Below are positions 1-64,000 of a stretch of 64,000 nucleotides of DNA, one piece after another; positions within the stretch are counted from its first letter, which is position 1, and every line of letters starts with the position of its first letter. Source of the DNA: an uncultured SAR86 cluster bacterium. GTDB lineage: Bacteria > Pseudomonadota > Gammaproteobacteria > Magnimaribacterales > AG-339-G14. Made by a program: the position numbers and the translations under genes. Where the stretch lies: NCBI GenBank assembly GCA_902614235.1, contig CACMKG010000001.1, positions 276,401 to 340,400 on the forward strand. The letters run 5' to 3'. The notes beneath the pieces are model-generated. The model did not search any database and was not told where the DNA came from. It worked only from the letters and a program-made list of their open reading frames with translations.

Positions 1-1
1 T

Positions 2-217
2 CTTAAACCAGCAAATTTAGATGAATTGATAAAAATTGAAACTCGTTTAAATAAAGTAAAAAAAGTAAGTTTTAATTTTTTACAAACTATTTATAACTCT
101 AACTTAGAAAAAATTTGCGAAGCAGAGGTATTTTGTGGTTCGATTAGTTCTGCATCAAAAAAACCTACGCTTGTGCCTAAAAAGCTTTTAAATAATATGA
201 TTAAGGAGATAAGTTGA
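2..217 (+). CDS. ybgC: YbgC-type acyl-CoA thioesterase, C-terminal part
   Basis: This is the 3' end of a gene that enters from the left edge and stops with TGA at 215-217. The visible part reads KPANLDE, then AEV and KPTLVPKKL, which matches the C-terminal pattern of hotdog-fold YbgC thioesterases (PAxLDD-like, then AEV and KPxxLP). YbgC is normally the first gene of gammaproteobacterial tol-pal operons, and tolQ follows here with its start overlapping this stop. The catalytic N-terminal half lies outside the window, so activity cannot be judged. Confidence 0.8.
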   Translation, partial: LKPANLDELIKIETRLNKVKKVSFNFLQTIYNSNLEKICEAEVFCGSISSASKKPTLVPKKLLNNMIKEIS

Positions 218-858
218 ATTCATTTGAACTAGATATTTTTTCTTTATTTTTACAAGCCAGCATCGTTGTTCAAGTTGTTATGATAATTCTGATTCTAGCT
301 TCTTTGAGTTCATGGTGGATTATATTTGAACGTTGGACGACGCTTAACAGAGCAAAAAAAGATATTTTTTCTTTTGAAAAATTTTTTTGGTCTCAAAATA
401 AACTAGATTCTCTATTTTTAAATATCTCTAAAAAAGAAAATAAAATTGGATTAGAACAAATATTTTTTGTTGGCTTTGACGAATATCAAAAATCAAATTC
501 TATAGAAGATTCCAAAAAAGTTATGGAAATAACGATTTCTCGTCACGAAGAACAATTAGAAAATAAACTTTCTTTCTTGTCTACAGTTGCTTCAGTGAGC
601 CCCTTTATTGGCTTATTTGGGACGGTATGGGGCATTATGAATGCTTTCGGAGGCTTGTCTCAGTTAACACAAGTTTCAATTACAGTTGTAGCTCCTGGGA
701 TCTCAGAGGCTCTCGTTGCAACAGCTTTGGGCTTATTTACTGCGATACCGGCACTAATATCTTATAACTGGAATGTTTCGAACATCGATAAGATTTTAAA
801 AAACTATTCTAATTTTAGTGAAGAGTTTTTAATCGTTCTTTCTAAAAAAGATACTTAA
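214..858 (+). CDS. tolQ: TolQ, inner-membrane motor subunit of Tol-Pal
   Basis: TolQ forms the proton-driven motor with TolR that energises TolA during outer-membrane constriction. The 214-residue protein has a first membrane helix around residues 12-36, a cytoplasmic loop, and two more helices in the second half (around 125-150 and 160-185) with the family's SPFIGLFGTVWGIM segment. It is slightly shorter than the usual ~230 residues. The start is TTG at 214, overlapping the ybgC stop, and is supported by a good Shine-Dalgarno, AAGGAG at 203-208, five bases upstream. tolR follows after one base. Confidence 0.95.
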   Translation: MNSFELDIFSLFLQASIVVQVVMIILILASLSSWWIIFERWTTLNRAKKDIFSFEKFFWSQNKLDSLFLNISKKENKIGLEQIFFVGFDEYQKSNSIEDSKKVMEITISRHEEQLENKLSFLSTVASVSPFIGLFGTVWGIMNAFGGLSQLTQVSITVVAPGISEALVATALGLFTAIPALISYNWNVSNIDKILKNYSNFSEEFLIVLSKKDT

Positions 859-859
859 A

Positions 860-1282
860 ATGCTTTCTTCAAAAAAAAGAAGATATCTTACAGAAATTAA
901 TGTAATTCCTTATGTTGATGTAATGTTAGTACTTTTGGTAATTTTTATGGTGACAGCTCCTTTTATGATTCAGGGAATAGATGTTGACCTTCCTGAAGTT
1001 GAATCTCAGCCAATTGAAAAAGCAAATTTAGAAAATGTAACAATTTCTATAAGCTCCATCGGTGATTTTTTTATAGACTTTGAATCTTCAAAAAATAAAG
1101 CTTTTTCTATAGTTGAATTAAAAGAAGAACTTTTAAAAATATTAAAAAATAACGATTCTATAGAGATTTATGTAAGAGCAGATAAAGGAGTAATTTTCGG
1201 AGAAGTAGCTAAATTAATGTCTCTCTTGCAAGAGCTAAAACCTGATTCAATAAATTTCATTACAGAGCCTGTTGATGACTAA
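860..1282 (+). CDS. tolR: TolR, proton-channel subunit of Tol-Pal
   Basis: TolR/ExbD family protein of 140 residues with one N-terminal membrane helix and a periplasmic domain. The helix carries the motif PYVDVMLVLLVIFMV, whose Asp is the conserved proton-carrying residue of this family. The ATG at 860 lies one base after the tolQ stop. The 3' end overlaps the start of tolA, so the genes are translationally coupled. Length is typical for the family. Confidence 0.95.
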   Translation: MLSSKKRRYLTEINVIPYVDVMLVLLVIFMVTAPFMIQGIDVDLPEVESQPIEKANLENVTISISSIGDFFIDFESSKNKAFSIVELKEELLKILKNNDSIEIYVRADKGVIFGEVAKLMSLLQELKPDSINFITEPVDD

Positions 1283-1889
1283 TTCCTTTATTGGTCTTTT
1301 AAATTCTATTTTCCTTCATTTGCTATTGTTCGCCATTCTTATTACAGACTTTTCAATTTTTGCTCCCCAACAAGATAGGATAAAAACCATACCAGTTGAA
1401 TTTGTTAATTTACCAATAGACATCGAAAATATTCCAAAAAAAATAAATAATATTAAAAATGAATTATTAGAAAATAATATTCAAAAAAAGAAATTAATTG
1501 ATGAATTAAAGACTATTGACAAAAAAAAATTTGATTTTGACACAAGAAAAAATTTGGAAGACCAAATTGCTGAAACTAAATTTCTTAACGAAAAAAGGGA
1601 GGTTCAAATAAGAATAGCCTTGATTCAAGAAAGAATTAATTCAATTTGGAAAAAACCTTCTCTTATAAACAAAAATATACAAGCAGAGTTTATTATTAAT
1701 TTAGCTCCATCCGGTGAAATATTGAGCTTTGATTTAATTTCTTCAAGTGGTGAAAAAGTATTTGACGACTCAGCTTTGGCAGCATTATCTAAAATTTATT
1801 TTATAACAGAAGTAATAGGTTTGGAGAGAAAGTATTTTGAGAGAAACTTTAGATCTTTTAATTTAGTTTTTAAATCAAAGAATCAATAA
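1275..1889 (+). CDS. tolA: TolA, short form
   Basis: TolA links the TolQR motor to TolB and Pal across the periplasm. Residues ~4-27 form the membrane anchor. A charged, Lys/Glu-rich helical stretch covers roughly residues 50-115, and the C-terminal ~85 residues look like the TolA/TonB-type C-terminal domain (APSGEILSF, then a paired Asp-Ser-Ala-Leu helix). At 204 residues it is about half the length of E. coli TolA, and the loss is in the long helical domain II. ATG at 1275 is preferred; a TTG one codon earlier is also possible. The gene overlaps the tolR end by eight bases. Confidence 0.88.
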   Translation: MTNSFIGLLNSIFLHLLLFAILITDFSIFAPQQDRIKTIPVEFVNLPIDIENIPKKINNIKNELLENNIQKKKLIDELKTIDKKKFDFDTRKNLEDQIAETKFLNEKREVQIRIALIQERINSIWKKPSLINKNIQAEFIINLAPSGEILSFDLISSSGEKVFDDSALAALSKIYFITEVIGLERKYFERNFRSFNLVFKSKNQ

Positions 1890-1890
1890 A

Positions 1891-3156
1891 ATGAAAATCT
1901 TTCTTATTTTTTTAACTTTTATTGCTCTATCAATTGAAGCTAAATTAAAAATTGAAATTTCACAGGGCTCTAAAGATTTACCTAAAATTGCAATAGTGCC
2001 TTTTAAATCTAACATGAAAATAGGTGAGTCAATTTCCATGCTTATACAGGATAACTTAACTTTGTTTGGAGAATTTAAGGCTTTACCAAAAAATGAAATG
2101 CTATCTTTTCCAAGCAAAGAGGAAAATTTTTTTTATAGAGACTGGAATATTCTTAATGTGGATTATGTAGTCATAGGAAACTTTCAAGAGGAAAATTCCG
2201 AATTTATCAATATTGAATATTTTGTTTTCAATATATCTTTAAATAAATTAATTTTAAGAGGAGATGTTTCAGGGAATTATTCAGAAAAAGAAAAAATTTC
2301 TAAAGTTATTAGTAATCGTGTTTATAAGTCAATTACAGGCTTAAATGGAGTGTTTGATACAAAAATTGCATACATTCTCAACCCATCAAGAGAGGAGTAT
2401 AAAATTTGTATTTCTGATATAGACGGAACTGATGAAGAAGTTTTATTTGAGTCTTCCGCACCTTTAATGTCACCTTCTTGGTCGTCAGACTTAAAAAAAT
2501 TAGCATATGTTTCTTTTGAAAAAGGTTATCCAGAAATTTATATGCAAGATCTATTTTCTGGTAAGAGAGAGTCAATCAAAACACTAGGCTTAAGTAATAG
2601 CGCTCCAGTTTGGTCGCCAGATAATAAAAAACTAGCATTTGTTATGTCGTCTTCCGGCAATCCTGATATTTATATTTATAATCTCAGGAATAAAAAGATC
2701 TCAAGGCACACAACTCATTATGGAATTGATACAGAACCTTCTTGGTCTCCAAATAGCAAGAAATTACTTTTTACTTCAAATAGATCGGGCTCTCCACAAA
2801 TTTATGAATTAACTGTTTCTTCAAATAGAATAAAAAGGGTTACCTTGGATGGTGATTATAATGCTAGAGCAAGTTACTTCCCTGACGGGAAAGATATTGT
2901 GCTTGTCCATGGAAATAATGGAGTTTTTCATATTGGAACAAAAAAGCTTAAAAGTAGATTCATAAATACTATTTCTAAAACTAGTTTAGATGAATCTCCA
3001 ACAATTTCTCCTAATGGAAATATAATAATTTATGCTACAAAAAATAATTCACAGGGTTACTTAGCTGGCCTTACTTTAGACGGAAAATCAAAGTTCACTT
3101 TACCAGTTAAATTTGGATCTGTTAGAGAGCCTGCTTGGTCACCTTTCATGAACTAA
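1891..3156 (+). CDS. tolB: TolB, periplasmic beta-propeller of Tol-Pal
   Basis: Protein of 421 residues with a Sec signal peptide (about residues 1-18, ending near IEA). An N-terminal alpha/beta domain is followed by five or six beta-propeller blades, each recognisable by a WSPD/WSPN-like motif (SPSWSSD, PVWSPD, EPSWSPN, ASYFPDG, SPTISPNG, EPAWSPF). TolB binds Pal and the TolA C-terminal domain in the periplasm. The gene starts one base after tolA ends. A 67-bp gap then separates it from pal, where a separate promoter is likely. Confidence 0.97.
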   Translation: MKIFLIFLTFIALSIEAKLKIEISQGSKDLPKIAIVPFKSNMKIGESISMLIQDNLTLFGEFKALPKNEMLSFPSKEENFFYRDWNILNVDYVVIGNFQEENSEFINIEYFVFNISLNKLILRGDVSGNYSEKEKISKVISNRVYKSITGLNGVFDTKIAYILNPSREEYKICISDIDGTDEEVLFESSAPLMSPSWSSDLKKLAYVSFEKGYPEIYMQDLFSGKRESIKTLGLSNSAPVWSPDNKKLAFVMSSSGNPDIYIYNLRNKKISRHTTHYGIDTEPSWSPNSKKLLFTSNRSGSPQIYELTVSSNRIKRVTLDGDYNARASYFPDGKDIVLVHGNNGVFHIGTKKLKSRFINTISKTSLDESPTISPNGNIIIYATKNNSQGYLAGLTLDGKSKFTLPVKFGSVREPAWSPFMN

Positions 3157-3197
3157 TAATTAACATATTTGTCAAAATAAGAGGTATTAATTTAATT

Positions 3198-3203
3198 TAT
3201 AAT
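3198..3203 (+). promoter_or_regulatory. Candidate -10 box for pal
   Basis: The gap between tolB and pal contains a perfect TATAAT at 3198-3203. A start of transcription near 3210 would leave a very short leader that still includes the AAGGAG ribosome site at 3213-3218. No convincing -35 box is seen at 16-18 bp spacing; a TTGTCA at 3169-3174 is too far away. Internal promoters before pal are common in tol-pal operons of other bacteria. Confidence 0.45.
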
Positions 3204-3223
3204 TCACCAAGAAAGGAGCCTTC

Positions 3224-3691
3224 ATGAAAACATTTAATAAAATCATCATATTAAGCATATTTCCATTAGTAATTGGATGCGCAACTCAAGTTTCAGACTT
3301 GGTAACATCAACTAATTATTCTTCTGCTGAAAGTGACAAGTATGAATCCGTCGATAAAATTGATACTAACTTAGATGATTTAATATATTTTGAATTTGAC
3401 AAAGCTTCATTAAGTTCTGATTCGAAGGATCTTATTTCCGAGTATGTTGAATTTGCAAAAAATGCTAAAGCAATTAGATTGGAAGGTCATTGCGATGAAA
3501 GAGGAACAAGGGAATATAACCTTGCTCTCGGAGAAAAAAGGGCAATAGAAGTTAAAAATTATTTAATTATCAAAGGGGTTTCTTCCTCTAAAATTAAAGT
3601 AATTTCCTATGGAGAAGAGAAACCAATAGACATCAATTCAAATGAAAATGCTTGGAAAAAAAATAGAAGGGTAGAGATATCTTTATTTTAA
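3224..3691 (+). CDS. pal: Pal, peptidoglycan-associated lipoprotein
   Basis: A lipoprotein signal peptide ends in LVIGC (lipobox, Cys19). A short linker is followed by an OmpA-like peptidoglycan-binding domain over about residues 50-155, with YFEFDKASL, the GHCDERGT segment and a C-terminal NRRVEI. Pal anchors the outer membrane to the wall and is the TolB partner. At 155 residues it is normal for the family. The ribosome site AAGGAG sits five bases before the ATG. cpoB follows 13 bases later. Confidence 0.97.
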   Translation: MKTFNKIIILSIFPLVIGCATQVSDLVTSTNYSSAESDKYESVDKIDTNLDDLIYFEFDKASLSSDSKDLISEYVEFAKNAKAIRLEGHCDERGTREYNLALGEKRAIEVKNYLIIKGVSSSKIKVISYGEEKPIDINSNENAWKKNRRVEISLF

Positions 3692-3704
3692 TATCCAAAG
3701 TCTT

Positions 3705-4397
3705 ATGAAAAATTTTATTTTTTTATTTTTATTTGTTGCTGCGACTGTAAATGCACAGACAAATAATGACTCTTTGGATTTAATCTTAGAAAAAATTGAA
3801 AATTTAGAAAATGAATTAGCTAGACTATCCAACCAAATAGATTCAAATACCTTTGAAGTTCAAAAATTAGATGAATCAAATCAGGCGAGATATGTAGATT
3901 TAGATAAGAGAATCCATGATCTGGAAGCAGTAATTCTGTTATCAAAAGAAGAAGAAGAGTCTGAAGAAATAATTGAATTAAATAATCCTTTGGCTGAGTT
4001 AATCGAAAAGGATGGCGAAGAAGAAGAATTTACTTTGTGGTCAAATACTTTAAAGCTAATAGACAATTCCAGATATTCAGAAGCAGCTGAAAATCTAAGA
4101 TTTCTCATTTTATCATATCCAAAGGGAGCTTATTTAGTAGATTCCTATTTCTGGCTAGCCGAAATATATTTTCTTCAAGAAATGAATGAAGATGCTTATG
4201 AGACATATTTTTCACTTATAAATAATTTTCCTGAACATGAGAGAGTTCCTGTTTCACTTTATAAGTTAGGTCTAATATCTATAAAGTTAGAAAAAAATGA
4301 TGAGGCTATTGCTTTTTTTAAGCGAGTAATACTTAATTATCCGGAATCAGGTTCGTCTATTTTATCTGAACAAGAATTACTCAAATTTAAAAGTTGA
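3705..4397 (+). CDS. cpoB: CpoB (YbgF), Tol-Pal accessory TPR protein
   Basis: The 230-residue periplasmic protein has a cleavable signal peptide (about residues 1-17, ending VNA-Q). A short coiled-coil segment lies around residues 22-70, then an acidic linker, and TPR-like repeats cover about 110-225 (motifs ending in YPKGAY, FPEHER, YPESGS). In E. coli CpoB coordinates Tol and PBP1B during division; here the position directly after pal supports the same role. The protein ends 21 bases before the tRNA gene. Confidence 0.9.
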   Translation: MKNFIFLFLFVAATVNAQTNNDSLDLILEKIENLENELARLSNQIDSNTFEVQKLDESNQARYVDLDKRIHDLEAVILLSKEEEESEEIIELNNPLAELIEKDGEEEEFTLWSNTLKLIDNSRYSEAAENLRFLILSYPKGAYLVDSYFWLAEIYFLQEMNEDAYETYFSLINNFPEHERVPVSLYKLGLISIKLEKNDEAIAFFKRVILNYPESGSSILSEQELLKFKS

Positions 4398-4402
4398 TTT
4401 GA

Positions 4403-4408
4403 TATAAT
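4403..4408 (+). promoter_or_regulatory. -10 box for tRNA-Lys
   Basis: TATAAT at 4403-4408 ends ten bases before the first base of the tRNA, a position expected for a tRNA promoter. No clear -35 hexamer was found at the standard spacing, so this may be a weak or atypical promoter, or the tRNA may also be read from the cpoB transcript. Confidence 0.5.
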
Positions 4409-4418
4409 TTCTTAAATT

Positions 4419-4494
4419 GGGTCGTTAGCTCAGTTGGTAGAGCAGTTGGCTTTTAATCAATTGGTCATAGGTTCGAATCCTATACGACCCACCA
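4419..4494 (+). tRNA. tRNA-Lys (anticodon UUU)
   Basis: A full 76-base cloverleaf can be folded by eye. The 7-bp acceptor stem is GGGTCGT/ACGACCC. The D arm is GCTC/GAGC. The anticodon stem has loop CTTTTAA with anticodon TTT at 4452-4454. The T arm has loop TTCGAAT, and the 3' CCA is encoded. Two G-U pairs occur in the anticodon stem. It lies between cpoB and crcB. Confidence 0.97.
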
Positions 4495-4501
4495 ATTTAA
4501 A

Positions 4502-4867
4502 ATGACTTATTTTTTTATAGGACTTGGTGGGGCTTTAGGAGCATCTCTCCGATATTACTTCTCAAGTTACTTCTCGCAATTTATATTTTTTAGTATTCCT
4601 TTAGGCACAATTTTAGTTAATCTATTAGGATGTTTTTTAATTGGTTATTTTATTTCTAACCAAGAAGAAGGAAATACATTATTTATAAATAATTTTATTG
4701 CTATAGGTTTTTTGGGATCTTTTACTACATTTTCAGCCTTCACTAAGGAAGCTTTAGTGTTTTACAACAACGAAAGTTTTTTAACTTTTTTTGTTTATAT
4801 CTCTCTCACATTATTTTTATGCTTGTTTTCAACATATTTAGGTTTTAAGATTTTTTATAATGGCTAG
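4502..4867 (+). CDS. crcB: CrcB/Fluc fluoride ion channel
   Basis: Small membrane protein of 121 residues with four hydrophobic helices. It has the family motifs GGALGASLRY near the N-terminus and GSFTTFSAF in the third helix, which lines the fluoride pore in Fluc channels. These proteins export fluoride as dual-topology dimers. The gene begins seven bases after the tRNA and its end overlaps the next gene by eight bases. No fluoride riboswitch can be present in so short a gap. Confidence 0.92.
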   Translation: MTYFFIGLGGALGASLRYYFSSYFSQFIFFSIPLGTILVNLLGCFLIGYFISNQEEGNTLFINNFIAIGFLGSFTTFSAFTKEALVFYNNESFLTFFVYISLTLFLCLFSTYLGFKIFYNG

Positions 4868-5204
4868 TAAAACAATTTTTCAAAAGATAATTGAAAAGGA
4901 AATACCTTCGGAATTTATTTACGAAGATGATTTATGTATTGTAATTAACGATATTAATCCTCAAGCTCCACTTCATTTACTAATAATTCCAAAAAAACCA
5001 TTATCAAAGCTTTCTGATGCTCAGGAGAAAGATTTAAATCTTCTAGGTCATTTAATGTTAGTAGCAGGAAATATGTCTAGAAAATTTAATGTTGAAGATG
5101 CTTTTAATATCGTAATTAATAATGGAGAAAAAGCAGGACAAACAGTATTTCATCTTCATATTCACTTGCTAGCTGGAAATGAAAAATTAAATTTACCCAA
5201 ATAA
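4860..5204 (+). CDS. hinT: HIT-family protein (HinT-like purine phosphoramidase)
   Basis: The 114-residue protein has the histidine-triad motif HLHIHLLAG (His98, His100, His102), which defines nucleotide hydrolases of the HINT branch. The N-terminal FQKIIEKEIPSEFIYEDD segment is also typical. It likely hydrolyses adenosine phosphoramidates in the cytoplasm. The ATG at 4860 lies inside the crcB end, so translation is coupled. The stop is followed after two bases by the convergent bepA end. Confidence 0.93.
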   Translation: MASKTIFQKIIEKEIPSEFIYEDDLCIVINDINPQAPLHLLIIPKKPLSKLSDAQEKDLNLLGHLMLVAGNMSRKFNVEDAFNIVINNGEKAGQTVFHLHIHLLAGNEKLNLPK

Positions 5205-5206
5205 AT

Positions 5207-6634
5207 TTAAGTCAAATCCTTTAAAGCTCTTTTAGTTTTATAAATTTGTTCTAGCTTATTGATAATACTTTCTCTGATTTCAAAAAAATTTTTAGATAAC
5301 TTTAATCCCTCTCTTAATTGAAATATTGCTGAATCATATCTTCCAGTAAGAATAAAATATTCAGCCCTAGATCTATGAAGACCAATAATATTTCCTGCCA
5401 AACCCTGAGCCTCCGCCAATTCATACCAGACAGTTGGATCTCTAGGATATTCTTTGGATAAATTAATTAAAATTTCTTCAGCTTTTTCGGGGTTGTTGTC
5501 TAAGATGTATGCCTTAGCAAGGTAGTAAGAAATTGAGAAATTATTTGAATTTACTTTTAAAAGTTTTTCTCCTGCAGAGATAGCCTCTAAAGAATTTCCT
5601 TCAGCTAAATGGATTTCTAAAATATTTGTTTGAAAAATTAGGTTTGATGGAATTTCTTTTAGTAATTCTCTTGCAGCTTTAAATGATTCTTCGTATTTTT
5701 TCTGTTCTTTAAGAACCAAAGATAATCCATATTTTTTATAAAGCTTAATTTTATTGTCATTATTTTTTTGTTTTGAGAGATAAAATTCTTCTAGAGAACT
5801 TAAATTTTTTGAATTAGCAACTTCAGCTCTAGCTTTGACTAAATAAAATTCCAATGAATTTCTATAATTTAACTGATTATCGATATTTTCTTCTCTAATT
5901 CTTGCATCGGTTATTCTTTCTTTTGGAATTGGGTGAGTGAAGAGATATGAATATTCTTCATTTATTCCACTTTGAGATTTTTGAAGAATCTGAAACATTT
6001 GTGATTGTGATCTCGGATCAAAGCCTGCATTTACGAGATTTCTAAAACCTATTCTATCAGCCTCTTTTTCATTTTCTCGAGTGTAATTTGTGGCCAGCTG
6101 CTGAATCAAAGCAGGAGCAATAAGAATTGCTTGAGGATTTGCCGTAACAACAGCTGTTGCAACGCTTCCCAGAAGTATCAACGCATTTGTTAGTGGATTA
6201 TTGTTCTGTTGAGATCTTGCATAATGTCTTTGACTTAAGTGTGCTAATTCATGACACATGACTGAAGCAAACTGCCCCTCAGTTTCTGTTTTTATGAACA
6301 TACCAGTATTTATTCCTATTATTCCACCTGGAGCAGCAAAAGCATTTATTGAAGCATCGTCTAAAATAATAAACTCATATCTTCTATCCCTAACTTCACT
6401 AGTCTCAGAAACTCTATACATAAAGTCTCTTACATAGCTTTTTGCTATAGGATCATCATATTCTTTAGCGGAACTTCTAAATAAAGATAACCACAATCTT
6501 CCTAAATCATATTCTCCAGCTAAAGATATAGAACCCGATGACGCATCTCCCAATGAGGGCAAAGTATCGTTACTTTGTGAGTTAGCTAAAACTCCAAATA
6601 AAGAGAATAAAACCAAAAATAAATATTTTTTCAT
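5207..6634 (-). CDS. bepA: BepA-like periplasmic M48 metalloprotease/chaperone
   Basis: The 475-residue protein has a signal peptide (about 1-19), an M48 peptidase domain with zinc motif HELAH at residues 128-132 and downstream Glu ligand in NEKEADRIGF, and a C-terminal half of TPR repeats. BepA supports assembly or removal of outer-membrane proteins such as LptD at the BAM complex. bamC and bamB are also in this window. It is divergent from perM, the same pairing as in E. coli, with a 36-bp shared promoter region. Confidence 0.92.
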   Translation of the reverse strand: MKKYLFLVLFSLFGVLANSQSNDTLPSLGDASSGSISLAGEYDLGRLWLSLFRSSAKEYDDPIAKSYVRDFMYRVSETSEVRDRRYEFIILDDASINAFAAPGGIIGINTGMFIKTETEGQFASVMCHELAHLSQRHYARSQQNNNPLTNALILLGSVATAVVTANPQAILIAPALIQQLATNYTRENEKEADRIGFRNLVNAGFDPRSQSQMFQILQKSQSGINEEYSYLFTHPIPKERITDARIREENIDNQLNYRNSLEFYLVKARAEVANSKNLSSLEEFYLSKQKNNDNKIKLYKKYGLSLVLKEQKKYEESFKAARELLKEIPSNLIFQTNILEIHLAEGNSLEAISAGEKLLKVNSNNFSISYYLAKAYILDNNPEKAEEILINLSKEYPRDPTVWYELAEAQGLAGNIIGLHRSRAEYFILTGRYDSAIFQLREGLKLSKNFFEIRESIINKLEQIYKTKRALKDLT

Positions 6635-6648
6635 ATAAAATGATACTT

Positions 6649-6656
6649 ATTATAAA
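6649..6656. promoter_or_regulatory. Overlapping -10 boxes of the divergent bepA and perM genes
   Basis: Within the 36-bp gap the minus strand reads TATAAT (6654 to 6649) and the plus strand reads TATAAA (6651-6656). Both are 14 bases from their start codons. The two -10 elements overlap on a near-palindrome (TTATTATAAA), so one symmetric site could fire both ways. No -35 elements were assigned. Confidence 0.45.
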
Positions 6657-6670
6657 AAAATTATTCTTTT

Positions 6671-7726
6671 ATGTTTGATTATTTAAAAGGTTTTTTCAGA
6701 AATTATTTTTATGAAGAAGAGCAATTTGCTGCTCTTTTTTTATTAATAATTGTAGGAGTTTTACTGTATTTTATTGGGTCTACAATTACTCCAATTTTTG
6801 TGAGCATCTTGATAGCTTATTTGCTTAACGGAGTGATGAATTTCTTTGAAGGAAAAAATTATTCAAAAAAAACAGCTTTCTATTTTTCTTTTACAATCTT
6901 TTTAGTTTTTTATTTGATTGTCTTGGTGAGTCTGCCTTACGTTACCGGTCAAATCGCTTCTTTAATAAATGAGCTACCAGCAATTGTAGCTTTTGTTCAA
7001 AACTTATTTGACAATTTAATAATACGATATCCTAATTTTTTTACTACAGAACAGGTGGAAGAAATTTTCGCTAGCTCAACATCTTTTATTCCCTCTATAG
7101 CTGAACAAGTTTTAATTCAACTTAATACAGGTTTTTCAGCAATAATGAATGCTTTAATATTTCTAATATTGACTCCAATTCTTGTTTTTTTCTTTCTCAA
7201 AGACAAAAGCGAAATGCTCAGTTACGTTACATATTTTTTACCGAACAAAAGAATTTTGCTGTCTCAAATTTGGAGTGATTTGAATATCCAATTATTTGGT
7301 TATGTTCGAGGTAAGGCGCTAGAAATGATCATAGTGGGCTCCGTAACAACTTTAGCTTTTTTAATATTAGGCGTTAATTACTCCGTCATTTTAGGAATTC
7401 TTGTCGGTATGTCAGTTTTGATACCTCTTTTTGGAGCAATTTTGGTTACTATTCCAGTAGTTGCAATTGGGCTATTTCAATGGGGACTTGATACCCCATT
7501 TTTTATTTTCTTATTCGTATATTTGTTAATACAAATATTAGATGGCAATGTTTTGTTTCCTTTATTAATGGGCAACGAAGTAAATCTCCATCCGGTATTA
7601 ATTATTCTTGCAATATTAGTTTTTGGCGGAATTTGGGGTTTTTGGGGGCTTTTATTAGCTGTGCCTATTGCAACTCTTATTAGGGCGGTATTTAAAGTTT
7701 GGCCTAAAAAAGAATTAGCTAGCTAA
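6671..7726 (+). CDS. perM: PerM/YfgO-type AI-2E family membrane protein
   Basis: The 351-residue protein has about seven or eight membrane segments: two near the N-terminus, an extracytoplasmic helical region around residues 90-150, and a hydrophobic C-terminal half ending GFWGLLLAVPIATLIRAV, which is typical of the AI-2E transporter superfamily. The substrate is not established for PerM members; the autoinducer label comes from the family name. Position next to bepA matches E. coli. The 3' end overlaps the convergent bcp gene by eight bases. Confidence 0.85.
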   Translation: MFDYLKGFFRNYFYEEEQFAALFLLIIVGVLLYFIGSTITPIFVSILIAYLLNGVMNFFEGKNYSKKTAFYFSFTIFLVFYLIVLVSLPYVTGQIASLINELPAIVAFVQNLFDNLIIRYPNFFTTEQVEEIFASSTSFIPSIAEQVLIQLNTGFSAIMNALIFLILTPILVFFFLKDKSEMLSYVTYFLPNKRILLSQIWSDLNIQLFGYVRGKALEMIIVGSVTTLAFLILGVNYSVILGILVGMSVLIPLFGAILVTIPVVAIGLFQWGLDTPFFIFLFVYLLIQILDGNVLFPLLMGNEVNLHPVLIILAILVFGGIWGFWGLLLAVPIATLIRAVFKVWPKKELAS

Positions 7727-8186
7727 TTTTTTTAACCTCTTCTAAAACTTCTGCAGCATGACCGTTTACCTTTACCTTTCTCCATTCGGCAGATAATTTT
7801 CCTTCTTTATTTATTAGAAAAGTACTTCTTTCTATTCCCATATACTTTTTACCGTACATATTTTTTTCTTTGATTACATCAAATAAATTACATAATTTTT
7901 CTTCAGGATCAGATATCAACTCAAACGGATATTTGTATTTCTCTTTAAATCCCTCATGAGATTTTAAGCTATCTCTTGAGACACCATAAATTTCAGTTTT
8001 TAATTTCTTAAATTCTTTATAAAGATCTCTGAAATCCTCACCTTCTTGAGTGCAGCCAGGAGTATTGTCCTTAGGATAGAAATAAATAACATAACTTTTA
8101 CCAATCAAGTCAGTTGAATTAATTTCTAATTCATTGGTGGCAGAAACTTTAAATTTTTTAACCTTTGTATTTATTTTAACGCTCAT
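7719..8186 (-). CDS. bcp: Bcp-type thiol peroxiredoxin
   Basis: A 155-residue peroxiredoxin of the BCP/PrxQ class. The peroxidatic Cys is in NTPGCTQEGEDF. A second Cys five residues further would be the usual alpha-helical resolving position, but it is absent here; another Cys occurs in EKLCNLFDV. It reduces hydrogen peroxide and organic peroxides using thioredoxin. An AAAGGA ribosome site precedes the ATG. The gene is divergent from dapA, as in E. coli, but the gcvR gene that often lies between them is missing. Confidence 0.93.
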   Translation of the reverse strand: MSVKINTKVKKFKVSATNELEINSTDLIGKSYVIYFYPKDNTPGCTQEGEDFRDLYKEFKKLKTEIYGVSRDSLKSHEGFKEKYKYPFELISDPEEKLCNLFDVIKEKNMYGKKYMGIERSTFLINKEGKLSAEWRKVKVNGHAAEVLEEVKKIS

Positions 8187-8258
8187 ATTATTAATCCTTT
8201 TATCTATTTATAAACAAATAGTATAAAATTTTGTAAGAAAATTAAACTTTATACTTAG

Positions 8259-9149
8259 ATGAAATTGACAGGTGCTATGACAGCAATTGCCACTCCTATG
8301 TTCGAGGATGGAACAGTAGATTATGAATCTTTAAACAATCTTATTGATTTTCAGATAGAAAACTCTATTTCAGCAATTGTGGCAGTTGGCACAACAGGTG
8401 AATCAGCAACAATTGATTTTGAAGAACACATTAGTTTAATCGAATATTTTGTTAAATATGTAAACGGAAGAATTAAAGTCATTGCAGGAACAGGAGCAAA
8501 TTCAACAATTGAAGCCTTAGAGTTAACAAAATCTGCAAAAGATGCAGGAGCCGATGCTGCTCTTTTAGTATCTCCGTATTACAATAAGCCAACCCAAGAA
8601 GGACTTTATCTACATCACAAAAAAATCGCTGACGAGATTCAAATTCCTCAAATTCTTTATAACGTTCCTTCTCGAACAGCATGTTTCATAGAAGCCGAAA
8701 CAACCCATCGACTATCTCTTCATGAAAATATAATAGGTATAAAAGACGCTACAGGCGAAATGAACAATTTAGAAGACATAAAAAAATTATGCAGCGAAGA
8801 AATAAAAGATGAAAAATTCTTTTTATATTCTGGAGACGATGCCACTTCTTATGAGTTCCTTGTGAGAGGAGGTCATGGGACAATCTCAGTTTCCTCAAAT
8901 ATAGTTCCAAATATGATTTCAGAAATGACACGTCTTGCTATGGATAAAAATGAAGCAGGGAAAAAAATAGACGAAAAAATTAATGCCTTAAATAAAATTC
9001 TTTTTGTAGAGTCCAATCCTATTCCTGTAAAATATGCACTGTATTTAATGGGTTTTATAGAATTAGGTATTCGTCTTCCCCTTACTATTTTGGATTCAAA
9101 ATTCCATGAGAGTTTAAAAAAAGAACTTAAAAACTTAAATTTAATATAA
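8259..9149 (+). CDS. dapA: 4-hydroxy-tetrahydrodipicolinate synthase
   Basis: DapA condenses pyruvate and aspartate semialdehyde in lysine and diaminopimelate synthesis. The 296-residue TIM-barrel protein shows GTTGESAT near the N-terminus, YYNKPTQEG, the active-site Tyr in YNVPSRT, and the Schiff-base Lys in IIGIKDATG. Length is typical. The stop overlaps the first base of bamC, a conserved arrangement that also occurs in E. coli. Confidence 0.97.
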   Translation: MKLTGAMTAIATPMFEDGTVDYESLNNLIDFQIENSISAIVAVGTTGESATIDFEEHISLIEYFVKYVNGRIKVIAGTGANSTIEALELTKSAKDAGADAALLVSPYYNKPTQEGLYLHHKKIADEIQIPQILYNVPSRTACFIEAETTHRLSLHENIIGIKDATGEMNNLEDIKKLCSEEIKDEKFFLYSGDDATSYEFLVRGGHGTISVSSNIVPNMISEMTRLAMDKNEAGKKIDEKINALNKILFVESNPIPVKYALYLMGFIELGIRLPLTILDSKFHESLKKELKNLNLI

Positions 9150-10093
9150 TGAAATTATTATTGGCTATATTTTTTTTGATGTTAGCTTCATGTGCCTCAA
9201 ATCCTGAAAATAATAAATCCAACAAATATCTATCTGCGAAAGATAATGAAAATGCAGAAAAAATATTGGGACAAAATATATCTAAATCCATAGATTTATA
9301 TCCTATTCCTGATACTTTAGTTGCTGCTCCCCAAAAAGTTTATGAACTCCCTTTGCCAAAACAATTTTTTTCATCTGAATCAAATAATGAATTACGTCTT
9401 CACAAATTAGGAGAAATCAGATGGATTTATTTAAGTCTTGAGCCAAGTAAAGCTTGGCCTATGCTTCAAGAATATTTAAATCAAAGTAAAGAGTTAAACA
9501 TTGCCGATGCTAATCCAAAAACAGGAGAAATTTTTACCAAGGAAATTAACAGAGATAACAACATAACTAGATTTGTTTTTAAAATAGAAAGTGGATTGCA
9601 AAGAGCTAGTACTGAAATTTTCATTTCTTATGAAGCTTTAGATGGAAATATATGGAAAAAAAATTCTGATGATGAATATGTCAAAACTATTTCAACAAAA
9701 ATTTTAAATGGCCTCAGTGAATTGGGTTCAGTAACTGGAACCTCTCTAATAGCTTTAAATTTAAATTCAATTGATAAAACTGAAGTATTTATCGATGAAG
9801 ACGGATTTTCAAAAATAAGACTTATGGTTGGCTTTCCAAGAGCTTGGTCTGCTTTGCAAAGAACTCTGAGTATTGCCGAATTCAAGGTAAATGATTTTGA
9901 TAGAGAGAAAGGTATTTTCATTACAGAAATTAAATCTGAGGAAGGTTTTTTTGGGAGAGGGGATACAAAAGAAATTCAAATCTTTGTTGAAAAGATAGCC
10001 CAAAATGAGACAATTATTTCTGTTTCTATGGACGAACAAAATAAAGAATTCATTCAAGAAATTATTTCTCAAATTAATCAGGTACTATCTTAA
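9149..10093 (+). CDS. bamC: BamC-like outer-membrane assembly lipoprotein
   Basis: The 314-residue protein has a lipoprotein signal ending LASC (Cys15), then an extended N-terminal stretch, then two similar alpha/beta domains (about residues 85-190 and 205-310), as in BamC/NlpB. Sequence identity to E. coli BamC is not obvious by eye, so the call relies on architecture and on the dapA-bamC-purC order. It would be an accessory subunit of the BAM complex, with BamB encoded at 22.7 kb. Confidence 0.85.
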   Translation: MKLLLAIFFLMLASCASNPENNKSNKYLSAKDNENAEKILGQNISKSIDLYPIPDTLVAAPQKVYELPLPKQFFSSESNNELRLHKLGEIRWIYLSLEPSKAWPMLQEYLNQSKELNIADANPKTGEIFTKEINRDNNITRFVFKIESGLQRASTEIFISYEALDGNIWKKNSDDEYVKTISTKILNGLSELGSVTGTSLIALNLNSIDKTEVFIDEDGFSKIRLMVGFPRAWSALQRTLSIAEFKVNDFDREKGIFITEIKSEEGFFGRGDTKEIQIFVEKIAQNETIISVSMDEQNKEFIQEIISQINQVLS

Positions 10094-10094
10094 A

Positions 10095-10811
10095 ATGTTA
10101 GAAAGGAAAGAACTTTTAAAAACAGGCAAAGCAAAAGCTTTGTATACGACTTCTGATGCTTCAAAACTTATAATGGAGTATAGAGACGATACTTCAGCAT
10201 TCGATGGAAAAAAAATTGAGCAAATTGCTGGCAAAGGAACGGTAAATAACAGGTTCAATAGCTTTATTATGGAGCACCTTTCAAAAGAAGGAGTGGCAAA
10301 TCATCACTTAGAAGAGTCTGCCCCCAATGAAAGCATTGTAATGTCTCTTGAGATGTTTCCCATTGAGTGCGTCGTAAGAAACTTTGCAGCGGGAAGTATA
10401 TGCAAAAGATTAGGCCTTGAAGAAGCTTCTGTAATGGATCCTCCAATATTTGAATTCTTTTACAAAGACGACGACTTAGGAGACCCATTAATAAATGATT
10501 GCCACATAACTTCTTTTGGATGGGCTAATGAAGAGGATATAGAAGAAATGAAAAAATTGACTCTTCAAACTAATGATATTTTAGTCAAACTTTTCGATTT
10601 AGCAGATCTTATTCTTGTTGACTTTAAGTTAGAGTTTGGAAAATCCGAAAATAAAATTTATCTCGGTGATGAATTTACGCCAGACGGTTGCAGAGTTTGG
10701 GATAAAGAAACCAAAAAGAAGCTTGATAAAGATAGATTTAGATTAGGTTTAGGAGATGTTGTTGAGTCTTACCAAGAAATAGCTCACCGCTTGGGCGTCG
10801 ATTTAACTTAG
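10095..10811 (+). CDS. purC: SAICAR synthetase
   Basis: PurC joins CAIR and aspartate in purine biosynthesis. The protein is 238 residues from ATG 10095, with KTGKAKALY and DDTSAFDG near the N-terminus and PIECVVRNFAAGS in the middle. The frame stays open 30 codons further upstream inside bamC, but the family N-terminus (LERKELLKTGKAK) supports ATG 10095, one base after the bamC stop. Its last nine bases overlap the end of the convergent korB-like gene. Confidence 0.97.
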   Translation: MLERKELLKTGKAKALYTTSDASKLIMEYRDDTSAFDGKKIEQIAGKGTVNNRFNSFIMEHLSKEGVANHHLEESAPNESIVMSLEMFPIECVVRNFAAGSICKRLGLEEASVMDPPIFEFFYKDDDLGDPLINDCHITSFGWANEEDIEEMKKLTLQTNDILVKLFDLADLILVDFKLEFGKSENKIYLGDEFTPDGCRVWDKETKKKLDKDRFRLGLGDVVESYQEIAHRLGVDLT

Positions 10812-11855
10812 GCTTTGATTTATTTCATCTAAAATTTCACTTCCTGGACACAAAACATCCTGTTGAAGTTGGCTTAAGGGAGTTTGAGTCACATTCAATG
10901 TTTCGTTTAAGTCTTTGGCAAGATCATTGATATACAGTAAACCTGTAAGGACTTTTCCTTCTTTTTCTTTTTCTCTAATAAAATTAAGGGCTTTGCCAGC
11001 ATCTCTGGGATCAAAATTTGCATCAGTTTTTTCTAATGCAAGTTTGGATCCATCATGCAAACTTATTTCTGTAGAGGATCCTTCTTTATATGAAGTTGAT
11101 ATTTCCTCTCCCAAAGGAACAAAGTCAGTCTTACCAACAGCCTCATTGTGGTCACGAATATAGTCATAGCTTTTTGTAGATGAATCATGATTGTTGAAAG
11201 TTACACAAGGGCTGATAATGTCTAAAAGTGCGAAGCCTTTGTGTTGCATTGCTCCCATAATTAAAGGAATAAGCTGATCTCTATCTCCAGAAAAACTTCT
11301 CGCAACATATGTTGCACCTAGTTGAATTGCCATTGTTGCTAAATCTATAGGTTTGAATAAATTATCTTCACCATATTTATTTTTTGATTCTAGGTCATTA
11401 GTTGCAGAAAATTGTCCTTTAGTTAATCCATATGTTCCGTTGTTTTCAACAAAGTAGACCATGTCAACTTGCCTTCTAATAGCATGAACAAATTGGCCTA
11501 AACCAATTGATGCGCTATCTCCGTCTCCCGAAACACCTAAATACATTAGATCTCTGTTTGCACAATTTGCTCCAGTAGCAACAGAAGGCATTCGGCCATG
11601 AACAGAATTAAAACCATGAGATTGTTCCAAAAAATAAGCAGGGGCTTTTGAAGAACAACCAATACCTGATAATTTAGCAACTTTATAAGCTTCTATATTT
11701 AGTTTGAAACAAGATTCGATGATCGCAGCGCTAATTGAATCATGACCACATCCTGCACAAAGAGTTGAAACTGCTCCTTCGTAGTCTCTTCTTGTAAGTC
11801 CTAGCTTATTTGTCTCAAGTTTCGGATGATGATTGATAGGTTTTTTAAACGACAT
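10803..11855 (-). CDS. korB: 2-oxoacid:acceptor oxidoreductase, beta (TPP-binding) subunit
   Basis: The 350-residue protein carries the thiamine pyrophosphate motif (GDGDSASIG through VENNGTYGLTKGQ) and the cluster Cys residues CAGCGH and GIGCSSKAP typical of beta subunits. Together with the fused gamma/alpha chain upstream it decarboxylates a 2-oxoacid to the acyl-CoA and passes electrons to ferredoxin or a flavoprotein. 2-Oxoglutarate is the likely substrate by comparison with aerobic KorAB of mycobacteria, but pyruvate or branched-chain oxoacids cannot be excluded. It lies two bases after korA. Confidence 0.85.
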   Translation of the reverse strand: MSFKKPINHHPKLETNKLGLTRRDYEGAVSTLCAGCGHDSISAAIIESCFKLNIEAYKVAKLSGIGCSSKAPAYFLEQSHGFNSVHGRMPSVATGANCANRDLMYLGVSGDGDSASIGLGQFVHAIRRQVDMVYFVENNGTYGLTKGQFSATNDLESKNKYGEDNLFKPIDLATMAIQLGATYVARSFSGDRDQLIPLIMGAMQHKGFALLDIISPCVTFNNHDSSTKSYDYIRDHNEAVGKTDFVPLGEEISTSYKEGSSTEISLHDGSKLALEKTDANFDPRDAGKALNFIREKEKEGKVLTGLLYINDLAKDLNETLNVTQTPLSQLQQDVLCPGSEILDEINQSLS

Positions 11856-11857
11856 CT

Positions 11858-13702
11858 TTATCTTTTTTTAGCATTAATATGAGATTTATAATTTACTTCT
11901 CGCTCTGAAATCTTATTAACTATGTAGCTTGCTTGAATTGGATCTCCAGTGAAGTGAACTAAAGGCCTTAAAATTTCAGGTGAAATTCCTCCTTCTGCCA
12001 TAATTAATGTTCTCATTTGACTATCTCTATTTTGTTCAACCACATAAATACGGTCATGGTTTGCTATAAATTCCCATACATCTAAATTGAAAGGAAAAGA
12101 TCTGATCTGCATCAAATCAATATTAATTTCTTTTTCTTTCAGAATATCTTTTGCTTCATGAACTGCAGGAGAGGTACTTCCGTAAAAAATAACACCGCAG
12201 CTATCTTTCCCATTTATTTCTATAACTGGTTCTGGAACCAACTCTGAGGCTGTCCTAAATTTTTTCATGAGTCTGCTTAAAGTAGCAGCATTTACTTCTC
12301 CATCTTCGGTATATCTAGCATATTCATCATGAGAAGTTCCTCTTGTAAAAAAAGCTCCTTTTTCAGGGTGAGTTCCTGGATAAGTTCTATAGCAAATACC
12401 ATCATTATCTACATCCAAATATCTTCCAAAATTTTCAATTTCATCTAAATCATCTTTATTTAAAACTTTACCTCTGTTGTATTTATATTCATCGTCCCAT
12501 TTAAACTTATCGCAGACCCAATCATTCATACCCATGTCTAAATCGCTTACTACAAAAATTGGTGTTTGAAGTTGGTCTGCAAGATCAAATGCTTGAGCAG
12601 AAAAATCAAAACATTCTTTTGGGTCAGATGGAAACAGAACTACATGTTTTGTATCTCCATGAGATGCATACGCACAAGCTAATACGTCTGATTGTTGAGT
12701 CCTAGTCGGCATACCTGTAGAAGGGCCTCCTCTTTGAACATTAAATAAAACTAACGGTATTTCTGCAAAATAGGCTAAACCAAGGAATTCACTCATGAGA
12801 GAAATACCTGGCCCACTTGTTGCGGTGAAACCTCTTGCACCATTCCAGTTAGCTCCAATTGCCATTCCAATAGCAGCTAGCTCATCTTCTGCTTGCACAC
12901 TTGCAAAAAGATTTTTGCCAGTATTATTTTCTATCCTAAATTTTTTAGCATATTTTTCATAGCCCTCAGCTAGAGAAGTTGAAGGAGTAATGGGATACCA
13001 GGAACAGAAAGTGGCTCCTCCATAAACAGCACCAAGGCCAGCAGCCTCGTTTCCAGAAATTAGAATTTTATCTTCCAATTTGTCAGCTCTTGAAACAGTT
13101 ATTCCTAGAGGGTAAGGAAGGTTTTCCAACACATAATTTCTGCCTAAGTTCAAAGCTTTTAAATTTGGTTCTATTAAGGCAGGCTTTTTAATAAATTGTT
13201 CAGATATTATATTTTCTAGTACCTCATATTCAATATCTAATAGGACGGATAAAGCGCCTACATATGCAATATTTTTAAAAAGAGGTCTTTGTTTAGGATT
13301 TTTAAAGGCTTCGACACACAATTGTGTAAGAGGTATTTCAATAACAGTGATGTCTTTCCTATTAAAGTTTCTTTTCCAAGTGGAATCATATAGCAGGTAA
13401 CCACCAGGTAAAATTTCATCAACATCTTTAGAGTAACTTTGAGGATTCATTGCAACAGCAATATCAACTCCACCTCTGCTTCCTAAATAACCTTTTTCAT
13501 TTACTCTTACCTCAAACCAAGTAGGCAATCCTTGAATATTAGATGGAAATATATTTTTTGGACTAACTGGAATTCCCATTCTAAACATAGCTTTCGCGAA
13601 CATTTGATTAGCACTAGCAGAACCGGAACCATTTACATTTGCAAACTTTATAACAAAATCATTTGTAGACTGGATAGATTCTATTGATTTAACCTCATGC
13701 AT
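11858..13702 (-). CDS. korA: 2-oxoacid:acceptor oxidoreductase, fused gamma/alpha subunit
   Basis: At 614 residues this is a gamma domain (about 1-190, with GSGSASANQ and YLGSRGGVDIAV) fused to an alpha domain (from GNEAAGLGAVYGG and SWYPITPSTSLAEG onward). This is the architecture of oxygen-tolerant KorA (mycobacterial KorA is ~650 residues). The pyrimidine-domain segment TGPGISLMSEFLG and GGPSTGMPTRTQQ are clear. Its ATG overlaps the upstream gene's TAA (TAATG), so the three genes are one operon. Substrate is inferred as 2-oxoglutarate from the lack of sucAB beside sdh-suc. Confidence 0.85.
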   Translation of the reverse strand: MHEVKSIESIQSTNDFVIKFANVNGSGSASANQMFAKAMFRMGIPVSPKNIFPSNIQGLPTWFEVRVNEKGYLGSRGGVDIAVAMNPQSYSKDVDEILPGGYLLYDSTWKRNFNRKDITVIEIPLTQLCVEAFKNPKQRPLFKNIAYVGALSVLLDIEYEVLENIISEQFIKKPALIEPNLKALNLGRNYVLENLPYPLGITVSRADKLEDKILISGNEAAGLGAVYGGATFCSWYPITPSTSLAEGYEKYAKKFRIENNTGKNLFASVQAEDELAAIGMAIGANWNGARGFTATSGPGISLMSEFLGLAYFAEIPLVLFNVQRGGPSTGMPTRTQQSDVLACAYASHGDTKHVVLFPSDPKECFDFSAQAFDLADQLQTPIFVVSDLDMGMNDWVCDKFKWDDEYKYNRGKVLNKDDLDEIENFGRYLDVDNDGICYRTYPGTHPEKGAFFTRGTSHDEYARYTEDGEVNAATLSRLMKKFRTASELVPEPVIEINGKDSCGVIFYGSTSPAVHEAKDILKEKEINIDLMQIRSFPFNLDVWEFIANHDRIYVVEQNRDSQMRTLIMAEGGISPEILRPLVHFTGDPIQASYIVNKISEREVNYKSHINAKKR

Positions 13703-15714
13703 TATGCAACTTCCTTAGCTTTAATTTTATTTGTCAAGGTATGACTTTCTTTATAAGCATTTCTTTTTATATCCCAAGCTCCTGTAGGGCATCTTTCAGC
13801 GCAAAGACCACAATGGACGCACATGTCTTCATCTTTAACCATTCTTCTTCCAGTTTTAAGTTTTCCAGAGACGTATAAACTTTGATCTAGGTTTAAAGCA
13901 GGCACTCTTAGTTTATCTCTTACCTTTTCTTCCACGTCATTATCAACGAAATTTATACAATCCGTGGGGCAAATATCTACACAAGCATCGCATTCAATAC
14001 ACAAATCATCTTCAAAAACTGTTTGCATGTCACAGTTGAGACATCTTTGAGCTTCCTCGAGAGCCAATTCTTCATCAAAACCAAGTTCAACTTCAGTTTT
14101 TAGATTTTTTAATGATTTTGATAACTCTTCATGAGGTACAGAGATTCTTTTTTCTTGAGAAACATCATTATCATAAGACCATTCATGAATCCCCATTTTT
14201 TGACTAACTAAATTAGTAATTGGAGCTGGTCTTTCTTTTAAGCTAACACCAGAACAAAAGTTATCAATAGAAATAGCGGCTTGATGACCATGAGAAACAG
14301 CCCAAATTATATTTTCTGGTCCCCAAGCTGAATCACCACCAAAAAAAACTTTTGGGTGTGTAGATTGCATTGTTAATTTGTCTACTACCGGCATTTCCCA
14401 TTCACCAAATTCAATTCCAATATCTTTTTCAATCCAAGGAAAAGCATTTTCCTGACCTATTGCTAAGAGAACATCATCACACTCAATAGTTATCTCTTCG
14501 CCTGTAGATTGCATTTTCTTTCTTCCATCAACTTCAACCTGTTCCATTTTTTCAAACTTCATACCACAGAGTTTTCCCTTGTCGTCAAATAAAAATTCTT
14601 TTGGCGAAGTATTATCTAAAATAGGTATTCCTTCTTCCATCGTTTCTTCAATTTCCCACTCCGATGCTTTCATTTGAGAGAAGGGGCTTCGAACAATAAC
14701 CTTTACATCATTAGCTCCTAGTCTAAGGGCTGACCTACAACAATCCATTGCAGTATTTCCACCACCGATCACGATTACTTTTTTTCCAATCTTTTTGACG
14801 TGCTCAAAAGCAATGCTTGTTAACCAATCTATTCCTATGTGGATATTCTCCGAGGAGATCTCTCTTCCTTTAAGCTTTAAATCCTTTCCTTTTGGAGCTC
14901 CGGTTCCAATGAATACTGAGTCATATTCATCTATAACAGGTTTCAATTTTTCTATATAAGAGTTTAGTTTTAATTCAGCTCCCATATTTATAATCCTATA
15001 AATTTCTTCATCTAGGACATCAGCAGGAAGTCTAAAAGACGGAATATTTGTTCTCATTAAACCACCAGCTTTATGATCTTTTTCAAAAATAGTGCATTCG
15101 TATCCCAATGGTAAAAGATCTCTAGCTACAGTTAGAGAGGCTGGCCCAGCTCCAATGAGAGCTATCCTTTTTCCATTTTTAACTTTTGGCGACTGAGGAA
15201 TATATTTTTCTACATCATCTTTATAGTCGTAAGTAACTCTTTTGAGCCTACAAATTGCAACTGACTTTTCATGAGTTCGGCCTCTTCTGCAAGCTGGTTC
15301 GCAAGGCCTATCGCAAACTCTTCCAAGAATTCCTGGAAATACATTTGATTCCCAATTAAGCATATAGGCATCTGTATACTTTTTTTGAGCAATTAATCTA
15401 ATGTATTCTGGAACGTTTGTGTGAGCTGGACAGGCATATTGACAATCAACGACTTTATGAAAGTATTGAGGATTATCAATATTAGTTTTTTCCATAAATT
15501 TAGTTGAAGGTAATGGAACATATTTTTCAGTTTCATTAAATTTAGATTTTAATGATTCAACTATGTGATCTCTTACACTCCTTGCTTCATTTAAGTCAGA
15601 TTTTCCCGTAGTTTGTCTTAAGTCATAACCAAACTTGTCTCTTTGAGATTTAGGAACAGCGACTTTAACCCACCAAATATTGTTCCTTTTGTATAAATAT
15701 TTTTTATCTTCCAT
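13702..15714 (-). CDS. GltD-like Fe-S flavoprotein with ferredoxin domain and integrase-like N-terminus
   Basis: Of the 670 residues, about 85-500 resemble the small subunit of glutamate synthase and related NAD(P)H flavoproteins: the CxxxCP and CDRPCEPACRRG cluster ligands, a first dinucleotide site (ALIGAGPASL) and a second (VIVIGGGNTAMDC). The C-terminus has two 4Fe-4S motifs, CIECDACVDICP and CVHCGLCAERCP. It is first in the operon with korA and korB and probably shuttles their electrons to or from NAD(P). Residues ~5-60 (LYKRNNIWWVKVAVPK, then a Gly-Lys-Ser/Asp-Leu-x-Glu-Ala-Arg pattern) look like the N-terminal domain of phage-type tyrosine recombinases (DUF6538-like). That is unexpected. 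A start at Met74 (15495) would remove it, but has no ribosome site. Confidence 0.85.
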   Translation of the reverse strand: MEDKKYLYKRNNIWWVKVAVPKSQRDKFGYDLRQTTGKSDLNEARSVRDHIVESLKSKFNETEKYVPLPSTKFMEKTNIDNPQYFHKVVDCQYACPAHTNVPEYIRLIAQKKYTDAYMLNWESNVFPGILGRVCDRPCEPACRRGRTHEKSVAICRLKRVTYDYKDDVEKYIPQSPKVKNGKRIALIGAGPASLTVARDLLPLGYECTIFEKDHKAGGLMRTNIPSFRLPADVLDEEIYRIINMGAELKLNSYIEKLKPVIDEYDSVFIGTGAPKGKDLKLKGREISSENIHIGIDWLTSIAFEHVKKIGKKVIVIGGGNTAMDCCRSALRLGANDVKVIVRSPFSQMKASEWEIEETMEEGIPILDNTSPKEFLFDDKGKLCGMKFEKMEQVEVDGRKKMQSTGEEITIECDDVLLAIGQENAFPWIEKDIGIEFGEWEMPVVDKLTMQSTHPKVFFGGDSAWGPENIIWAVSHGHQAAISIDNFCSGVSLKERPAPITNLVSQKMGIHEWSYDNDVSQEKRISVPHEELSKSLKNLKTEVELGFDEELALEEAQRCLNCDMQTVFEDDLCIECDACVDICPTDCINFVDNDVEEKVRDKLRVPALNLDQSLYVSGKLKTGRRMVKDEDMCVHCGLCAERCPTGAWDIKRNAYKESHTLTNKIKAKEVA

Positions 15715-15936
15715 TTTTTTTGTAGAGTTTCTTGTACCTTTTTTTAATTCAATTTAAAGTAAATAAAAAAACAATTTTATAGATATAAAAGCTATAAGTA
15801 AAGTTTTTTCCTAATTTATAGAGGTTTAGACGTTCATAAAATACATCATTTGCTTTACTTTCTTTTATATCTACTGTACCTTACTACTTTGAAATGGATA
15901 AGGATATACTTTTAGTTATTTTAGATGTACCTTACC
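15715..15936. other. Intergenic region with repeated TGTACCTT words
   Basis: Divergent promoter region between the oxidoreductase operon and iscS. It holds three copies of TGTACCTT (15733-15740, 15875-15882, 15926-15933), the last two extended to TGTACCTTAC, and an inverted pair AAGTAAAG / CTTTACTT (near 15793 and 15852). No iscR gene lies next to iscS, and I see no clear IscR site. The repeats could bind an unknown regulator. Confidence 0.3.
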
Positions 15937-15964
15937 TTGTAATTATTCTCTATGACAACATAAT
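15937..15964 (+). promoter_or_regulatory. Promoter for iscS, probably leaderless
   Basis: TTGTAA (15937-15942), a 16-bp spacer, then CATAAT (15959-15964). Exactly six bases separate the -10 box from the ATG of iscS at 15971, so the expected first transcribed base is the A of ATG. There is no purine-rich ribosome site in the gap. Confidence 0.55.
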
Positions 15965-15970
15965 TACATT

Positions 15971-17179
15971 ATGAAACCTATATATTTAGATTATGCTTCT
16001 ACAACCCCTGTTGATCCAAGAGTGGTAGAAAAAATGCAGGACTGCCTTACCTTTGAAGGAGATTTTGGAAACGCTGGTTCTAGATCTCATTCTTTTGGAT
16101 GGAAGGCTGAGGAGCTTGTTGAGGAAGCTAGACTCAATGTTGCTAATTTAGTTAGTTGTGATCCTCGCGAAATTATCTTTACTTCTGGTGCTACAGAATC
16201 AGATAACCTTGCAATTAAAGGAGCTGCATATTTCTATAAAAATAAGGGAAAACACATTGTTACTTCTAAAATAGAACACAAAGCTGTCTTAGATACATGC
16301 AGACAACTTGAAAAAGAAGGTTTTGAGGTTACTTATTTAGACGTAGATGAAAAAGGTTCTATTTCTCCTGGGACAGTGAAAGAAGCTTTAAGAGATGACA
16401 CAACACTGGTTTCTTTAATGCATATCAATAATGAAATAGGTGTCATTAATGATATTGAAAAAATAGGTGAAATCACAAGAGATAAGGGTATTTTGTTCCA
16501 TGTAGATGCAGCACAAAGTGCAGGTAAGATACCTATTAATTTAGACAACTCTTGTATAGATCTGATGTCTTTTTCAGCTCATAAAATCTATGGGCCTAAA
16601 GGTATTGGAGCTCTGTACATAAGAAGAAAACCTAGAGTTAGACTTCAAGCTTTATTTCATGGCGGCGGGCAAGAAAGAGGCATTAGAGCAGGAACTTTGC
16701 CAACTCACCAGATAGTAGGACTAGGTGAGGCTTTCAAAGTTGCTAAACAAGAAATAGATTCTGATTTTAAAAAAATAAATTCGTTTAAGACTAAGTTATA
16801 CGATGGCTTAAAAGATATGGAAGAAATTTATGTTAATGGCGACATAGAAAATGGTTATCCAGGTATTTTTAATTTATCTTTCAATTATGTTGAAGGTGAG
16901 TCTCTGATAATGGCGTTAAAAAATATTGCTGTATCTTCTGGATCAGCATGTACTTCAGCTAGTTTAGAGCCCTCTTATGTTTTAAGAGCTTTAGGACGCC
17001 CTGATGAATTAGCGCACAGTTCAATTAGATTTTCTTTTGGTCGTTTTACAAAAGAAGAAGATGTTGATTTCACTGTAGATTTAGTAAAAACTTCAGTTCA
17101 ACAGCTGAGAGAAATATCTCCTTTATGGGAAATGTATCTTGATGGCGTTGATTTAAGTAAAATAGAGTGGGCTAGCTAA
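15971..17179 (+). CDS. iscS: Cysteine desulfurase IscS
   Basis: IscS removes sulfur from cysteine for Fe-S clusters and tRNA thiolation. At 402 residues it has the full family length: the N-terminal [16 protein letters not shown], the PLP Lys in [16 protein letters not shown], and the mobile active-site loop [16 protein letters not shown] with its catalytic Cys. The C-terminal ~40-residue tail that contacts IscU is present. It heads an iscS-iscU-iscA-fdx-iscX operon with no iscR in front and no hscBA inside. Confidence 0.98.
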
Positions 17180-17200
17180 TAATATTAAGGGGTAATATAA

Positions 17201-17635
17201 ATGGCATATTCAAATAAAGTTGTTGATAAGTTTGAAAAAACTTTAAAAGATCCAGAGGCTGCAAGCGTTGGAAGATGGAAACCAGGCGATGCAGATTTCG
17301 ATAAAGTAGGAACTGGGATTGTTGGTGCTCCAGCTTGCGGAGACGTCATGAAACTTCAGATCAAATGTGATGAAGTAGATGGTGTTAAAAAAATCGTTGA
17401 TGCAAAGTTCAAAACCTATGGATGTGGATCAGCCATTGCTTCTAGTGGACAGCTCATTGACATGCTTAAAGGAAAAACTATAGAAGAAGCTAAAGAAATT
17501 TGTAACCAAGAAATTGTTGATATTTTAGAACTTCCTCCAATAAAAATTCACTGTAGTGTACTTGCCGAGGAAGCTATCAAGAAAGCAATAAATGACTTTG
17601 AAAGTAATGACGATATCCGAAAGCACAACCAATAA
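17201..17635 (+). CDS. iscU: Fe-S cluster scaffold IscU
   Basis: The 144-residue scaffold has all three cluster-binding Cys positions, in APACGD, YGCGSAIASS and KIHCSVLAEEA. It keeps the LPPIK motif just before the third Cys; in E. coli the equivalent LPPVK is recognised by the chaperone HscA, although hscA is not in this operon. The ATG is 21 bases after iscS with an AAGGGG-type ribosome site. The 3' end overlaps iscA. Confidence 0.98.
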   Translation: MAYSNKVVDKFEKTLKDPEAASVGRWKPGDADFDKVGTGIVGAPACGDVMKLQIKCDEVDGVKKIVDAKFKTYGCGSAIASSGQLIDMLKGKTIEEAKEICNQEIVDILELPPIKIHCSVLAEEAIKKAINDFESNDDIRKHNQ

Positions 17636-17954
17636 TCACTTTGAGTTAACTCAATCTGCTATTAGGCATTTTTCCTCTTTGCTTCGTAATAAAGATAGCC
17701 AAAATATCAGAATTGGAATAAGAGATTCAGGTTGTTCTGGGTATGCTTATTTCCTTGAGTTTTCTGAAAGTATCAACAATGACGATTTAGAATTTAATTT
17801 TGAAGATTTTAAAGTTCTAATAGATGAAAAAAGTTTTACTTTTTTGAATGGGACAACAATAGATTATATTAAAGAAGGTGTTAATTCTAACCTCTCGTTT
17901 ATTAATCCTAATGTTTCTGCCCAATGTGGATGCGGCGAAAGCTTTAGCATCTAA
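17607..17954 (+). CDS. iscA: A-type Fe-S carrier IscA
   Basis: HesB/IscA-family protein of about 115 residues with the three conserved Cys: one in RDSGCSGYAY and two in the C-terminal AQCGCGESF. It delivers clusters to apoproteins. The start is uncertain: ATG 17607 fits the family N-terminus best, and ATG 17592 would add five residues. Either start lies inside the iscU end. The stop TAA shares its last base with the fdx ATG. Confidence 0.93.
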   Translation: MTISESTTNNHFELTQSAIRHFSSLLRNKDSQNIRIGIRDSGCSGYAYFLEFSESINNDDLEFNFEDFKVLIDEKSFTFLNGTTIDYIKEGVNSNLSFINPNVSAQCGCGESFSI

Positions 17955-18295
17955 TGCCAAAAATAATAATTAAACCACACTCAGAAATTTGCCCTAAAGG
18001 AGCAGAAATTGAGGCTGAAAAAGGCTCTTCACTTTGCGAAGCTATGCTTGATAATAAAATAAATATTGAACATGCTTGTGAATTATCTTGTGCCTGCACA
18101 ACTTGTCACGTAATAGTTACAAGTGGGTTTGAGAAATTAAATGAAGCTTCTGAAGATGAAGAAGATTTATTAGATAAAGCTTGGGGATTAGAACAAAGAT
18201 CAAGACTAAGCTGTCAGATAATTCTTGATGAAGACGATTTGGAGATAGAAATACCAAAGTATAATATTAATATGGTATCGGAAAATCCTCACTAG
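17954..18295 (+). CDS. fdx: 2Fe-2S ferredoxin of the ISC system
   Basis: The 113-residue adrenodoxin-type ferredoxin has cluster ligands in HACELSCACTTCH and a fourth Cys in LSCQIIL, spaced as in ISC ferredoxins. It supplies electrons to IscS/IscU during cluster assembly. Its start overlaps iscA by one base, where gammaproteobacteria normally have hscB and hscA between. iscX follows two bases after the stop. Confidence 0.96.
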   Translation: MPKIIIKPHSEICPKGAEIEAEKGSSLCEAMLDNKINIEHACELSCACTTCHVIVTSGFEKLNEASEDEEDLLDKAWGLEQRSRLSCQIILDEDDLEIEIPKYNINMVSENPH

Positions 18296-18297
18296 CT

Positions 18298-18492
18298 ATG
18301 AAATGGACAGATACATATGAAATTGTTGATGCCTTGATGGATGCTTATCCTGAACAAGATCCAAAGACCTTGCTTTTTACCGACCTTATGAATATGGTGA
18401 GTACCTTAGAACAATTTGAAGACGATCAAGAACGATGCGGAGAAAGAATTTTAGAGGCTATACAAGCTCTATGGATTGAAGAATTAGATTAG
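18298..18492 (+). CDS. iscX: IscX (YfhJ), small ISC accessory protein
   Basis: A small acidic protein of 64 residues with the family features MKWTDTYEIVDAL, DPKTLLFTDL and the C-terminal EAIQALWIEE. IscX binds IscS and modulates iron delivery in E. coli. It closes the isc gene set; ndk begins 19 bases later. Confidence 0.95.
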   Translation: MKWTDTYEIVDALMDAYPEQDPKTLLFTDLMNMVSTLEQFEDDQERCGERILEAIQALWIEELD

Positions 18493-18510
18493 TAATTTTC
18501 GGAGAAGAGA

Positions 18511-18915
18511 ATGGAAACAACGTTATGTATTATTAAACCAGATGCCGTTAAAAACGGATTCGAAGATAAGATTAATGAAAAAATTATTTCTTCAGGTTTA
18601 AAAATTATCCAATCCAAAAAAACTTTACTAACAGAAGAAATAGCAAGTGAATTTTATAAAGAGCATGCTCATAAACCATTCTTTAATGAATTGGTTGAAT
18701 TTATTATTTCAGGTGAAGTTGTTATACAAATTCTTGAAGGTGAAGACGCAATAAAATCCTATAGGTCTTTAATGGGCTCTACTAATCCTGAAGAAGCTCA
18801 AGAAGGGACCCTAAGAAAACTATTTGCCGAATCTCTATCTAAAAATGCTGTCCACGGATCTGATTCTCCAGAGTCAGCAGCGAGAGAAATTGATATAATG
18901 AACAAAATTTTCTAA
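18511..18915 (+). CDS. ndk: Nucleoside diphosphate kinase
   Basis: Ndk equalises nucleoside triphosphate pools through a phosphohistidine. The 134-residue protein begins ETTLCIIKPDAVKNG and has the active-site His in NAVHGSDSPESA. The length is close to the ~140 usual. A GGAG ribosome site (GGAGAAGAG) precedes the ATG. rodZ follows after four bases; rlmN and pilF, found between ndk and rodZ in many gammaproteobacteria, are not here. Confidence 0.97.
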   Translation: METTLCIIKPDAVKNGFEDKINEKIISSGLKIIQSKKTLLTEEIASEFYKEHAHKPFFNELVEFIISGEVVIQILEGEDAIKSYRSLMGSTNPEEAQEGTLRKLFAESLSKNAVHGSDSPESAAREIDIMNKIF

Positions 18916-18919
18916 AAAA

Positions 18920-19705
18920 ATGAATTCAGAATGGGAATCTCAATTAAAAAGAATGAGATCTTCCAGAGGGCTTACATTGGAACAATGTTCCAATATAACA
19001 AAGATCCCAATTAGTTTTTTAATAGCTTTAGAAAATCGAGATTTTAGTTCTCTTCCCGCAAAAATTTATTCTGAATTTCATATAAAAAAATATTTTTCGT
19101 TCTTAGGCATTAATCCAAGTGAATGTCTTCAAGAATACAAAAGCTCTATTTCAGAATTAAATTTTGATGAAAAAGACGAAGATAAAAAACAAGAAAAAAA
19201 TGAATACTTAAGTTTTTTAATTAAGTTTCCTTATCTTGTGCCTGGTATATTTATTTTGTCTGTGTTTAGTCTTATATTGATAATAAATTTTCAAAAAACT
19301 GAAAACTTTTATGATGAAAAAGAATTTTCAAAAGCTATAGAAATTGAAACAAAAAAAGAAGAAATTGCAATAGAAAGTCAAAAAGAAAAATATTCATCAG
19401 AAAATCCATTAATACTTAATTTAGAAGAAATTGATAATGTCTTAGAGAAACCATTAAAAAAAGTACCTGACAGAATAAAAATAATTGTCTCTGAGGAAAG
19501 CTGGATAATAATTGAAGAAGAAAATGACAAAAATTTAATTTATGAATTGATGCAAAATGAAGAGCGAGAAGTCTTGGGTTATAAGCCATTAATCTTTAAA
19601 ATAGGAAATCCTGAGGCAACAAAAATATTTATCAACAATAAGATAATTAATATCTCTAGAATTTCTAAAAAAGATGCTAATTATAGTTATTTCGAAATAA
19701 AGTAG
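18920..19705 (+). CDS. rodZ: RodZ-like cytoskeletal membrane protein
   Basis: The 261-residue protein has an N-terminal HTH_25 domain (about residues 8-70, LKRMRSSRGLTLEQCSNITKIP), one membrane helix around 98-120 (LVPGIFILSVFSLILII), a charged linker, and a C-terminal beta domain (about 185-260, with SEESWIIIEEENDK). This is the RodZ layout, linking MreB to the cell-wall elongation machinery. The position upstream of ispG-hisS matches E. coli. The linker is shorter than in E. coli RodZ. Confidence 0.88.
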   Translation: MNSEWESQLKRMRSSRGLTLEQCSNITKIPISFLIALENRDFSSLPAKIYSEFHIKKYFSFLGINPSECLQEYKSSISELNFDEKDEDKKQEKNEYLSFLIKFPYLVPGIFILSVFSLILIINFQKTENFYDEKEFSKAIEIETKKEEIAIESQKEKYSSENPLILNLEEIDNVLEKPLKKVPDRIKIIVSEESWIIIEEENDKNLIYELMQNEEREVLGYKPLIFKIGNPEATKIFINNKIINISRISKKDANYSYFEIK

Positions 19706-19708
19706 AGT

Positions 19709-20827
19709 TTGAAATTGAAGATCAATAATAAAATTAAAAGAAGAAAATCATCTTTAATAAAAGTCGGTAGCGTTTCTGTTGGAGGAGATTCTCCAATATC
19801 AGTTCAAAGTATGACCAACACAAATACTGAAGATGTTAAAGCGACTGTCACTCAAATAAAAGAACTTCAAAATGCTGGTGCCGATATAGTAAGAATATCT
19901 ACGCCGAGTCTAGAATCCGTTGATGCTTTTGCTCAAATAAAAAAAATGGTGAATGTTCCTTTAGTCGCGGATATACATTTTGATTATAAAATAGCATTAA
20001 AAGTAGCGGAAAAAGGTGCAGATTGCTTACGAATTAATCCTGGAAATATAGGCTCTAAGCAAAAAGTAAAGGAAGTTGTTAATTGTGCTGAAGCAAATGG
20101 AATTCCAATTAGAATCGGAGTAAATGCTGGATCACTAGAGAAAAAATTACAAAAAAAATATGGAGAACCTTGTCCTGAAGCATTAGTCGAATCTGCAATG
20201 GCTCATGTAGAAATATTACAAAAACTCAATTTTGATAATTTTAAATTAAGTATTAAAGCGTCAGACGTTTTTATGATGACTGAAAGTTATAGATTAATTT
20301 CAAAAGAAATTTCTCAGCCTCTTCATTTAGGATTAACTGAAGCAGGCGGATTGCGATCCGGCACGGTAAAATCATCAATAGCTATCGGGCAATTATTAAA
20401 AGAGGGAATTGGAGACACAATAAGAGTATCACTAGCTTCAGATCCTGTAGATGAAATCAAGGTAGGTTTCGATATATTAAAATCATTAGGATTAAGAAAA
20501 AAAGGTATAAATTTCATAGCTTGTCCCAGTTGCTCAAGGCAAAACTTTGACGTAATCAAGACCATGAATGAATTAGAGTTGAGATTAGAAGATATCAAAG
20601 AATCGATAGATGTTGCTGTGATAGGTTGTTACGTGAATGGTCCGGGAGAGTCTAAAGCTGCTCATGTTGGTTTAACTGGAGCTTCTCCAAAAAGTTTAAT
20701 TTATATTGATGGTTCTCCCGATCACAAGATAGATAATGATGAGATTGTCAATCACATAGAAAGAACAGTTAGACAAAAAGTAGATCAAATTAAAAAAGAA
20801 AAGAAAAAAATTATTACGAAAGCATGA
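19709..20827 (+). CDS. ispG: 4-hydroxy-3-methylbut-2-enyl diphosphate synthase
   Basis: IspG (GcpE) performs the penultimate step of the MEP isoprenoid pathway with a 4Fe-4S cluster. The 372-residue protein shows [13 protein letters not shown], the cluster Cys pair in [11 protein letters not shown] and the third in [10 protein letters not shown]. The start appears to be TTG 19709, three bases after the rodZ stop; TTG 19715 is an alternative. The stop overlaps the hisS ATG (ATGA). Confidence 0.97.
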
Positions 20828-22074
20828 GCAAAATTGAAAAAGTAAGGGGAATGCATGATGTTCCGATTGAAGAAACTCATCAATGGAGCCATGTACTTAA
20901 TTTCTCTGAAAAATTAATGAAAAGTTTTTCATATTCCGAAATTAGAATACCTATTGTTGAATATACAAATCTATTTGAAAGATCTGTCGGCAGTGAAACG
21001 GATATAGTAAATAAAGAAATGTTTACTTTTAATAGTAAAAGTGAAAAGTCTTTAACTTTGAGACCGGAAGGAACAGCAGGATGTATGAGGGTTGCTATAA
21101 GTCAGGGTCTTTTGGATAAGGGTCCGCAAAAACTTTTTTATTCAGGCCCTATGTATAGATATGAAAGACCGCAAAAAGGAAGGAATAGAGAATTTTTTCA
21201 GTTCAGCGCAGAAGTATTTGGAATCGAATCCATGACTGCAGAGTTAGAAGTATTCCAAATTATTGAAACCATAATCAATAAATATAAAATCGATGACTCC
21301 TGGTTGGAGATAAATTCTTTGGGGTCTGAGGAAGACCAAAAAAATTTTTCTAAAGCTCTTCAGGACTTTCTTAAACCTTTAAAAAGTAAACTTGATAAGG
21401 ATAGTCAAAACAGACTAGAAAAAAATCCTTTGAGAATTTTAGATTCTAAATCAACCGAAACCAAAAAAATATTGATGAACGCGCCTAGAATTTCAGAATT
21501 TAGATCTAAAAATTCAATAACTAATTTCAGTTTATTAAAAAATCTTTTAAGTGATTTTGGTATTAATTACAAAGAAAACGAAAATCTTGTCAGAGGACTT
21601 GATTATTATAATGATGCGGTTTTTGAGTGGAAATCTGATTCATTAGGAAGTCAAAATACTTTTTGTGCAGGAGGAAGGTACGATAGCCTCGCAAAAAAAC
21701 TTGGCGGTCGACAAACACCAGCTGTTGGAGTTTCTCTTGGCATAGATCGTCTAATTATTGCTTGCAAAGATAAATATAAATTCCCTTCTCAAAGACAAAT
21801 AGTTGTTATCGTTCTGGATAGAAATTTTTTAAAACAAGGAAATATAATATCTGAAAAAATTAGATTAAATTTCCCATCTACTGCAGTTAGGTTTTCTGGT
21901 TTGAATGTAAATTTGAAATCAGAACTGAAGAGAGCTAGTAAAAATAACTTTAATTTTGCAATCATTTTGGGGAGAGAAGAAGTAGAATCTTCAACTTATA
22001 CTATTAAAGATTTAGATTCAGAAAAAAACTATGAAAAATTATCTGAAGAAGAACTTATTTCTTTCTTAAAATAA
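20824..22074 (+). CDS. hisS: Histidyl-tRNA synthetase
   Basis: Class II synthetase of 416 residues with KVRGMHDV, motif 2 in [15 protein letters not shown], the LRPEGTAG segment, histidine-site motif [10 protein letters not shown], and motif 3 (GVSLGIDRL). The C-terminal ~90 residues form the anticodon-binding domain. Starts within the ispG stop and is followed four bases later by yfgM. Confidence 0.97.
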
Positions 22075-22078
22075 AAAA

Positions 22079-22720
22079 ATGAATGAATTAACTCAAAACA
22101 GTTTTATACAAACTTCTTTAGATTGGATTAGAGTAAATTATTTAAAGATAATTTTTGTCTTTCTGTTCCTTTCATCAATTTTTGGTTGGATTTTTTATCA
22201 AGGCTATATTCAGGAAAAGAATTCTAAAGAAGCTTCTATTCTTTTTGATGAATTCAATACCTTTTTAAATAAGGAAAACATAGATTTTGATAAATTGAAT
22301 TCAATTCAAGAAAAAACAAACAAAAACTACCCTGATCAGATCTACTCAATTTTAATGAATCTTGAAATTTCTGAATTGAATTACAATTCAAACAACTTTC
22401 AGGGATCAATGGATAAATTGAGAAAAGTTAACTTAGAATTAGAAAAAAGGGGAGACGAGGTTAGCGTTTTAAGAGACTTATCAAGATTGAAATATTCATT
22501 ACTTCTAATATCTCAAAATGAACTAAACGAGGCCATAGAGTTGTTGAGTAAAGATTTTAATTTTTTTAAAGAATTAAAATATGAGTTTTTAGGTGACGCC
22601 CAAATGGAGTCCTCAAATGTCTTAGAAGCGAAAAAAAATTATCAAATAGCTCTTGATATATCGTCTTCAGAAATTCACAAAGAGTTAATTAAAATTAAGT
22701 TATCAACTATCAAAAATTAG
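22079..22720 (+). CDS. yfgM: YfgM-like periplasmic TPR protein
   Basis: The 213-residue protein has one signal-anchor helix around residues 20-42 (YLKIIFVFLFLSSIFGWIF) and a helical, TPR-like periplasmic domain. YfgM associates with SecYEG and periplasmic chaperones in E. coli. Sequence is divergent, but length, topology and the hisS-yfgM-bamB-der order support the call. Confidence 0.85.
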   Translation: MNELTQNSFIQTSLDWIRVNYLKIIFVFLFLSSIFGWIFYQGYIQEKNSKEASILFDEFNTFLNKENIDFDKLNSIQEKTNKNYPDQIYSILMNLEISELNYNSNNFQGSMDKLRKVNLELEKRGDEVSVLRDLSRLKYSLLLISQNELNEAIELLSKDFNFFKELKYEFLGDAQMESSNVLEAKKNYQIALDISSSEIHKELIKIKLSTIKN

Positions 22721-22726
22721 ATTCAA

Positions 22727-23854
22727 ATGTTAAAGAAATTATCAATTATATTTTTGTCTTTTTTAATGATTTCTTGCCAATCAAACTCTTCAGAAGAAGA
22801 GAAGCCAGCTGAGCTAAATGATATTCAATCTAAAGTTTTTTTTGAGAAAACTTGGTCAAAAAAAATTCTCAGTGACTTTCCTTTGGGAGATGTTGATTTA
22901 GCATTTAATCAAAATAATATTTTTATTTTTACAGAACAAGGAGAAGTTTCGGCTTTAGACTTTACTGGAGATTCAATTTGGGAAAAAAGTTTTAATGATC
23001 AAATTTCTGCAGGATTAGGTTATGGGTTTGAATCTATTTTTTTTGCAACTGAGAACGGAAAGATAATTTCTCTTAATGCCAAATCGGGAGAAAAAATATG
23101 GGAATCAAGAGTTAATGGCGAAGTTTTATCAAGTCCTTCAACCAACGGTTTGATAGTTGCAGTTCAAAGTTCTAATGGAAAAATTACTGCACTTGACTTC
23201 AACGATGGAAAATTCAAATGGGAATACCAATCAACAGTTTCTCCTCTCAGTTTAAGAGGAACAAGCAAACCTGTATTTGATAAAAAATTCATATATGTGG
23301 GTTTTGGAAATGGAAATTTAGTCAAAATTGAATCACGAACAGGCGTTGTTCAATGGGAAGTACCGGTAACCGTGTCTGATGGAGTTTCCGAAATTGAAAG
23401 AATGATAGATGTTGAAGCAATGCCAGTGATTTCTCCAAATGGATTAGCATATGCCGTCACCTTTCAAGGGGATTTGTCAGCTATTGAAATAGTTCAGGGC
23501 CGAACTGTTTGGAGGAGTTCAGCGTCCTCTACTAAAGATATGCTACACACTAAAAATAAAACCTACATTGTTGATTCTGAAGATTTAATCAAAAGTTATG
23601 ATGGCATAAAAGGTAATAGTCTATGGAACCTAGATGACTTTAAGCTCAGAAAATTGTCTTCTCCAAAAAGACTCAAAGACCATATGATTATTGGAGACTA
23701 TGAGGGCTACTTGCATGCGATAAATCTTAATAATGGAGAAATAGAAGGAAGATTCAGGCCCTCAAACCAAGCTATTTATGAGATCTACACATTTAACGAT
23801 TTTTTGTATGTTTTAGACGAGTCTGGAAAAATATCAGCTTTAAAAATTAAATGA
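22727..23854 (+). CDS. bamB: BamB outer-membrane assembly lipoprotein
   Basis: The 375-residue lipoprotein has a signal ending MISC (Cys17) and a beta-propeller of PQQ-like repeats (SALDFTGDSIWEKS, SLNAKSGEKIWES, ALDFNDGKFKWEY, ESRTGVVQWEV, HAINLNNGEIEG). BamB is a scaffold subunit of the BAM complex at the outer membrane. Overlap and spacing suggest co-transcription with yfgM and der. Confidence 0.95.
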   Translation: MLKKLSIIFLSFLMISCQSNSSEEEKPAELNDIQSKVFFEKTWSKKILSDFPLGDVDLAFNQNNIFIFTEQGEVSALDFTGDSIWEKSFNDQISAGLGYGFESIFFATENGKIISLNAKSGEKIWESRVNGEVLSSPSTNGLIVAVQSSNGKITALDFNDGKFKWEYQSTVSPLSLRGTSKPVFDKKFIYVGFGNGNLVKIESRTGVVQWEVPVTVSDGVSEIERMIDVEAMPVISPNGLAYAVTFQGDLSAIEIVQGRTVWRSSASSTKDMLHTKNKTYIVDSEDLIKSYDGIKGNSLWNLDDFKLRKLSSPKRLKDHMIIGDYEGYLHAINLNNGEIEGRFRPSNQAIYEIYTFNDFLYVLDESGKISALKIK

Positions 23855-23869
23855 ATATAGACTTTGTTT

Positions 23870-25246
23870 ATGGGTCCATTAATTGCAATAGTCGGAAGAC
23901 CAAACGTAGGTAAATCATCTCTATTTAATAAACTTATTGGAGAGGATATCGCGTTAATTGCAGATTATCCGGGTTTAACAAGAGATAGAAACTATTCGGG
24001 CTGTAAAATTGATAATTCAAATTATATTCTTGTTGATACTGGAGGAATCACAAACTCTTCTTCGAAATTTGATCAACTAATACTGGCTGAAACTCAAAAA
24101 GCAATTTCAGACGCAGATGGTTTAATATTTCTTGTAGATTCTTCCTCTTCCATCAACCAACTAGATTTTAAAATTAATGATATTTTAAGAAAATCAGGCA
24201 AAAATTACGTATTAGTAATAAATAAATCCGAAACTAAAGAGTCAAAAAATAATATTTCAGATTTCTACTCTTTAGGAGTAAAAAATTCTTTTGAAATTTC
24301 CGCAAAAAATGGTTTAGGCATGAGAAATTTTAAAACTTCTTTTCACAAAATATTTCCTTCTAATTTCAGAGCAAATGATAGACAAAATGATTTTTTCCAA
24401 ATAGGAATATTAGGCAAGCCAAATGCTGGAAAATCTACTTATTTTAATTCAATTTTAAAAGACTCAAGATCTATAGTCTCAAGTACGCCAGGTACGACTA
24501 GAGATGCGATTTCTGAATTGATTACATTTAAAGGAAATCACATAAAAATAACAGATACAGCTGGATTGAGAAAAAAATCAAAAATAAGTGACTTAGTAGA
24601 GAAATACTCCGTCAATGCGGCGATCAAGGCCATGAAAATATCGGAAGGAATCATTTACATGATAGATGGTAAAGAATCAATTTCGGATCAGGATCTTCAC
24701 TTAATTGCTTTGACTATATCCTCCGGAAAACCTCTGGTTATTGGTATAAATAAGTCTGAAACTTTAGATAAATATAAAAAAACAAATGTTAGAAAAGATT
24801 TAAACAGAAAGTTATCTTTTGCAAATGACTTACAAGTTAAATATATATCAGCAAAAAAAAATCTTGGAACTTCTTCTTTGATATTGAGCCTAATAAAATT
24901 AATTAAAAAAAGTAAAGAAAAACTAAATCCAAAAACCGTAAATAAAGTTTTTTTAGAGGCCCACGAAAATAATCCTCCTCCCATGAAAGGAAGGTTTAGA
25001 CCTAAAATAAAATTTATAAAGATTTTAGATACGCAACCTCCTACATTTGTTTTACACGGAAATAAAATTGATTTTTTGAGCAAACAATATCTCAAATACC
25101 TTGAAAATTCAGTCAGAAAATCCTTACAACTTAAGGGAATACCTATAAAACTAGTTTTAAAAATAGCTGAAAATCCCTACAAAACAAGGAAAAATAAACT
25201 AACTAAACGTCAACTGAATAAAAGAAAACGTATCAGAGGACGTTAA
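23870..25246 (+). CDS. der: Der (EngA), double GTPase for 50S ribosome assembly
   Basis: Two G domains are followed by a KH-like C-terminal domain. The P-loops are GRPNVGKSS and GKPNAGKST, the G3 motifs are DTGG and DTAG, and the basic C-terminus ends in an Arg/Lys-rich tail. The G4 guanine-specificity motif, normally NKxD, reads NKSE in both G domains (confirmed in the bases: AATAAATCCGAA and AATAAGTCTGAA). ATG 23870 is preferred over TTG 23864. The last gene of the rodZ-ispG-hisS-yfgM-bamB-der block. Confidence 0.95.
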   Translation: MGPLIAIVGRPNVGKSSLFNKLIGEDIALIADYPGLTRDRNYSGCKIDNSNYILVDTGGITNSSSKFDQLILAETQKAISDADGLIFLVDSSSSINQLDFKINDILRKSGKNYVLVINKSETKESKNNISDFYSLGVKNSFEISAKNGLGMRNFKTSFHKIFPSNFRANDRQNDFFQIGILGKPNAGKSTYFNSILKDSRSIVSSTPGTTRDAISELITFKGNHIKITDTAGLRKKSKISDLVEKYSVNAAIKAMKISEGIIYMIDGKESISDQDLHLIALTISSGKPLVIGINKSETLDKYKKTNVRKDLNRKLSFANDLQVKYISAKKNLGTSSLILSLIKLIKKSKEKLNPKTVNKVFLEAHENNPPPMKGRFRPKIKFIKILDTQPPTFVLHGNKIDFLSKQYLKYLENSVRKSLQLKGIPIKLVLKIAENPYKTRKNKLTKRQLNKRKRIRGR

Positions 25247-25261
25247 AAATAATTTTTAATT

Positions 25262-25267
25262 TATAAT
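25262..25267 (+). promoter_or_regulatory. Candidate -10 box for the sdh-suc operon
   Basis: TATAAT at 25262-25267 lies in the 42-bp gap between der and sdhC, and would give a leader of about 15 bases. No good -35 match was seen at the expected distance. An AT-only inverted repeat (TTAAAAA-TAA-TTTTTAA) at the der end is probably not a terminator. Confidence 0.4.
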
Positions 25268-25288
25268 AGAAATAATCCTCTAAACAAT

Positions 25289-25660
25289 ATGTCTAAACCT
25301 CCAATATTTCTTAACCTTTTAAAGATTCAATTACCAATTGCAGGGGTCTCGTCTATTATGCATAGGATATCGGCTGTCGGTATCTTTTTTCTTCTTTTGC
25401 CCTTTAGCATAATATTAGTGCTAGCTTCTAATTCTGAAGAAGGTTACTCAATCGCCTCATATCTTTTGAACTTAAATTTAATAAAGATCTTACTAGTCTT
25501 GCTTTTAACTGGGCTGACTTATCACTATATTTCCGGGATAAGGCACTTGGTTATGGATTTTGGATATTGGCAAACTCTCAATGCCGGCAAAATTTCAGCA
25601 ATTTTAACTATTGTGCTAAGTGGACTAATAAGCCTATTACTAATTTCACTCGTATGGTAA
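25289..25660 (+). CDS. sdhC: Succinate dehydrogenase cytochrome b556 subunit
   Basis: The 123-residue membrane anchor has three hydrophobic helices, the quinone/heme-site segment SSIMHRISAVG, and the heme-ligand region TYHYISGIRHLVMD. With SdhD it anchors SdhAB and binds ubiquinone. First gene of sdhCDAB-sucCD plus a carboxyltransferase. Its stop overlaps the sdhD start. Confidence 0.95.
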   Translation: MSKPPIFLNLLKIQLPIAGVSSIMHRISAVGIFFLLLPFSIILVLASNSEEGYSIASYLLNLNLIKILLVLLLTGLTYHYISGIRHLVMDFGYWQTLNAGKISAILTIVLSGLISLLLISLVW

Positions 25661-26016
25661 CAAAACTTTATACTTTGAAGAGAACAGGTGTATTAGATTA
25701 TGTGCTTGTAAGGGTTTCTGCTATTTATCAAGCCCTATATTTTTCAGTTATAACCTTTTATTGGTTGTTGCATTACCCCCTTAATTACGGACAACTTAAT
25801 GGGTTTTTTGATATTCTTGCTGTAAAGATAAGTACAGTATTGGTTGCTATCTCCATTTCTTATCATTCTCTACAAGGTATTCACCATATAGAAACCGATT
25901 ACCTCACAGAGCCTAGAATTGGAAAAATAGCTCTTTCTGCAAGAAGAATTTTAACCGTATTTAGTTATATTCAAGTTGCCGGCATCCTAATATGTAGCTT
26001 TCTTTTAGTAATATAG
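25654..26016 (+). CDS. sdhD: Succinate dehydrogenase membrane anchor subunit
   Basis: The 120-residue protein has three membrane helices, an Arg in DYVLVRVSAIYQ and the heme-region SYHSLQGIHHIETDYL, matching SdhD. The open frame extends 29 codons further upstream within sdhC, but ATG 25654 overlaps the sdhC stop (ATGGTAA) and gives the family length, so it is chosen. sdhA follows after nine bases with an AGAGAAA-type ribosome site. Confidence 0.93.
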   Translation: MVTKLYTLKRTGVLDYVLVRVSAIYQALYFSVITFYWLLHYPLNYGQLNGFFDILAVKISTVLVAISISYHSLQGIHHIETDYLTEPRIGKIALSARRILTVFSYIQVAGILICSFLLVI

Positions 26017-26025
26017 AGAAAAATT

Positions 26026-27831
26026 ATGGCAATGAATGGAAACGGAAAGGCTTTAGATGCGAATTCACTCCCCGTAAAGGAATACGACGGTATTATTATT
26101 GGTGGCGGAGGATCTGGTCTCATGTCCTCTCTTCAATTAGCTCAATCTGGAATGAACACAGCAGTTATTTCAAAAGTTTTTCCCACTAGATCTCACACTG
26201 TCTCCGCTCAAGGGGGTATCACTTGCGCCATAGCTAGCGCTGACCCAAATGACGATTGGCGTTGGCACATGTATGACACTGTAAAAGGGTCAGACTTTAT
26301 TGGAGATCAAGATTCTATTGAATATATGTGTCAAGAGGGTCCAGCTACTGTTTTCGAATTAGAAAATATGGGTCTACCATTTTCTAGAACCGAAGAAGGA
26401 AAAATATACCAAAGAGCATTCGGGGGACAATCAAAAGATTATGGTAAAGGCGGACAAGCTGAGAGAACTTGTGCTGCTGCCGACAGAACGGGGCACGCAC
26501 TTTTGCACACCCTCTATCAGGCAAATGTTAAAGCTGGAACTAATTTTTTAAGTGAGTGGTTTGCAGTCGACTTAGTACTTAATAGTGAAGATCAAGTAAC
26601 TGGAGTAATTGCCTTTGAAATTGAGTCCGGCGAAGCTTATTTTCTTAAAGCCAAAGCAACTGTGTTAGCAACTGGCGGAGCTGGAAGGATTTATAAATCT
26701 ACCACTAATGCTCTTATCAATACTGGAGACGGAACCGGAATGGCTTTAAGAGCTGGCCTAGCAGTGCAAGATATGGAAATGTGGCAATTTCATCCAACTG
26801 GAATTCATGGTGCTGGTACTTTAGTAACAGAAGGTTGTAGAGGTGAAGGCGGATATTTAATTAATAAAGATGGAGAAAGATTCATGGAGCGCTACGCTCC
26901 CAATGCTAAAGATTTAGCAAGCAGAGATGTTGTAGCAAGATCGATGATGTTAGAAATAATCGAAGGGCGTGGTTGCGGACCCGAAGCTGATCATTGTTTT
27001 TTAAAATTAGACCATTTAGGAGCGGATCTTCTTCATAAAAGGCTTCCTGGGATTACTGAATTATCGAAAACATTTGCTGGAATCGATCCAGCGGAACACC
27101 CAATTCCTGTGGTTCCAACTTGTCACTATGCTATGGGCGGAATACCAACTAACGTTAATGGCCAAGTCATAACTCAGAAAGCAGATGGATCTGATTCTTT
27201 AGTCGAAGGACTTTATGCAGCAGGTGAGGCTGCTTGCGTTTCTGTGCATGGTGGAAATAGGTTGGGAGGAAACTCTCTTTTAGATTTAGTAGTATTTGGA
27301 AGATCTGCCGGACTTCATATTGAAGAATCTTTTAAACAAGGAATAGATATTAAAGATCCCTCAAAAGAAGACATCAACAGAGCTCTGAGAAATATAAACA
27401 GGGTAAACATCAGTTCAGACGGTGAAAATGCTTCGGTTATTAAAAAAGATCTGCAGGAGATTATGCAAACTAGTTTTGGTGTATTTAGAAGAGAAGACAA
27501 TATGAAAAGTGGTATTAAAGTCATAGAAGAAATAAGAGCTAGAGCTGAAAGCCTTCACTTAGCAGATAAATCTTCTAGATTTAATACTGCTAGAATTGAA
27601 GCTCTAGAGCTTTTAAATTTACTTGAGGTCGCTGAGGCAACTGCCATTAGCGCAAACGAAAGAAAAGAAAGCAGAGGCGCTCACTCAAGAGATGATTACC
27701 CCGAAAGAGATGATGAAAACTGGTTGAAACATTCAATTTATTTTAGAGGGAATAAAGAGATATCAAAAAGAGACGTCAACTTTAGACCAAAAATAGTTCA
27801 AGCTTTTCAACCTTTTGCAAGGACTTATTAA
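26026..27831 (+). CDS. sdhA: Succinate dehydrogenase flavoprotein subunit
   Basis: The 601-residue flavoprotein shows the FAD motif [14 protein letters not shown], the flavin-linking His in [10 protein letters not shown], active-site residues in [15 protein letters not shown] and [10 protein letters not shown], and the C-terminal [14 protein letters not shown]. It oxidises succinate to fumarate in the TCA cycle and respiratory complex II. The end shares one base with sdhB. Confidence 0.98.
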
Positions 27832-28568
27832 TGAATTCAATAGCAACAGAACAAATTTCAACTCTAAAAATGAGTATTTATAGGTATGACCCAGACACAG
27901 GTAACAAGCCTTTCATGCAAGAGATGGATATTGATATACCGAGCGACAAAGACATTATGGTCTTAGATGCTCTTCACTTAGCTAAAGAGCAAGATCCATC
28001 AATTTCATTCAGACGTTCTTGCAGAGAAGGTGTTTGTGGTTCAGATGGCATGAATATCAATGGAAAAAATGGATTAGGTTGCATTACGCCTTTATCTGAG
28101 GTTGTGAAAAAAAATAAATTAGAGATAAGGCCTTTGCCTGGATTGCCTGTAGTAAAAGATTTAATAGTCGATATGACTCAATTTGTAGATCAATATAAAA
28201 AGATCAGACCTTATTTAATTTCTGATAAAGAAGATAATGGAAAAGAAATTCCTCAAACGGTCGAAGATAGAGATAAATTAGATGGTTTGTATGAGTGTAT
28301 TTTATGCGGTTGTTGCTCTACTGCATGCCCATCTTTTTGGTGGAATCCAGATAAATTTTTAGGACCAGCAGCTCTTCTTCAAGCATACAGATTTATATCT
28401 GATAGCAGAGACACAGCAAGAGAGGAAAGGTTGGATCAGCTTGAAGATGCTTTTAGCGTCTTTAGATGCCACGGAATTATGAATTGTGTTTCAGTTTGTC
28501 CTAAAGGGTTGAATCCAACCAAAGCTATTAACGAAATAAAAAAAATGTTGGTGAAAAGAGCTTTATAA
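27831..28568 (+). CDS. sdhB: Succinate dehydrogenase iron-sulfur subunit
   Basis: The 245-residue protein carries the 2Fe-2S ligands in CREGVCGSDGMN and later Cys, the 4Fe-4S ligands CILCGCCSTACPS, and the 3Fe-4S ligands in CHGIMNCVSVCPKG. It passes electrons from SdhA to the quinone site. sucC begins ten bases after the stop; the sucA, sucB (and lpd) genes that often sit here are absent. Confidence 0.98.
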   Translation: MNSIATEQISTLKMSIYRYDPDTGNKPFMQEMDIDIPSDKDIMVLDALHLAKEQDPSISFRRSCREGVCGSDGMNINGKNGLGCITPLSEVVKKNKLEIRPLPGLPVVKDLIVDMTQFVDQYKKIRPYLISDKEDNGKEIPQTVEDRDKLDGLYECILCGCCSTACPSFWWNPDKFLGPAALLQAYRFISDSRDTAREERLDQLEDAFSVFRCHGIMNCVSVCPKGLNPTKAINEIKKMLVKRAL

Positions 28569-28578
28569 TAAAAGCACT

Positions 28579-29739
28579 TTGAACTTACACGAACATCAAG
28601 CAAAAACTCTTTTCAAATCTTACGATCTTCCAACATCAAATTTCTTTGTTGCAAGTAAGGTTGAAGAAGCAAAGGAATTAGCCAAAAAATTAAATGTTTC
28701 TAAATGGGTTGTTAAAGCTCAAGTACACGCTGGTGGAAGAGGTAAAGCTGGCGGAGTTGAAGTTGTTGAAAGTCTTGATGATGTAGAAACTTTTGCAAAA
28801 AAATGGCTAGGAAAAAACTTAGTCACTTATCAAACAGATAAAAATGGTCAGCCAGTAAATAGTATTCTTATTGAAGAATGTACAGAAATTTCATCCGAGC
28901 TTTATCTTGGCATAGTTGTAGATAGATCAACTAGATCAATTGTAGTAATGGCTTCTCCAGAAGGAGGAGTTAACATAGAAGAAGTCGCAGAAAATAATCC
29001 AGAAAAAATCTTTAAGGCTTCTGTAAAAATTGAAGAAGAAGCTTCAGATGATGATGCAAAAAGATTAGCTCAAGGATTGAATTTAAATAGCGAGCAAACA
29101 AACCAATTTATAGATATTTTTAAAAATCTTTCAAAATTATTTATTGAGAAAGACTTAGCACTGGTTGAAATCAACCCCCTAGTGATTGATGATAAAAACA
29201 AACTTAAATGTTTGGATGGAAAAGTTACTGTTGATAGCAATGCATTGTTTAGACATGAAGAACTTATGAGTTTAAGAGATACATCTCAAGAGGAACAAAG
29301 AGAGCTTGAAGCATCAAAATGGGATTTGAATTATGTATCTCTTGAAGGTGAAATTGGTTGCATGGTGAATGGCGCAGGTTTGGCAATGGGAACAATGGAT
29401 ATTATTAAACTTGCTGGTGGTTTTCCTGCAAATTTTTTGGATGTCGGGGGTGGAGTAAACGAAAAAAATGTTTCAGAGGCATTTAAAATTATTCTTTCTG
29501 ATCAAAAGGTAAAAGCGATTTTGATTAATATTTTCGGAGGTATAGTGAAATGCGATGTTGTTGCAGAGGGAATTATTTCTGCTGTAAAAGAAGTAGGAGT
29601 AGATATTCCAGTTATAGTCAGACTTAAAGGAAATAATGCAAATATTGCCCAAGAGATTTTAACTAAAAGCGATTTAAATATTATTTTTGAACCAGATCTA
29701 TCCACTGCAGCAGAAAAGGCTGTAGAGCTTTCAAAATGA
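28579..29739 (+). CDS. sucC: Succinyl-CoA synthetase beta subunit
   Basis: ATP-grasp protein of 386 residues, the standard length, beginning [14 protein letters not shown] and containing [16 protein letters not shown] and the CoA-ligase segment [10 protein letters not shown]. The start is TTG at 28579, ten bases after sdhB; no in-frame ATG fits the family N-terminus. Forms the alpha2beta2 or alphabeta enzyme with SucD. The stop overlaps the sucD ATG. Confidence 0.97.
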
Positions 29740-30614
29740 GTATTTTAATAGGAAACGATACTATTGCAATTTGTCAGGGTTTTACAGGTTCTCAAGCTAC
29801 GTTACATTGCGAACAAGCTATTGAGTACGGTACAAACTTAGTAGGGGGCGTTACTCCTGGAAAAGCAGGAGAAAGACATTTAGATAGACCAGTGTTTGGC
29901 GATGTAAAAAGTGCAGTTGAAAAAACAAAAGCCAATACGTCAATAATTTTCGTACCAGCTAAGTTTTGTAAGGATTCAATTAATGAGGCTTTAGATGCAG
30001 GAATTAAACTAATTATAGTTATTACCGAAGGGATTCCTACCTTAGATATGCTTAGTTTAAAAATTAAAGCCGATGAATTTGGCTCTATGATTATTGGACC
30101 AAACTGTCCTGGCTTGATTACCCCTGGAGTTTGTAAATTAGGAATCATGCCAGCTGATATTCATAAAAAAGGTAAGGTCGGTATTGTCTCGAGATCTGGA
30201 ACTTTAACTTATGAAGCGGTTGATCAAACTTCTCAAATTGGTCTTGGCCAGAGTAGTTGTGTAGGCATCGGCGGAGATCCAATACCAGGTTCAAACTTTA
30301 TCGATATATTGAAATTATTTGAGTTGGATGATCAGACAGAAGGAATCGTAATGGTTGGAGAAATTGGCGGAACTGCTGAAGAAGAAGCCGCAGAGTTTAT
30401 AAAATCAAATATTTCTAAACCTGTTGTTGCATATATTGCTGGAGTGAGTGCACCGGCTGGAAAAAGAATGGGGCATGCTGGAGCTATTATTTCAGGTGGC
30501 AAGGGTACGGCTAATGAAAAATTTTTAGCTTTGGAAAATGCTGGAGTTGTCACTGTAAAAAGTCCAGCTCTGATAGGGAAAACAATCTCTGATTTGTTAA
30601 ATTTTAAAAAATAA
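29736..30614 (+). CDS. sucD: Succinyl-CoA synthetase alpha subunit
   Basis: The 292-residue protein has a CoA-binding N-terminus ([16 protein letters not shown]), [10 protein letters not shown] and the phosphohistidine segment [14 protein letters not shown]. It converts succinyl-CoA to succinate with NTP synthesis. The next gene starts three bases after its stop, which puts a carboxyltransferase in the same operon. Confidence 0.98.
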
Positions 30615-30617
30615 ATA

Positions 30618-31973
30618 ATGAGTAAGGTTGGAATAACTGAGGTTGTTTTAAGAGATGGAAATCAGTCTTTGTTAGCGACGAGAATTAGTCTAGAAGATCT
30701 TCTTCCAGCAGCAAGACAATTGGATGAAATAGGATATTGGTCGATTGAATCATGGGGCGGAGCAACATTTGATGTGTGTTTGAGACATTTAAATGAGGAT
30801 CCCTGGGAGAGATTAAAAGAACTGAAAAAAGCGATGCCAAAGACTCCTCAACAAATGCTTTTGAGAGGACAAAATTTGGTTGGTTATAAACATTTTAGCG
30901 ATCAAATTGTTTCTAAATTCATAAATAAATCAGCTGAAAACGGCATAGATGTTTTTAGAATATTTGATGCATTAAATGATATCGAAAATATTAGATTTTC
31001 TTTAGAGCAAGTAAAAGAAAATAATAAACATGCTCAAGCGGCAATGGCTTACACAACTAGTCCAATACATAATATTCAATATTGGATTGATCTAGCAAAA
31101 AGTATGGAGGATATTGGAATAGACTCAATCGCAATAAAAGACATGGCTGGTATTTTAAAACCTAATGATGCTTATCAACTTATATCAAAATTAAAAGAAG
31201 AATTATCCATTCCAATTCATATGCAAACTCATGCTACAACTGGAATGTCTACAGCTACAAATCTTAAGGCAATTGAAGCAGGCATTGATAACATAGATAC
31301 TTCAATTTCATCTATGAGCATGACCTACGGTCACTCTTCTACTGAAACTTTAGTTTCTATGCTTCAAGATACAGATTTCTCTTTAGATTTTGACCTATTA
31401 AAATTAGACGAAATTAGTCGGTATTTTAAAAACATCAGAAATAAATATTCAGAATTTGAAGGAAGCTTAAAAGGAGTAGACGTTCAAATGTTAGTTAGGC
31501 AAGTACCGGGAGGCATGTTATCAAATTTAGAAAGTCAACTTAAACAAATGAATCTAGAAGATAAGTTAGAAGCAGTAATTCAGGAAATTCCAAGAGTTAG
31601 AAAAGATTTAGGTTATCTTCCTCTTGTCACACCCGTTTCACAAATTATAGGAGCACAGGCTTTATCAAATATTATTGACGGGGAAAGATACAAAAAATTA
31701 TCTATTGAGTTAACAAAGCTTATTTCAGGATATTATGGAAAAATTTTTGGACAAGTTGAAGATGGTTTAAAAGAAAAGGCTGAGTTAGAAATGGAACCAA
31801 TTGAAACTAGACCAGCTGATGATTTGGTTGATGACTTTGATCAACTCAAGGAAGATTTAAGTAATTTTTGTTCAAAAAATTCACTAAAAGATGCATCGTT
31901 AGTTGATGAAAATGTATTAAGTTTTGCTTTGTTTCCTTATAGCTCTACAGACTACTTCAAAAATAATTACTAA
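30618..31973 (+). CDS. Carboxyltransferase subunit (OadA/PycB/5S type) without biotin domain
   Basis: The 451-residue protein matches the carboxyltransferase TIM barrel of oxaloacetate decarboxylase alpha, pyruvate carboxylase and transcarboxylase 5S: VLRDGNQSL, SWGGATFDVCLRHL, MLLRGQNLVGY, the catalytic Lys region IAIKDMAGIL and metal-binding MQTHATTGMS. It continues through the PYC_OADA helical domain (VPGGMLSN), then ends. The C-terminal biotinyl domain with an AMKM motif, present in OadA and pyruvate carboxylase, is absent. It would therefore need a separate biotin carrier and biotin carboxylase. Operon position after sucCD suggests an anaplerotic role around oxaloacetate or pyruvate. Confidence 0.85.
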   Translation: MSKVGITEVVLRDGNQSLLATRISLEDLLPAARQLDEIGYWSIESWGGATFDVCLRHLNEDPWERLKELKKAMPKTPQQMLLRGQNLVGYKHFSDQIVSKFINKSAENGIDVFRIFDALNDIENIRFSLEQVKENNKHAQAAMAYTTSPIHNIQYWIDLAKSMEDIGIDSIAIKDMAGILKPNDAYQLISKLKEELSIPIHMQTHATTGMSTATNLKAIEAGIDNIDTSISSMSMTYGHSSTETLVSMLQDTDFSLDFDLLKLDEISRYFKNIRNKYSEFEGSLKGVDVQMLVRQVPGGMLSNLESQLKQMNLEDKLEAVIQEIPRVRKDLGYLPLVTPVSQIIGAQALSNIIDGERYKKLSIELTKLISGYYGKIFGQVEDGLKEKAELEMEPIETRPADDLVDDFDQLKEDLSNFCSKNSLKDASLVDENVLSFALFPYSSTDYFKNNY

Positions 31974-31988
31974 AGATTTTTATTAATT

Positions 31989-31994
31989 TATAAT
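31989..31994 (+). promoter_or_regulatory. -10 box placed for a leaderless transcript
   Basis: TATAAT at 31989-31994 is followed by six bases and then the ATG at 32001. The expected transcription start is the start codon itself. No ribosome-binding site is present. A weak -35 (ATTACT, 31966-31971) lies 17 bp upstream. Confidence 0.55.
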
Positions 31995-32000
31995 CTTATT

Positions 32001-33176
32001 ATGGATAAAAAATACGAAATAATTCTCTACGGCGGCACTGGGTTTACAGGGCAACTATGCGCCAAATACTTTAAAGAAAATTACCCTGACTTAAATTGGG
32101 CTATTGCGGGCAGAAATAAAGATAAATTGGAAGAAACTAAAGAAAAGTTTGCTTTAAAAACAGATATTTTAGTAGCTGATGGCGATAACTTGGAAGCTTT
32201 AAGAGTTCTGGCAGGACAAACTAAGGTCGTTTTGTCCACAGCGGGTCCTTTTGCTAGATATAGTGATTTATTAGTCCAAGCTTGTGTTGAACAGGGAACG
32301 CATTACACCGACATTACTGGAGAAAATCATTGGGTAAGGACATTGATAGATAAACATCATGATAATGCAAGTTTGAAAGGAGTGAGAATTGTTCCATCTT
32401 GTGGGTATGACTCTATTCCATCAGATATTGGAGCTTTATATACTGTTTCTCAATTCAACAAGCCGGTAAAGAGAATTAATTTATATCAAGAAATGCAAGG
32501 CGGGGCTTCTGGAGGAACTATCGAAACTGGATTTACGATGGGTAAATTGAGTAAGGAAATGCGTGATCCCTTTCTACTTAATCCAGAAAATTCTGTCACA
32601 GACGAGCAAAGAAATAATTCAAAAGATGAAATCAAAATTGAAAAAATTGAAGAACTTGATGCTTGGTCTGGAATGTTTGTGATGGCAGCAGCAAATACTA
32701 GAGTAGTTAGAAGATCAGCAGCTTTAATGGAACAAAATCAAAAAAGCTATGGAACTAATTTTACATTTGGCGAATATGGACTACACAAGACTAAAAAATT
32801 AGCAAGACGTGCGTCTTATGGTTTAGTTTTAGGGTTTTTAATTATTGCATCGCCATTAAAAGGCATAGTGAGAAGATTCTTACCAAAACCAGGAGAGGGT
32901 CCTAGTGAAGATGTTCAAAACAATGGATGGTTTAGATCTACTTTCATTGCAGAAGCTGAAGATGGAGAGAGAAAGATTTGTTCTATTTATGGTTCAGGAG
33001 ATCCAGGATATAAATCAACTTCAAAATTAGTTTGTGAATCCGCTCTGACACTTGCGAGGTCTGACAATCTTCCAGGCGGCGATGATTATGGCGGAGTTTT
33101 AACCTCTGCAGCTGGACTGGGAGAAGAATTGATAAACAGATTAAAAGAAGCCGATATCGATTTTAAAGTTCACTAA
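32001..33176 (+). CDS. Saccharopine dehydrogenase-like NAD(P)-binding protein (trans-acting enoyl reductase type)
   Basis: The 391-residue protein opens with a Rossmann motif (LYGGTGFTGQLCAKYF) and WAIAGRNKDKL, then LSTAGPFARYSD and HYTDITGE, which are typical of the saccharopine dehydrogenase-like family that includes mycobacterial trans-acting enoyl reductases. A hydrophobic helix near residues 275-290 (YGLVLGFLIIASPL) suggests membrane association. Members act on lipid or polyketide chains, but the substrate here is unknown. It stands alone, with its own leaderless promoter in front and a strong terminator about 110 bp behind. Confidence 0.8.
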   Translation: MDKKYEIILYGGTGFTGQLCAKYFKENYPDLNWAIAGRNKDKLEETKEKFALKTDILVADGDNLEALRVLAGQTKVVLSTAGPFARYSDLLVQACVEQGTHYTDITGENHWVRTLIDKHHDNASLKGVRIVPSCGYDSIPSDIGALYTVSQFNKPVKRINLYQEMQGGASGGTIETGFTMGKLSKEMRDPFLLNPENSVTDEQRNNSKDEIKIEKIEELDAWSGMFVMAAANTRVVRRSAALMEQNQKSYGTNFTFGEYGLHKTKKLARRASYGLVLGFLIIASPLKGIVRRFLPKPGEGPSEDVQNNGWFRSTFIAEAEDGERKICSIYGSGDPGYKSTSKLVCESALTLARSDNLPGGDDYGGVLTSAAGLGEELINRLKEADIDFKVH

Positions 33177-33192
33177 TTCTTTTATAACTAAA

Positions 33193-33221
33193 ATAACCAT
33201 ATTTATAACCCCATTTATACT
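33193..33221 (+). promoter_or_regulatory. Candidate promoter for a small RNA
   Basis: A -10-like TATACT at 33216-33221 has a weak -35 (ATAACC, 33193-33198) at 17-bp spacing. It would start transcription near 33228, about 60 bases before a strong terminator and with no start codon in between that opens a meaningful frame. Confidence 0.35.
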
Positions 33222-33227
33222 TTCGGA

Positions 33228-33329
33228 TATATAGAATGTACTTATTCGAGTATTCTTTCTCCCCAGAAAAATCTCTCCAACTCGAATCTAAACGGGTTGT
33301 AACAAGAAGTTGCGACCCGTTTGTTTTTT
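33228..33329 (+). ncRNA. Candidate structured small RNA, about 100 nt
   Basis: The stretch between a -10-like box and an intrinsic terminator can fold into an 8-bp stem (ATTCGAGT 33244-33251 with ACTCGAAT 33280-33287). This encloses a small hairpin TTTCT-CCCC-AGAAA (33256-33269) and is followed by the terminator hairpin. I do not recognise a known RNA family. It could be a free-standing sRNA, a 3'-UTR-derived RNA of the upstream gene, or an attenuator before the photolyase gene 48 bases downstream. Confidence 0.45.
33290..33329 (+). terminator. Strong rho-independent terminator
   Basis: A 14-bp stem (33290-33303 with 33309-33322, containing two G-U pairs) closes a five-base loop AAGAA and is followed by a run of six T after one G. 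The stem core is ACGGGT/ACCCGT. The mirror strand has no T run, so it works on the plus strand. Confidence 0.88.
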
Positions 33330-33377
33330 ATAGATATGTAATTACTATTTTATTAAATTTTCTTTAAAGTACATCCG

Positions 33378-34772
33378 ATGGCAAATTTATTTATTTTTTC
33401 GAATGATTTAAGACTTGAAGATAATGCAGCTCTTTACAATGCTTCTTTAAGTAAAAATGGATTAGAAGCATTATTTCTTTTTAATAAAGATAAATGGCAA
33501 CTTCACTACGAAAGTCCTTTAAAAATAAAATTTCAATTAAATAATTTAGAAAAAATAAAAGAAGAACTAAATAACCTAAATATTAATTTAAGAGTTCTTT
33601 CCCCAAAGCTTGACGATGAAAATAAATTGATTTTAGAAGAAGCTCTGAAAATAAATGCTTCAAAAGTCTTTATTAACTCAGAATATGGTTTTAATGAAAA
33701 ACAAAGAGATGAAAATTTAAGAAAACTTTTAGCAGATAATAGAATTGATTTAATTGAATTTGATACCTCAATAATTAATCCCAAAAAAATTGTAACAGGT
33801 GCAGGAACTTATTTTAAAGTTTTTACTCCTTACTCAAGATCTTTCCGAGAAGAACTTAATAAAGAATATCTTCAATGTTTTCCTCCGCCGGCAAAACAAC
33901 AAACTAAGATTGGTGATTCCGACGAAATACCCAACTTTGAGCTTGAGAATACGCTGAAAAAAAATGCATTAAAGCTTTATGAACCTGGAGAGAAAGCAGC
34001 AATAGAGATTTTGGAAAATTTTTTTGAAAATAAAATTTCTGACTACAAAGTTGCAAGAGATTTTCCTGCTCAAGATTCTACAAGCAAACTTTCAGTTTAT
34101 TTGTCTTCAGGCATAATTTCTGCAAAAAAATGCGTTTCTAAATTATTAGAAATTTCAGAAGATTCTCCAGGCACAGGTGAATATTCTTGGTTTAACGAAA
34201 TAATTTGGCGAGAGTTCTATAAATATATAATTTTTCATTACCCACGAGTTAGCATGAGAAAATCTTTTAATGAAAAGTATGACCAAGTTGAATGGCGAGA
34301 TGATGAAGAAGATTTTGTTGCATGGACAAAAGGAGAGACAGGTTTTCCAATAATTGACGCTGCTATGAAACAATTATTAAACACAGGTTGGATGCATAAT
34401 AGACTTAGGATGATAGTTGCAATGTTTTTAAGTAAAAATTTACTGATTGATTGGAAGAGGGGAGAAGAGTTTTTTATGCAAAACTTGATTGATGGAGATC
34501 ATGCCTCGAACGTAGGAGGTTGGCAATGGAGCGCTTCAACAGGTGTAGATGCAGCACCTTATTTCAGAATTTTTAATCCGATAACCCAATCTGAAAAATT
34601 TGATAAAGAAGGATTATTTTTAAAACATTATCTTCCTAATTTAGAGGGCCTTTCTAGTAAGGAAATCCATAATCCTGATATTGAATTAAGAAAAGAACTA
34701 AATTACCCAATGCCAATAACAGACCTTTCTTCATCTAGAAAAAGGGCAATAGAAGTTTTTTCAAAAATATAA
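33378..34772 (+). CDS. phrB: Deoxyribodipyrimidine photolyase
   Basis: The 464-residue class I photolyase has an N-terminal antenna domain (LFIFSNDLRLEDNAAL) and a C-terminal FAD domain with WFNEIIWREFYKYI, TGWMHNRLRM, DWKRGEEFF, DGDHASNVGGWQW and APYFRIFNP. These are the flavin and lesion-site motifs of CPD photolyases. It repairs UV pyrimidine dimers with blue light, fitting a sunlit habitat. It starts 55 bases after a terminator and probably has its own promoter; a thioesterase gene follows after one base. Confidence 0.95.
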   Translation: MANLFIFSNDLRLEDNAALYNASLSKNGLEALFLFNKDKWQLHYESPLKIKFQLNNLEKIKEELNNLNINLRVLSPKLDDENKLILEEALKINASKVFINSEYGFNEKQRDENLRKLLADNRIDLIEFDTSIINPKKIVTGAGTYFKVFTPYSRSFREELNKEYLQCFPPPAKQQTKIGDSDEIPNFELENTLKKNALKLYEPGEKAAIEILENFFENKISDYKVARDFPAQDSTSKLSVYLSSGIISAKKCVSKLLEISEDSPGTGEYSWFNEIIWREFYKYIIFHYPRVSMRKSFNEKYDQVEWRDDEEDFVAWTKGETGFPIIDAAMKQLLNTGWMHNRLRMIVAMFLSKNLLIDWKRGEEFFMQNLIDGDHASNVGGWQWSASTGVDAAPYFRIFNPITQSEKFDKEGLFLKHYLPNLEGLSSKEIHNPDIELRKELNYPMPITDLSSSRKRAIEVFSKI

Positions 34773-34773
34773 T

Positions 34774-35223
34774 ATGCCAAAAGATCACACCCCAGAATAT
34801 ATGAAGCAGCTTGCGGCTAAAATCCTGGAAATTAATTACAAAACTGAAACTTTAAAAATGTCTTTTACAGCCACTGAAGATATATGTCATACAAATGGCA
34901 CCATTATCCAAGGGGGTTTTACAACCGTAATGATGGATTCTTGTATGGCATTTTTGGTTATGGAGCTGACAGATTTTATTTATACACCAATGTCGATTGA
35001 TATAAACGTATCCTTTTTATCCGCCGGTAGCCCAGGAAAGCTTTTTTGCGAATCAAAAATTATTAAGTTAGGAAATTCTATTGGTTTTTCTTCAGCAGAG
35101 CTTTATCAAAACGAGAAAATAATTGCTAAAGCGTCTTCTAGTCTTAAGTTAATAAAACTAGGAGAGCCAAAAGACTTCTTGATTGAAAATATGGCAAAAG
35201 ACGCAAAAATAATTAAACCCTAG
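34774..35223 (+). CDS. PaaI-type hotdog thioesterase
   Basis: The 149-residue hotdog-fold protein has HTNGTIIQGGFTTVMMDSCMAF, the usual PaaI/4HBT-2 motif, though the first position uses Asn-Gly-Thr-Ile rather than the common Asn-x-x-Gly-x-x-HGG. It probably hydrolyses an acyl- or aryl-CoA in the cytoplasm. It follows phrB by one base and ends against a convergent acyl-CoA dehydrogenase with a four-base overlap. Confidence 0.82.
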   Translation: MPKDHTPEYMKQLAAKILEINYKTETLKMSFTATEDICHTNGTIIQGGFTTVMMDSCMAFLVMELTDFIYTPMSIDINVSFLSAGSPGKLFCESKIIKLGNSIGFSSAELYQNEKIIAKASSSLKLIKLGEPKDFLIENMAKDAKIIKP

Positions 35224-36437
35224 ATCCCAAAGTCCCAGGAAAGTCCTTCACGATATTTTTTTAAAACTTGTTTCGCAATAAGTATTCTATGAACTTCATC
35301 CGGTCCATCAGCCAGCCTAAGAGTTCTTGCTCCTTGATACATTCCAAACAAAGGTAAATCAGCAGACACACCTTTCCAACCATATACTTGTATAGCTCTA
35401 TCTACAACTCTGTGCATAGCTGCTGGAACATAAATTTTTATAGCAGATATATCCACTCTTGGATCTCCTTCGGAATCCATTACTTCAGCACAATGAATAG
35501 TCATCAATCTTGCTGTTTGAATGTCGATATATGAATCAGCGATAAAGCCTTGAATAAGTTGTTTTGATTCGAGCAAACCACCGTGAACTTTTCTGGTAGT
35601 TGTTCTTTGCATCATTAAGTCAAATGCTCTCCACATTTGACCTATGCTATTCATACAATGAAAAACTCTTCCTGCACCAAGTCTATCTTGAGCAGCAGCA
35701 TGACCTGAGCCTCTAGCACCCAATTGATTTTCTATAGGGACTCTAACATTTTCATACTTTATCTCGACATGATCTCCTCCAGTATGACCCCATATAGGCA
35801 CTGATCTTATTACATTAAAACCAGGTGTATCAGTTGGTACTATAATTTGTGTCATTCTTGAATTTACTTCTCCTGAATCATCTTCTTCTTCTGTCCGACA
35901 CATAACGATTGCAAAATCTGCTCTTATTCCATTCGAAGTCATTACCTTATGCCCATTGATAACCCATTCGTCTCCTTCTTTTTTAGCTGTAGTTTTAATA
36001 GATCTTGGATCAGATCCTGCATTTTCTGGTTCAGTCATCGAAAAAGCCGATTCCATTTCTCCTGCTATCAGTGGTTCTAACCATTTTTTCTTTTGCTCAT
36101 TTGATCCGTATTTAAGTAGGACTTTTTGATTTCCTGAATTTGGGGCTATGACTCCAAATAATCTATTGGAAAGAGGTGACCAAGCTAAAATTTCATTCAT
36201 GTAAGCGTGTGCCATAAAGCCAATTCCCATACCACCATATTCTTTAGGTAAATGCGGAGCCCATAATTTTTTCTTTTTAACTTCTGATCTTATCTCTTCC
36301 CTCAAAGCTTTAGCATCATCGCCGCCTTTATAAATTTTTGATTCATTGGGGATTATTTGATCTGCAACAATAGAAGCTGTTAATTCTCTGATTTTGTTAA
36401 TATCTTTTGAAAGAGTAGGTATTGGTGATATTTCCAT
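35220..36437 (-). CDS. Acyl-CoA dehydrogenase
   Basis: The 405-residue flavoprotein shows AFSMTEPENAGSDPRSI, WVINGHKVMTSNG and the C-terminal QVYGWKGVSAD and RLADGPDEVHRI motifs typical of the long-chain/ACAD10-11-like branch. It oxidises acyl-CoA at C2-C3 and passes electrons to ETF. The exact chain specificity is not visible. It is transcribed alone on the minus strand. Confidence 0.92.
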   Translation of the reverse strand: MEISPIPTLSKDINKIRELTASIVADQIIPNESKIYKGGDDAKALREEIRSEVKKKKLWAPHLPKEYGGMGIGFMAHAYMNEILAWSPLSNRLFGVIAPNSGNQKVLLKYGSNEQKKKWLEPLIAGEMESAFSMTEPENAGSDPRSIKTTAKKEGDEWVINGHKVMTSNGIRADFAIVMCRTEEEDDSGEVNSRMTQIIVPTDTPGFNVIRSVPIWGHTGGDHVEIKYENVRVPIENQLGARGSGHAAAQDRLGAGRVFHCMNSIGQMWRAFDLMMQRTTTRKVHGGLLESKQLIQGFIADSYIDIQTARLMTIHCAEVMDSEGDPRVDISAIKIYVPAAMHRVVDRAIQVYGWKGVSADLPLFGMYQGARTLRLADGPDEVHRILIAKQVLKKYREGLSWDFGI

Positions 36438-36519
36438 AATTTTTTCGATTTATTTTTTAATTTCTAGCATAATACTTTATCAGTTTATTTTCGTAGACTG
36501 AATATTTTAGGGGGAAGAA

Positions 36520-38298
36520 TTGTTTAAAAAAATCATTGTTTTTATCTCATGTTTTTTATTTTTCGCTTGTGCGGAAGATAACGGCAAGATTACTTATGTT
36601 GAGGATTTAACTACTTTAAAGAATACTAGTTCAGGTCAATTAATTGGTTTCAAACATATAAATAATTCAACAGCTTGGTTTGGAATTCCTTATGCAAAAC
36701 CACCTATTAATGAACTTCGATGGAGAGCTCCTCAACCTATAGAAAACAGCGAAGAAATTATTAAGGCAACTTCATTTTCAGATATTTGCTTTCAGAATAG
36801 AAGTTTTGTTGATTATAGTGAAGAAAAAGAAAATTATATTGGTTCAGAAGATTGCTTATATCTGAATATCCATTCTCCAAGAAACCTGTCAGGAAATGAA
36901 AATTTGCCCGTGATGGTTTGGATTCACGGAGGTGGAAATACTACTGGAGCTGGAAGTGCTTATGATTTCAGTAGGTTAGCATCTGAACAAAAAGTAATTG
37001 TCATTACTATAAATTACCGACTAGGTCCATTTGGCTGGTTTTATCATCCTAGCCTGATCGAAACCTCTAATTCAAAAGAAGATAAATCTGGAAATTATGG
37101 ACTTTTGGATCAAATACTTGCTTTAAAGTGGGTCAAAAAAAATATAAAGGAATTTGGAGGAAACCCTAACAATATCACTATTTTTGGTGAATCTGCTGGC
37201 GGGCATAATGTTTTTTCTTTAATTTCTTCAAATCTTGCCAGTGGCCTGTTTCATAGAGCAATTTCTCAAAGCGGCTCAACCAGAACAACCTCAATAGAAG
37301 ATGCCTCAAATTATGTAGATGATGAAATAAATCCTGGTTGGCCTACTAGTTCAAAAGAAATAGTTAATAATCTTCTAATTAGTTATAACGAAGCCAAAGA
37401 TGTTTATGAAGCAAAAATCTTACAAGACTCCATGAATGCTTCTAATTTAAAAGAATTTTTACAAAGCTTAAGCTCTTCAGAAATTTTTGACATTTATGAA
37501 GAAAAGATAGTCGCTGGAATGTTTAATGTCCCTAGGATTATTGCTGATGGATATGTTTTGCCAAAAGAGGGCATGAAATTTCGAAGAGGGCAATTCAATA
37601 AAGTTCCAACCATGCTTGGAACAAACAGAGACGAAATGAAGTTATTCTTTGCACTGGATGATGAATTTGTTACAAGTTTTGCCAATTTCATCATATTTGT
37701 TAAAGATAAAGAAAAATATGAAATTGAAAATGAATATGCCTCCAATAATTGGAAAATAAATGGTGTTGATCAGCCAGCAAGAAAATTAACAAAATCAGGG
37801 AATTCTGAGGTTTTTGCATATAGATTTGATTGGGATGAAGAACCTACTTATTTGTGGATGGATTTTTCTGAAATTTTCGGCGCGGCTCATGGATTTGAAA
37901 TTCCATTTGTATCTGGAAGTTTAGAGTTTTTTGGATTTGAGAGATTCATTATCAATAACAAGAGCAGACCAGCTGCAAGAGAGTTATCGAACTCAATGAT
38001 GTCTTACTGGGCAGAATTTGCATATTCGGGAAATCCTGGCTCTGGCCGAGAGAAAGATTTAGAAAAATGGCAACCCTGGCAAAACGGTCCCGGCAAAGAT
38101 AAATTTATTGTATTAGACTCTACAAATGATAAAGGTATTTACATGTCGAACTCTGAATTATTTTTTGGCGATGAACTGCAAAGACTAGCAGAAGACAATA
38201 GAATAGGAGATATTAAAATAAAATGTGAATACATTAATAATTTGAAAGAATCAGGCAATAAATCAAATTTTACCTTAGAGGAGTGTGAGAAATTATGA
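36520..38298 (+). CDS. Type B carboxylesterase, lipoprotein
   Basis: The 592-residue protein has a lipoprotein signal ending FFAC (Cys17) and the carboxylesterase family body. The motifs are EDCLYLNIHSP, the oxyanion-hole WIHGGGNTTG, the nucleophile in FGESAGGHNVF, the acid in GTNRDEMKLF and the His in GAAHGFEIPF. It would sit on the inner or outer membrane facing the periplasm or outside. The start is TTG 36520, supported by a GGGGGA ribosome site. Its stop region overlaps the next gene's ATG. Confidence 0.9.
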   Translation: MFKKIIVFISCFLFFACAEDNGKITYVEDLTTLKNTSSGQLIGFKHINNSTAWFGIPYAKPPINELRWRAPQPIENSEEIIKATSFSDICFQNRSFVDYSEEKENYIGSEDCLYLNIHSPRNLSGNENLPVMVWIHGGGNTTGAGSAYDFSRLASEQKVIVITINYRLGPFGWFYHPSLIETSNSKEDKSGNYGLLDQILALKWVKKNIKEFGGNPNNITIFGESAGGHNVFSLISSNLASGLFHRAISQSGSTRTTSIEDASNYVDDEINPGWPTSSKEIVNNLLISYNEAKDVYEAKILQDSMNASNLKEFLQSLSSSEIFDIYEEKIVAGMFNVPRIIADGYVLPKEGMKFRRGQFNKVPTMLGTNRDEMKLFFALDDEFVTSFANFIIFVKDKEKYEIENEYASNNWKINGVDQPARKLTKSGNSEVFAYRFDWDEEPTYLWMDFSEIFGAAHGFEIPFVSGSLEFFGFERFIINNKSRPAARELSNSMMSYWAEFAYSGNPGSGREKDLEKWQPWQNGPGKDKFIVLDSTNDKGIYMSNSELFFGDELQRLAEDNRIGDIKIKCEYINNLKESGNKSNFTLEECEKL

Positions 38299-38894
38299 AA
38301 AAAATAGATTTTTATTTCGACTTTGCCAGCCCAAATGCTTACTTGAGTCATAAAGTCATGCAAAAAATTAAAGAAAAATATGACGTTGAGTTGAATTACA
38401 TCCCAGTTTTATTGGGAGGAATATTTAAAGCTACAAACAATAAGCCTCCCATGGAGCAATTTTTAGGCGTCTTGAACAAAAATGAATACCAAGGAATTGA
38501 AATGGAAAGATTTGTACAAAGACATGACCTTAACTTGTTTAAAATGAATCCTCATTTTCCAGTTATCAGTCTCCAAATTATAAGAGGAGCAGTCGCGGCC
38601 GATATGGATGGTTATTTAGAAGATTATATCGATAAAGTATTAATTCACATGTGGGAGGAACCAAAAAAAATGGATGATCCTGAAGTAATTAAGGCAGCAT
38701 TTGATGAATCAGGCCTCGATTCAGAAAAATTGATGAATCAGATGCAAGATCCTGAAGTGAAAGCAAAACTTATTTCAAATACCGAACAGGCAGTCGAGCG
38801 CGGAGTTTTTGGCATACCAACTTTTTTTGTCGATGATCAAATTTACTTTGGTAAAGATACTATTTGGATGATTGAGGAGATTCTAGAATCTTAG
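38295..38894 (+). CDS. DsbA-family 2-hydroxychromene-2-carboxylate isomerase-like protein
   Basis: The 199-residue protein begins FYFDFASPNAYLSH, the N-terminal motif of HCCA isomerases (kappa-class glutathione transferase-like), and ends GVFGIPTFFVDDQIYFG, with the cis-Pro segment. Ser/Pro replace the redox CxxC of DsbA, which fits the isomerase branch. A role in aromatic ring catabolism is a family-level inference. The ATG overlaps the carboxylesterase stop, and the 3' end overlaps the convergent transferase by 35 bases. Confidence 0.85.
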   Translation: MKKIDFYFDFASPNAYLSHKVMQKIKEKYDVELNYIPVLLGGIFKATNNKPPMEQFLGVLNKNEYQGIEMERFVQRHDLNLFKMNPHFPVISLQIIRGAVAADMDGYLEDYIDKVLIHMWEEPKKMDDPEVIKAAFDESGLDSEKLMNQMQDPEVKAKLISNTEQAVERGVFGIPTFFVDDQIYFGKDTIWMIEEILES

Positions 38895-39990
38895 TTTTTT
38901 GGTTTGCAAATTTACTTATCCAGCTCCAAATTATCAAAATGCCCATAAAAGTTAAAAGAGAAAGCCATTCAGGAGTATTTAGAAAAAATAATAGTAATCC
39001 GAAAGCTGAAATTGAAAAACTTATAGAACAAACAATTAATAGCGTTTGACGATTAGAGTATCCTTGATCTAAAAAATAATGATGAATGTGTTCTCTATCT
39101 GAACTAAATATCGAAAGATTTTTAATAAATCTTTTCCAAATCACTCTTAAGGCGTTCAATAACACTAATCCAACACACCAAAGTGCTTCAACAGGACGCG
39201 CATGAGATTCATATTCGTTAACGGGGTCTTGAGTAAGAAAAATAAAAGAGCAAGCTAGAAAAAAACCTATCATCATGGCACCATGATCACCTATAAAAAC
39301 TTTGAACTTTTTTCCAAATAAACCCAAATTCATTAAACTATAAGGGAGTAAAGCAGCTACTAAAGACAAATGGGCTAGAGTGAACCCAGCTCTGCCAATT
39401 ATGGCTAATCCTATTAAGGTTAATAAAACTTGAAACGAAAAAAAACCATCAATACCATCTATCCAATTAAATGCGTTCGTAATTCCAACAACACAAAAAA
39501 TTGTAAATAAGAATGCTAAATAATTTGGAAGGATAAGATCGTTCCCTCCAAATATAGCTCCTAAATTAACAAGATTCATATCAGCTAATTGAATCATTAA
39601 AATAGTGCAGCTTATTTGCGAAAAGAGTCTTACCCAAACTGGTAAACTGATTAAGTCGTCAATAAGACAAATCATTAAAAGCACTAAAGATAAAAATAGC
39701 AACCAAAAAAAAGAAACATAAGGAAAAGATTCTATCGAGCCAAAACCTTCGGCTGGAATTTGAATATCAAAATAAGGAGTCAAATTAAAAAAGCCTAATA
39801 AAAAAGAACCACTAAAAAATAAAGAGAAACAGATTCCAAAAGACAAACCCCCTGAAATAGGCACTGCACTTTCATGTTTTTTTTTAAAACCATCAGGAAT
39901 ATCGACAAAGTTTCGTTTTTTAAAAAAATGCCGAACTAAAAGATGAATTATAAAACCCAACAAAGAATATAAAAGAAACAAAGAAAACAA
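38860..39990 (-). CDS. WecA/MraY-like undecaprenyl-phosphate sugar-1-phosphate transferase
   Basis: The 376-residue protein with about ten membrane helices has the GT4 motifs CLIDDLISLP (Mg-binding Asp pair), NAFNWIDGIDGF, FIGDHGAMMIGF and the WecA/TagO-type HIHHYFLDQG. It likely transfers HexNAc-1-phosphate to undecaprenyl phosphate to start O-antigen or other surface glycan synthesis. The frame opens with TTG at 39990 with no good ribosome site, so the start is uncertain. No other glycan genes are adjacent. Confidence 0.87.
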   Translation of the reverse strand: MFSLFLLYSLLGFIIHLLVRHFFKKRNFVDIPDGFKKKHESAVPISGGLSFGICFSLFFSGSFLLGFFNLTPYFDIQIPAEGFGSIESFPYVSFFWLLFLSLVLLMICLIDDLISLPVWVRLFSQISCTILMIQLADMNLVNLGAIFGGNDLILPNYLAFLFTIFCVVGITNAFNWIDGIDGFFSFQVLLTLIGLAIIGRAGFTLAHLSLVAALLPYSLMNLGLFGKKFKVFIGDHGAMMIGFFLACSFIFLTQDPVNEYESHARPVEALWCVGLVLLNALRVIWKRFIKNLSIFSSDREHIHHYFLDQGYSNRQTLLIVCSISFSISAFGLLLFFLNTPEWLSLLTFMGILIIWSWISKFANQKTKILESPQSSK

Positions 39991-40012
39991 TTTTATGAAG
40001 GAGAGAAATTAT

Positions 40013-40831
40013 TTAATTTAAGAAACTATCGTCCTTTTCTAACATTAAATCATAAATAGGTTGAAAACTAGCCCACATAGCAAATTCAGATCCAACTTGA
40101 GATTTTGTCAATTCTGCCACTTCATCAGAAATTCTTTCCATTTGACCCGCAGATTCAGCAATTAATTGAGATTGACAGCATCTGTCCATTGACAAAAAAG
40201 CCCACAAAGCCGCATCAACGGATTCACCAGTAGTCAAGAGACCATGGTTTTTTAGAATTGCAGCCTTTTTATCGCCCAAAGCTTTTGCGATTCTATCTCC
40301 TTCATCCGTTTCTAAAACCACGCCAGTAAAATCATCGAATAACACATGGTTGTCATAAAAGGCACATGAATCCTGTGTAATTGGTTCTAGAAGACGACCT
40401 AAAGAAGAAAACGACTTTCCATACATAGAATGAGAATGTGCAGCTGCATTCACATCAGGTCTAGCTTCGTGAAGCCTTGAGTGAATAGCAAAAGCTGCGG
40501 TATTAAGCATTTTTCCATCGCCCTGAACAATATTACCATCTCTATCAACAAGAATTAAATCTGAGATACAAATTTGACCAAAATGCATGCCAAATGGATT
40601 AACCCAAAAATAATGCGGATATTCAGGATCTCTCAACGTTATATGACCAGCTATTCCTTCATCGTAACCAAAATGAGAAAACATCCTAAAACCAGCAGCC
40701 AATCTTTCTAGTTGGTGTCTTCTAATTTCTTCAGGTGATTTACACTCTATCGGAAGGAGAGAGCCTTTCTCTTTTTGAGGCAATTTGCCCAGAGAAGTAT
40801 CTATGGGAAGCTTAATTTCTTTATCTGACAT
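40013..40831 (-). CDS. Class II aldolase/adducin-family protein
   Basis: The 272-residue protein shows the metal-binding His motif AAAHSHSMYGKSF, the NHGLLTTG segment and the Glu/Asp-rich substrate region (HITLRDPEYPHYFWVNP). Related enzymes include fuculose-phosphate aldolase; the longer adducin-like members such as this one have unclear substrates. A GGAG ribosome site precedes the ATG. The gene ends 22 bases from the start of the downstream transferase gene. Confidence 0.87.
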   Translation of the reverse strand: MSDKEIKLPIDTSLGKLPQKEKGSLLPIECKSPEEIRRHQLERLAAGFRMFSHFGYDEGIAGHITLRDPEYPHYFWVNPFGMHFGQICISDLILVDRDGNIVQGDGKMLNTAAFAIHSRLHEARPDVNAAAHSHSMYGKSFSSLGRLLEPITQDSCAFYDNHVLFDDFTGVVLETDEGDRIAKALGDKKAAILKNHGLLTTGESVDAALWAFLSMDRCCQSQLIAESAGQMERISDEVAELTKSQVGSEFAMWASFQPIYDLMLEKDDSFLN

Positions 40832-40918
40832 AATTCACTCCATTAAATAATTATGCATTTAAATCATTTATTTAAATAAATATTTTGTACAATTATATTT
40901 TAAACATTGATAAAAGTT

Positions 40919-42328
40919 ATGGCAAAAATAAAAAAGGGATTTCGTGTAGAAAAAGATAGTCTTGGTGAAGTGTATGTTCCTAAAAAAGCTTTATATGGAG
41001 CACAAACTCAAAGAGCTGTTGAAAATTTTCCAATTAGTGGAATAAAAATGGATTTTCCTTTTACTAATTCTTTTGTAGATTCTCTTGGATTAATTAAAGA
41101 TGCTGCTGCGAGGGCTAATAAAAAATTAAATCTTCTTGGATCAAAAAAAGCTAATGCGATCTCTAAGGCCTCTAAAGAAGTTTGGCAAAGCAAACGCAAT
41201 GAAGAGTTTCCATTAGATGTTTTTCAGACTGGTTCTGGAACAAGTTCCAATATGAATGCGAATGAAGTGATAGCAAATTTAGCTTCAAAGTATAGCGGTA
41301 TACAAATTGACCCAAATGACGATGTAAATATGAGCCAAAGCAGCAACGATGTTATTCCAACTGCTATTAAGGTAAGTGCTTACAAAGATTTGACGGAAAA
41401 GTTGTATCCTGCGCTTGATAAATTGATCTCAGAAATTGAAAAAAAAGAAATTTCGTTGAAGGGAATTATAAAAACGGGCAGAACTCACTTAATGGATGCA
41501 ATGCCTTTAGAAATTTCTCAAGAACTTTCAGCTTGGACTGCTCAATTAAAGAATACAAAAAAAACCTTAGGTTTTTTAGAAAAAAGACTATTAGAAATGC
41601 CTTTGGGCGGTACCGCAGTTGGAACAGGAATAAATGCTCATCCTAGATTTGCTAAAAACTTTGCAAAAGAACTATCAATCTTGACTGGAGGAAAATGCAA
41701 GGTAATTCCTAGTGAAAATTTTTTTCATGAATTAAGCTCGCAAGACACAGCTGTGCAAGTTTCAGGAGAGTTAAAAAATCTTGCAGTTACTCTTATGAAA
41801 ATTTCTAATGATCTTAGATGGATGAATTCCGGACCTTTGGCAGGACTATCAGAAATAGAGTTAAAAGGCTTACAACCTGGAAGCAGTATTATGCCGGGGA
41901 AGGTCAATCCTGTAATACCAGAGGCAGTAGCTATGGCTGCTGCTGATGTTATTGGAAATGATGTCACTATAACCATTGCTGCTCAGTCAGGAAATTTTCA
42001 ACTCAATGTTATGCTCCCTGTCATTGCTTATAATCTACTGAAAAGTATGGCTTTATTAAGTGGGAGCATTAATGTTCTGGCTGATAAAACAATTAAATCT
42101 TTCAAAATTAATAAAAAATCTCTAGAAAATGCTTTGAATAAAAATCCAATTTTAGTTACAGCATTAAATCCAATTATTGGATATGCTAAAGCTGCTGCGA
42201 TAGCAAAAAAAGCTTATCGTGAAAATAGGCCTATTATAGAGGTGGCTATGGAAGAAACTGACTTAACTGAAGCGAAATTAAAAAAAATACTTGATCCTTC
42301 AAAACTAACCAAAGGAGGTATAAATTAA
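40919..42328 (+). CDS. fumC: Fumarase class II
   Basis: The 469-residue protein has FQTGSGTSSNMNANEV, NDVIPTA, KTGRTHLMDA, and the signature loop GSSIMPGKVNPVIPE. It hydrates fumarate to malate in the TCA cycle. TTG 40907 would add four residues, but MAKIKKG at ATG 40919 fits the family. A pterin dehydratase gene begins one base after the stop. Confidence 0.96.
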   Translation: MAKIKKGFRVEKDSLGEVYVPKKALYGAQTQRAVENFPISGIKMDFPFTNSFVDSLGLIKDAAARANKKLNLLGSKKANAISKASKEVWQSKRNEEFPLDVFQTGSGTSSNMNANEVIANLASKYSGIQIDPNDDVNMSQSSNDVIPTAIKVSAYKDLTEKLYPALDKLISEIEKKEISLKGIIKTGRTHLMDAMPLEISQELSAWTAQLKNTKKTLGFLEKRLLEMPLGGTAVGTGINAHPRFAKNFAKELSILTGGKCKVIPSENFFHELSSQDTAVQVSGELKNLAVTLMKISNDLRWMNSGPLAGLSEIELKGLQPGSSIMPGKVNPVIPEAVAMAAADVIGNDVTITIAAQSGNFQLNVMLPVIAYNLLKSMALLSGSINVLADKTIKSFKINKKSLENALNKNPILVTALNPIIGYAKAAAIAKKAYRENRPIIEVAMEETDLTEAKLKKILDPSKLTKGGIN

Positions 42329-42329
42329 A

Positions 42330-42677
42330 ATGGACAAAAATGACCTTACAAATAATTCTTGCGAAGCTTGTCATGCAGATGCACCCTTAGTAACTAAAGA
42401 AGAAATAGAAGAATTAAAACCTAAAATTCCAGCTTGGGAGATATTAACTATCCAAGATATTGATAGACTAAGTTGCAGTTTCGCTTTTAAAACTTACATG
42501 GAAGGTTTGAGTTTTGTTTCTAAAGTGGCTGCTATGGCAGAGCTCGAAGATCATCATCCTGAGATAGTGTTAGAGTGGGGTAAGGTAACAGTGTCTTGGT
42601 GGTCACATAAAATTAAGGGTTTGCATAAAAATGATTTTATAGCTGCTGCTAAAACAGACTCGATTTATGCAGAGTGA
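42330..42677 (+). CDS. phhB: Pterin-4a-carbinolamine dehydratase
   Basis: The 115-residue protein has the active-site block EDHHPEIVLEWGKVTVSWW and the later SHKIKGLHKNDFIAA, characteristic of PCD/DCoH. It recycles tetrahydropterin after aromatic amino acid hydroxylation. No phenylalanine hydroxylase gene is in the window. The N-terminal Cys pair (NSCEACHAD) is somewhat unusual. Its 3' end overlaps the convergent MFS gene by 13 bases. Confidence 0.92.
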   Translation: MDKNDLTNNSCEACHADAPLVTKEEIEELKPKIPAWEILTIQDIDRLSCSFAFKTYMEGLSFVSKVAAMAELEDHHPEIVLEWGKVTVSWWSHKIKGLHKNDFIAAAKTDSIYAE

Positions 42678-43915
42678 ACTTTTGGAATTATAATTCTGGA
42701 ACCTACAATAAATCCTATTAGCGTTACTAAACCCATTATTTGAAAAGCTTCAAGATATAAATTTAAATCAAAGGCTCTTCCTATAAAAAATATTCCAACT
42801 GGTTGAAGTGGAACTACTATCATTCCAGAAAAGCCTCTTACGGAACCAAGATTGACAGATCCAAAAGCTTTTAAAAAACATGCGCTCATTAAAACCATTG
42901 CACCCCCAAATCCTAGACCGAAGACAAAGCAAAATAGTGTAAAAAGCAGGAAACTGTCGGAAAAAGTGATGCCAAAAATACCCAGCGATTGCATCAGCAT
43001 CATAATCATTACCGGTTTGTTGGGATTCAATTTGTCAATCAAGTAGCCAAAAAAGACTTTACCTACGACACCTCCAAATGCAGCAAGTGAATAGGCAAAT
43101 ACATATTGTTTAATTGGAAAGCTTAAAATGGAGAAAGTTTCACCAAAACCGACTCTTTCTGAGTGCAACGGAAGATGAAGTAAGACTCCTCCCATGGCGA
43201 AAAATTGAAATGCAAAAGTAAGCGATATTATCCAAAATATTTTCGATTTGAAAAAATCAGAAACTTTTAATAGTTTTTGATCTAAATCTGCAGAAGGCTG
43301 AAATTCTAAATTATCTTTTTTTTGTCCAATTTCTTCAGGAGTATTTATTACAACTGCTCTAACAGTTGGTAATAGAATTAAAATTACTATTGACGCAAAG
43401 ACTAAATAAACATTTCGCCAGCCGATTAGATCTATCAAAGGATCAACCAAAATAGGAAGAACAACTCCAGAAAAAGAAATACCGATGGCTGCAATACCCA
43501 ATGCCATACCAGCTTTGGCGTCAAACCAATTAGCAACCAATTTAGTGATGGATAAATTACCTAAAGCAGGACCACCTATTGCAATTAAAGTTGCGTAAAT
43601 AATTAGCAAACTGAAAGTATTTTGAACAAAAGCAATAGAGATAAGACCAAAGCTAAAAATTATTCCACCAAGAGTCATGATCCCCTTAATTGAATATTTA
43701 TCTAAAATTCTTCCTAAAAATATAGAAGCGATTGTTGAGAAAATAAAAAAAAGCGATAAGGCGCTGGACAATTGCGTTTGCGAAGCACCTAAGTCTTTTT
43801 CCAATTCTGAAAACATTAAAGGAAAACAATAAAAAACAAATCCAACCACAGAGAATTCCATCATCATTCCTGTGTAGACCATTTGCCAGCCCTTGAATTT
43901 TGTCGCATCAGTCAT
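42665..43915 (-). CDS. MFS transporter (OFA/monocarboxylate-like)
   Basis: The 416-residue protein has twelve hydrophobic helices and the MFS loop motif between helices 2 and 3 ([15 protein letters not shown]), repeated in the second half ([15 protein letters not shown]). The pattern resembles oxalate/formate or monocarboxylate carriers, but the substrate cannot be assigned. It is divergent from guaB with 37 bases between the start codons. Confidence 0.85.
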
Positions 43916-43940
43916 AGCTTTTTTTTTAAAATTCTTTCTG

Positions 43941-43946
43941 TATAAT
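43941..43946 (+). promoter_or_regulatory. -10 box placed for a leaderless guaB transcript
   Basis: A perfect TATAAT at 43941-43946 is followed by six bases (TTGAAG) and the ATG of guaB at 43953. No clear -35 hexamer was found. The expected first base of the mRNA is the A of ATG. Confidence 0.55.
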
Positions 43947-43952
43947 TTGAAG

Positions 43953-45422
43953 ATGTTACGTTTAGTAAACCAAGCTTTAACTTTCGACGACGTTCTCCTT
44001 GTGCCTGACTACTCTGAGGTTCTACCTCAAGAAACTGATTTAAGCACTTTATTAACAAAAAATATATCTTTAAAAATACCGATTGTATCTGCTGCTATGG
44101 ATACCGTCACAGAAGCAAGAATGGCAATAGCACTTGCAGAGTTTGGCGGTATAGGAATTATTCATAAAAATTTACCCATACAAGAGCAAGCTCAACAAGT
44201 TTCTTCTGTTAAAAAATTTGAAAGCGGGATTGTAAGAGATCCAATTACAATTTCTTCAGATAAAACTATTGAGGAATTAGTTCAGTTAACTAAAGACTTG
44301 AATATATCTGGTATGCCCGTTGTAGATGAAAACCACTTAGTTGGAATAGTAACTTCTCGAGATTTTAGAAATGTTTCGGATACAACCGCAAGTGTATCAA
44401 CGATTATGACGCCGAAAGAAAGACTTGTTACGGCAAAAGAAAACGATAGTTTGGATGAAGTTAAAACCCTTTTATATGAAAATAGAATAGAGAAGATCCC
44501 TTTAGTCGACGATAATTTTTTCTTACAAGGGCTTGTAACTTTAAAAGATATTAATAAAACGAAAGATTTTCCTTTTGCCTCAAAAGATTCTGAAGGCAGG
44601 TTAATTACGGGAGCAGCAATTGGCAACGGCTCTGATACAGAAGAAAGATTAGAAGCATTAATAAATGCTGGTGTAGATGTTATTGTCGTTGATAGCGCTC
44701 ATGGCCACTCAAAAGGAATCATTGATCGAGTTGCATCAGTCAAAAAAACGTATCCAGATATCCAAGTGATTGCAGGAAATGTAGCAACTGGTGAGGGTGC
44801 AGAGGCCTTAGTCAAGGCAGGAGTAGATGCTGTGAAAGTTGGTATTGGTCCTGGTTCAATTTGTACTACGAGAGTTGTAACTGGAGTTGGTGTGCCGCAA
44901 ATTACCGCTATTGCTAATGTAGTTGAAGCAATCGGAAAAAAAGAAATACCTATCATTGCAGATGGAGGAATTAGATTTTCAGGAGATATTGCTAAAGCTA
45001 TTGCCGCCGGAGCAGATACAGTCATGTTAGGCGGAATCTTAGCTGGAACCGAAGAGGCGCCAGGACAAGTGGAACTTTACCAAGGACGAAGCTATAAATC
45101 ATATCGAGGAATGGGCTCGGTAGGTGCAATGTCAGGAGAGTCAAATTCTGGAGATAGATATTTTCAGGAAAATATTTCTCAAACAGATAAATTGGTACCT
45201 GAGGGTATAGAAGGAAGGGTGCCATACAAAGGTTTTGTAGAAACCACTCTTCATCAAATTTTGGGTGGTTTAAGACAAAGCATGGGTTATACCGGATGCA
45301 ATGATATTAAAACTATGAAAAGCAAACCTAAATTTATGCAAATTACTTCTTCGGGAATTACTGAAAGTCATGTTCATGATGTGAGTGTTACCAAAGAAGC
45401 ACCAAATTACAGAATGAGTTAA
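43953..45422 (+). CDS. guaB: IMP dehydrogenase
   Basis: GuaB oxidises IMP to XMP, the committed step to GMP. The 489-residue protein starts [22 protein letters not shown], contains two CBS domains (about residues 90-205), the catalytic Cys in [11 protein letters not shown], and the flap motif [10 protein letters not shown]. The open frame extends 20 codons further upstream but ATG 43953 fits the family exactly. guaA follows four bases later in the usual operon. Confidence 0.97.
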
Positions 45423-45426
45423 ATCA

Positions 45427-46986
45427 GTGAAAAGAGCTTTAACTTCTGAAAAAATAATAATTTTAGATTTTGGATCTCAATATACGCAACTAATAGCGAG
45501 AAGAATTAGAGAAGTAGGTGTTTATTCAGAAATTCTTCCACACAATGCATCTTTCAAAAAGTTAACAGCTCTTAACCCTGCAGGTTTGATCATGTCGGGG
45601 GGTCCAGAATCAGTAAATACTAAAAAAGCTTTAAAATTTGATCCCAAAATATTAGACAGTGATTTACCAGTCTTAGGTATCTGTTATGGTATGCAGTCTA
45701 TGGCTCAACACTTTCGAGGAAAGGTTTCGGCTTCGTCAAAAAGAGAATTTGGAAATGCAATTCTAAAAATTTATAAAGGGTCAATCTTTACAGGACTTTC
45801 TAATAAGACAAAAGAAGTGAATGTATGGATGAGTCACGGAGACAAAGTTTCTAAGCTTCCAAAAGGGTTTAAAAAAATAGCTTCGTCGAAAAATAGTCCA
45901 ATTGCAGCATTTGAAAATAAAAAATTAAAGAAATATGGTTTCCAATTTCATCCAGAGGTTACACACACAGATCAGGGTCAAAAAATTCTTAAAACCTTTG
46001 TAAAAGATATTTGCGGTTGCAAAGGCTCATGGAAACCTAAAAATATTGTCGAAGCTTTAATTGAAGATATAAAAATTAAAGTAGGTAATAAAAAGGTTTT
46101 ACTCGGAATTTCTGGTGGAGTAGATTCTTCAGTAGTTGCAGCATTACTTTCTAAAGCCATAGGAAAAAACTTGGAATGTATTTTTGTTGATAATGGTCTT
46201 CTAAGGAAAGGCGAAGCTGAACAGGTAAAAAAAGACTTAAAAAGAGGTTTAAAACTTAAAATTAATTTTTCTGATAGTGAACAACTTTTTCTAAAAAAAC
46301 TGAAAGGAGAAACAGACCCAGAAAAGAAAAGAAAAATAATAGGTAAAACTTTTGTTGATGTATTTTTAAAAGAAACTCAAAAGATCAAAAATATTTCTTT
46401 CCTTGCTCAAGGAACAATTTATCCAGATGTAATTGAATCTTCAGGTTTAAAAAATGGAAAAGCCCATGTAATAAAATCCCATCATAATGTTGGAGGATTA
46501 CCTGATTATTTAAAGCTTCCATTAGTGGAGCCTTTGAACTCTTTATTCAAAGATGAAGTAAGAAAAATAGGTAAGGAATTAGGACTGCCTGATTATTTAA
46601 TTAAAAGACATCCTTTCCCGGGACCAGGTTTAGCGGTGAGATCTATTGGAGAAATTAAAAAAGAAAAGCTAGAAATATTGAGAGCTGCTGATTATATTTT
46701 TATGGAAGAATTAAATAGCCATAATCTTTATGACAAAGTAAGCCAAGCTTTTGCAGTTTTCTTGCCTATAAAAAGTGTCGGTGTAGTTGGAGATGCAAGA
46801 AGGTATGAATATGTTATTGCTTTGAGAGCCGCAGAAACAACTGACTTCATGACTGCTAATGCAGCTAAACTTGATCATAAATTTTTGAATCTTGTATCGG
46901 ACAGAATCATTAATGAAATACCTCAAGTTTCAAGAGTTGTATACGATATTTCTAGTAAACCTCCAGCAACTATTGAGTGGGAATAG
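45427..46986 (+). CDS. guaA: GMP synthase (glutamine-hydrolysing)
   Basis: The 519-residue protein has an N-terminal class I amidotransferase domain (GICYGMQ with the nucleophile Cys, FHPEVTHT), an ATP-pyrophosphatase domain (ISGGVDSSVVAALL) and the C-terminal dimer domain ending PPATIEWE. The start is GTG 45427. The 3' end of guaA is a known integration site for genomic islands, and here the last 17 bases recur twice downstream. The gene itself stays intact because the repeat restores the stop. Confidence 0.97.
   Translation: MKRALTSEKIIILDFGSQYTQLIARRIREVGVYSEILPHNASFKKLTALNPAGLIMSGGPESVNTKKALKFDPKILDSDLPVLGICYGMQSMAQHFRGKVSASSKREFGNAILKIYKGSIFTGLSNKTKEVNVWMSHGDKVSKLPKGFKKIASSKNSPIAAFENKKLKKYGFQFHPEVTHTDQGQKILKTFVKDICGCKGSWKPKNIVEALIEDIKIKVGNKKVLLGISGGVDSSVVAALLSKAIGKNLECIFVDNGLLRKGEAEQVKKDLKRGLKLKINFSDSEQLFLKKLKGETDPEKKRKIIGKTFVDVFLKETQKIKNISFLAQGTIYPDVIESSGLKNGKAHVIKSHHNVGGLPDYLKLPLVEPLNSLFKDEVRKIGKELGLPDYLIKRHPFPGPGLAVRSIGEIKKEKLEILRAADYIFMEELNSHNLYDKVSQAFAVFLPIKSVGVVGDARRYEYVIALRAAETTDFMTANAAKLDHKFLNLVSDRIINEIPQVSRVVYDISSKPPATIEWE
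46970..46986 (+). repeat. att-like repeat copy 1 (native guaA end)
   Basis: CTATTGAGTGGGAATAG is the last coding part of guaA with its TAG stop. The following bases include AATAAAATCAATA, which also recurs after copy 2. This is the presumed attachment core. Confidence 0.65.
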
Positions 46987-47027
46987 TCAATAAAATCAAT
47001 AGTTTACGAAAAAAAAATACTATTATT

Positions 47028-47055
47028 TTGCAATTCAATTAATTTAATCTAGAAT
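47028..47055 (+). promoter_or_regulatory. Promoter of the small lipoprotein gene, probably leaderless
   Basis: TTGCAA (47028-47033), a 16-bp spacer, and TAGAAT (47050-47055), then six bases and the ATG at 47062. The cargo gene therefore carries its own promoter inside the unit, and its expected transcript starts at the start codon. Confidence 0.5.
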
Positions 47056-47061
47056 TAATTT

Positions 47062-47319
47062 ATGAATAAACTAAAGATTTTATGTATGCTAAATTTCCTT
47101 TTTTTAATGAATTCTTGTAGCACAGCAAACTATGGTGGAACAGAAGACTTTGTAAAAATTTATGTAAATCAATTGGTATTTTTAGGAACTCAAGGAGATT
47201 CCAGAAAAGCAGGACAAGAACATTGTGATAAATATGACAGAGATGCAGAATTTGTAGAAAGCAGTAGAATTTATGGTTACGATTTATACAAGTGCATAGA
47301 TAGAAATACAAGTCCTTGA
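47062..47319 (+). CDS. Small lipoprotein, island cargo
   Basis: The 85-residue protein has a hydrophobic N-terminus ending LMNSC (lipobox, Cys19) followed by about 65 polar residues with two further Cys (EHCDKY and LYKCIDR) that could form a disulfide. I do not recognise the family. The lipobox, a good promoter and the lack of any competing frame support a real gene. It lies alone between att-like copies 1 and 2. An opposing frame (47060-47329) is judged to be a shadow. Confidence 0.7.
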   Translation: MNKLKILCMLNFLFLMNSCSTANYGGTEDFVKIYVNQLVFLGTQGDSRKAGQEHCDKYDRDAEFVESSRIYGYDLYKCIDRNTSP

Positions 47320-47322
47320 TCT

Positions 47323-47343
47323 CATACAAACTCCATACAAAGT
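47323..47343 (+). repeat. Arm-type repeat pair, copy A
   Basis: CATACAAA occurs twice 11 bp apart (47323-47330 and 47334-47341), 44 bases before att-like copy 2. A 19-of-21 match to this block appears at 48032-48052, beyond copy 3. Confidence 0.45.
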
Positions 47344-47387
47344 AAAAAAAAATATCAATGAAATCAGCAATTTATAATCCCTTTTCC

Positions 47388-47419
47388 ATTGAGTGGGAAT
47401 AAAGTGAATAAAATCAATA
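47388..47419 (+). repeat. att-like repeat copy 2
   Basis: ATTGAGTGGGAATA (47388-47401) repeats the guaA end exactly over 14 bases. After a two-base insertion, AATAAAATCAATA (47407-47419) continues the match to the bases that follow guaA. The extended similarity (about 28 of 30) makes chance unlikely. Confidence 0.65.
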
Positions 47420-47446
47420 ACTTAGATATTTATAGGTAGAAATAAA

Positions 47447-47902
47447 ATGGATCCTCGGAAAAGTGATGTTGACGCAAAAGAAGCTTATTCAGAATATTTA
47501 AAATCCCAGGGTTATAAAGATATCAAAATAATTTCTTCTCCATCAGATATTTCAGCAACTAAAGACGGTGAAATTTTCTATTTCGAAATTAAGAAGACTA
47601 GTAGAGATGATGTTTATTTTGGTGCTGCTACATTAACTGAATGGGTTGCAGCTCTTAAAAACAAACAAAAATATTTTTTTGTTATTGCAAAATCTCTTGG
47701 TAATAATCAATGGGAATTTATTGAGCATACGCCAGATGAATTTATTAAATACTCAACCATCCCACCTTTCAAAATATTTTTTAGTGTTCCTTTAAATGAA
47801 AAAGAAAAGAAAAAGAAAAGAAAAAATATTAGTGCCGTTAGAGCATCAGAAGAAAGGATTAATAAGTTGGAAAATGTATACAGAGAATTGAGGGATGATT
47901 AA
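47447..47902 (+). CDS. PD-(D/E)XK nuclease-like protein, island cargo
   Basis: The 151-residue protein has an N-terminal domain with PSDISATKDGEIFYFEIKKT, which reads as the Asp...Glu-x-Lys core of restriction-endonuclease-like folds such as Mrr or DUF3883-type proteins. A very basic KEKKKKKRKN stretch and a short C-terminal helix follow. It could cut or bind DNA in defence or mobility, but this is inference from a short motif. It is the only gene between att-like copies 2 and 3. Confidence 0.7.
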   Translation: MDPRKSDVDAKEAYSEYLKSQGYKDIKIISSPSDISATKDGEIFYFEIKKTSRDDVYFGAATLTEWVAALKNKQKYFFVIAKSLGNNQWEFIEHTPDEFIKYSTIPPFKIFFSVPLNEKEKKKKRKNISAVRASEERINKLENVYRELRDD

Positions 47903-47920
47903 AGTTACACAAAAGTTACA
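47901..47920 (+). repeat. Arm-type repeat pair AAAGTTACA
   Basis: AAAGTTACA occurs twice with an 11-bp period (47901-47909 and 47912-47920), overlapping the end of the nuclease-like gene and 56 bases before att-like copy 3. The spacing is the same as for the CATACAAA pair. Confidence 0.4.
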
Positions 47921-47975
47921 TAATTTTTTTAATGCCCTTAAAACCTATGTGCTATAAGGATTTAAAATTAGGTTG

Positions 47976-47992
47976 CTATTGAGTGGGAATAG
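47976..47992 (+). repeat. att-like repeat copy 3
   Basis: CTATTGAGTGGGAATAG is identical over 17 bases to the guaA terminus at 46970-46986, including the stop codon. Similarity ends there, except for a short AAATCA. Confidence 0.65.
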
Positions 47993-48031
47993 TAAATCAG
48001 TCTGAAAGTGCTATTAAATAAATATTCTTTT

Positions 48032-48052
48032 CATGCAAACTTCATACAAAGT
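48032..48052 (+). repeat. Arm-type repeat pair, copy B
   Basis: CATGCAAACTTCATACAAAG and one further base match copy A at 47323-47343 in 19 of 21 positions. It lies 40 bases to the right of att-like copy 3. This hints that a further unit may begin here. Confidence 0.4.
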
Positions 48053-48155
48053 CTATTTCGATACTCTTAAAATTATTGATTTTATCGAGGGTTTAGATGT
48101 CGATTTAAAAAAATACCCTAAATTGAATATAATTAATATTTAATAAATATCTTTA

Positions 48156-50255
48156 ATGAAAAAAAACGAATTAAAAATCGAACTTCGTTCTGAGGAGATG
48201 TTCCCTAATGGGTTTTCTTTAAAAGACTTTGAAAAGTTTTTTGAAGAAAATCAAAACACAATAAAAAATAATAGAAACATTATAAAAAAATTACGTTTCG
48301 GAGAAATAGAAACAGTAACAAAATCGTTTAAAAAGCCTAACTTCATGCAAGGCATGATCTATAAGTTTTTTAGGAAAACTAAAGCAAAAAGATCTTTCGA
48401 ACACTCTTTATTGTTAAATCAAAACGGCATAAAGACACCAGAACCGCTATGTTACATTGAAGTATTTAACCGTTTCAGACTCCTTCAAAGCTATTACATC
48501 TCCCGCCAAATTAATTATGATTTTACCCTTGAATTTGCGGCGTATAAGGAAGCTGAAGATTACAAAGATATTCTTAAGAGTTTTATTGACTTTACCTATA
48601 ACTTACATAAAAAAAATATTATGCATCTTGATTATGTTGTCGGAAATATATGCGTAAAAAAAATAGATAAAGGCTATGATTTTTTTTTAGTAGATCTTAA
48701 TAGGCTTTATAAAGGAGTTGTTACTTCTAAAACGGGTGTGAAAAATTTAAAGCGTATTAGCAAAGATCCAGAAATTATAAAAATTCTTGCTGAAGAATAT
48801 GCAAATAAATCATCGAATTCTTTTTCTGATTTCACCGACTATCTTATGAAATCAGTTAATTTAAATCTGCAAAAATCAAAGCTAAAAAGATTTGCAAAAA
48901 ATATTTTTGCAAGAGACTTTAGGATTCCGCGATCGTCCTATGCTTGGGATTATTATTCTAATCAACCTCATGTGCTGAATAATAAAAAACTAAAAAGAAA
49001 GATAGCTTTAATGTCTTGGTTTGCTAATTTAAAGATCATAATCTCTAGTGCGTATGCTTTATTTTTAGGTCCTTATTTCTATATTAAGAACAACAAACTC
49101 TCTGAAAATAAGATTGATAGTTTTGGGTTATGTGTAAACCTCGATAAACCAGTCAACTCTCAAAAATTAATTAGTAACGACGAACTAACTGAAATGATCG
49201 AAGAGCTGGCTGTTAATAATATCTTAGTAAGAATACCGCTAGCTGATTTTGATAATATTGAAAAATATTTTCGTTTTATAAAAAATCTTCAGGATAGGAA
49301 CGTCCTTGTTTGTATATTACAAGATAGAGAACACATTGAAGAAAAATACCTTACAAAACAAAGATTGGATTATATTTTTTCTAATCTTTCTAACGAAGTG
49401 AATACATTTCAGATAGGAAATTCAATTAATCGAAAAAAATGGGCGTTTGTATCAATAGACGAATATTTTTCATTTTTTAAAATAGCTTATGATCTTAAAA
49501 ATGATAAGTTTCCAAATATTAAATTACTTGGAAGTAATATTATTGATTTTGATCTTCCTTTTTTTGCTCGATCAATTTTTCACTTCAAATCTATCTTTTA
49601 TGACGGCATTGCGACACAGCTTTATGTAGATAGACGTGGCGGTCCAGAAGAAAAACAGTTAGGTTTTGATACAGTGTCAAAGATTAAGGCTTATGCTGCA
49701 CTTGCTAGTGCTAGCAGAAATACAGAAAATGAACTTTACATAACAGAGGTTAATTGGCCACTCCAGGAAATGAGTGAATGGTCTCCTTCTGCAGAATATT
49801 TGATTGAAGAGTCGCTTCAAGCAAGATATATGATTCGTTATTATCTTTTGATGTTAGCTTCTGGGAAAGTAAAAAAATGTTTCTGGCATCAATTGGTTGC
49901 TCCAGGTTATGGATTGGTTAATAACTTAGATGGAAAAATTAAAAAAAGAGATGCCTATTTTTGTTTCAAGCATTTGATTTCGATATTCTCTGACAGCAAG
50001 ACAAAAAAATTTATTCAAGAAAAAAACCTATATTGTTTAATTGTTGAAAAAGAGGAAACGATTATAGAAGCTGTCTGGTCAAATGATGGAAATGCTACCT
50101 TTAAAAGTAAACCTTGCCAGCAAATTTTTGATATCCGAGGAAAAGCGATAGAGACAAGTAATTCACCAACGATTGAGATTTCTGGTGAGGTTATCTATAT
50201 AGAAAAACAAAAAAATAATTATGAAGAAATTAATTTAAAATCTATCAATGAATAA
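48156..50255 (+). CDS. InaA/Kdo-kinase-like domain fused to a glycoside-hydrolase-like TIM barrel
   Basis: The 699-residue protein appears to be a fusion. Residues ~30-230 resemble lipopolysaccharide kinases (InaA/WaaP): catalytic HLDYVVGN (Asp159, Asn164) and LVDLNR (Asp180). Residues ~320-600 resemble a clan-A glycoside hydrolase (GH39-like): strand-4 motif FQIGNSINRKKW and strand-7 motif ITEVNWPL (Glu531). The acid/base Glu expected after IGN is Ser423, so hydrolysis is doubtful. A small beta domain ends the chain. No signal peptide is seen. It starts just beyond the att array and its end overlaps an esterase gene by eight bases. Confidence 0.75.
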   Translation: MKKNELKIELRSEEMFPNGFSLKDFEKFFEENQNTIKNNRNIIKKLRFGEIETVTKSFKKPNFMQGMIYKFFRKTKAKRSFEHSLLLNQNGIKTPEPLCYIEVFNRFRLLQSYYISRQINYDFTLEFAAYKEAEDYKDILKSFIDFTYNLHKKNIMHLDYVVGNICVKKIDKGYDFFLVDLNRLYKGVVTSKTGVKNLKRISKDPEIIKILAEEYANKSSNSFSDFTDYLMKSVNLNLQKSKLKRFAKNIFARDFRIPRSSYAWDYYSNQPHVLNNKKLKRKIALMSWFANLKIIISSAYALFLGPYFYIKNNKLSENKIDSFGLCVNLDKPVNSQKLISNDELTEMIEELAVNNILVRIPLADFDNIEKYFRFIKNLQDRNVLVCILQDREHIEEKYLTKQRLDYIFSNLSNEVNTFQIGNSINRKKWAFVSIDEYFSFFKIAYDLKNDKFPNIKLLGSNIIDFDLPFFARSIFHFKSIFYDGIATQLYVDRRGGPEEKQLGFDTVSKIKAYAALASASRNTENELYITEVNWPLQEMSEWSPSAEYLIEESLQARYMIRYYLLMLASGKVKKCFWHQLVAPGYGLVNNLDGKIKKRDAYFCFKHLISIFSDSKTKKFIQEKNLYCLIVEKEETIIEAVWSNDGNATFKSKPCQQIFDIRGKAIETSNSPTIEISGEVIYIEKQKNNYEEINLKSINE

Positions 50256-51042
50256 AGAAAAAAAAATCGTCAAAATTAAAGATGATGTTTTAATTGGAAA
50301 AGCAGGTGATAGAGATCTTTTATGCGATCTATTTATTCCACCAGAAAATAATCCAAATAAACCTGCCATCGTAGTTATACATGGTGGTGGCTGGATGGAA
50401 GGAGATAAAACCCAATTAAGAGGTTATGGCATATTGTTGTCTAGGCTAGGTTTTGTATGTTTGTGTGCTTCTTATAGGCTGTCTCAAGAAGCAAAATGGC
50501 CTTCGCAAATTGAAGATATAAAATGCGCAATTCGATATTTAAAAGCTAATTCAAAAGAACTTGGAGTTGATCCAGATAGAATTGGAGTAACCGGTAATTC
50601 AGCTGGAGGGCATTTGGCGTTAATGTGTGCTTCTGACGATGCTAATTTTGAAGGAAAGGGAGGAAATCTCGAATTTAATAGCAAAATAAAAGCAATTTGT
50701 GCTTTGTATCCTCCAACGCTTATAAGAGAAGAAGTTCCTGAAGGAAAACTTAATGCTTTTGCTCTATTGATGGGGGATATGGCTTCTTCAAATGACTATG
50801 TAAAAGCTAGCCCAATTAAACAGGAGCTTTCTACTTTTCCTCCATGTTTATTGATACATGGCTCAGAAGATAAGGTGGTCCCTTTGAGTGAATCTGAAGA
50901 TTTCTATGAAGAACTACAAAAATACAATCGAACGGCTGAAATTCATGTTTATGCTGATGAGGATCATGCGTTTGACAGTCAACAATCTCTGGGAAGAAAT
51001 GTTGCAGATATTCAAGGGATATTCTTTCTCAAATATCTATAA
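50248..51042 (+). CDS. Alpha/beta hydrolase, HSL/BD-FAE type
   Basis: The 264-residue protein has the oxyanion motif VVIHGGGWMEGDK, the nucleophile in GVTGNSAGGHLALM, an acid in HGSEDKVVPLSES and a catalytic His in DEDHAFDSQ. The family removes acetyl or feruloyl groups from glycans or hydrolyses short esters. Overlap with the kinase/hydrolase fusion gene suggests shared glycan or glycolipid work. Substrate unknown. Confidence 0.87.
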   Translation: MNKEKKIVKIKDDVLIGKAGDRDLLCDLFIPPENNPNKPAIVVIHGGGWMEGDKTQLRGYGILLSRLGFVCLCASYRLSQEAKWPSQIEDIKCAIRYLKANSKELGVDPDRIGVTGNSAGGHLALMCASDDANFEGKGGNLEFNSKIKAICALYPPTLIREEVPEGKLNAFALLMGDMASSNDYVKASPIKQELSTFPPCLLIHGSEDKVVPLSESEDFYEELQKYNRTAEIHVYADEDHAFDSQQSLGRNVADIQGIFFLKYL

Positions 51043-51076
51043 TCACTCATTTAAAAGAATTTTTAATTGTTAAAAG

Positions 51077-51688
51077 GTGAATAGGAGAAGTATTTCGGCT
51101 TCAGAAGGCCGTCTTCAAAGAGCCAGTCAAAATCCAGCAACCTACATATCAAAATTTCGTCAAGTACTCTTAAGACACGGTACGACTATGAGTCTTATAT
51201 CTTTTGGCTGTATGTTATATCCAATTGTATTAGTAGCTTTATTTTCTTCACTCGATAATCTTTTTTCAAATATTAATAGATATACATTAGTTAGTCTGGG
51301 TTTAGGTTTTTTTATGCTTCTTTATTTGAGACTTATTTCTAAAGAGCTCAATTACCGTCAAATATTTTGGATAGGATATTTATTGTTTATTTCTATAGTT
51401 GAGGAAATTGGTTTTCGCCTCTCTTTACCTATTTTGTTCTCCGATTCTTTTTTAAAAGAATACAACTTTTTATTTGGAATTTTTTTAAGCAACTTGCTTT
51501 TCGCATCTCTTCACTATTTTACTTTACGATGGAAATTGAAGGCTTGCATATTTACTTTTATGGGTGGAATTGGATTGAGTAGACTTTTTTATGTAACTGA
51601 AGATTTAGCTTTGATAATTTTAGTTCATTGGGTGATTACTTTTTTAAACACCCCAACAGCGCCAAATAATATTAGTACAGAAAAATAA
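51077..51688 (+). CDS. CPBP-family intramembrane protease
   Basis: The 203-residue membrane protein has the three CPBP (Abi/Rce1-like) motifs: EEIGFRLSLP (EExxxR), FASLHYF (FxxxH) and HWVITFLNT (HxxxN). Four to six helices are visible. Such proteases act in protein maturation or in bacteriocin self-immunity; the role here is unknown. The start is GTG 51077, about 35 bases after the esterase gene. Confidence 0.85.
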   Translation: MNRRSISASEGRLQRASQNPATYISKFRQVLLRHGTTMSLISFGCMLYPIVLVALFSSLDNLFSNINRYTLVSLGLGFFMLLYLRLISKELNYRQIFWIGYLLFISIVEEIGFRLSLPILFSDSFLKEYNFLFGIFLSNLLFASLHYFTLRWKLKACIFTFMGGIGLSRLFYVTEDLALIILVHWVITFLNTPTAPNNISTEK

Positions 51689-51694
51689 ATATAT

Positions 51695-52609
51695 TTATTG
51701 GTCTATAGTTTTAGCAACAACAAAATGTTCTAAGTTGAATATTTGATTTTCAGAAAGAGTTCTCTTGACTGGACTAAAATACTCAACATTAACATCTTTC
51801 AAAACTTTATCTTCTTTTAAAGAAAAACCGTTATTTGAGAGAGTATTTTCCATTTCTTTCGGAGAATAGAAAGAAATCCAAGGTTCATCCGCAGCCTTGG
51901 CAGATAAATTTTGAATCAAACTAGCTTTTTTGGCTGGATTTGGATAACCATTGCCAAAACATGCCTCTGGGTTTTGATTTAGAAGTTCATCAACATAAGA
52001 TAAGAAAAAAATTGCTTGAGTTCCATGAACAAGTTTCGCTATTTCACTCAATGTTGAATTGAAAGCATCTTTGGCGATGTATTGCGTAACTCCTTCAAGA
52101 GTGAAAATAGAAGATTTTGTTTGATCAAATCCAGCCTCAATCAATCTTTCGCTAACAGATTGGTTGGCAAAATCGACATTCACATAACTAACGTTGTCCA
52201 AATCAGATAATTCTTTTGGCAGTTTAGAAATTTTTTTTGACTGAACTGCGGGCTGATCTACTTCAAAAATTTTTAATGATGCCTGAAGATCAAGTCGATG
52301 AGCTCGCATGTCATATCCTGCTCCAAGGATTACATATTGTTCTATACCATTTTCTGTACTTTCTTTTACAAGATCATCAATAAAGCGTGTGCGTGCAATA
52401 AGATGTTCATGGAAGCCAGGAGCTAATTTATTTGTAAGCCAAAGATTTAACCCATGCCCCATGAGTTTTATGAGGCCGGCCCCAAGAGTAAAAATACTTG
52501 AATAAGGATCATCTATGACGCGTTTGGCAGGATCGGCAATGGTCTCTATATAGCGTTGTTTGGCTACTCCTTGCGCTGTTCCATCTTTTCTAAAAATGGA
52601 ATTACTCAT
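51695..52609 (-). CDS. SAM-dependent methyltransferase, PPM1/LCMT-like (TIGR00027 type)
   Basis: The 304-residue protein has motif I ILGAGYDMRAHRL followed by EVDQPAVQSKK and the FTLEGVTQYI segment, all typical of the leucine carboxyl methyltransferase-like bacterial family. The methyl acceptor is unknown. The start overlaps the upstream enoyl-CoA hydratase stop by four bases, so the two are co-transcribed. Confidence 0.88.
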   Translation of the reverse strand: MSNSIFRKDGTAQGVAKQRYIETIADPAKRVIDDPYSSIFTLGAGLIKLMGHGLNLWLTNKLAPGFHEHLIARTRFIDDLVKESTENGIEQYVILGAGYDMRAHRLDLQASLKIFEVDQPAVQSKKISKLPKELSDLDNVSYVNVDFANQSVSERLIEAGFDQTKSSIFTLEGVTQYIAKDAFNSTLSEIAKLVHGTQAIFFLSYVDELLNQNPEACFGNGYPNPAKKASLIQNLSAKAADEPWISFYSPKEMENTLSNNGFSLKEDKVLKDVNVEYFSPVKRTLSENQIFNLEHFVVAKTIDQ

Positions 52610-53328
52610 ACATCGAACTCTTTTGAATTTTTGAGCATATGGGCGGGCCCGTGATTTAAATTAATTGCTGCATTTTCACCATAAAGCATTTCTTTTTGAG
52701 TCCCAAAATTTTCTCTATCAGTTGCTAAAGGGGTTAATTCTTCCGCCTTTAATTTTGTAATTTCAGCAAGATTATCAATGGTACTGATTGACTGAATAAT
52801 TCCAGCTTCCAATGCAGCTGGCCCAGTCCAGCGCTTGGATAACTGAACTGTTTCAAAAAAAGAATGTGCTGGTATTTTATGACGAAAAAGAGCTAATTCT
52901 GGTCTTGGAATTTTAAGGCCAAGTTGAATTTCATTAGCACAAAGAAATCCTCTATCTTCTCGCATTATTCTTACATCATGAGAAAGAGCAAGCATGAAGC
53001 CGGCTCCAAAGGCATGACCATTGATTGCACAAATTGTAGGGATCGGTAAAGTTATGATCCTTCCCATTAGATACATAAACTCTTCACCAAATACTTCTCT
53101 GTCTCCTCTCTCTGGAAAATCACTAGGAGATTGGATCCAATCTAAGTCAAGGCCATTTGAAAAAAATTTTGGATCACTAGAAGTAGTTATTAATGCTCCT
53201 GGACCGTCATCTTTTTCAACTTCATCCAAAGCCTTGGAAAATTCTCTAACAAAAGTTGTATTCCAGCGATTTTCCCCAGCATCCATTGTTAAAAAATAAA
53301 TGGATTCTTTCTTTTCAAGATTTATCAT
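52606..53328 (-). CDS. Enoyl-CoA hydratase/isomerase-family protein
   Basis: Crotonase-fold protein of about 240 residues with oxyanion-hole segments FSNGLDLDWI and INGHAFGAGFMLALSHDVRIM. The N-terminus (INLEKKESIYFLTMDAGENRWN) resembles delta3,delta2-enoyl-CoA isomerases. ATG 53328 is preferred; a TTG six codons upstream (53346) is also open. A TATAGT box seven bases before the ATG suggests a near-leaderless transcript. Confidence 0.85.
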   Translation of the reverse strand: MINLEKKESIYFLTMDAGENRWNTTFVREFSKALDEVEKDDGPGALITTSSDPKFFSNGLDLDWIQSPSDFPERGDREVFGEEFMYLMGRIITLPIPTICAINGHAFGAGFMLALSHDVRIMREDRGFLCANEIQLGLKIPRPELALFRHKIPAHSFFETVQLSKRWTGPAALEAGIIQSISTIDNLAEITKLKAEELTPLATDRENFGTQKEMLYGENAAINLNHGPAHMLKNSKEFDV

Positions 53329-53404
53329 TTTAATAACTATACACAAAAAATATTTTAATGATTACCAGATTAAGATAAAGTATCTTTGAGAATGGATATA
53401 GAGA

Positions 53405-54394
53405 TTGTTAGTTAACGAAGAAGTAAAACTTGATTATTCGGATGTCTTGATCAGGCCCAAGAGGTCTACGATGAGTTCAAGAGAGGAAGTAAATCTAGAG
53501 CGCACACATTCATTTCTCTGGAGTAAAAAAAAATGGACTGGAATTCCTATTATGTCTGCCAACATGGACACATTAGGCACACCAGCAATGCACAGAGCAC
53601 TTTCTAAATACAATCTAATTACTTGTCCAGCTAAGCACCATTTAAAAAAGAATTTAGATAAATTCAAAAGGGGAAAAAGTAATGTTTGTTGGTTTGGTGG
53701 AATTGATGATATTTCAAAACTTTCAAAAACTTCATCGGGTTTCATAGGTCTCGATGTTGCCAATGGCTACACAATAAAATTTGTAGATGCAGTTAAAAAA
53801 TTAAGAGAAAAATGTCCAAAAGCAACTATTGCGGCTGGAAACGTTGTGACTGCAGACATGACGCAAGAGTTGATTTTAGCTGGTGCTGATATCGTTAAAG
53901 TTGGTATCGGGCCAGGTTCCGTTTGTACAACAAGAATTAAAACTGGTATCGGTTATCCGCAATTAAGCGCGGTCATAGAATGTGCCGATGCAGCCCATGG
54001 ATTAAACGCTCATATTATTGCTGATGGCGGATGTGTTAGTTCGGGCGATATTGTGAAGGCTTTTGCAGGCGGCGCTGACTTTGTCATGATTGGCGGCATG
54101 TTGGCCGGTCATGATGAATGTGACGGAACGTTAGAAAATGGCGTAATGAAATTTTATGGCATGGCTTCTGAATCTGCTATGACAAGGCATGATAATCATA
54201 ATGCGTATCGAGGTGTAGAGGGAAAAACGGTTGAAGTCGAATACCGAGGTAAGGCCGATGAGACCATTAAAGATATTTTAAGTGGAATTAGGTCTGCATG
54301 TACTTATGTTGGCGCTAACAGATTAAAAACGCTTTCTAAATGTACCACTTTTGTTCGAGTAAATAACACTCACAACACTGTCTTCGAAAGATAA
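53405..54394 (+). CDS. guaC: GMP reductase
   Basis: The 329-residue IMPDH/GMPR-family protein lacks CBS domains and has the catalytic Cys in [23 protein letters not shown], and [11 protein letters not shown], plus GMPR-type [11 protein letters not shown]. It converts GMP to IMP with NADPH. With guaB at 43.9 kb both directions of IMP-GMP exchange are encoded in this window. Start TTG 53405 is likely but lacks a strong ribosome site. Confidence 0.93.
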
Positions 54395-54429
54395 TAAGAT
54401 TTATAAATTTTTAGAGAGGGAGATTACAA

Positions 54430-54834
54430 ATGAATCAGCTTTCGCATAGATTACAGATTCCATGGTGGCTTTACATAATTCTTTTTATGGAAATCTGGCC
54501 AATGTTCGTTGGTCCTTATTTAGCCTTAACTAATCCAGCTTTTTTAGGAGGACCCGAAGCATCAAATCTTGCTGTTGGAAGTCTTATCTACTTAGCAAGA
54601 AATTTTGCAGTTGGAATTGCTTTTTTTATCGCAATTTATTTTAAAAATGCTCCCATGCTTTTTATACTGATCTTCATTAGATTATTTACTGATTTGATAG
54701 ATGGCCCAGCATTTTTAGCTTTTGGGATGGCAGCTAACGAAACGCGTTTGATTTCGCTGTTTGTCTTGGGTTATTACATACCAGCTATAATCGCGATGCG
54801 TTATCTTTGGAAACAGATGACTCAACAAGTTTGA
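54430..54834 (+). CDS. Four-helix membrane protein of unknown function
   Basis: The 134-residue protein has four hydrophobic helices (about residues 12-34, 45-70, 75-100, 108-126) and a Pro-rich first loop. I do not recognise the family. A GGGAG ribosome site precedes the ATG. It follows guaC by 35 bases and is followed by the MBL-fold gene after nine bases. Confidence 0.75.
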   Translation: MNQLSHRLQIPWWLYIILFMEIWPMFVGPYLALTNPAFLGGPEASNLAVGSLIYLARNFAVGIAFFIAIYFKNAPMLFILIFIRLFTDLIDGPAFLAFGMAANETRLISLFVLGYYIPAIIAMRYLWKQMTQQV

Positions 54835-54843
54835 TTTGTATTG

Positions 54844-55800
54844 ATGTTAAAAATAATTTTTTTAATAATTTTATTTTTTAATTCTGTTAGCATTTTTTCT
54901 AATGAGAGACATTCTTGGTTTATTCCTCCACCCCTAGATCCTACTGGCGTTGAATTAGAAACAAAAAAACTCGATGATGGAGTTTATGCTCTTTTATCCA
55001 ATACTCCTTTTGCAGATAATGCTGGATTCATAGTTGGGAAAGATAGCGTTTTAGTTGTAGATGCACATTTCAATGGTGAAATGGGCTTGCAAATAATTGA
55101 GTCAGTTAGAAAGGTTACAAACTTACCAATCAAGTATCTGGTGAATTTAAATGCTTTTGGAGATCATGTTTTTGGAAATTATGTTTTTCCTGAATCAACG
55201 GTCATTATTTCTCATGAAAAAACTTTAAAATTTTTAAAAGATAATTCTTTAGATGCCAGAAAAAAAATAATTTCTGTTACTGTCGAAGGAGACATGAATG
55301 TCTTTAAAGATGTTAAGGATAGATTGCCCACTTTAACTTTTTCAAAAAAAATGTCTCTTGATTTAGGAGAAAAAATAGTTGAATTGCATTACTTGGGTCC
55401 GGGGATGTCACCTAGTGATACTGTTCTTTACGTGCCGAGTTCAAAAGTAGCTTGGACTGGTAATTTAGTTTTTGGAAAAGGCAGTATACCTTGGGCTAGA
55501 TCGGAACAATTAAGAGATTATTTAGAAACTATGAAAAATTTTGAAAAAACTATTAAACCCGTAATCATTGTTTCAGGCCATGGAAAAATAGCAGATGAAA
55601 ATATTATTGAAAAGTACATTAACTATTTGAATGATGTGATTGTTGTGTCTAAGCAGCTTCACGAAGATAAAGAAAATATAAATAAATTTGTTTCAAAACT
55701 TTCATTAAGTTCTAAGATTAAAATTGAGGATGATATTAGAGATCTTATGGAGGGCTTTCATAAGTGGAATGTTTTAAATGCATACAAACAATTAAACTAA
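54844..55800 (+). CDS. Metallo-beta-lactamase-fold protein with degenerate metal site
   Basis: The 318-residue exported protein has a signal peptide (about 1-19) and an MBL fold. The canonical HxHxDH motif reads NAFGDH here (Asn and Phe in place of the first two His). The next ligand His in the GH-S/T position is Met (PGMSPSD), the bridging Asp in TGDLVF is Asn (TGNLVF), and only the last His in SGHGKI is kept. It is therefore probably not a standard dinuclear hydrolase. The nearest relatives by pattern are subclass B quinoprotein-relay-like MBL proteins. ATG 54844 is preferred over TTG 54841. Confidence 0.8.
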   Translation: MLKIIFLIILFFNSVSIFSNERHSWFIPPPLDPTGVELETKKLDDGVYALLSNTPFADNAGFIVGKDSVLVVDAHFNGEMGLQIIESVRKVTNLPIKYLVNLNAFGDHVFGNYVFPESTVIISHEKTLKFLKDNSLDARKKIISVTVEGDMNVFKDVKDRLPTLTFSKKMSLDLGEKIVELHYLGPGMSPSDTVLYVPSSKVAWTGNLVFGKGSIPWARSEQLRDYLETMKNFEKTIKPVIIVSGHGKIADENIIEKYINYLNDVIVVSKQLHEDKENINKFVSKLSLSSKIKIEDDIRDLMEGFHKWNVLNAYKQLN

Positions 55801-55846
55801 TAAAATAGTTATTCGAGTTTTTTTAGAAAAATTATAGGAGAAAAAC

Positions 55847-56689
55847 ATGGCAGAAGAGAAATATACGCCACCTGAAGTATGGGAATGGGATAATCAAAGT
55901 GGTGGCAAATTTACTAATATAAATAGGCCAATTTCTGGTGCAACTCATGAAAAAGACTTACCTAGAGGAAAACATCCTCTTCAACTTTATTCTTTAGGCA
56001 CCCCTAACGGCATGAAGGTAACTGTTTTATTGGAGGAATTGTTGGCCTTAGGGCATGAAGGCGCAGAATACGATGCTTTTTTGATCAATATTGGAGAGGG
56101 CGATCAATTCGGAAGTGGCTTTGTAGCTGTGAATCCAAATTCTAAAATACCTGCTTTGTTAGATGTCAGCACTAATCCAGTTACCAGAGTTTTTGAATCC
56201 GGAGCTATCATGGTTTATTTAGCTGAAAAGTTTGGAGAGCTTCTACCTACTGAAGCTTCAGCTCGAGCAGAATGTATGTCATGGTTGTTTTGGCAAATGG
56301 GAAGTGCGCCTTATCTTGGTGGGGGGTTTGGTCATTTTTACGCCTATGCACCTGAAAAATTTGAATATCCTATTAATAGATTTGCCATGGAAGTAAAAAG
56401 ACAATTGGATGTTTTGGATAAAAATTTAGAATCAAGAAGATATTTATGTGGAGACGATTATAATATCTCAGATATTGCAGTGAGTACTTGGTACGGAACG
56501 TTGGTATTAAAAAATCTTTATAATGCAACAAAATTTTTAGATGTTGCCTCTTATAAAAATGTTACCCGATGGGCTAAAGAAATTGCAGATCGTCCTGCGT
56601 TTAAAAGAGGTGTTAGAGTAAATAGAGCTCCTAGTGGCCCTGATGATAAAGCTATTATAGAAAGACATGATTCAAGTGATCTTGATTAA
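55847..56689 (+). CDS. Glutathione S-transferase, YghU/Nu class
   Basis: The 280-residue protein has the long N-terminal extension of YghU (YTPPEVWEWDNQSGGKFTNINRP, in two parts) before the thioredoxin-fold domain with LGTPNGMKVT, and the ESGAIMVYLAEKFG glutathione-site motif. The C-terminal helical domain runs from ~140 to 265. Nu-class enzymes have disulfide-bond reductase activity on glutathione. A GGAGAAA ribosome site precedes the ATG. It starts a run of co-directional catabolic-type genes. Confidence 0.9.
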   Translation: MAEEKYTPPEVWEWDNQSGGKFTNINRPISGATHEKDLPRGKHPLQLYSLGTPNGMKVTVLLEELLALGHEGAEYDAFLINIGEGDQFGSGFVAVNPNSKIPALLDVSTNPVTRVFESGAIMVYLAEKFGELLPTEASARAECMSWLFWQMGSAPYLGGGFGHFYAYAPEKFEYPINRFAMEVKRQLDVLDKNLESRRYLCGDDYNISDIAVSTWYGTLVLKNLYNATKFLDVASYKNVTRWAKEIADRPAFKRGVRVNRAPSGPDDKAIIERHDSSDLD

Positions 56690-56692
56690 AAA

Positions 56693-57436
56693 ATGACTAA
56701 TAAAATTAAAATTCATGGCGTTCCCATGTCGCAGGCAGTCAGAGCAGTACTTTGGCTTTTATTTAATAAGGAGTTACCTTTTGAGCTGGTATTGACTGTT
56801 CCAGGCTCCAAAGAGGAAAACGGAACACGTCATCCTTCTTACTTGGAAAAATATCCAAATGGAACCATTCCAGCTTTGGAAGATCCTGATACAGGATTTC
56901 TCTTAGCCGAATCTCATGCCATTATGTGTTATCTGTGTAATAAACATGGCTGGGAAGATTTGTATCCACAAAATCCTGAGGCGAGAGCTAAAGTTGATGA
57001 CTTTCTGCATTATCATCATCGCAATATCAAAGAAGCTACTTTGGCTTTTTTTGCGCCTATGGCTAGACCTGACCTTGGCTTGTCGGAAGATGTAATAAAT
57101 ATGGCGAAAAGATTATTTAAAAATGCTCTCAATATGCTGGAAAATCATTGGCTGGCAAAAAATAAATTTATAACTGGCGATTTAGCAACCATTGCTGATA
57201 TTGCTGCTTATGTTGAAATTGGCCAACTACAAACTCAATTTACCAATTTATATGATTTTGAACCTTTTCCAAATGTCAGTCGTTGGTTGAAAGATATGAC
57301 TTTATTAAAAGGGCATGATGACTCCCATTTGGTTTTAAGTGAGTTAGGTGATATCAGTAAAACTCCTCCAAAAATAGAAGATTTGATGGGGGCAAATATA
57401 AAAGGTTTAAAGCATATCGCGTCTAAAACTACTTAA
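56693..57436 (+). CDS. Glutathione S-transferase, theta-like
   Basis: The 247-residue protein has an N-terminal thioredoxin fold with GVPMSQAVRAVLW, the cis-Pro and glutathione contact NGTIPALED, and LAESHAIMCYL. The C-terminal domain includes the N-capping motif TIADIAAYVEI. It follows the YghU-like gene by three bases. Theta-class members act on halogenated or epoxide substrates, but the substrate here is unknown. Confidence 0.88.
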   Translation: MTNKIKIHGVPMSQAVRAVLWLLFNKELPFELVLTVPGSKEENGTRHPSYLEKYPNGTIPALEDPDTGFLLAESHAIMCYLCNKHGWEDLYPQNPEARAKVDDFLHYHHRNIKEATLAFFAPMARPDLGLSEDVINMAKRLFKNALNMLENHWLAKNKFITGDLATIADIAAYVEIGQLQTQFTNLYDFEPFPNVSRWLKDMTLLKGHDDSHLVLSELGDISKTPPKIEDLMGANIKGLKHIASKTT

Positions 57437-57459
57437 AAACTATTTAATTTTTTTAAAGC

Positions 57460-58641
57460 ATGAATGTAATAATTGTTGGAGCTGGAATTGGCGGGCTTGT
57501 TTCTGCTCTGTGCTTACATAAGAAGGGTTTTAAAGTTGAGATTTACGAACAAGTTGGAATCTTATCTGAATTGGGAGCTGGCGTTCAGCTCTCGCCTAAT
57601 GCAACCAAAGTTCTAAATTATTTGGACCTATTTGAAGATTTAAAACCTCATATATTTGAGCCTAATTCTTTTAAATTTTTAAATTATTTATCAGGAAAAG
57701 TTATATCTGAACGTAAACTGGGGGAAGCTATAAAAAATGATTTCAATTCGCCAAATTACGATATTCACAGAGCTGACTTGCAAAGAGTTTTACTCAATAA
57801 AATTGAAGCTGAAAACATAGATATTCATACCAGCATGAAAGTAACCAATGTAGGTAACAATAAAAATTCTGCTTTTATCGAAGTTGAAGAAAAAAAAATT
57901 GAAGCCGATCTGATAATTGGAGCAGATGGCATCCATTCTAAAGTTAGTGATTCATTATTTGGAAAAAAAGAAATAATTTTTACTGGCAACGTTGCTTGGA
58001 GAATGCTTATTCCAGTAGATTTACTTCCAAAAAATCTAATTTTACCCGATACAACGGTTTGGTTAGGACCTAACAAACATTTTGTTACTTACCATGTTAA
58101 TGGAGGTAAAAATTTAAATTGCGTCTGTTTGGTAGAACAAGATGGCTGGTTAAACGAAAGTTGGTCAGAAAAAGGAGATATTGAAGAACTAAAAAGAATT
58201 TACAAAGGTTGGAATAAAACAATCGTAACTTTATTGGAGCACGTTGATCCAAATACGCTATACAGATGGGCTCTGCACGATCGTCCTCCAATGAAACAAT
58301 GGAGCAAAGGAAGAATTTTAGTTTTAGGTGATGCTGCCCACCCAATGCTGCCTTTTTTAGCTCAAGGAGCGGCTATGGCTATCGAGGATGGTGCTGTTCT
58401 AGCAAATTGCATTGATAATTTTGACGATATTGACGAAGCGCTTAATCAATTTGAAAAAATTCGCAAACCAAGAACTTCATATGTTCAATCAGCTGCAAGA
58501 AGAAATGCAAAAGTTCTTCATTTATCCGGATTAGCTGCAATTTTAAGAAATTTAGTAATGGGATATGTAGGAAATAAAATTTTTAATAAACTTTATAGCT
58601 ATGATGCTTTATCAATAGTTAATAAAAATCACAATAATTAA
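57460..58641 (+). CDS. FAD-dependent monooxygenase (salicylate hydroxylase-like)
   Basis: The 393-residue class A flavoprotein monooxygenase has the FAD motif VGAGIGGLVSALCLH, the DG motif GADGIHSKV, and the GD motif VLGDAAHPMLPFLAQGAAMAIED. It resembles salicylate or 3-hydroxybenzoate hydroxylases. The substrate is probably an aromatic or enol compound; neighbours (glutathione transferases, hydrolases) fit ring catabolism but do not prove it. The aldo-keto reductase gene begins one base after its stop. Confidence 0.9.
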   Translation: MNVIIVGAGIGGLVSALCLHKKGFKVEIYEQVGILSELGAGVQLSPNATKVLNYLDLFEDLKPHIFEPNSFKFLNYLSGKVISERKLGEAIKNDFNSPNYDIHRADLQRVLLNKIEAENIDIHTSMKVTNVGNNKNSAFIEVEEKKIEADLIIGADGIHSKVSDSLFGKKEIIFTGNVAWRMLIPVDLLPKNLILPDTTVWLGPNKHFVTYHVNGGKNLNCVCLVEQDGWLNESWSEKGDIEELKRIYKGWNKTIVTLLEHVDPNTLYRWALHDRPPMKQWSKGRILVLGDAAHPMLPFLAQGAAMAIEDGAVLANCIDNFDDIDEALNQFEKIRKPRTSYVQSAARRNAKVLHLSGLAAILRNLVMGYVGNKIFNKLYSYDALSIVNKNHNN

Positions 58642-58642
58642 T

Positions 58643-59629
58643 ATGGAACAAAGAAAATTCAAACCTTTTGGCTCGGTCAGCTCGCTAACTTTAGGGGGCG
58701 GGGGAATAGGAAATGTTTGGGGAGAAACTTCGAGAGAAGAAGCTATTGAAACAGTAAACCTTGCTTATAATTCTGGTATCAATCATTTTGATGTTGCTCC
58801 AATGTATGGAAAAGGTGAAGCCGAAAGGGTTCTTGGCTTGGCTTTGAAAGATAAAAATTTAGAAAATATAAAAGTTACTACTAAATGTAGACTGGGCAAT
58901 CCCAAAGATTCAGAAGTCTACGAAATATTAAATAATTCTTTATGCCGAAGCCTTGAAACGATGCAATTAGAAAAAGTAGATTTATTTCTACTTCACTCTC
59001 AATTAATTGAAGATGATTTTCGTTTTTTTAAATTCGACGAAACAAGAGAGGCAAGCGGGACTACTCTCTCATGTTACTTTAATGCAGTAATTCCAGCTTT
59101 TGAAAAACTAAAGCAGGAAGGAAAAATAAGTCACTGGGGCATTGGCTTAGGACAAGAGGAAGCTTTAATTAAAGCAATTAACTCTTCCACACCACCTGAA
59201 GCTATGCAATGCGCGGTGAATGTTTTAAATTCAATTGGAGCAATCGGCTATGTTAGTGAAACAAACAATCCAAATAAAATATTAAAGGAGTGCCAAAATA
59301 AAGAGATTCCAATTTTGGCCATAAGAGCTGTGCAAGCTGGCGCTTTGACTGCTTCCATGGATAGAGAACCAAACAGTTTAGGTTTTGATGAAGCAGATTT
59401 TAAGGATTTTGAAAAAGCTCTGCCTTTCAGGAAATTTGCTGACGAAATCAATGAAAATCCAGCTTCTTTGGCTCATCGATATGCACTTAGCGCAAACAAA
59501 GTAGGCTCAGTTATTCTGGGAGTAAAGAACAGAAAAGAATTAGTGGAATGCATTGAAGCAGAAGAAAAAGGTTTGCTTGATGAAGATGTGATATCAAAGT
59601 TAGAAAAACTTTTTAAAAATATGGAATAA
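58643..59629 (+). CDS. Aldo/keto reductase
   Basis: The 328-residue TIM-barrel oxidoreductase resembles L-fucose/D-threo-aldose dehydrogenases (LGGGGIGN at the start). The catalytic Asp and Tyr are in FDVAPMYGKGEAER, the Lys in TTKCRLG and the His in LFLLHSQ. It is NAD(P)-dependent; the substrate is not assignable. It follows the monooxygenase directly and precedes the PhyH gene by 25 bases. Confidence 0.9.
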   Translation: MEQRKFKPFGSVSSLTLGGGGIGNVWGETSREEAIETVNLAYNSGINHFDVAPMYGKGEAERVLGLALKDKNLENIKVTTKCRLGNPKDSEVYEILNNSLCRSLETMQLEKVDLFLLHSQLIEDDFRFFKFDETREASGTTLSCYFNAVIPAFEKLKQEGKISHWGIGLGQEEALIKAINSSTPPEAMQCAVNVLNSIGAIGYVSETNNPNKILKECQNKEIPILAIRAVQAGALTASMDREPNSLGFDEADFKDFEKALPFRKFADEINENPASLAHRYALSANKVGSVILGVKNRKELVECIEAEEKGLLDEDVISKLEKLFKNME

Positions 59630-59654
59630 TTTACCTTATAGAGGAGAGTGATTT

Positions 59655-60545
59655 ATGGGGATAAGACATTTAAATCCTGATGTTTCAATTGAAGAAGTCC
59701 TGGAAATAATTGACCAAGACGCCGGCGTAATAATTGATAATGTGCTTAGTCAAAATCAGTTAGACAAAATTTCAGAAGAACTTAATCCTTATTTGGCAAA
59801 TACCAAAGAAGGTCAAGATGATTTTACCGGCTTCAATACAAGGAGAGTCGGGGCTTTAATGGCGCGATCTTCAGAATGCAGAGTCTTGGCACTAGATCCT
59901 AAAATAAATGAAGTATCTAAAAGGTTTCTAGAACCACATAGCGATGGTTATCAATTACATTTCACATCCGCAATTGATATTGCACCAGGCGAAAGTGAAC
60001 AGATACTGCATAGAGACAGAGGAGTATGGGGAGGCTACATTCCAAGAAAAATAGAAACTCAACTTAGCACGGTTTGGGCAATTACTGATTTTACAAAAGA
60101 AAATGGAGCTACCCAAGTTGTCCCAGGCTCTCACAAATGGGATAGAAATAGGGACCCTTTAGAAAAAGAAATATGTTTTGCTGAAATGAAGAAAGGATCT
60201 GTTTTTATTTATACCGGTTCAGTAATACATGGTGGAGGGGCAAATAATTCTGAAGAAAATAGACTTGGCGTATTTTTGCATTATGCTCCAACTTGGCTAA
60301 GACAAGAAGAAAACCAATATCTATCCTGCCCCCCACACATTGCAAAAGATTTAACTCCAGAGTTGAGAGCTTTAATGGGTTATTCAAAAGGGGGTTACGT
60401 ATTAGGCTTCTATTCTGACCCAGAAGATAAAAATGGTGAATTAGAGTCTGTTTCACCTGAGAAAATGTTTGGAGACTTTAAAGATAAATATGGCTTTATC
60501 AATAGTGCCGATAAGTTAGTTTCAGATTCCAGCGAAAGAAAATAA
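59655..60545 (+). CDS. Phytanoyl-CoA dioxygenase (PhyH)-family protein
   Basis: The 296-residue Fe(II)/2-oxoglutarate dioxygenase has the facial triad as HRD in EQILHRDRGVW and a distal His in VIHGGGANN, plus the 2-oxoglutarate-binding Arg in NRLGVFLHY. GATQVVPGSHKWD is a typical PhyH segment. It hydroxylates an unknown small substrate. A GAGGAGAG ribosome site precedes the ATG. Confidence 0.9.
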   Translation: MGIRHLNPDVSIEEVLEIIDQDAGVIIDNVLSQNQLDKISEELNPYLANTKEGQDDFTGFNTRRVGALMARSSECRVLALDPKINEVSKRFLEPHSDGYQLHFTSAIDIAPGESEQILHRDRGVWGGYIPRKIETQLSTVWAITDFTKENGATQVVPGSHKWDRNRDPLEKEICFAEMKKGSVFIYTGSVIHGGGANNSEENRLGVFLHYAPTWLRQEENQYLSCPPHIAKDLTPELRALMGYSKGGYVLGFYSDPEDKNGELESVSPEKMFGDFKDKYGFINSADKLVSDSSERK

Positions 60546-60802
60546 AACATGGAAGTTGTATCTTTTTGGAATAATTTTCTCGCTAATAGTTATTTGGTTG
60601 ATTCCAACAATTTGGACCAAGCTAAAATTAACTTAATTTTAGATAAATTTTAACAAATAAAGATTTCACACTCTGGATTGGTCTGACAAGCTTGTAAAAA
60701 TAATATGAGTAAAATTATCAATTTGTATCGCATTTCCCCATCAAACTCACTTAATTATTAAAAAATATACAACTTAATGAGCTATTTATAATGACTATGA
60801 AG

Positions 60803-60818
60803 TGACAATATGGTGTCA
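60803..60818. promoter_or_regulatory. Operator-like inverted repeat TGACA-N6-TGTCA
   Basis: Perfect five-base arms with a six-base centre lie about 40 bp upstream of the -10 box of the following gene. The form fits a dimeric regulator site (GntR- or LysR-like spacing); no regulator gene is in the neighbourhood. Confidence 0.3.
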
Positions 60819-60858
60819 AAATTTATAAATTTTTAATACTTTTTACTTTATTTCAAGA

Positions 60859-60864
60859 TAAAAT
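60859..60864 (+). promoter_or_regulatory. -10 box placed for a leaderless transcript
   Basis: TAAAAT at 60859-60864 is followed by six bases (AATTGA) and the ATG at 60871. No ribosome site precedes the ATG. The -35 is not clear. Confidence 0.45.
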
Positions 60865-60870
60865 AATTGA

Positions 60871-61671
60871 ATGGATAAGATAGAAGCTTATTTTAATTAT
60901 AGAAATCCTTTGAAAGAAGGAGAGTTAAAACCAGCGTTTGGTTTGCAAGAGGAAGACCCTTTGATGCCGAATCATAGTTCTCATAAAAAGACTATACAGA
61001 ATGCAAGATTAAAAGATTTTAAGATAGAGATGGGGGGATTTGAACTATTAAGTCACAAATCTTCTGTAAAAGATTTTTTTGATGATAATGAGGTTTCTCA
61101 AATCTATTACCCTGAAATGACTAAATTAGTCAAAGATAAAATAAAGGCGGATGAGGTTCATATAGTCTCGCATATTTCTAGAAACGAGGCTCAAGTAGAG
61201 TCGGGCGGAAGAAAAGGTGCACACAGATTAGTACATAACGATTTCACACCAAATTTTAAAAATACACTTGAACCTCTCCTTCAAGAAACCAACAGCAACC
61301 CATCCAAAATAATGGTTTTTAATCTTTGGAGAAGATTTGATAAGGACGGTGTAGATGCTCCTTTTGCAGTCTGCGATTCCAGAACCGTTTCTGAGAAAGA
61401 ACTAATTCCTACAGATCTTCATAATTATCTAGAGGATCAAGAAGATTCTTTGACAGTTGAGATATTTCAATCTTCTTATAGTGATAAGCACGAATGGAAT
61501 TATTATCCAAAAATGAATAGAGATGAGGTTTTGATGTTTAAAACGTATGATTCAACTTTGAATCCTTTTATGCCCACCCTTCACAGCGCTTTTGATGATT
61601 TAGCTTTTGAGGGTAAAGATGTGTCACCAAGAAAGAGTTTAGAAGTCAGAGCCATCTGCTTTTTTAATTAA
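60871..61671 (+). CDS. CmcJ/NvfI (AsaB)-family iron oxygenase-like protein
   Basis: The 266-residue protein has LVHNDFTP (His-x-Asp), FNLWRRFD, WNYYPKMNRDEVLMFKTYDS and the C-terminal PRKSLEVRAICFF. This set matches the CmcJ/AsaB/GA4-desaturase family of Fe(II)/2-oxoglutarate-like enzymes known from fungal and actinobacterial secondary metabolism. The HxD and a distal His (LHSAFDD) are present, so it may be active. Substrate unknown. A hydrolase gene follows seven bases after the stop. Confidence 0.85.
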   Translation: MDKIEAYFNYRNPLKEGELKPAFGLQEEDPLMPNHSSHKKTIQNARLKDFKIEMGGFELLSHKSSVKDFFDDNEVSQIYYPEMTKLVKDKIKADEVHIVSHISRNEAQVESGGRKGAHRLVHNDFTPNFKNTLEPLLQETNSNPSKIMVFNLWRRFDKDGVDAPFAVCDSRTVSEKELIPTDLHNYLEDQEDSLTVEIFQSSYSDKHEWNYYPKMNRDEVLMFKTYDSTLNPFMPTLHSAFDDLAFEGKDVSPRKSLEVRAICFFN

Positions 61672-61678
61672 ATTAAAA

Positions 61679-62605
61679 ATGAATTTTTCTCAAAATGAAG
61701 AAGGAGACTTCTTTTATGAGTCAACTAGTCCATTTGAATTCACAGATATTTTAAATGCAACTAAACAAGAAAATCATCAGGTTTTTGGGACCTTGATTCT
61801 TCCTGAAGAAAAGAGGGATTCTTATCCGCTCGTGATATGTATGCATGGTAGTATGGGTTGGGGCATTAGTTCACAAGATCACTCTATTAATTTTTTAGAA
61901 AATGGCTTTGCAATTTTCAAGGTTCATAGTTTTGAGTCCAGGAATGTAAAAACAATTTACCAAGATCAAATGCAGGTTACAGTTTCTATGTCACTTACCG
62001 ATTGTTACGAAGCTTTAAAACATCTATCTCATCACCCAAAAATTCAAAAAAATAATATTTTTATTGCAGGTTGGAGTTTTGGCGGGTCAACTGCTGTATA
62101 TGCCGCTTGGGAGCCTCTAGCTGAAAAATTAGCTCCAAACGGAGAGAGATTTAAGGGTTTTTTAGCTTTTTATCCCGGTGCTTATGTTTGGCCTGAAGAA
62201 ATGAGATGGAACAAGAATCCCATACTCAGTTTAATCGGAAAAGATGATGATTATACTCCTCCGATTTTAATAGAAAATTTATCCAAAGCTATTAATGATT
62301 CTGGAGGAAATAGTTCAGTTATTCTTTATGAAAATAGCCACCATTCTTTTGATAGAGTGGATCCAGTAAAATTCCTTCCTGATGCAATTGCACTCAGCAA
62401 TAAGCCAAGCAAGATCGATAAAAATGGAAACTTATATTATGAAAGTGATTCTGGAGAAAGATTCGAGATGAATACGCCAGAAGGTAGACTTAAATTGATT
62501 GAATCTGGCTCTGCTCCAATCGGAGCATCCCTTGGAAGAAATTGGAATGCAAGAAAGGCATCTTTTAAAGATAGCATTAATTTCTTAAAAAATAATTTGT
62601 CCTGA
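61679..62605 (+). CDS. Dienelactone hydrolase-like alpha/beta hydrolase
   Basis: The 308-residue protein has CMHGSMGWG, a nucleophile elbow AGWSFGGSTAVYAAW with Ser (classical dienelactone hydrolase uses Cys), an acid in LIGKDDDYTPP and a His in ENSHHSFDRVD. About 70 C-terminal residues extend beyond the standard fold. Its stop overlaps the ATG of a tiny membrane-protein gene (TGATGA). Confidence 0.85.
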   Translation: MNFSQNEEGDFFYESTSPFEFTDILNATKQENHQVFGTLILPEEKRDSYPLVICMHGSMGWGISSQDHSINFLENGFAIFKVHSFESRNVKTIYQDQMQVTVSMSLTDCYEALKHLSHHPKIQKNNIFIAGWSFGGSTAVYAAWEPLAEKLAPNGERFKGFLAFYPGAYVWPEEMRWNKNPILSLIGKDDDYTPPILIENLSKAINDSGGNSSVILYENSHHSFDRVDPVKFLPDAIALSNKPSKIDKNGNLYYESDSGERFEMNTPEGRLKLIESGSAPIGASLGRNWNARKASFKDSINFLKNNLS

Positions 62606-62694
62606 TGAAAATATTAAAATTAAGTTTCTTCCTTATTTTCGGTATATCTTTAGGGTTTACTGGAACGACTTATTATTTAATATTTATTGCTTAA
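62605..62694 (+). CDS. 29-residue single-helix membrane protein
   Basis: A short frame not listed by length-limited callers: ATG 62605 overlaps the upstream TGA, and its TAA shares its last base with the ATG of the next gene (TAATG). The peptide begins MKILKLSFFLIFGISLGF and is almost entirely one hydrophobic helix with two N-terminal Lys. Overlaps on both sides are strong context for a translated gene. It may assist its neighbours, which include a membrane-anchored esterase. Confidence 0.6.
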   Translation: MKILKLSFFLIFGISLGFTGTTYYLIFIA

Positions 62695-63689
62695 TGAATT
62701 TTTTTAAAAAAAGTCTCTCTTCAAAATTTTTTATATTTATTTTTGGAATTATTTTAGGATCATTTATATCTGTAACTTTTCTAAATTATTATATCAATAT
62801 TGAGATTTTGAGATCTGAACCCACTCAGGGAAAATTCAAAAGCTATTCACTCACTCACGATAATCTAGGAAGAACTTATGATGTCTTTGTGCCAGATTCA
62901 CTTAAGAAAAATGCTCCAGTTTTTTTTATTTTTCATGGATCTTATGGAACATCCGCGGGGATGAGAGGTGCAACAGGATTTGATTTTGAATATTTAGCTC
63001 AAGAAAAAGGATTTCTGGTTGTATATCCTCAAGGTTATAAAAATTTTTGGAACGATTGCAGAGGCTCAGCAGACTACGAAGCAAATCTAAAAGACGTTGA
63101 CGATATAGGATATTACAAAAAAGTAATAAATTTAATTGAGAAAGACTTTGGAATTAATAAAAATAATATTATCTCCACAGGAATTTCTAATGGCGGTCAC
63201 ATGGTTTATAAACTTGCATATGAGATTCCGAATAGCACTGTTCTGCATGCTCCTCTGGTAGCAAACCTCCCTATTAAAAATAATAACGACTGTGATATTT
63301 CTGAAGTAGAAGTAAATATGGCAATTTTTAATGGAACCAATGATCAGATAAATCCTTACAATGGAGGTTTGGTGTCGTTACTTGGAAACGTTAGCAGGGG
63401 CGAAGTTCTCTCTTCCGAAGAATCTTATAAATATTGGAGAGATTTATCTTCTTTTGAAGAGGAAAAGTTTAAAGTCCTTCCTGAAAGAGACGAAAATTTA
63501 AATAGTTCAGTTACAAAAAAAGATGTTATCGGAAGTAAAATTGTTGCTCTTTATACTTTAGTAAATGGAGGGCATATTTATGCTTCTCCAAATGTTAAGT
63601 ACAGCTCATTTTTTGGTGGTAACGTAAATGATATAAATACCGCTGAAGAGATATATAAAATTTTTGAAAACCTGAAGGTTAAAAATTAA
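62694..63689 (+). CDS. Membrane-anchored PHB depolymerase/LpqC-type esterase
   Basis: The 331-residue protein has a signal-anchor helix (about residues 11-35) followed by an extracytoplasmic alpha/beta hydrolase of the CE1/PHB-depolymerase type. Motifs are FIFHGSYGTSAG, VYPQGYKNFWNDCRG, the nucleophile in STGISNGGHMVY, an acid in FNGTNDQINPY and a His in VNGGHIYAS. It would hydrolyse polyesters or feruloyl/acetyl esters outside the membrane. It is coupled to the 29-residue gene and convergent with the last gene. Confidence 0.85.
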   Translation: MNFFKKSLSSKFFIFIFGIILGSFISVTFLNYYINIEILRSEPTQGKFKSYSLTHDNLGRTYDVFVPDSLKKNAPVFFIFHGSYGTSAGMRGATGFDFEYLAQEKGFLVVYPQGYKNFWNDCRGSADYEANLKDVDDIGYYKKVINLIEKDFGINKNNIISTGISNGGHMVYKLAYEIPNSTVLHAPLVANLPIKNNNDCDISEVEVNMAIFNGTNDQINPYNGGLVSLLGNVSRGEVLSSEESYKYWRDLSSFEEEKFKVLPERDENLNSSVTKKDVIGSKIVALYTLVNGGHIYASPNVKYSSFFGGNVNDINTAEEIYKIFENLKVKN

Positions 63690-64000
63690 CTTAAAAAATT
63701 TTTTATAAAATCAATTTCTTTTTGATCGAAGGGACTTCCATCCATTCTATAAATGTCATGAAACCAAATTTTTGGCTCTGGAATTTCTCTAATATCAGTA
63801 ACAAAATCTTTATTTTTAACTGACTCTTTCAATTTCAAAATTGTCTCCCAACCAAAATGCGTTTGACTTTTGCCAGCTACAAAACCCCAGTTATAACAAC
63901 CCACATTATGTTTTTTAAAAATAGGCAAACTAAATTCAAAAGTAGTTCCAAATTCTCTGGCCATGTATTCTGTACAAATCATTGGTCTGTTAAAATTAGA
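63686..64000 (-). CDS. Glycoside hydrolase-like protein, C-terminal part
   Basis: The last ~104 codons of a minus-strand gene that continues past the right edge; the six codons before the internal Met (63982) are open. The sequence RPMICTEYMAREFG, then YNWGFVAGKSQTHFGWE, fits the last strands of a GH5-like TIM barrel, with Glu in TEYMAR as the likely nucleophile. Substrate and signal peptide cannot be judged. It overlaps the esterase end by four bases. Confidence 0.7.
   Translation of the reverse strand, partial: SNFNRPMICTEYMAREFGTTFEFSLPIFKKHNVGCYNWGFVAGKSQTHFGWETILKLKESVKNKDFVTDIREIPEPKIWFHDIYRMDGSPFDQKEIDFIKNFLS

What the first reader, a model, noticed from the sequence alone, without database searches (positions are those of the whole stretch)
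48156..50255. Kinase/glycoside-hydrolase fusion with the acid/base Glu replaced by Ser
An InaA/Kdo-type kinase domain (HLDYVVGN, LVDLNR) is fused to a GH39-like TIM barrel. The strand-4 motif reads IGNS (Ser423) where clan-A enzymes have Asn-Glu, while the strand-7 nucleophile region (ITEVNW, Glu531) is kept. This could be a glycan-binding pseudo-hydrolase presenting a sugar to the kinase, or a transglycosidase. It is coupled to an esterase and a CPBP protease, right behind the island array.
Basis: partly seen in the sequence, partly recalled or inferred. Interest (0 to 1): 0.65.

Follow-up and report, generated by a model that had tools for sequence, protein, structure and literature searches.

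The report
Sugar kinase fused to crippled glycosidase
A marine bacterium (SAR86) carries one protein that joins a lipopolysaccharide-type sugar kinase to a sugar-cutting-enzyme fold that has lost its acid catalyst; the same pairing occurs in other bacteria in the opposite order and as two separate genes in one lipopolysaccharide operon, which suggests the dead or half-dead enzyme now handles the sugar for the kinase.

Summary
P0001 (48156-50255, 699 aa) is an InaA/Kdo-type kinase (K56, E82, HLD157-159, N164, DLN180-182 all kept) followed by a GH39-derived (beta/alpha)8 domain. Profile-profile alignment to true GH39 proteins (hhalign 98.2%) puts Ser423 on the acid/base Glu and Glu531 on the nucleophile. 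Across 82 relatives the acid/base position is never Glu: Ser 6/6 in SAR86, Ala 49/49 in stand-alone proteins, Thr 27/27 in a second fusion type. The nucleophile Glu is kept in the first two groups and absent from all 27 of the third. No Pfam or NCBIfam family covers this half. The kinase link is not chance: SAR86 has kinase-GH, another gammaproteobacterial family has GH-kinase (an independent, reversed fusion), and one genome of that family has the nearest stand-alone relatives of both halves in one LPS-core operon. The SAR86 genome has the Kdo transferase but no heptosyltransferase hit, so Kdo or another core or surface sugar is the likelier substrate. Best reading: a surface-glycan kinase with a non-hydrolytic glycan-handling barrel. 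Activity, substrate and membrane topology are untested; a single-Glu transglycosidase is not excluded.

The parts
48156..50255 (+). whole gene: InaA/Kdo-type kinase fused to GH39-derived barrel, 699 aa
   Evidence: orthologs
48258..48830 (+). kinase domain, residues about 35-225 (PF06293-like)
48321..48323 (+). Lys56, ATP-binding lysine (VTKSF)
   Evidence: invariant in A2; assigned by analogy with WaaP K51 (PMC6147952)
48624..48647 (+). HLDYVVGN, catalytic loop with Asp159 and Asn164
48693..48701 (+). DLN180-182, metal-binding DFG equivalent
49005..49085 (+). hydrophobic segment with conserved Pro306 between kinase and barrel (residues 284-310); membrane-associated or packing helix, undecided
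   Evidence: hydropathy; alignment
49113..49988 (+). GH39-derived (beta/alpha)8 domain, residues about 320-611
   Evidence: secondary structure; hhalign; Foldseek
49422..49424 (+). Ser423 at the acid/base position
49428..49442 (+). NRKKW (425-429): N425, R426, W429 invariant in 82 of 82 members
49545..49553 (+). DFD (464-466), DFE in the other 76 members; family-specific acidic pair after strand 5, candidate relocated acid
49632..49637 (+). Arg493-Arg494 after strand 6; R493 invariant in 82 of 82
49746..49748 (+). Glu531, nucleophile position; kept in 55 of 55 SAR86 and stand-alone members, lost in 27 of 27 reversed fusions
49989..50252 (+). C-terminal extension, residues 612-699, absent from most stand-alone relatives

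Best explanation
The gene encodes a surface-glycan kinase. The N-terminal half is an active WaaP/KdkA/InaA-type kinase that moves phosphate from ATP to a sugar of the LPS inner core or a related surface glycan; in SAR86 most likely Kdo. The C-terminal half is a GH39 barrel that no longer hydrolyses, because its general acid/base is gone. It keeps a sugar pocket lined with new conserved basic residues (R426, K428, R493, K509) and binds or orients the anionic glycan so that the kinase can act on it. Shown: the two domains, the lost acid/base, its family-wide absence, two fusions in opposite order, the LPS operon linkage. Inferred: kinase activity, substrate, pocket ligand, and that the barrel serves the kinase.
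For: Ser423 aligns with the catalytic acid of true GH39 proteins. Acid/base position S/A/T in 82 of 82, never E, D or Q. All kinase catalytic residues invariant. Reversed GH-kinase fusion in most of the 37 matching genomes among 57 of family f6. Split kinase and barrel in one waaL/GT2/GT9 operon. Reversed fusions L035 and L036 beside a GT9 heptosyltransferase gene and hldE, with gmhA, a tandem WaaP-type kinase and GT4 nearby. The barrel tree groups SAR86 with the split-operon barrels (97/86), apart from the monophyletic reversed fusions; the kinase tree also separates the two fusion types (SH-aLRT 90-99). One SAR86 copy is followed by surface-glycan genes (L038). SAR86 has KdtA but no GT9 hit, and the fusion is the only PF06293 protein seen in its family.
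Against: No measured activity or ligand. Most stand-alone barrels (48 of 49) have no such kinase within the roughly 8 kb searched (less where contigs end), so the barrel has a life of its own. Glu531 is strictly kept in SAR86 and stand-alone members, which suggests retained chemistry. A hydrophobic segment between the halves (19-residue hydropathy up to 2.1 in SAR86 and 2.8 in L061) could put the barrel in the periplasm, away from the kinase. In the window itself the neighbours are not LPS genes.
Confidence: 0.5

Rival explanations
1. Single-Glu transglycosidase or glycosyl transfer enzyme: in the SAR86 and stand-alone branch Glu531 still acts as nucleophile on a donor whose leaving group needs no acid, or the acid role has moved to the DFD/DFE pair after strand 5. 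The kinase is a second, consecutive step of the same glycan pathway.
For: Glu531 and Asn533 kept in 55 of 55; D464 in 82 of 82 and D/E466 in all. Stand-alone barrels without a kinase nearby must do something by themselves. From established knowledge, plant myrosinases (GH1) work without the acid/base Glu.
Against: The reversed fusions keep the DFE residues but have lost the nucleophile in 27 of 27, so those residues are not kept for hydrolysis there, and kinase fusion persists without any GH chemistry.
Confidence: 0.25
2. Two halves on opposite sides of the inner membrane: kinase in the cytoplasm, barrel in the periplasm, joined by a transmembrane helix at residues 284-310; the barrel senses or binds finished glycan and signals to the kinase or only anchors it.
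For: Hydrophobic segment before the barrel, strong in L061/L062 (2.5-2.8) and L038 (2.07), with Lys-rich N-terminal flank.
Against: Weak in the window copy (1.43) and in L011 (no segment above 1.02); the reversed fusions checked have no comparable segment before the kinase, so there both halves must share the cytoplasm.
Confidence: 0.15
3. Ordinary active GH39 enzyme misread by alignment: the true acid/base Glu is nearby.
For: Low-confidence structure models.
Against: No Glu or Asp in columns 420-432 in any of 82 members; register fixed by hhalign at both catalytic sites.
Confidence: 0.04

Closest known systems
Glycoside hydrolase family 39 (PF01229), e.g. P. aeruginosa PslG (key residues E165 and E276; PMC9075953)
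   Same: Detectable homology over about 300 columns; nucleophile motif TE.NWP kept in the SAR86 and stand-alone branch; PslG is the best barrel in the PDB profile search, though only at E = 1.8; both occur with cell-surface polysaccharide genes
   Different: Acid/base Glu replaced by Ser, Ala or Thr in all members; new invariant NR..W, DF and Arg; fused or linked to a kinase; no Pfam GH39 hit
WaaP / KdkA / InaA LPS core kinases (PF06293; WaaP structure PMC6147952)
   Same: Lys, Glu, HxD, Asn and DxN catalytic set; nearest curated NCBIfam model is Kdo kinase (below its cut-off)
   Different: Known members are single- or tandem-kinase proteins; no GH-type partner found described in the paper search
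Alpha/beta-Klotho (tandem glycosidase-like domains used as co-receptor; PMC10284700)
   Same: Conceptual precedent: clan-A glycosidase fold reused for binding
   Different: Animal receptor, GH1 fold, no kinase fused; analogy only
O-antigen-ligase-like/GH39 fusions in genus g287 (L049-L051)
   Same: GH39 barrel joined to an LPS/polysaccharide assembly protein
   Different: Both catalytic Glu present (YEVWNE, YFTEFSW)

Membership tests
GH39 (PF01229) | Homology to GH39 sequences over the barrel | tested here: met
   hhalign 98.2% probability, 307 columns; reference proteins score PF01229 above its cut-off
GH39 (PF01229) | Score above the Pfam gathering cut-off | tested here: not met
   no PF01229 hit for P0001 or the relatives scanned
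GH39 (PF01229) | Acid/base Glu at the end of strand 4 | tested here: not met
   S/A/T in 82 of 82
GH39 (PF01229) | Nucleophile Glu at the end of strand 7 | tested here: met
   Glu531 in SAR86 6/6 and stand-alone 49/49; absent from reversed fusions 0/27
GH39 (PF01229) | (beta/alpha)8 fold | tested here: inconclusive
   eight strand-helix units predicted, Foldseek hits mostly TIM barrels incl. GH5, GH10, GH53 and a beta-1,3-xylanase, but pLDDT only 40-49
GH39 (PF01229) | Glycosidase activity | not testable with these tools
   needs purified protein
Kdo/WaaP/InaA kinases (PF06293) | Score above the Pfam cut-off | tested here: inconclusive
   window copy 20.4 vs 21.3 bits; five SAR86 orthologs over the cut-off, up to 37 bits
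Kdo/WaaP/InaA kinases (PF06293) | Catalytic Lys, alpha-C Glu, H.D, Asn, D.N | tested here: met
   K56, E82, H157-D159, N164, D180-N182 invariant
Kdo kinase KdkA (NF002475) | Score above the equivalog cut-off (142 bits) | tested here: not met
   21.2 bits, 25.7 in L013
Kdo kinase KdkA (NF002475) | Phosphorylates Kdo on lipid IVA | not testable with these tools
   host has KdtA and no GT9 hit, which only makes Kdo plausible

The most novel reading that the evidence does not exclude
The barrel of the SAR86 and stand-alone branch is a GH39 fold converted into a transglycosidase that uses one Glu and an activated donor to add or move a sugar in LPS-core assembly, while a sister branch lost the last catalytic Glu and became a pure binding module, both repeatedly paired with LPS kinases.
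Probability: 0.15. Interest if true: 0.82.

Novelty: new variant of a known kind. Interest (0 to 1): 0.62.

Why it matters
It defines an unnamed gammaproteobacterial family in which a glycosidase fold lost its acid catalyst at or near its origin, yet stayed under strong selection and was joined to LPS-type sugar kinases twice independently and in opposite orders. That is unusually strong genomic evidence that a crippled glycosidase and a sugar kinase work together. It makes a bacterial glycosidase pseudoenzyme in envelope assembly directly testable and offers a candidate Kdo-modifying kinase for SAR86, an abundant ocean lineage.

Tried and rejected
AlphaFold with the five permitted SAR86 sequences was poor (pLDDT 40 full length, 49 for the barrel); deeper alignments contained sequences the tool does not accept and were not sent. 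Sequence search of the PDB found no barrel for the single sequence, and PslG only at E = 1.8 with the profile. Viral contigs gave no relatives; plasmids gave only kinase-half relatives from Bacteroidota. Paper searches for an InaA-glycosidase fusion, a pseudo-GH39 and myrosinase-type enzymes gave nothing relevant. A functional link to the esterase and CPBP genes was considered and set aside because it is not conserved. Chance fusion was rejected: conserved in seven SAR86 genomes of two genera, reversed elsewhere. A single fusion event was rejected from domain order, barrel tree and kinase tree, with the caution that long branches make deep placements unsure.

Full report
What is there. The window lies in a SAR86 genome (1.09 Mb, 13 contigs, 90% complete). 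One frame, 48156-50255 (+), encodes 699 aa. Residues about 35-225 are an InaA/Kdo-type kinase: PF06293 at 20.4 bits, just under the 21.3 cut-off, nearest NCBIfam model Kdo kinase. Five orthologs pass the Pfam cut-off, up to 37 bits. Lys56, Glu82, HLD157-159, Asn164 and DLN180-182 are invariant and match the catalytic set of WaaP (K51, E78, HRD, DFG equivalent; PMC6147952). Nothing in the sequence suggests a dead kinase.

The second half is GH39-derived. It has no Pfam or NCBIfam hit. A 12-sequence profile (A3) finds, in a phylum-wide sample, proteins with true GH39 domains (PF01229 above its cut-off). Profile-profile comparison gives 98.2% probability over 307 columns and fixes the register: FQIGNSINRKKW against WEIWNEPNAPAFW and YITEVNWPL against IWASELGFP. 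So Ser423 stands where the acid/base Glu belongs and Glu531 is the nucleophile position. AlphaFold models are weak (pLDDT 40 and 49), but the full-length model shows eight strand-helix units over 322-611 with strand 4 ending at 422 and strand 7 at 532. Foldseek with the barrel model returns mainly TIM barrels, many of them clan-A glycosidases, at E about 1e-3; this is supportive only.

Family-wide survey. Relatives were collected from the class, the phylum, the order of SAR86 and of G314, and family f6, and 82 were aligned. They fall into SAR86 kinase-barrel fusions (6), stand-alone or barrel-only proteins (49) and barrel-kinase fusions (27). At column 423 they have Ser 6/6, Ala 49/49 and Thr 27/27; no Glu, Asp or Gln, and no acidic residue anywhere from 420 to 432. 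Glu531 is kept in 55/55 of the first two groups and absent from 27/27 of the third. Ten positions are invariant in all: N425, R426, W429, D464, F465, R493, K509, W534, Y562, G586. N425 has a counterpart in the NEPN motif of one reference GH39 (L052), while the reference GH39s do not show R426 or the DF pair in that alignment. The pattern is a stable change of function, not decay. The invariant basic residues near the pocket suggest an anionic sugar; that is inference from sequence.

Why the kinase matters. The barrel meets an InaA-type kinase in three ways. In SAR86 the order is kinase then barrel. In most of the matching f6 genomes, and in G131 and G820, it is barrel then kinase. In G436 the two are separate genes, on one strand, in an LPS-core operon: Wzy_C/waaL (13176-14390), InaA kinase (12464-13201, E 5e-32 to the SAR86 kinase), GT2, GT9, barrel (9426-10475); a second GT9 (waaF-like), an lpxL-like gene and gmhA flank it (lpxL and gmhA named by eye). 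The barrel tree puts SAR86 next to the G436/G445 barrels (97/86) and the reversed fusions in one separate clade (100/98). The kinase tree keeps the reversed-fusion kinases (98) apart from a group of SAR86, G436 and a Bacteroidota InaA kinase (90). Two independent fusions are the simplest reading; some branches are long, so deep placements are cautious.

Pathway. Reversed fusions L035 and L036 lie near a heptosyltransferase (GT9), hldE, gmhA, a tandem WaaP-type kinase and a GT4 gene (gmhA by eye). L032 follows two Wzy_C O-antigen-ligase-like genes. In SAR86 genome G036 the fusion is followed by a methyltransferase, a PglD-type acyltransferase and an FkbM methyltransferase, with a GT2, an aminotransferase and RgpF nearby (L038). 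G000 itself has KdtA but no GT9 hit (control positive in E. coli), and no other PF06293 protein was seen in family f1 besides the fusion. Kdo, or another core or surface sugar, is therefore a better guess than heptose in SAR86. In the window the direct neighbours are guaA, two small cargo genes, an esterase and a CPBP protein; they do not support a pathway, and the esterase overlap holds in one genus only.

Limits. Most stand-alone barrels (order of G314, f113) have no such kinase within the roughly 8 kb fetched, less where contigs end, and those looked at sit beside housekeeping genes such as rpiA or trmB (named by eye). They must have a role of their own, and with Glu531 kept that role could be catalytic. 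A hydrophobic segment with a conserved Pro precedes the barrel in SAR86 and stand-alone members (variable hydropathy, up to 2.8); if it spans the membrane, the two halves of the SAR86 protein would be on opposite sides. The reversed fusions argue against that for the family, since there the kinase follows the barrel without such a segment in those checked.

Verdict. No paper describing the fusion or the barrel family was found in the library searched, which does not cover most subscription journals.

Noticed in passing
window 46972-46986, 47388-47402, 47978-47992; L011 3468, 5025, 6303, 7220: The 3' end of guaA (ATTGAGTGGGAATA) is repeated downstream of guaA between small cargo genes, three copies in the window and four in L011, as expected of an island hotspot with site-specific insertions; L010 has one copy and no cargo.
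   Followed up: partly
window 47447-47902: 151-aa cargo protein with sub-threshold NOV_C, Hjc and Mrr_cat matches, possibly a nuclease-fold gene in the guaA hotspot.
   Followed up: no
L049-L051 (genus g287): 944-aa frames whose N-terminal part looks like an O-antigen ligase or polymerase membrane protein and whose C-terminal part is a GH39 domain with both catalytic Glu; another fusion of GH39 with an envelope-glycan protein.
   Followed up: partly
L063 7824-9821 and 9841-12117: A sulfatase-fold membrane-type protein (LtaS/EptA-like by eye) lies about 20 bases before a reversed barrel-kinase fusion.
   Followed up: no
G451:C3 20478-21766; G456:C340: Barrel genes interrupted by a stop in two f6 genomes, possible recent decay or assembly error.
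   Followed up: no
L154-L156 (SAR86-order family f3), L157-L161 (f2): Other families of the order carry a separate PF06293 kinase of about 249 aa or a tandem kinase of about 500 aa instead of the fusion.
   Followed up: no
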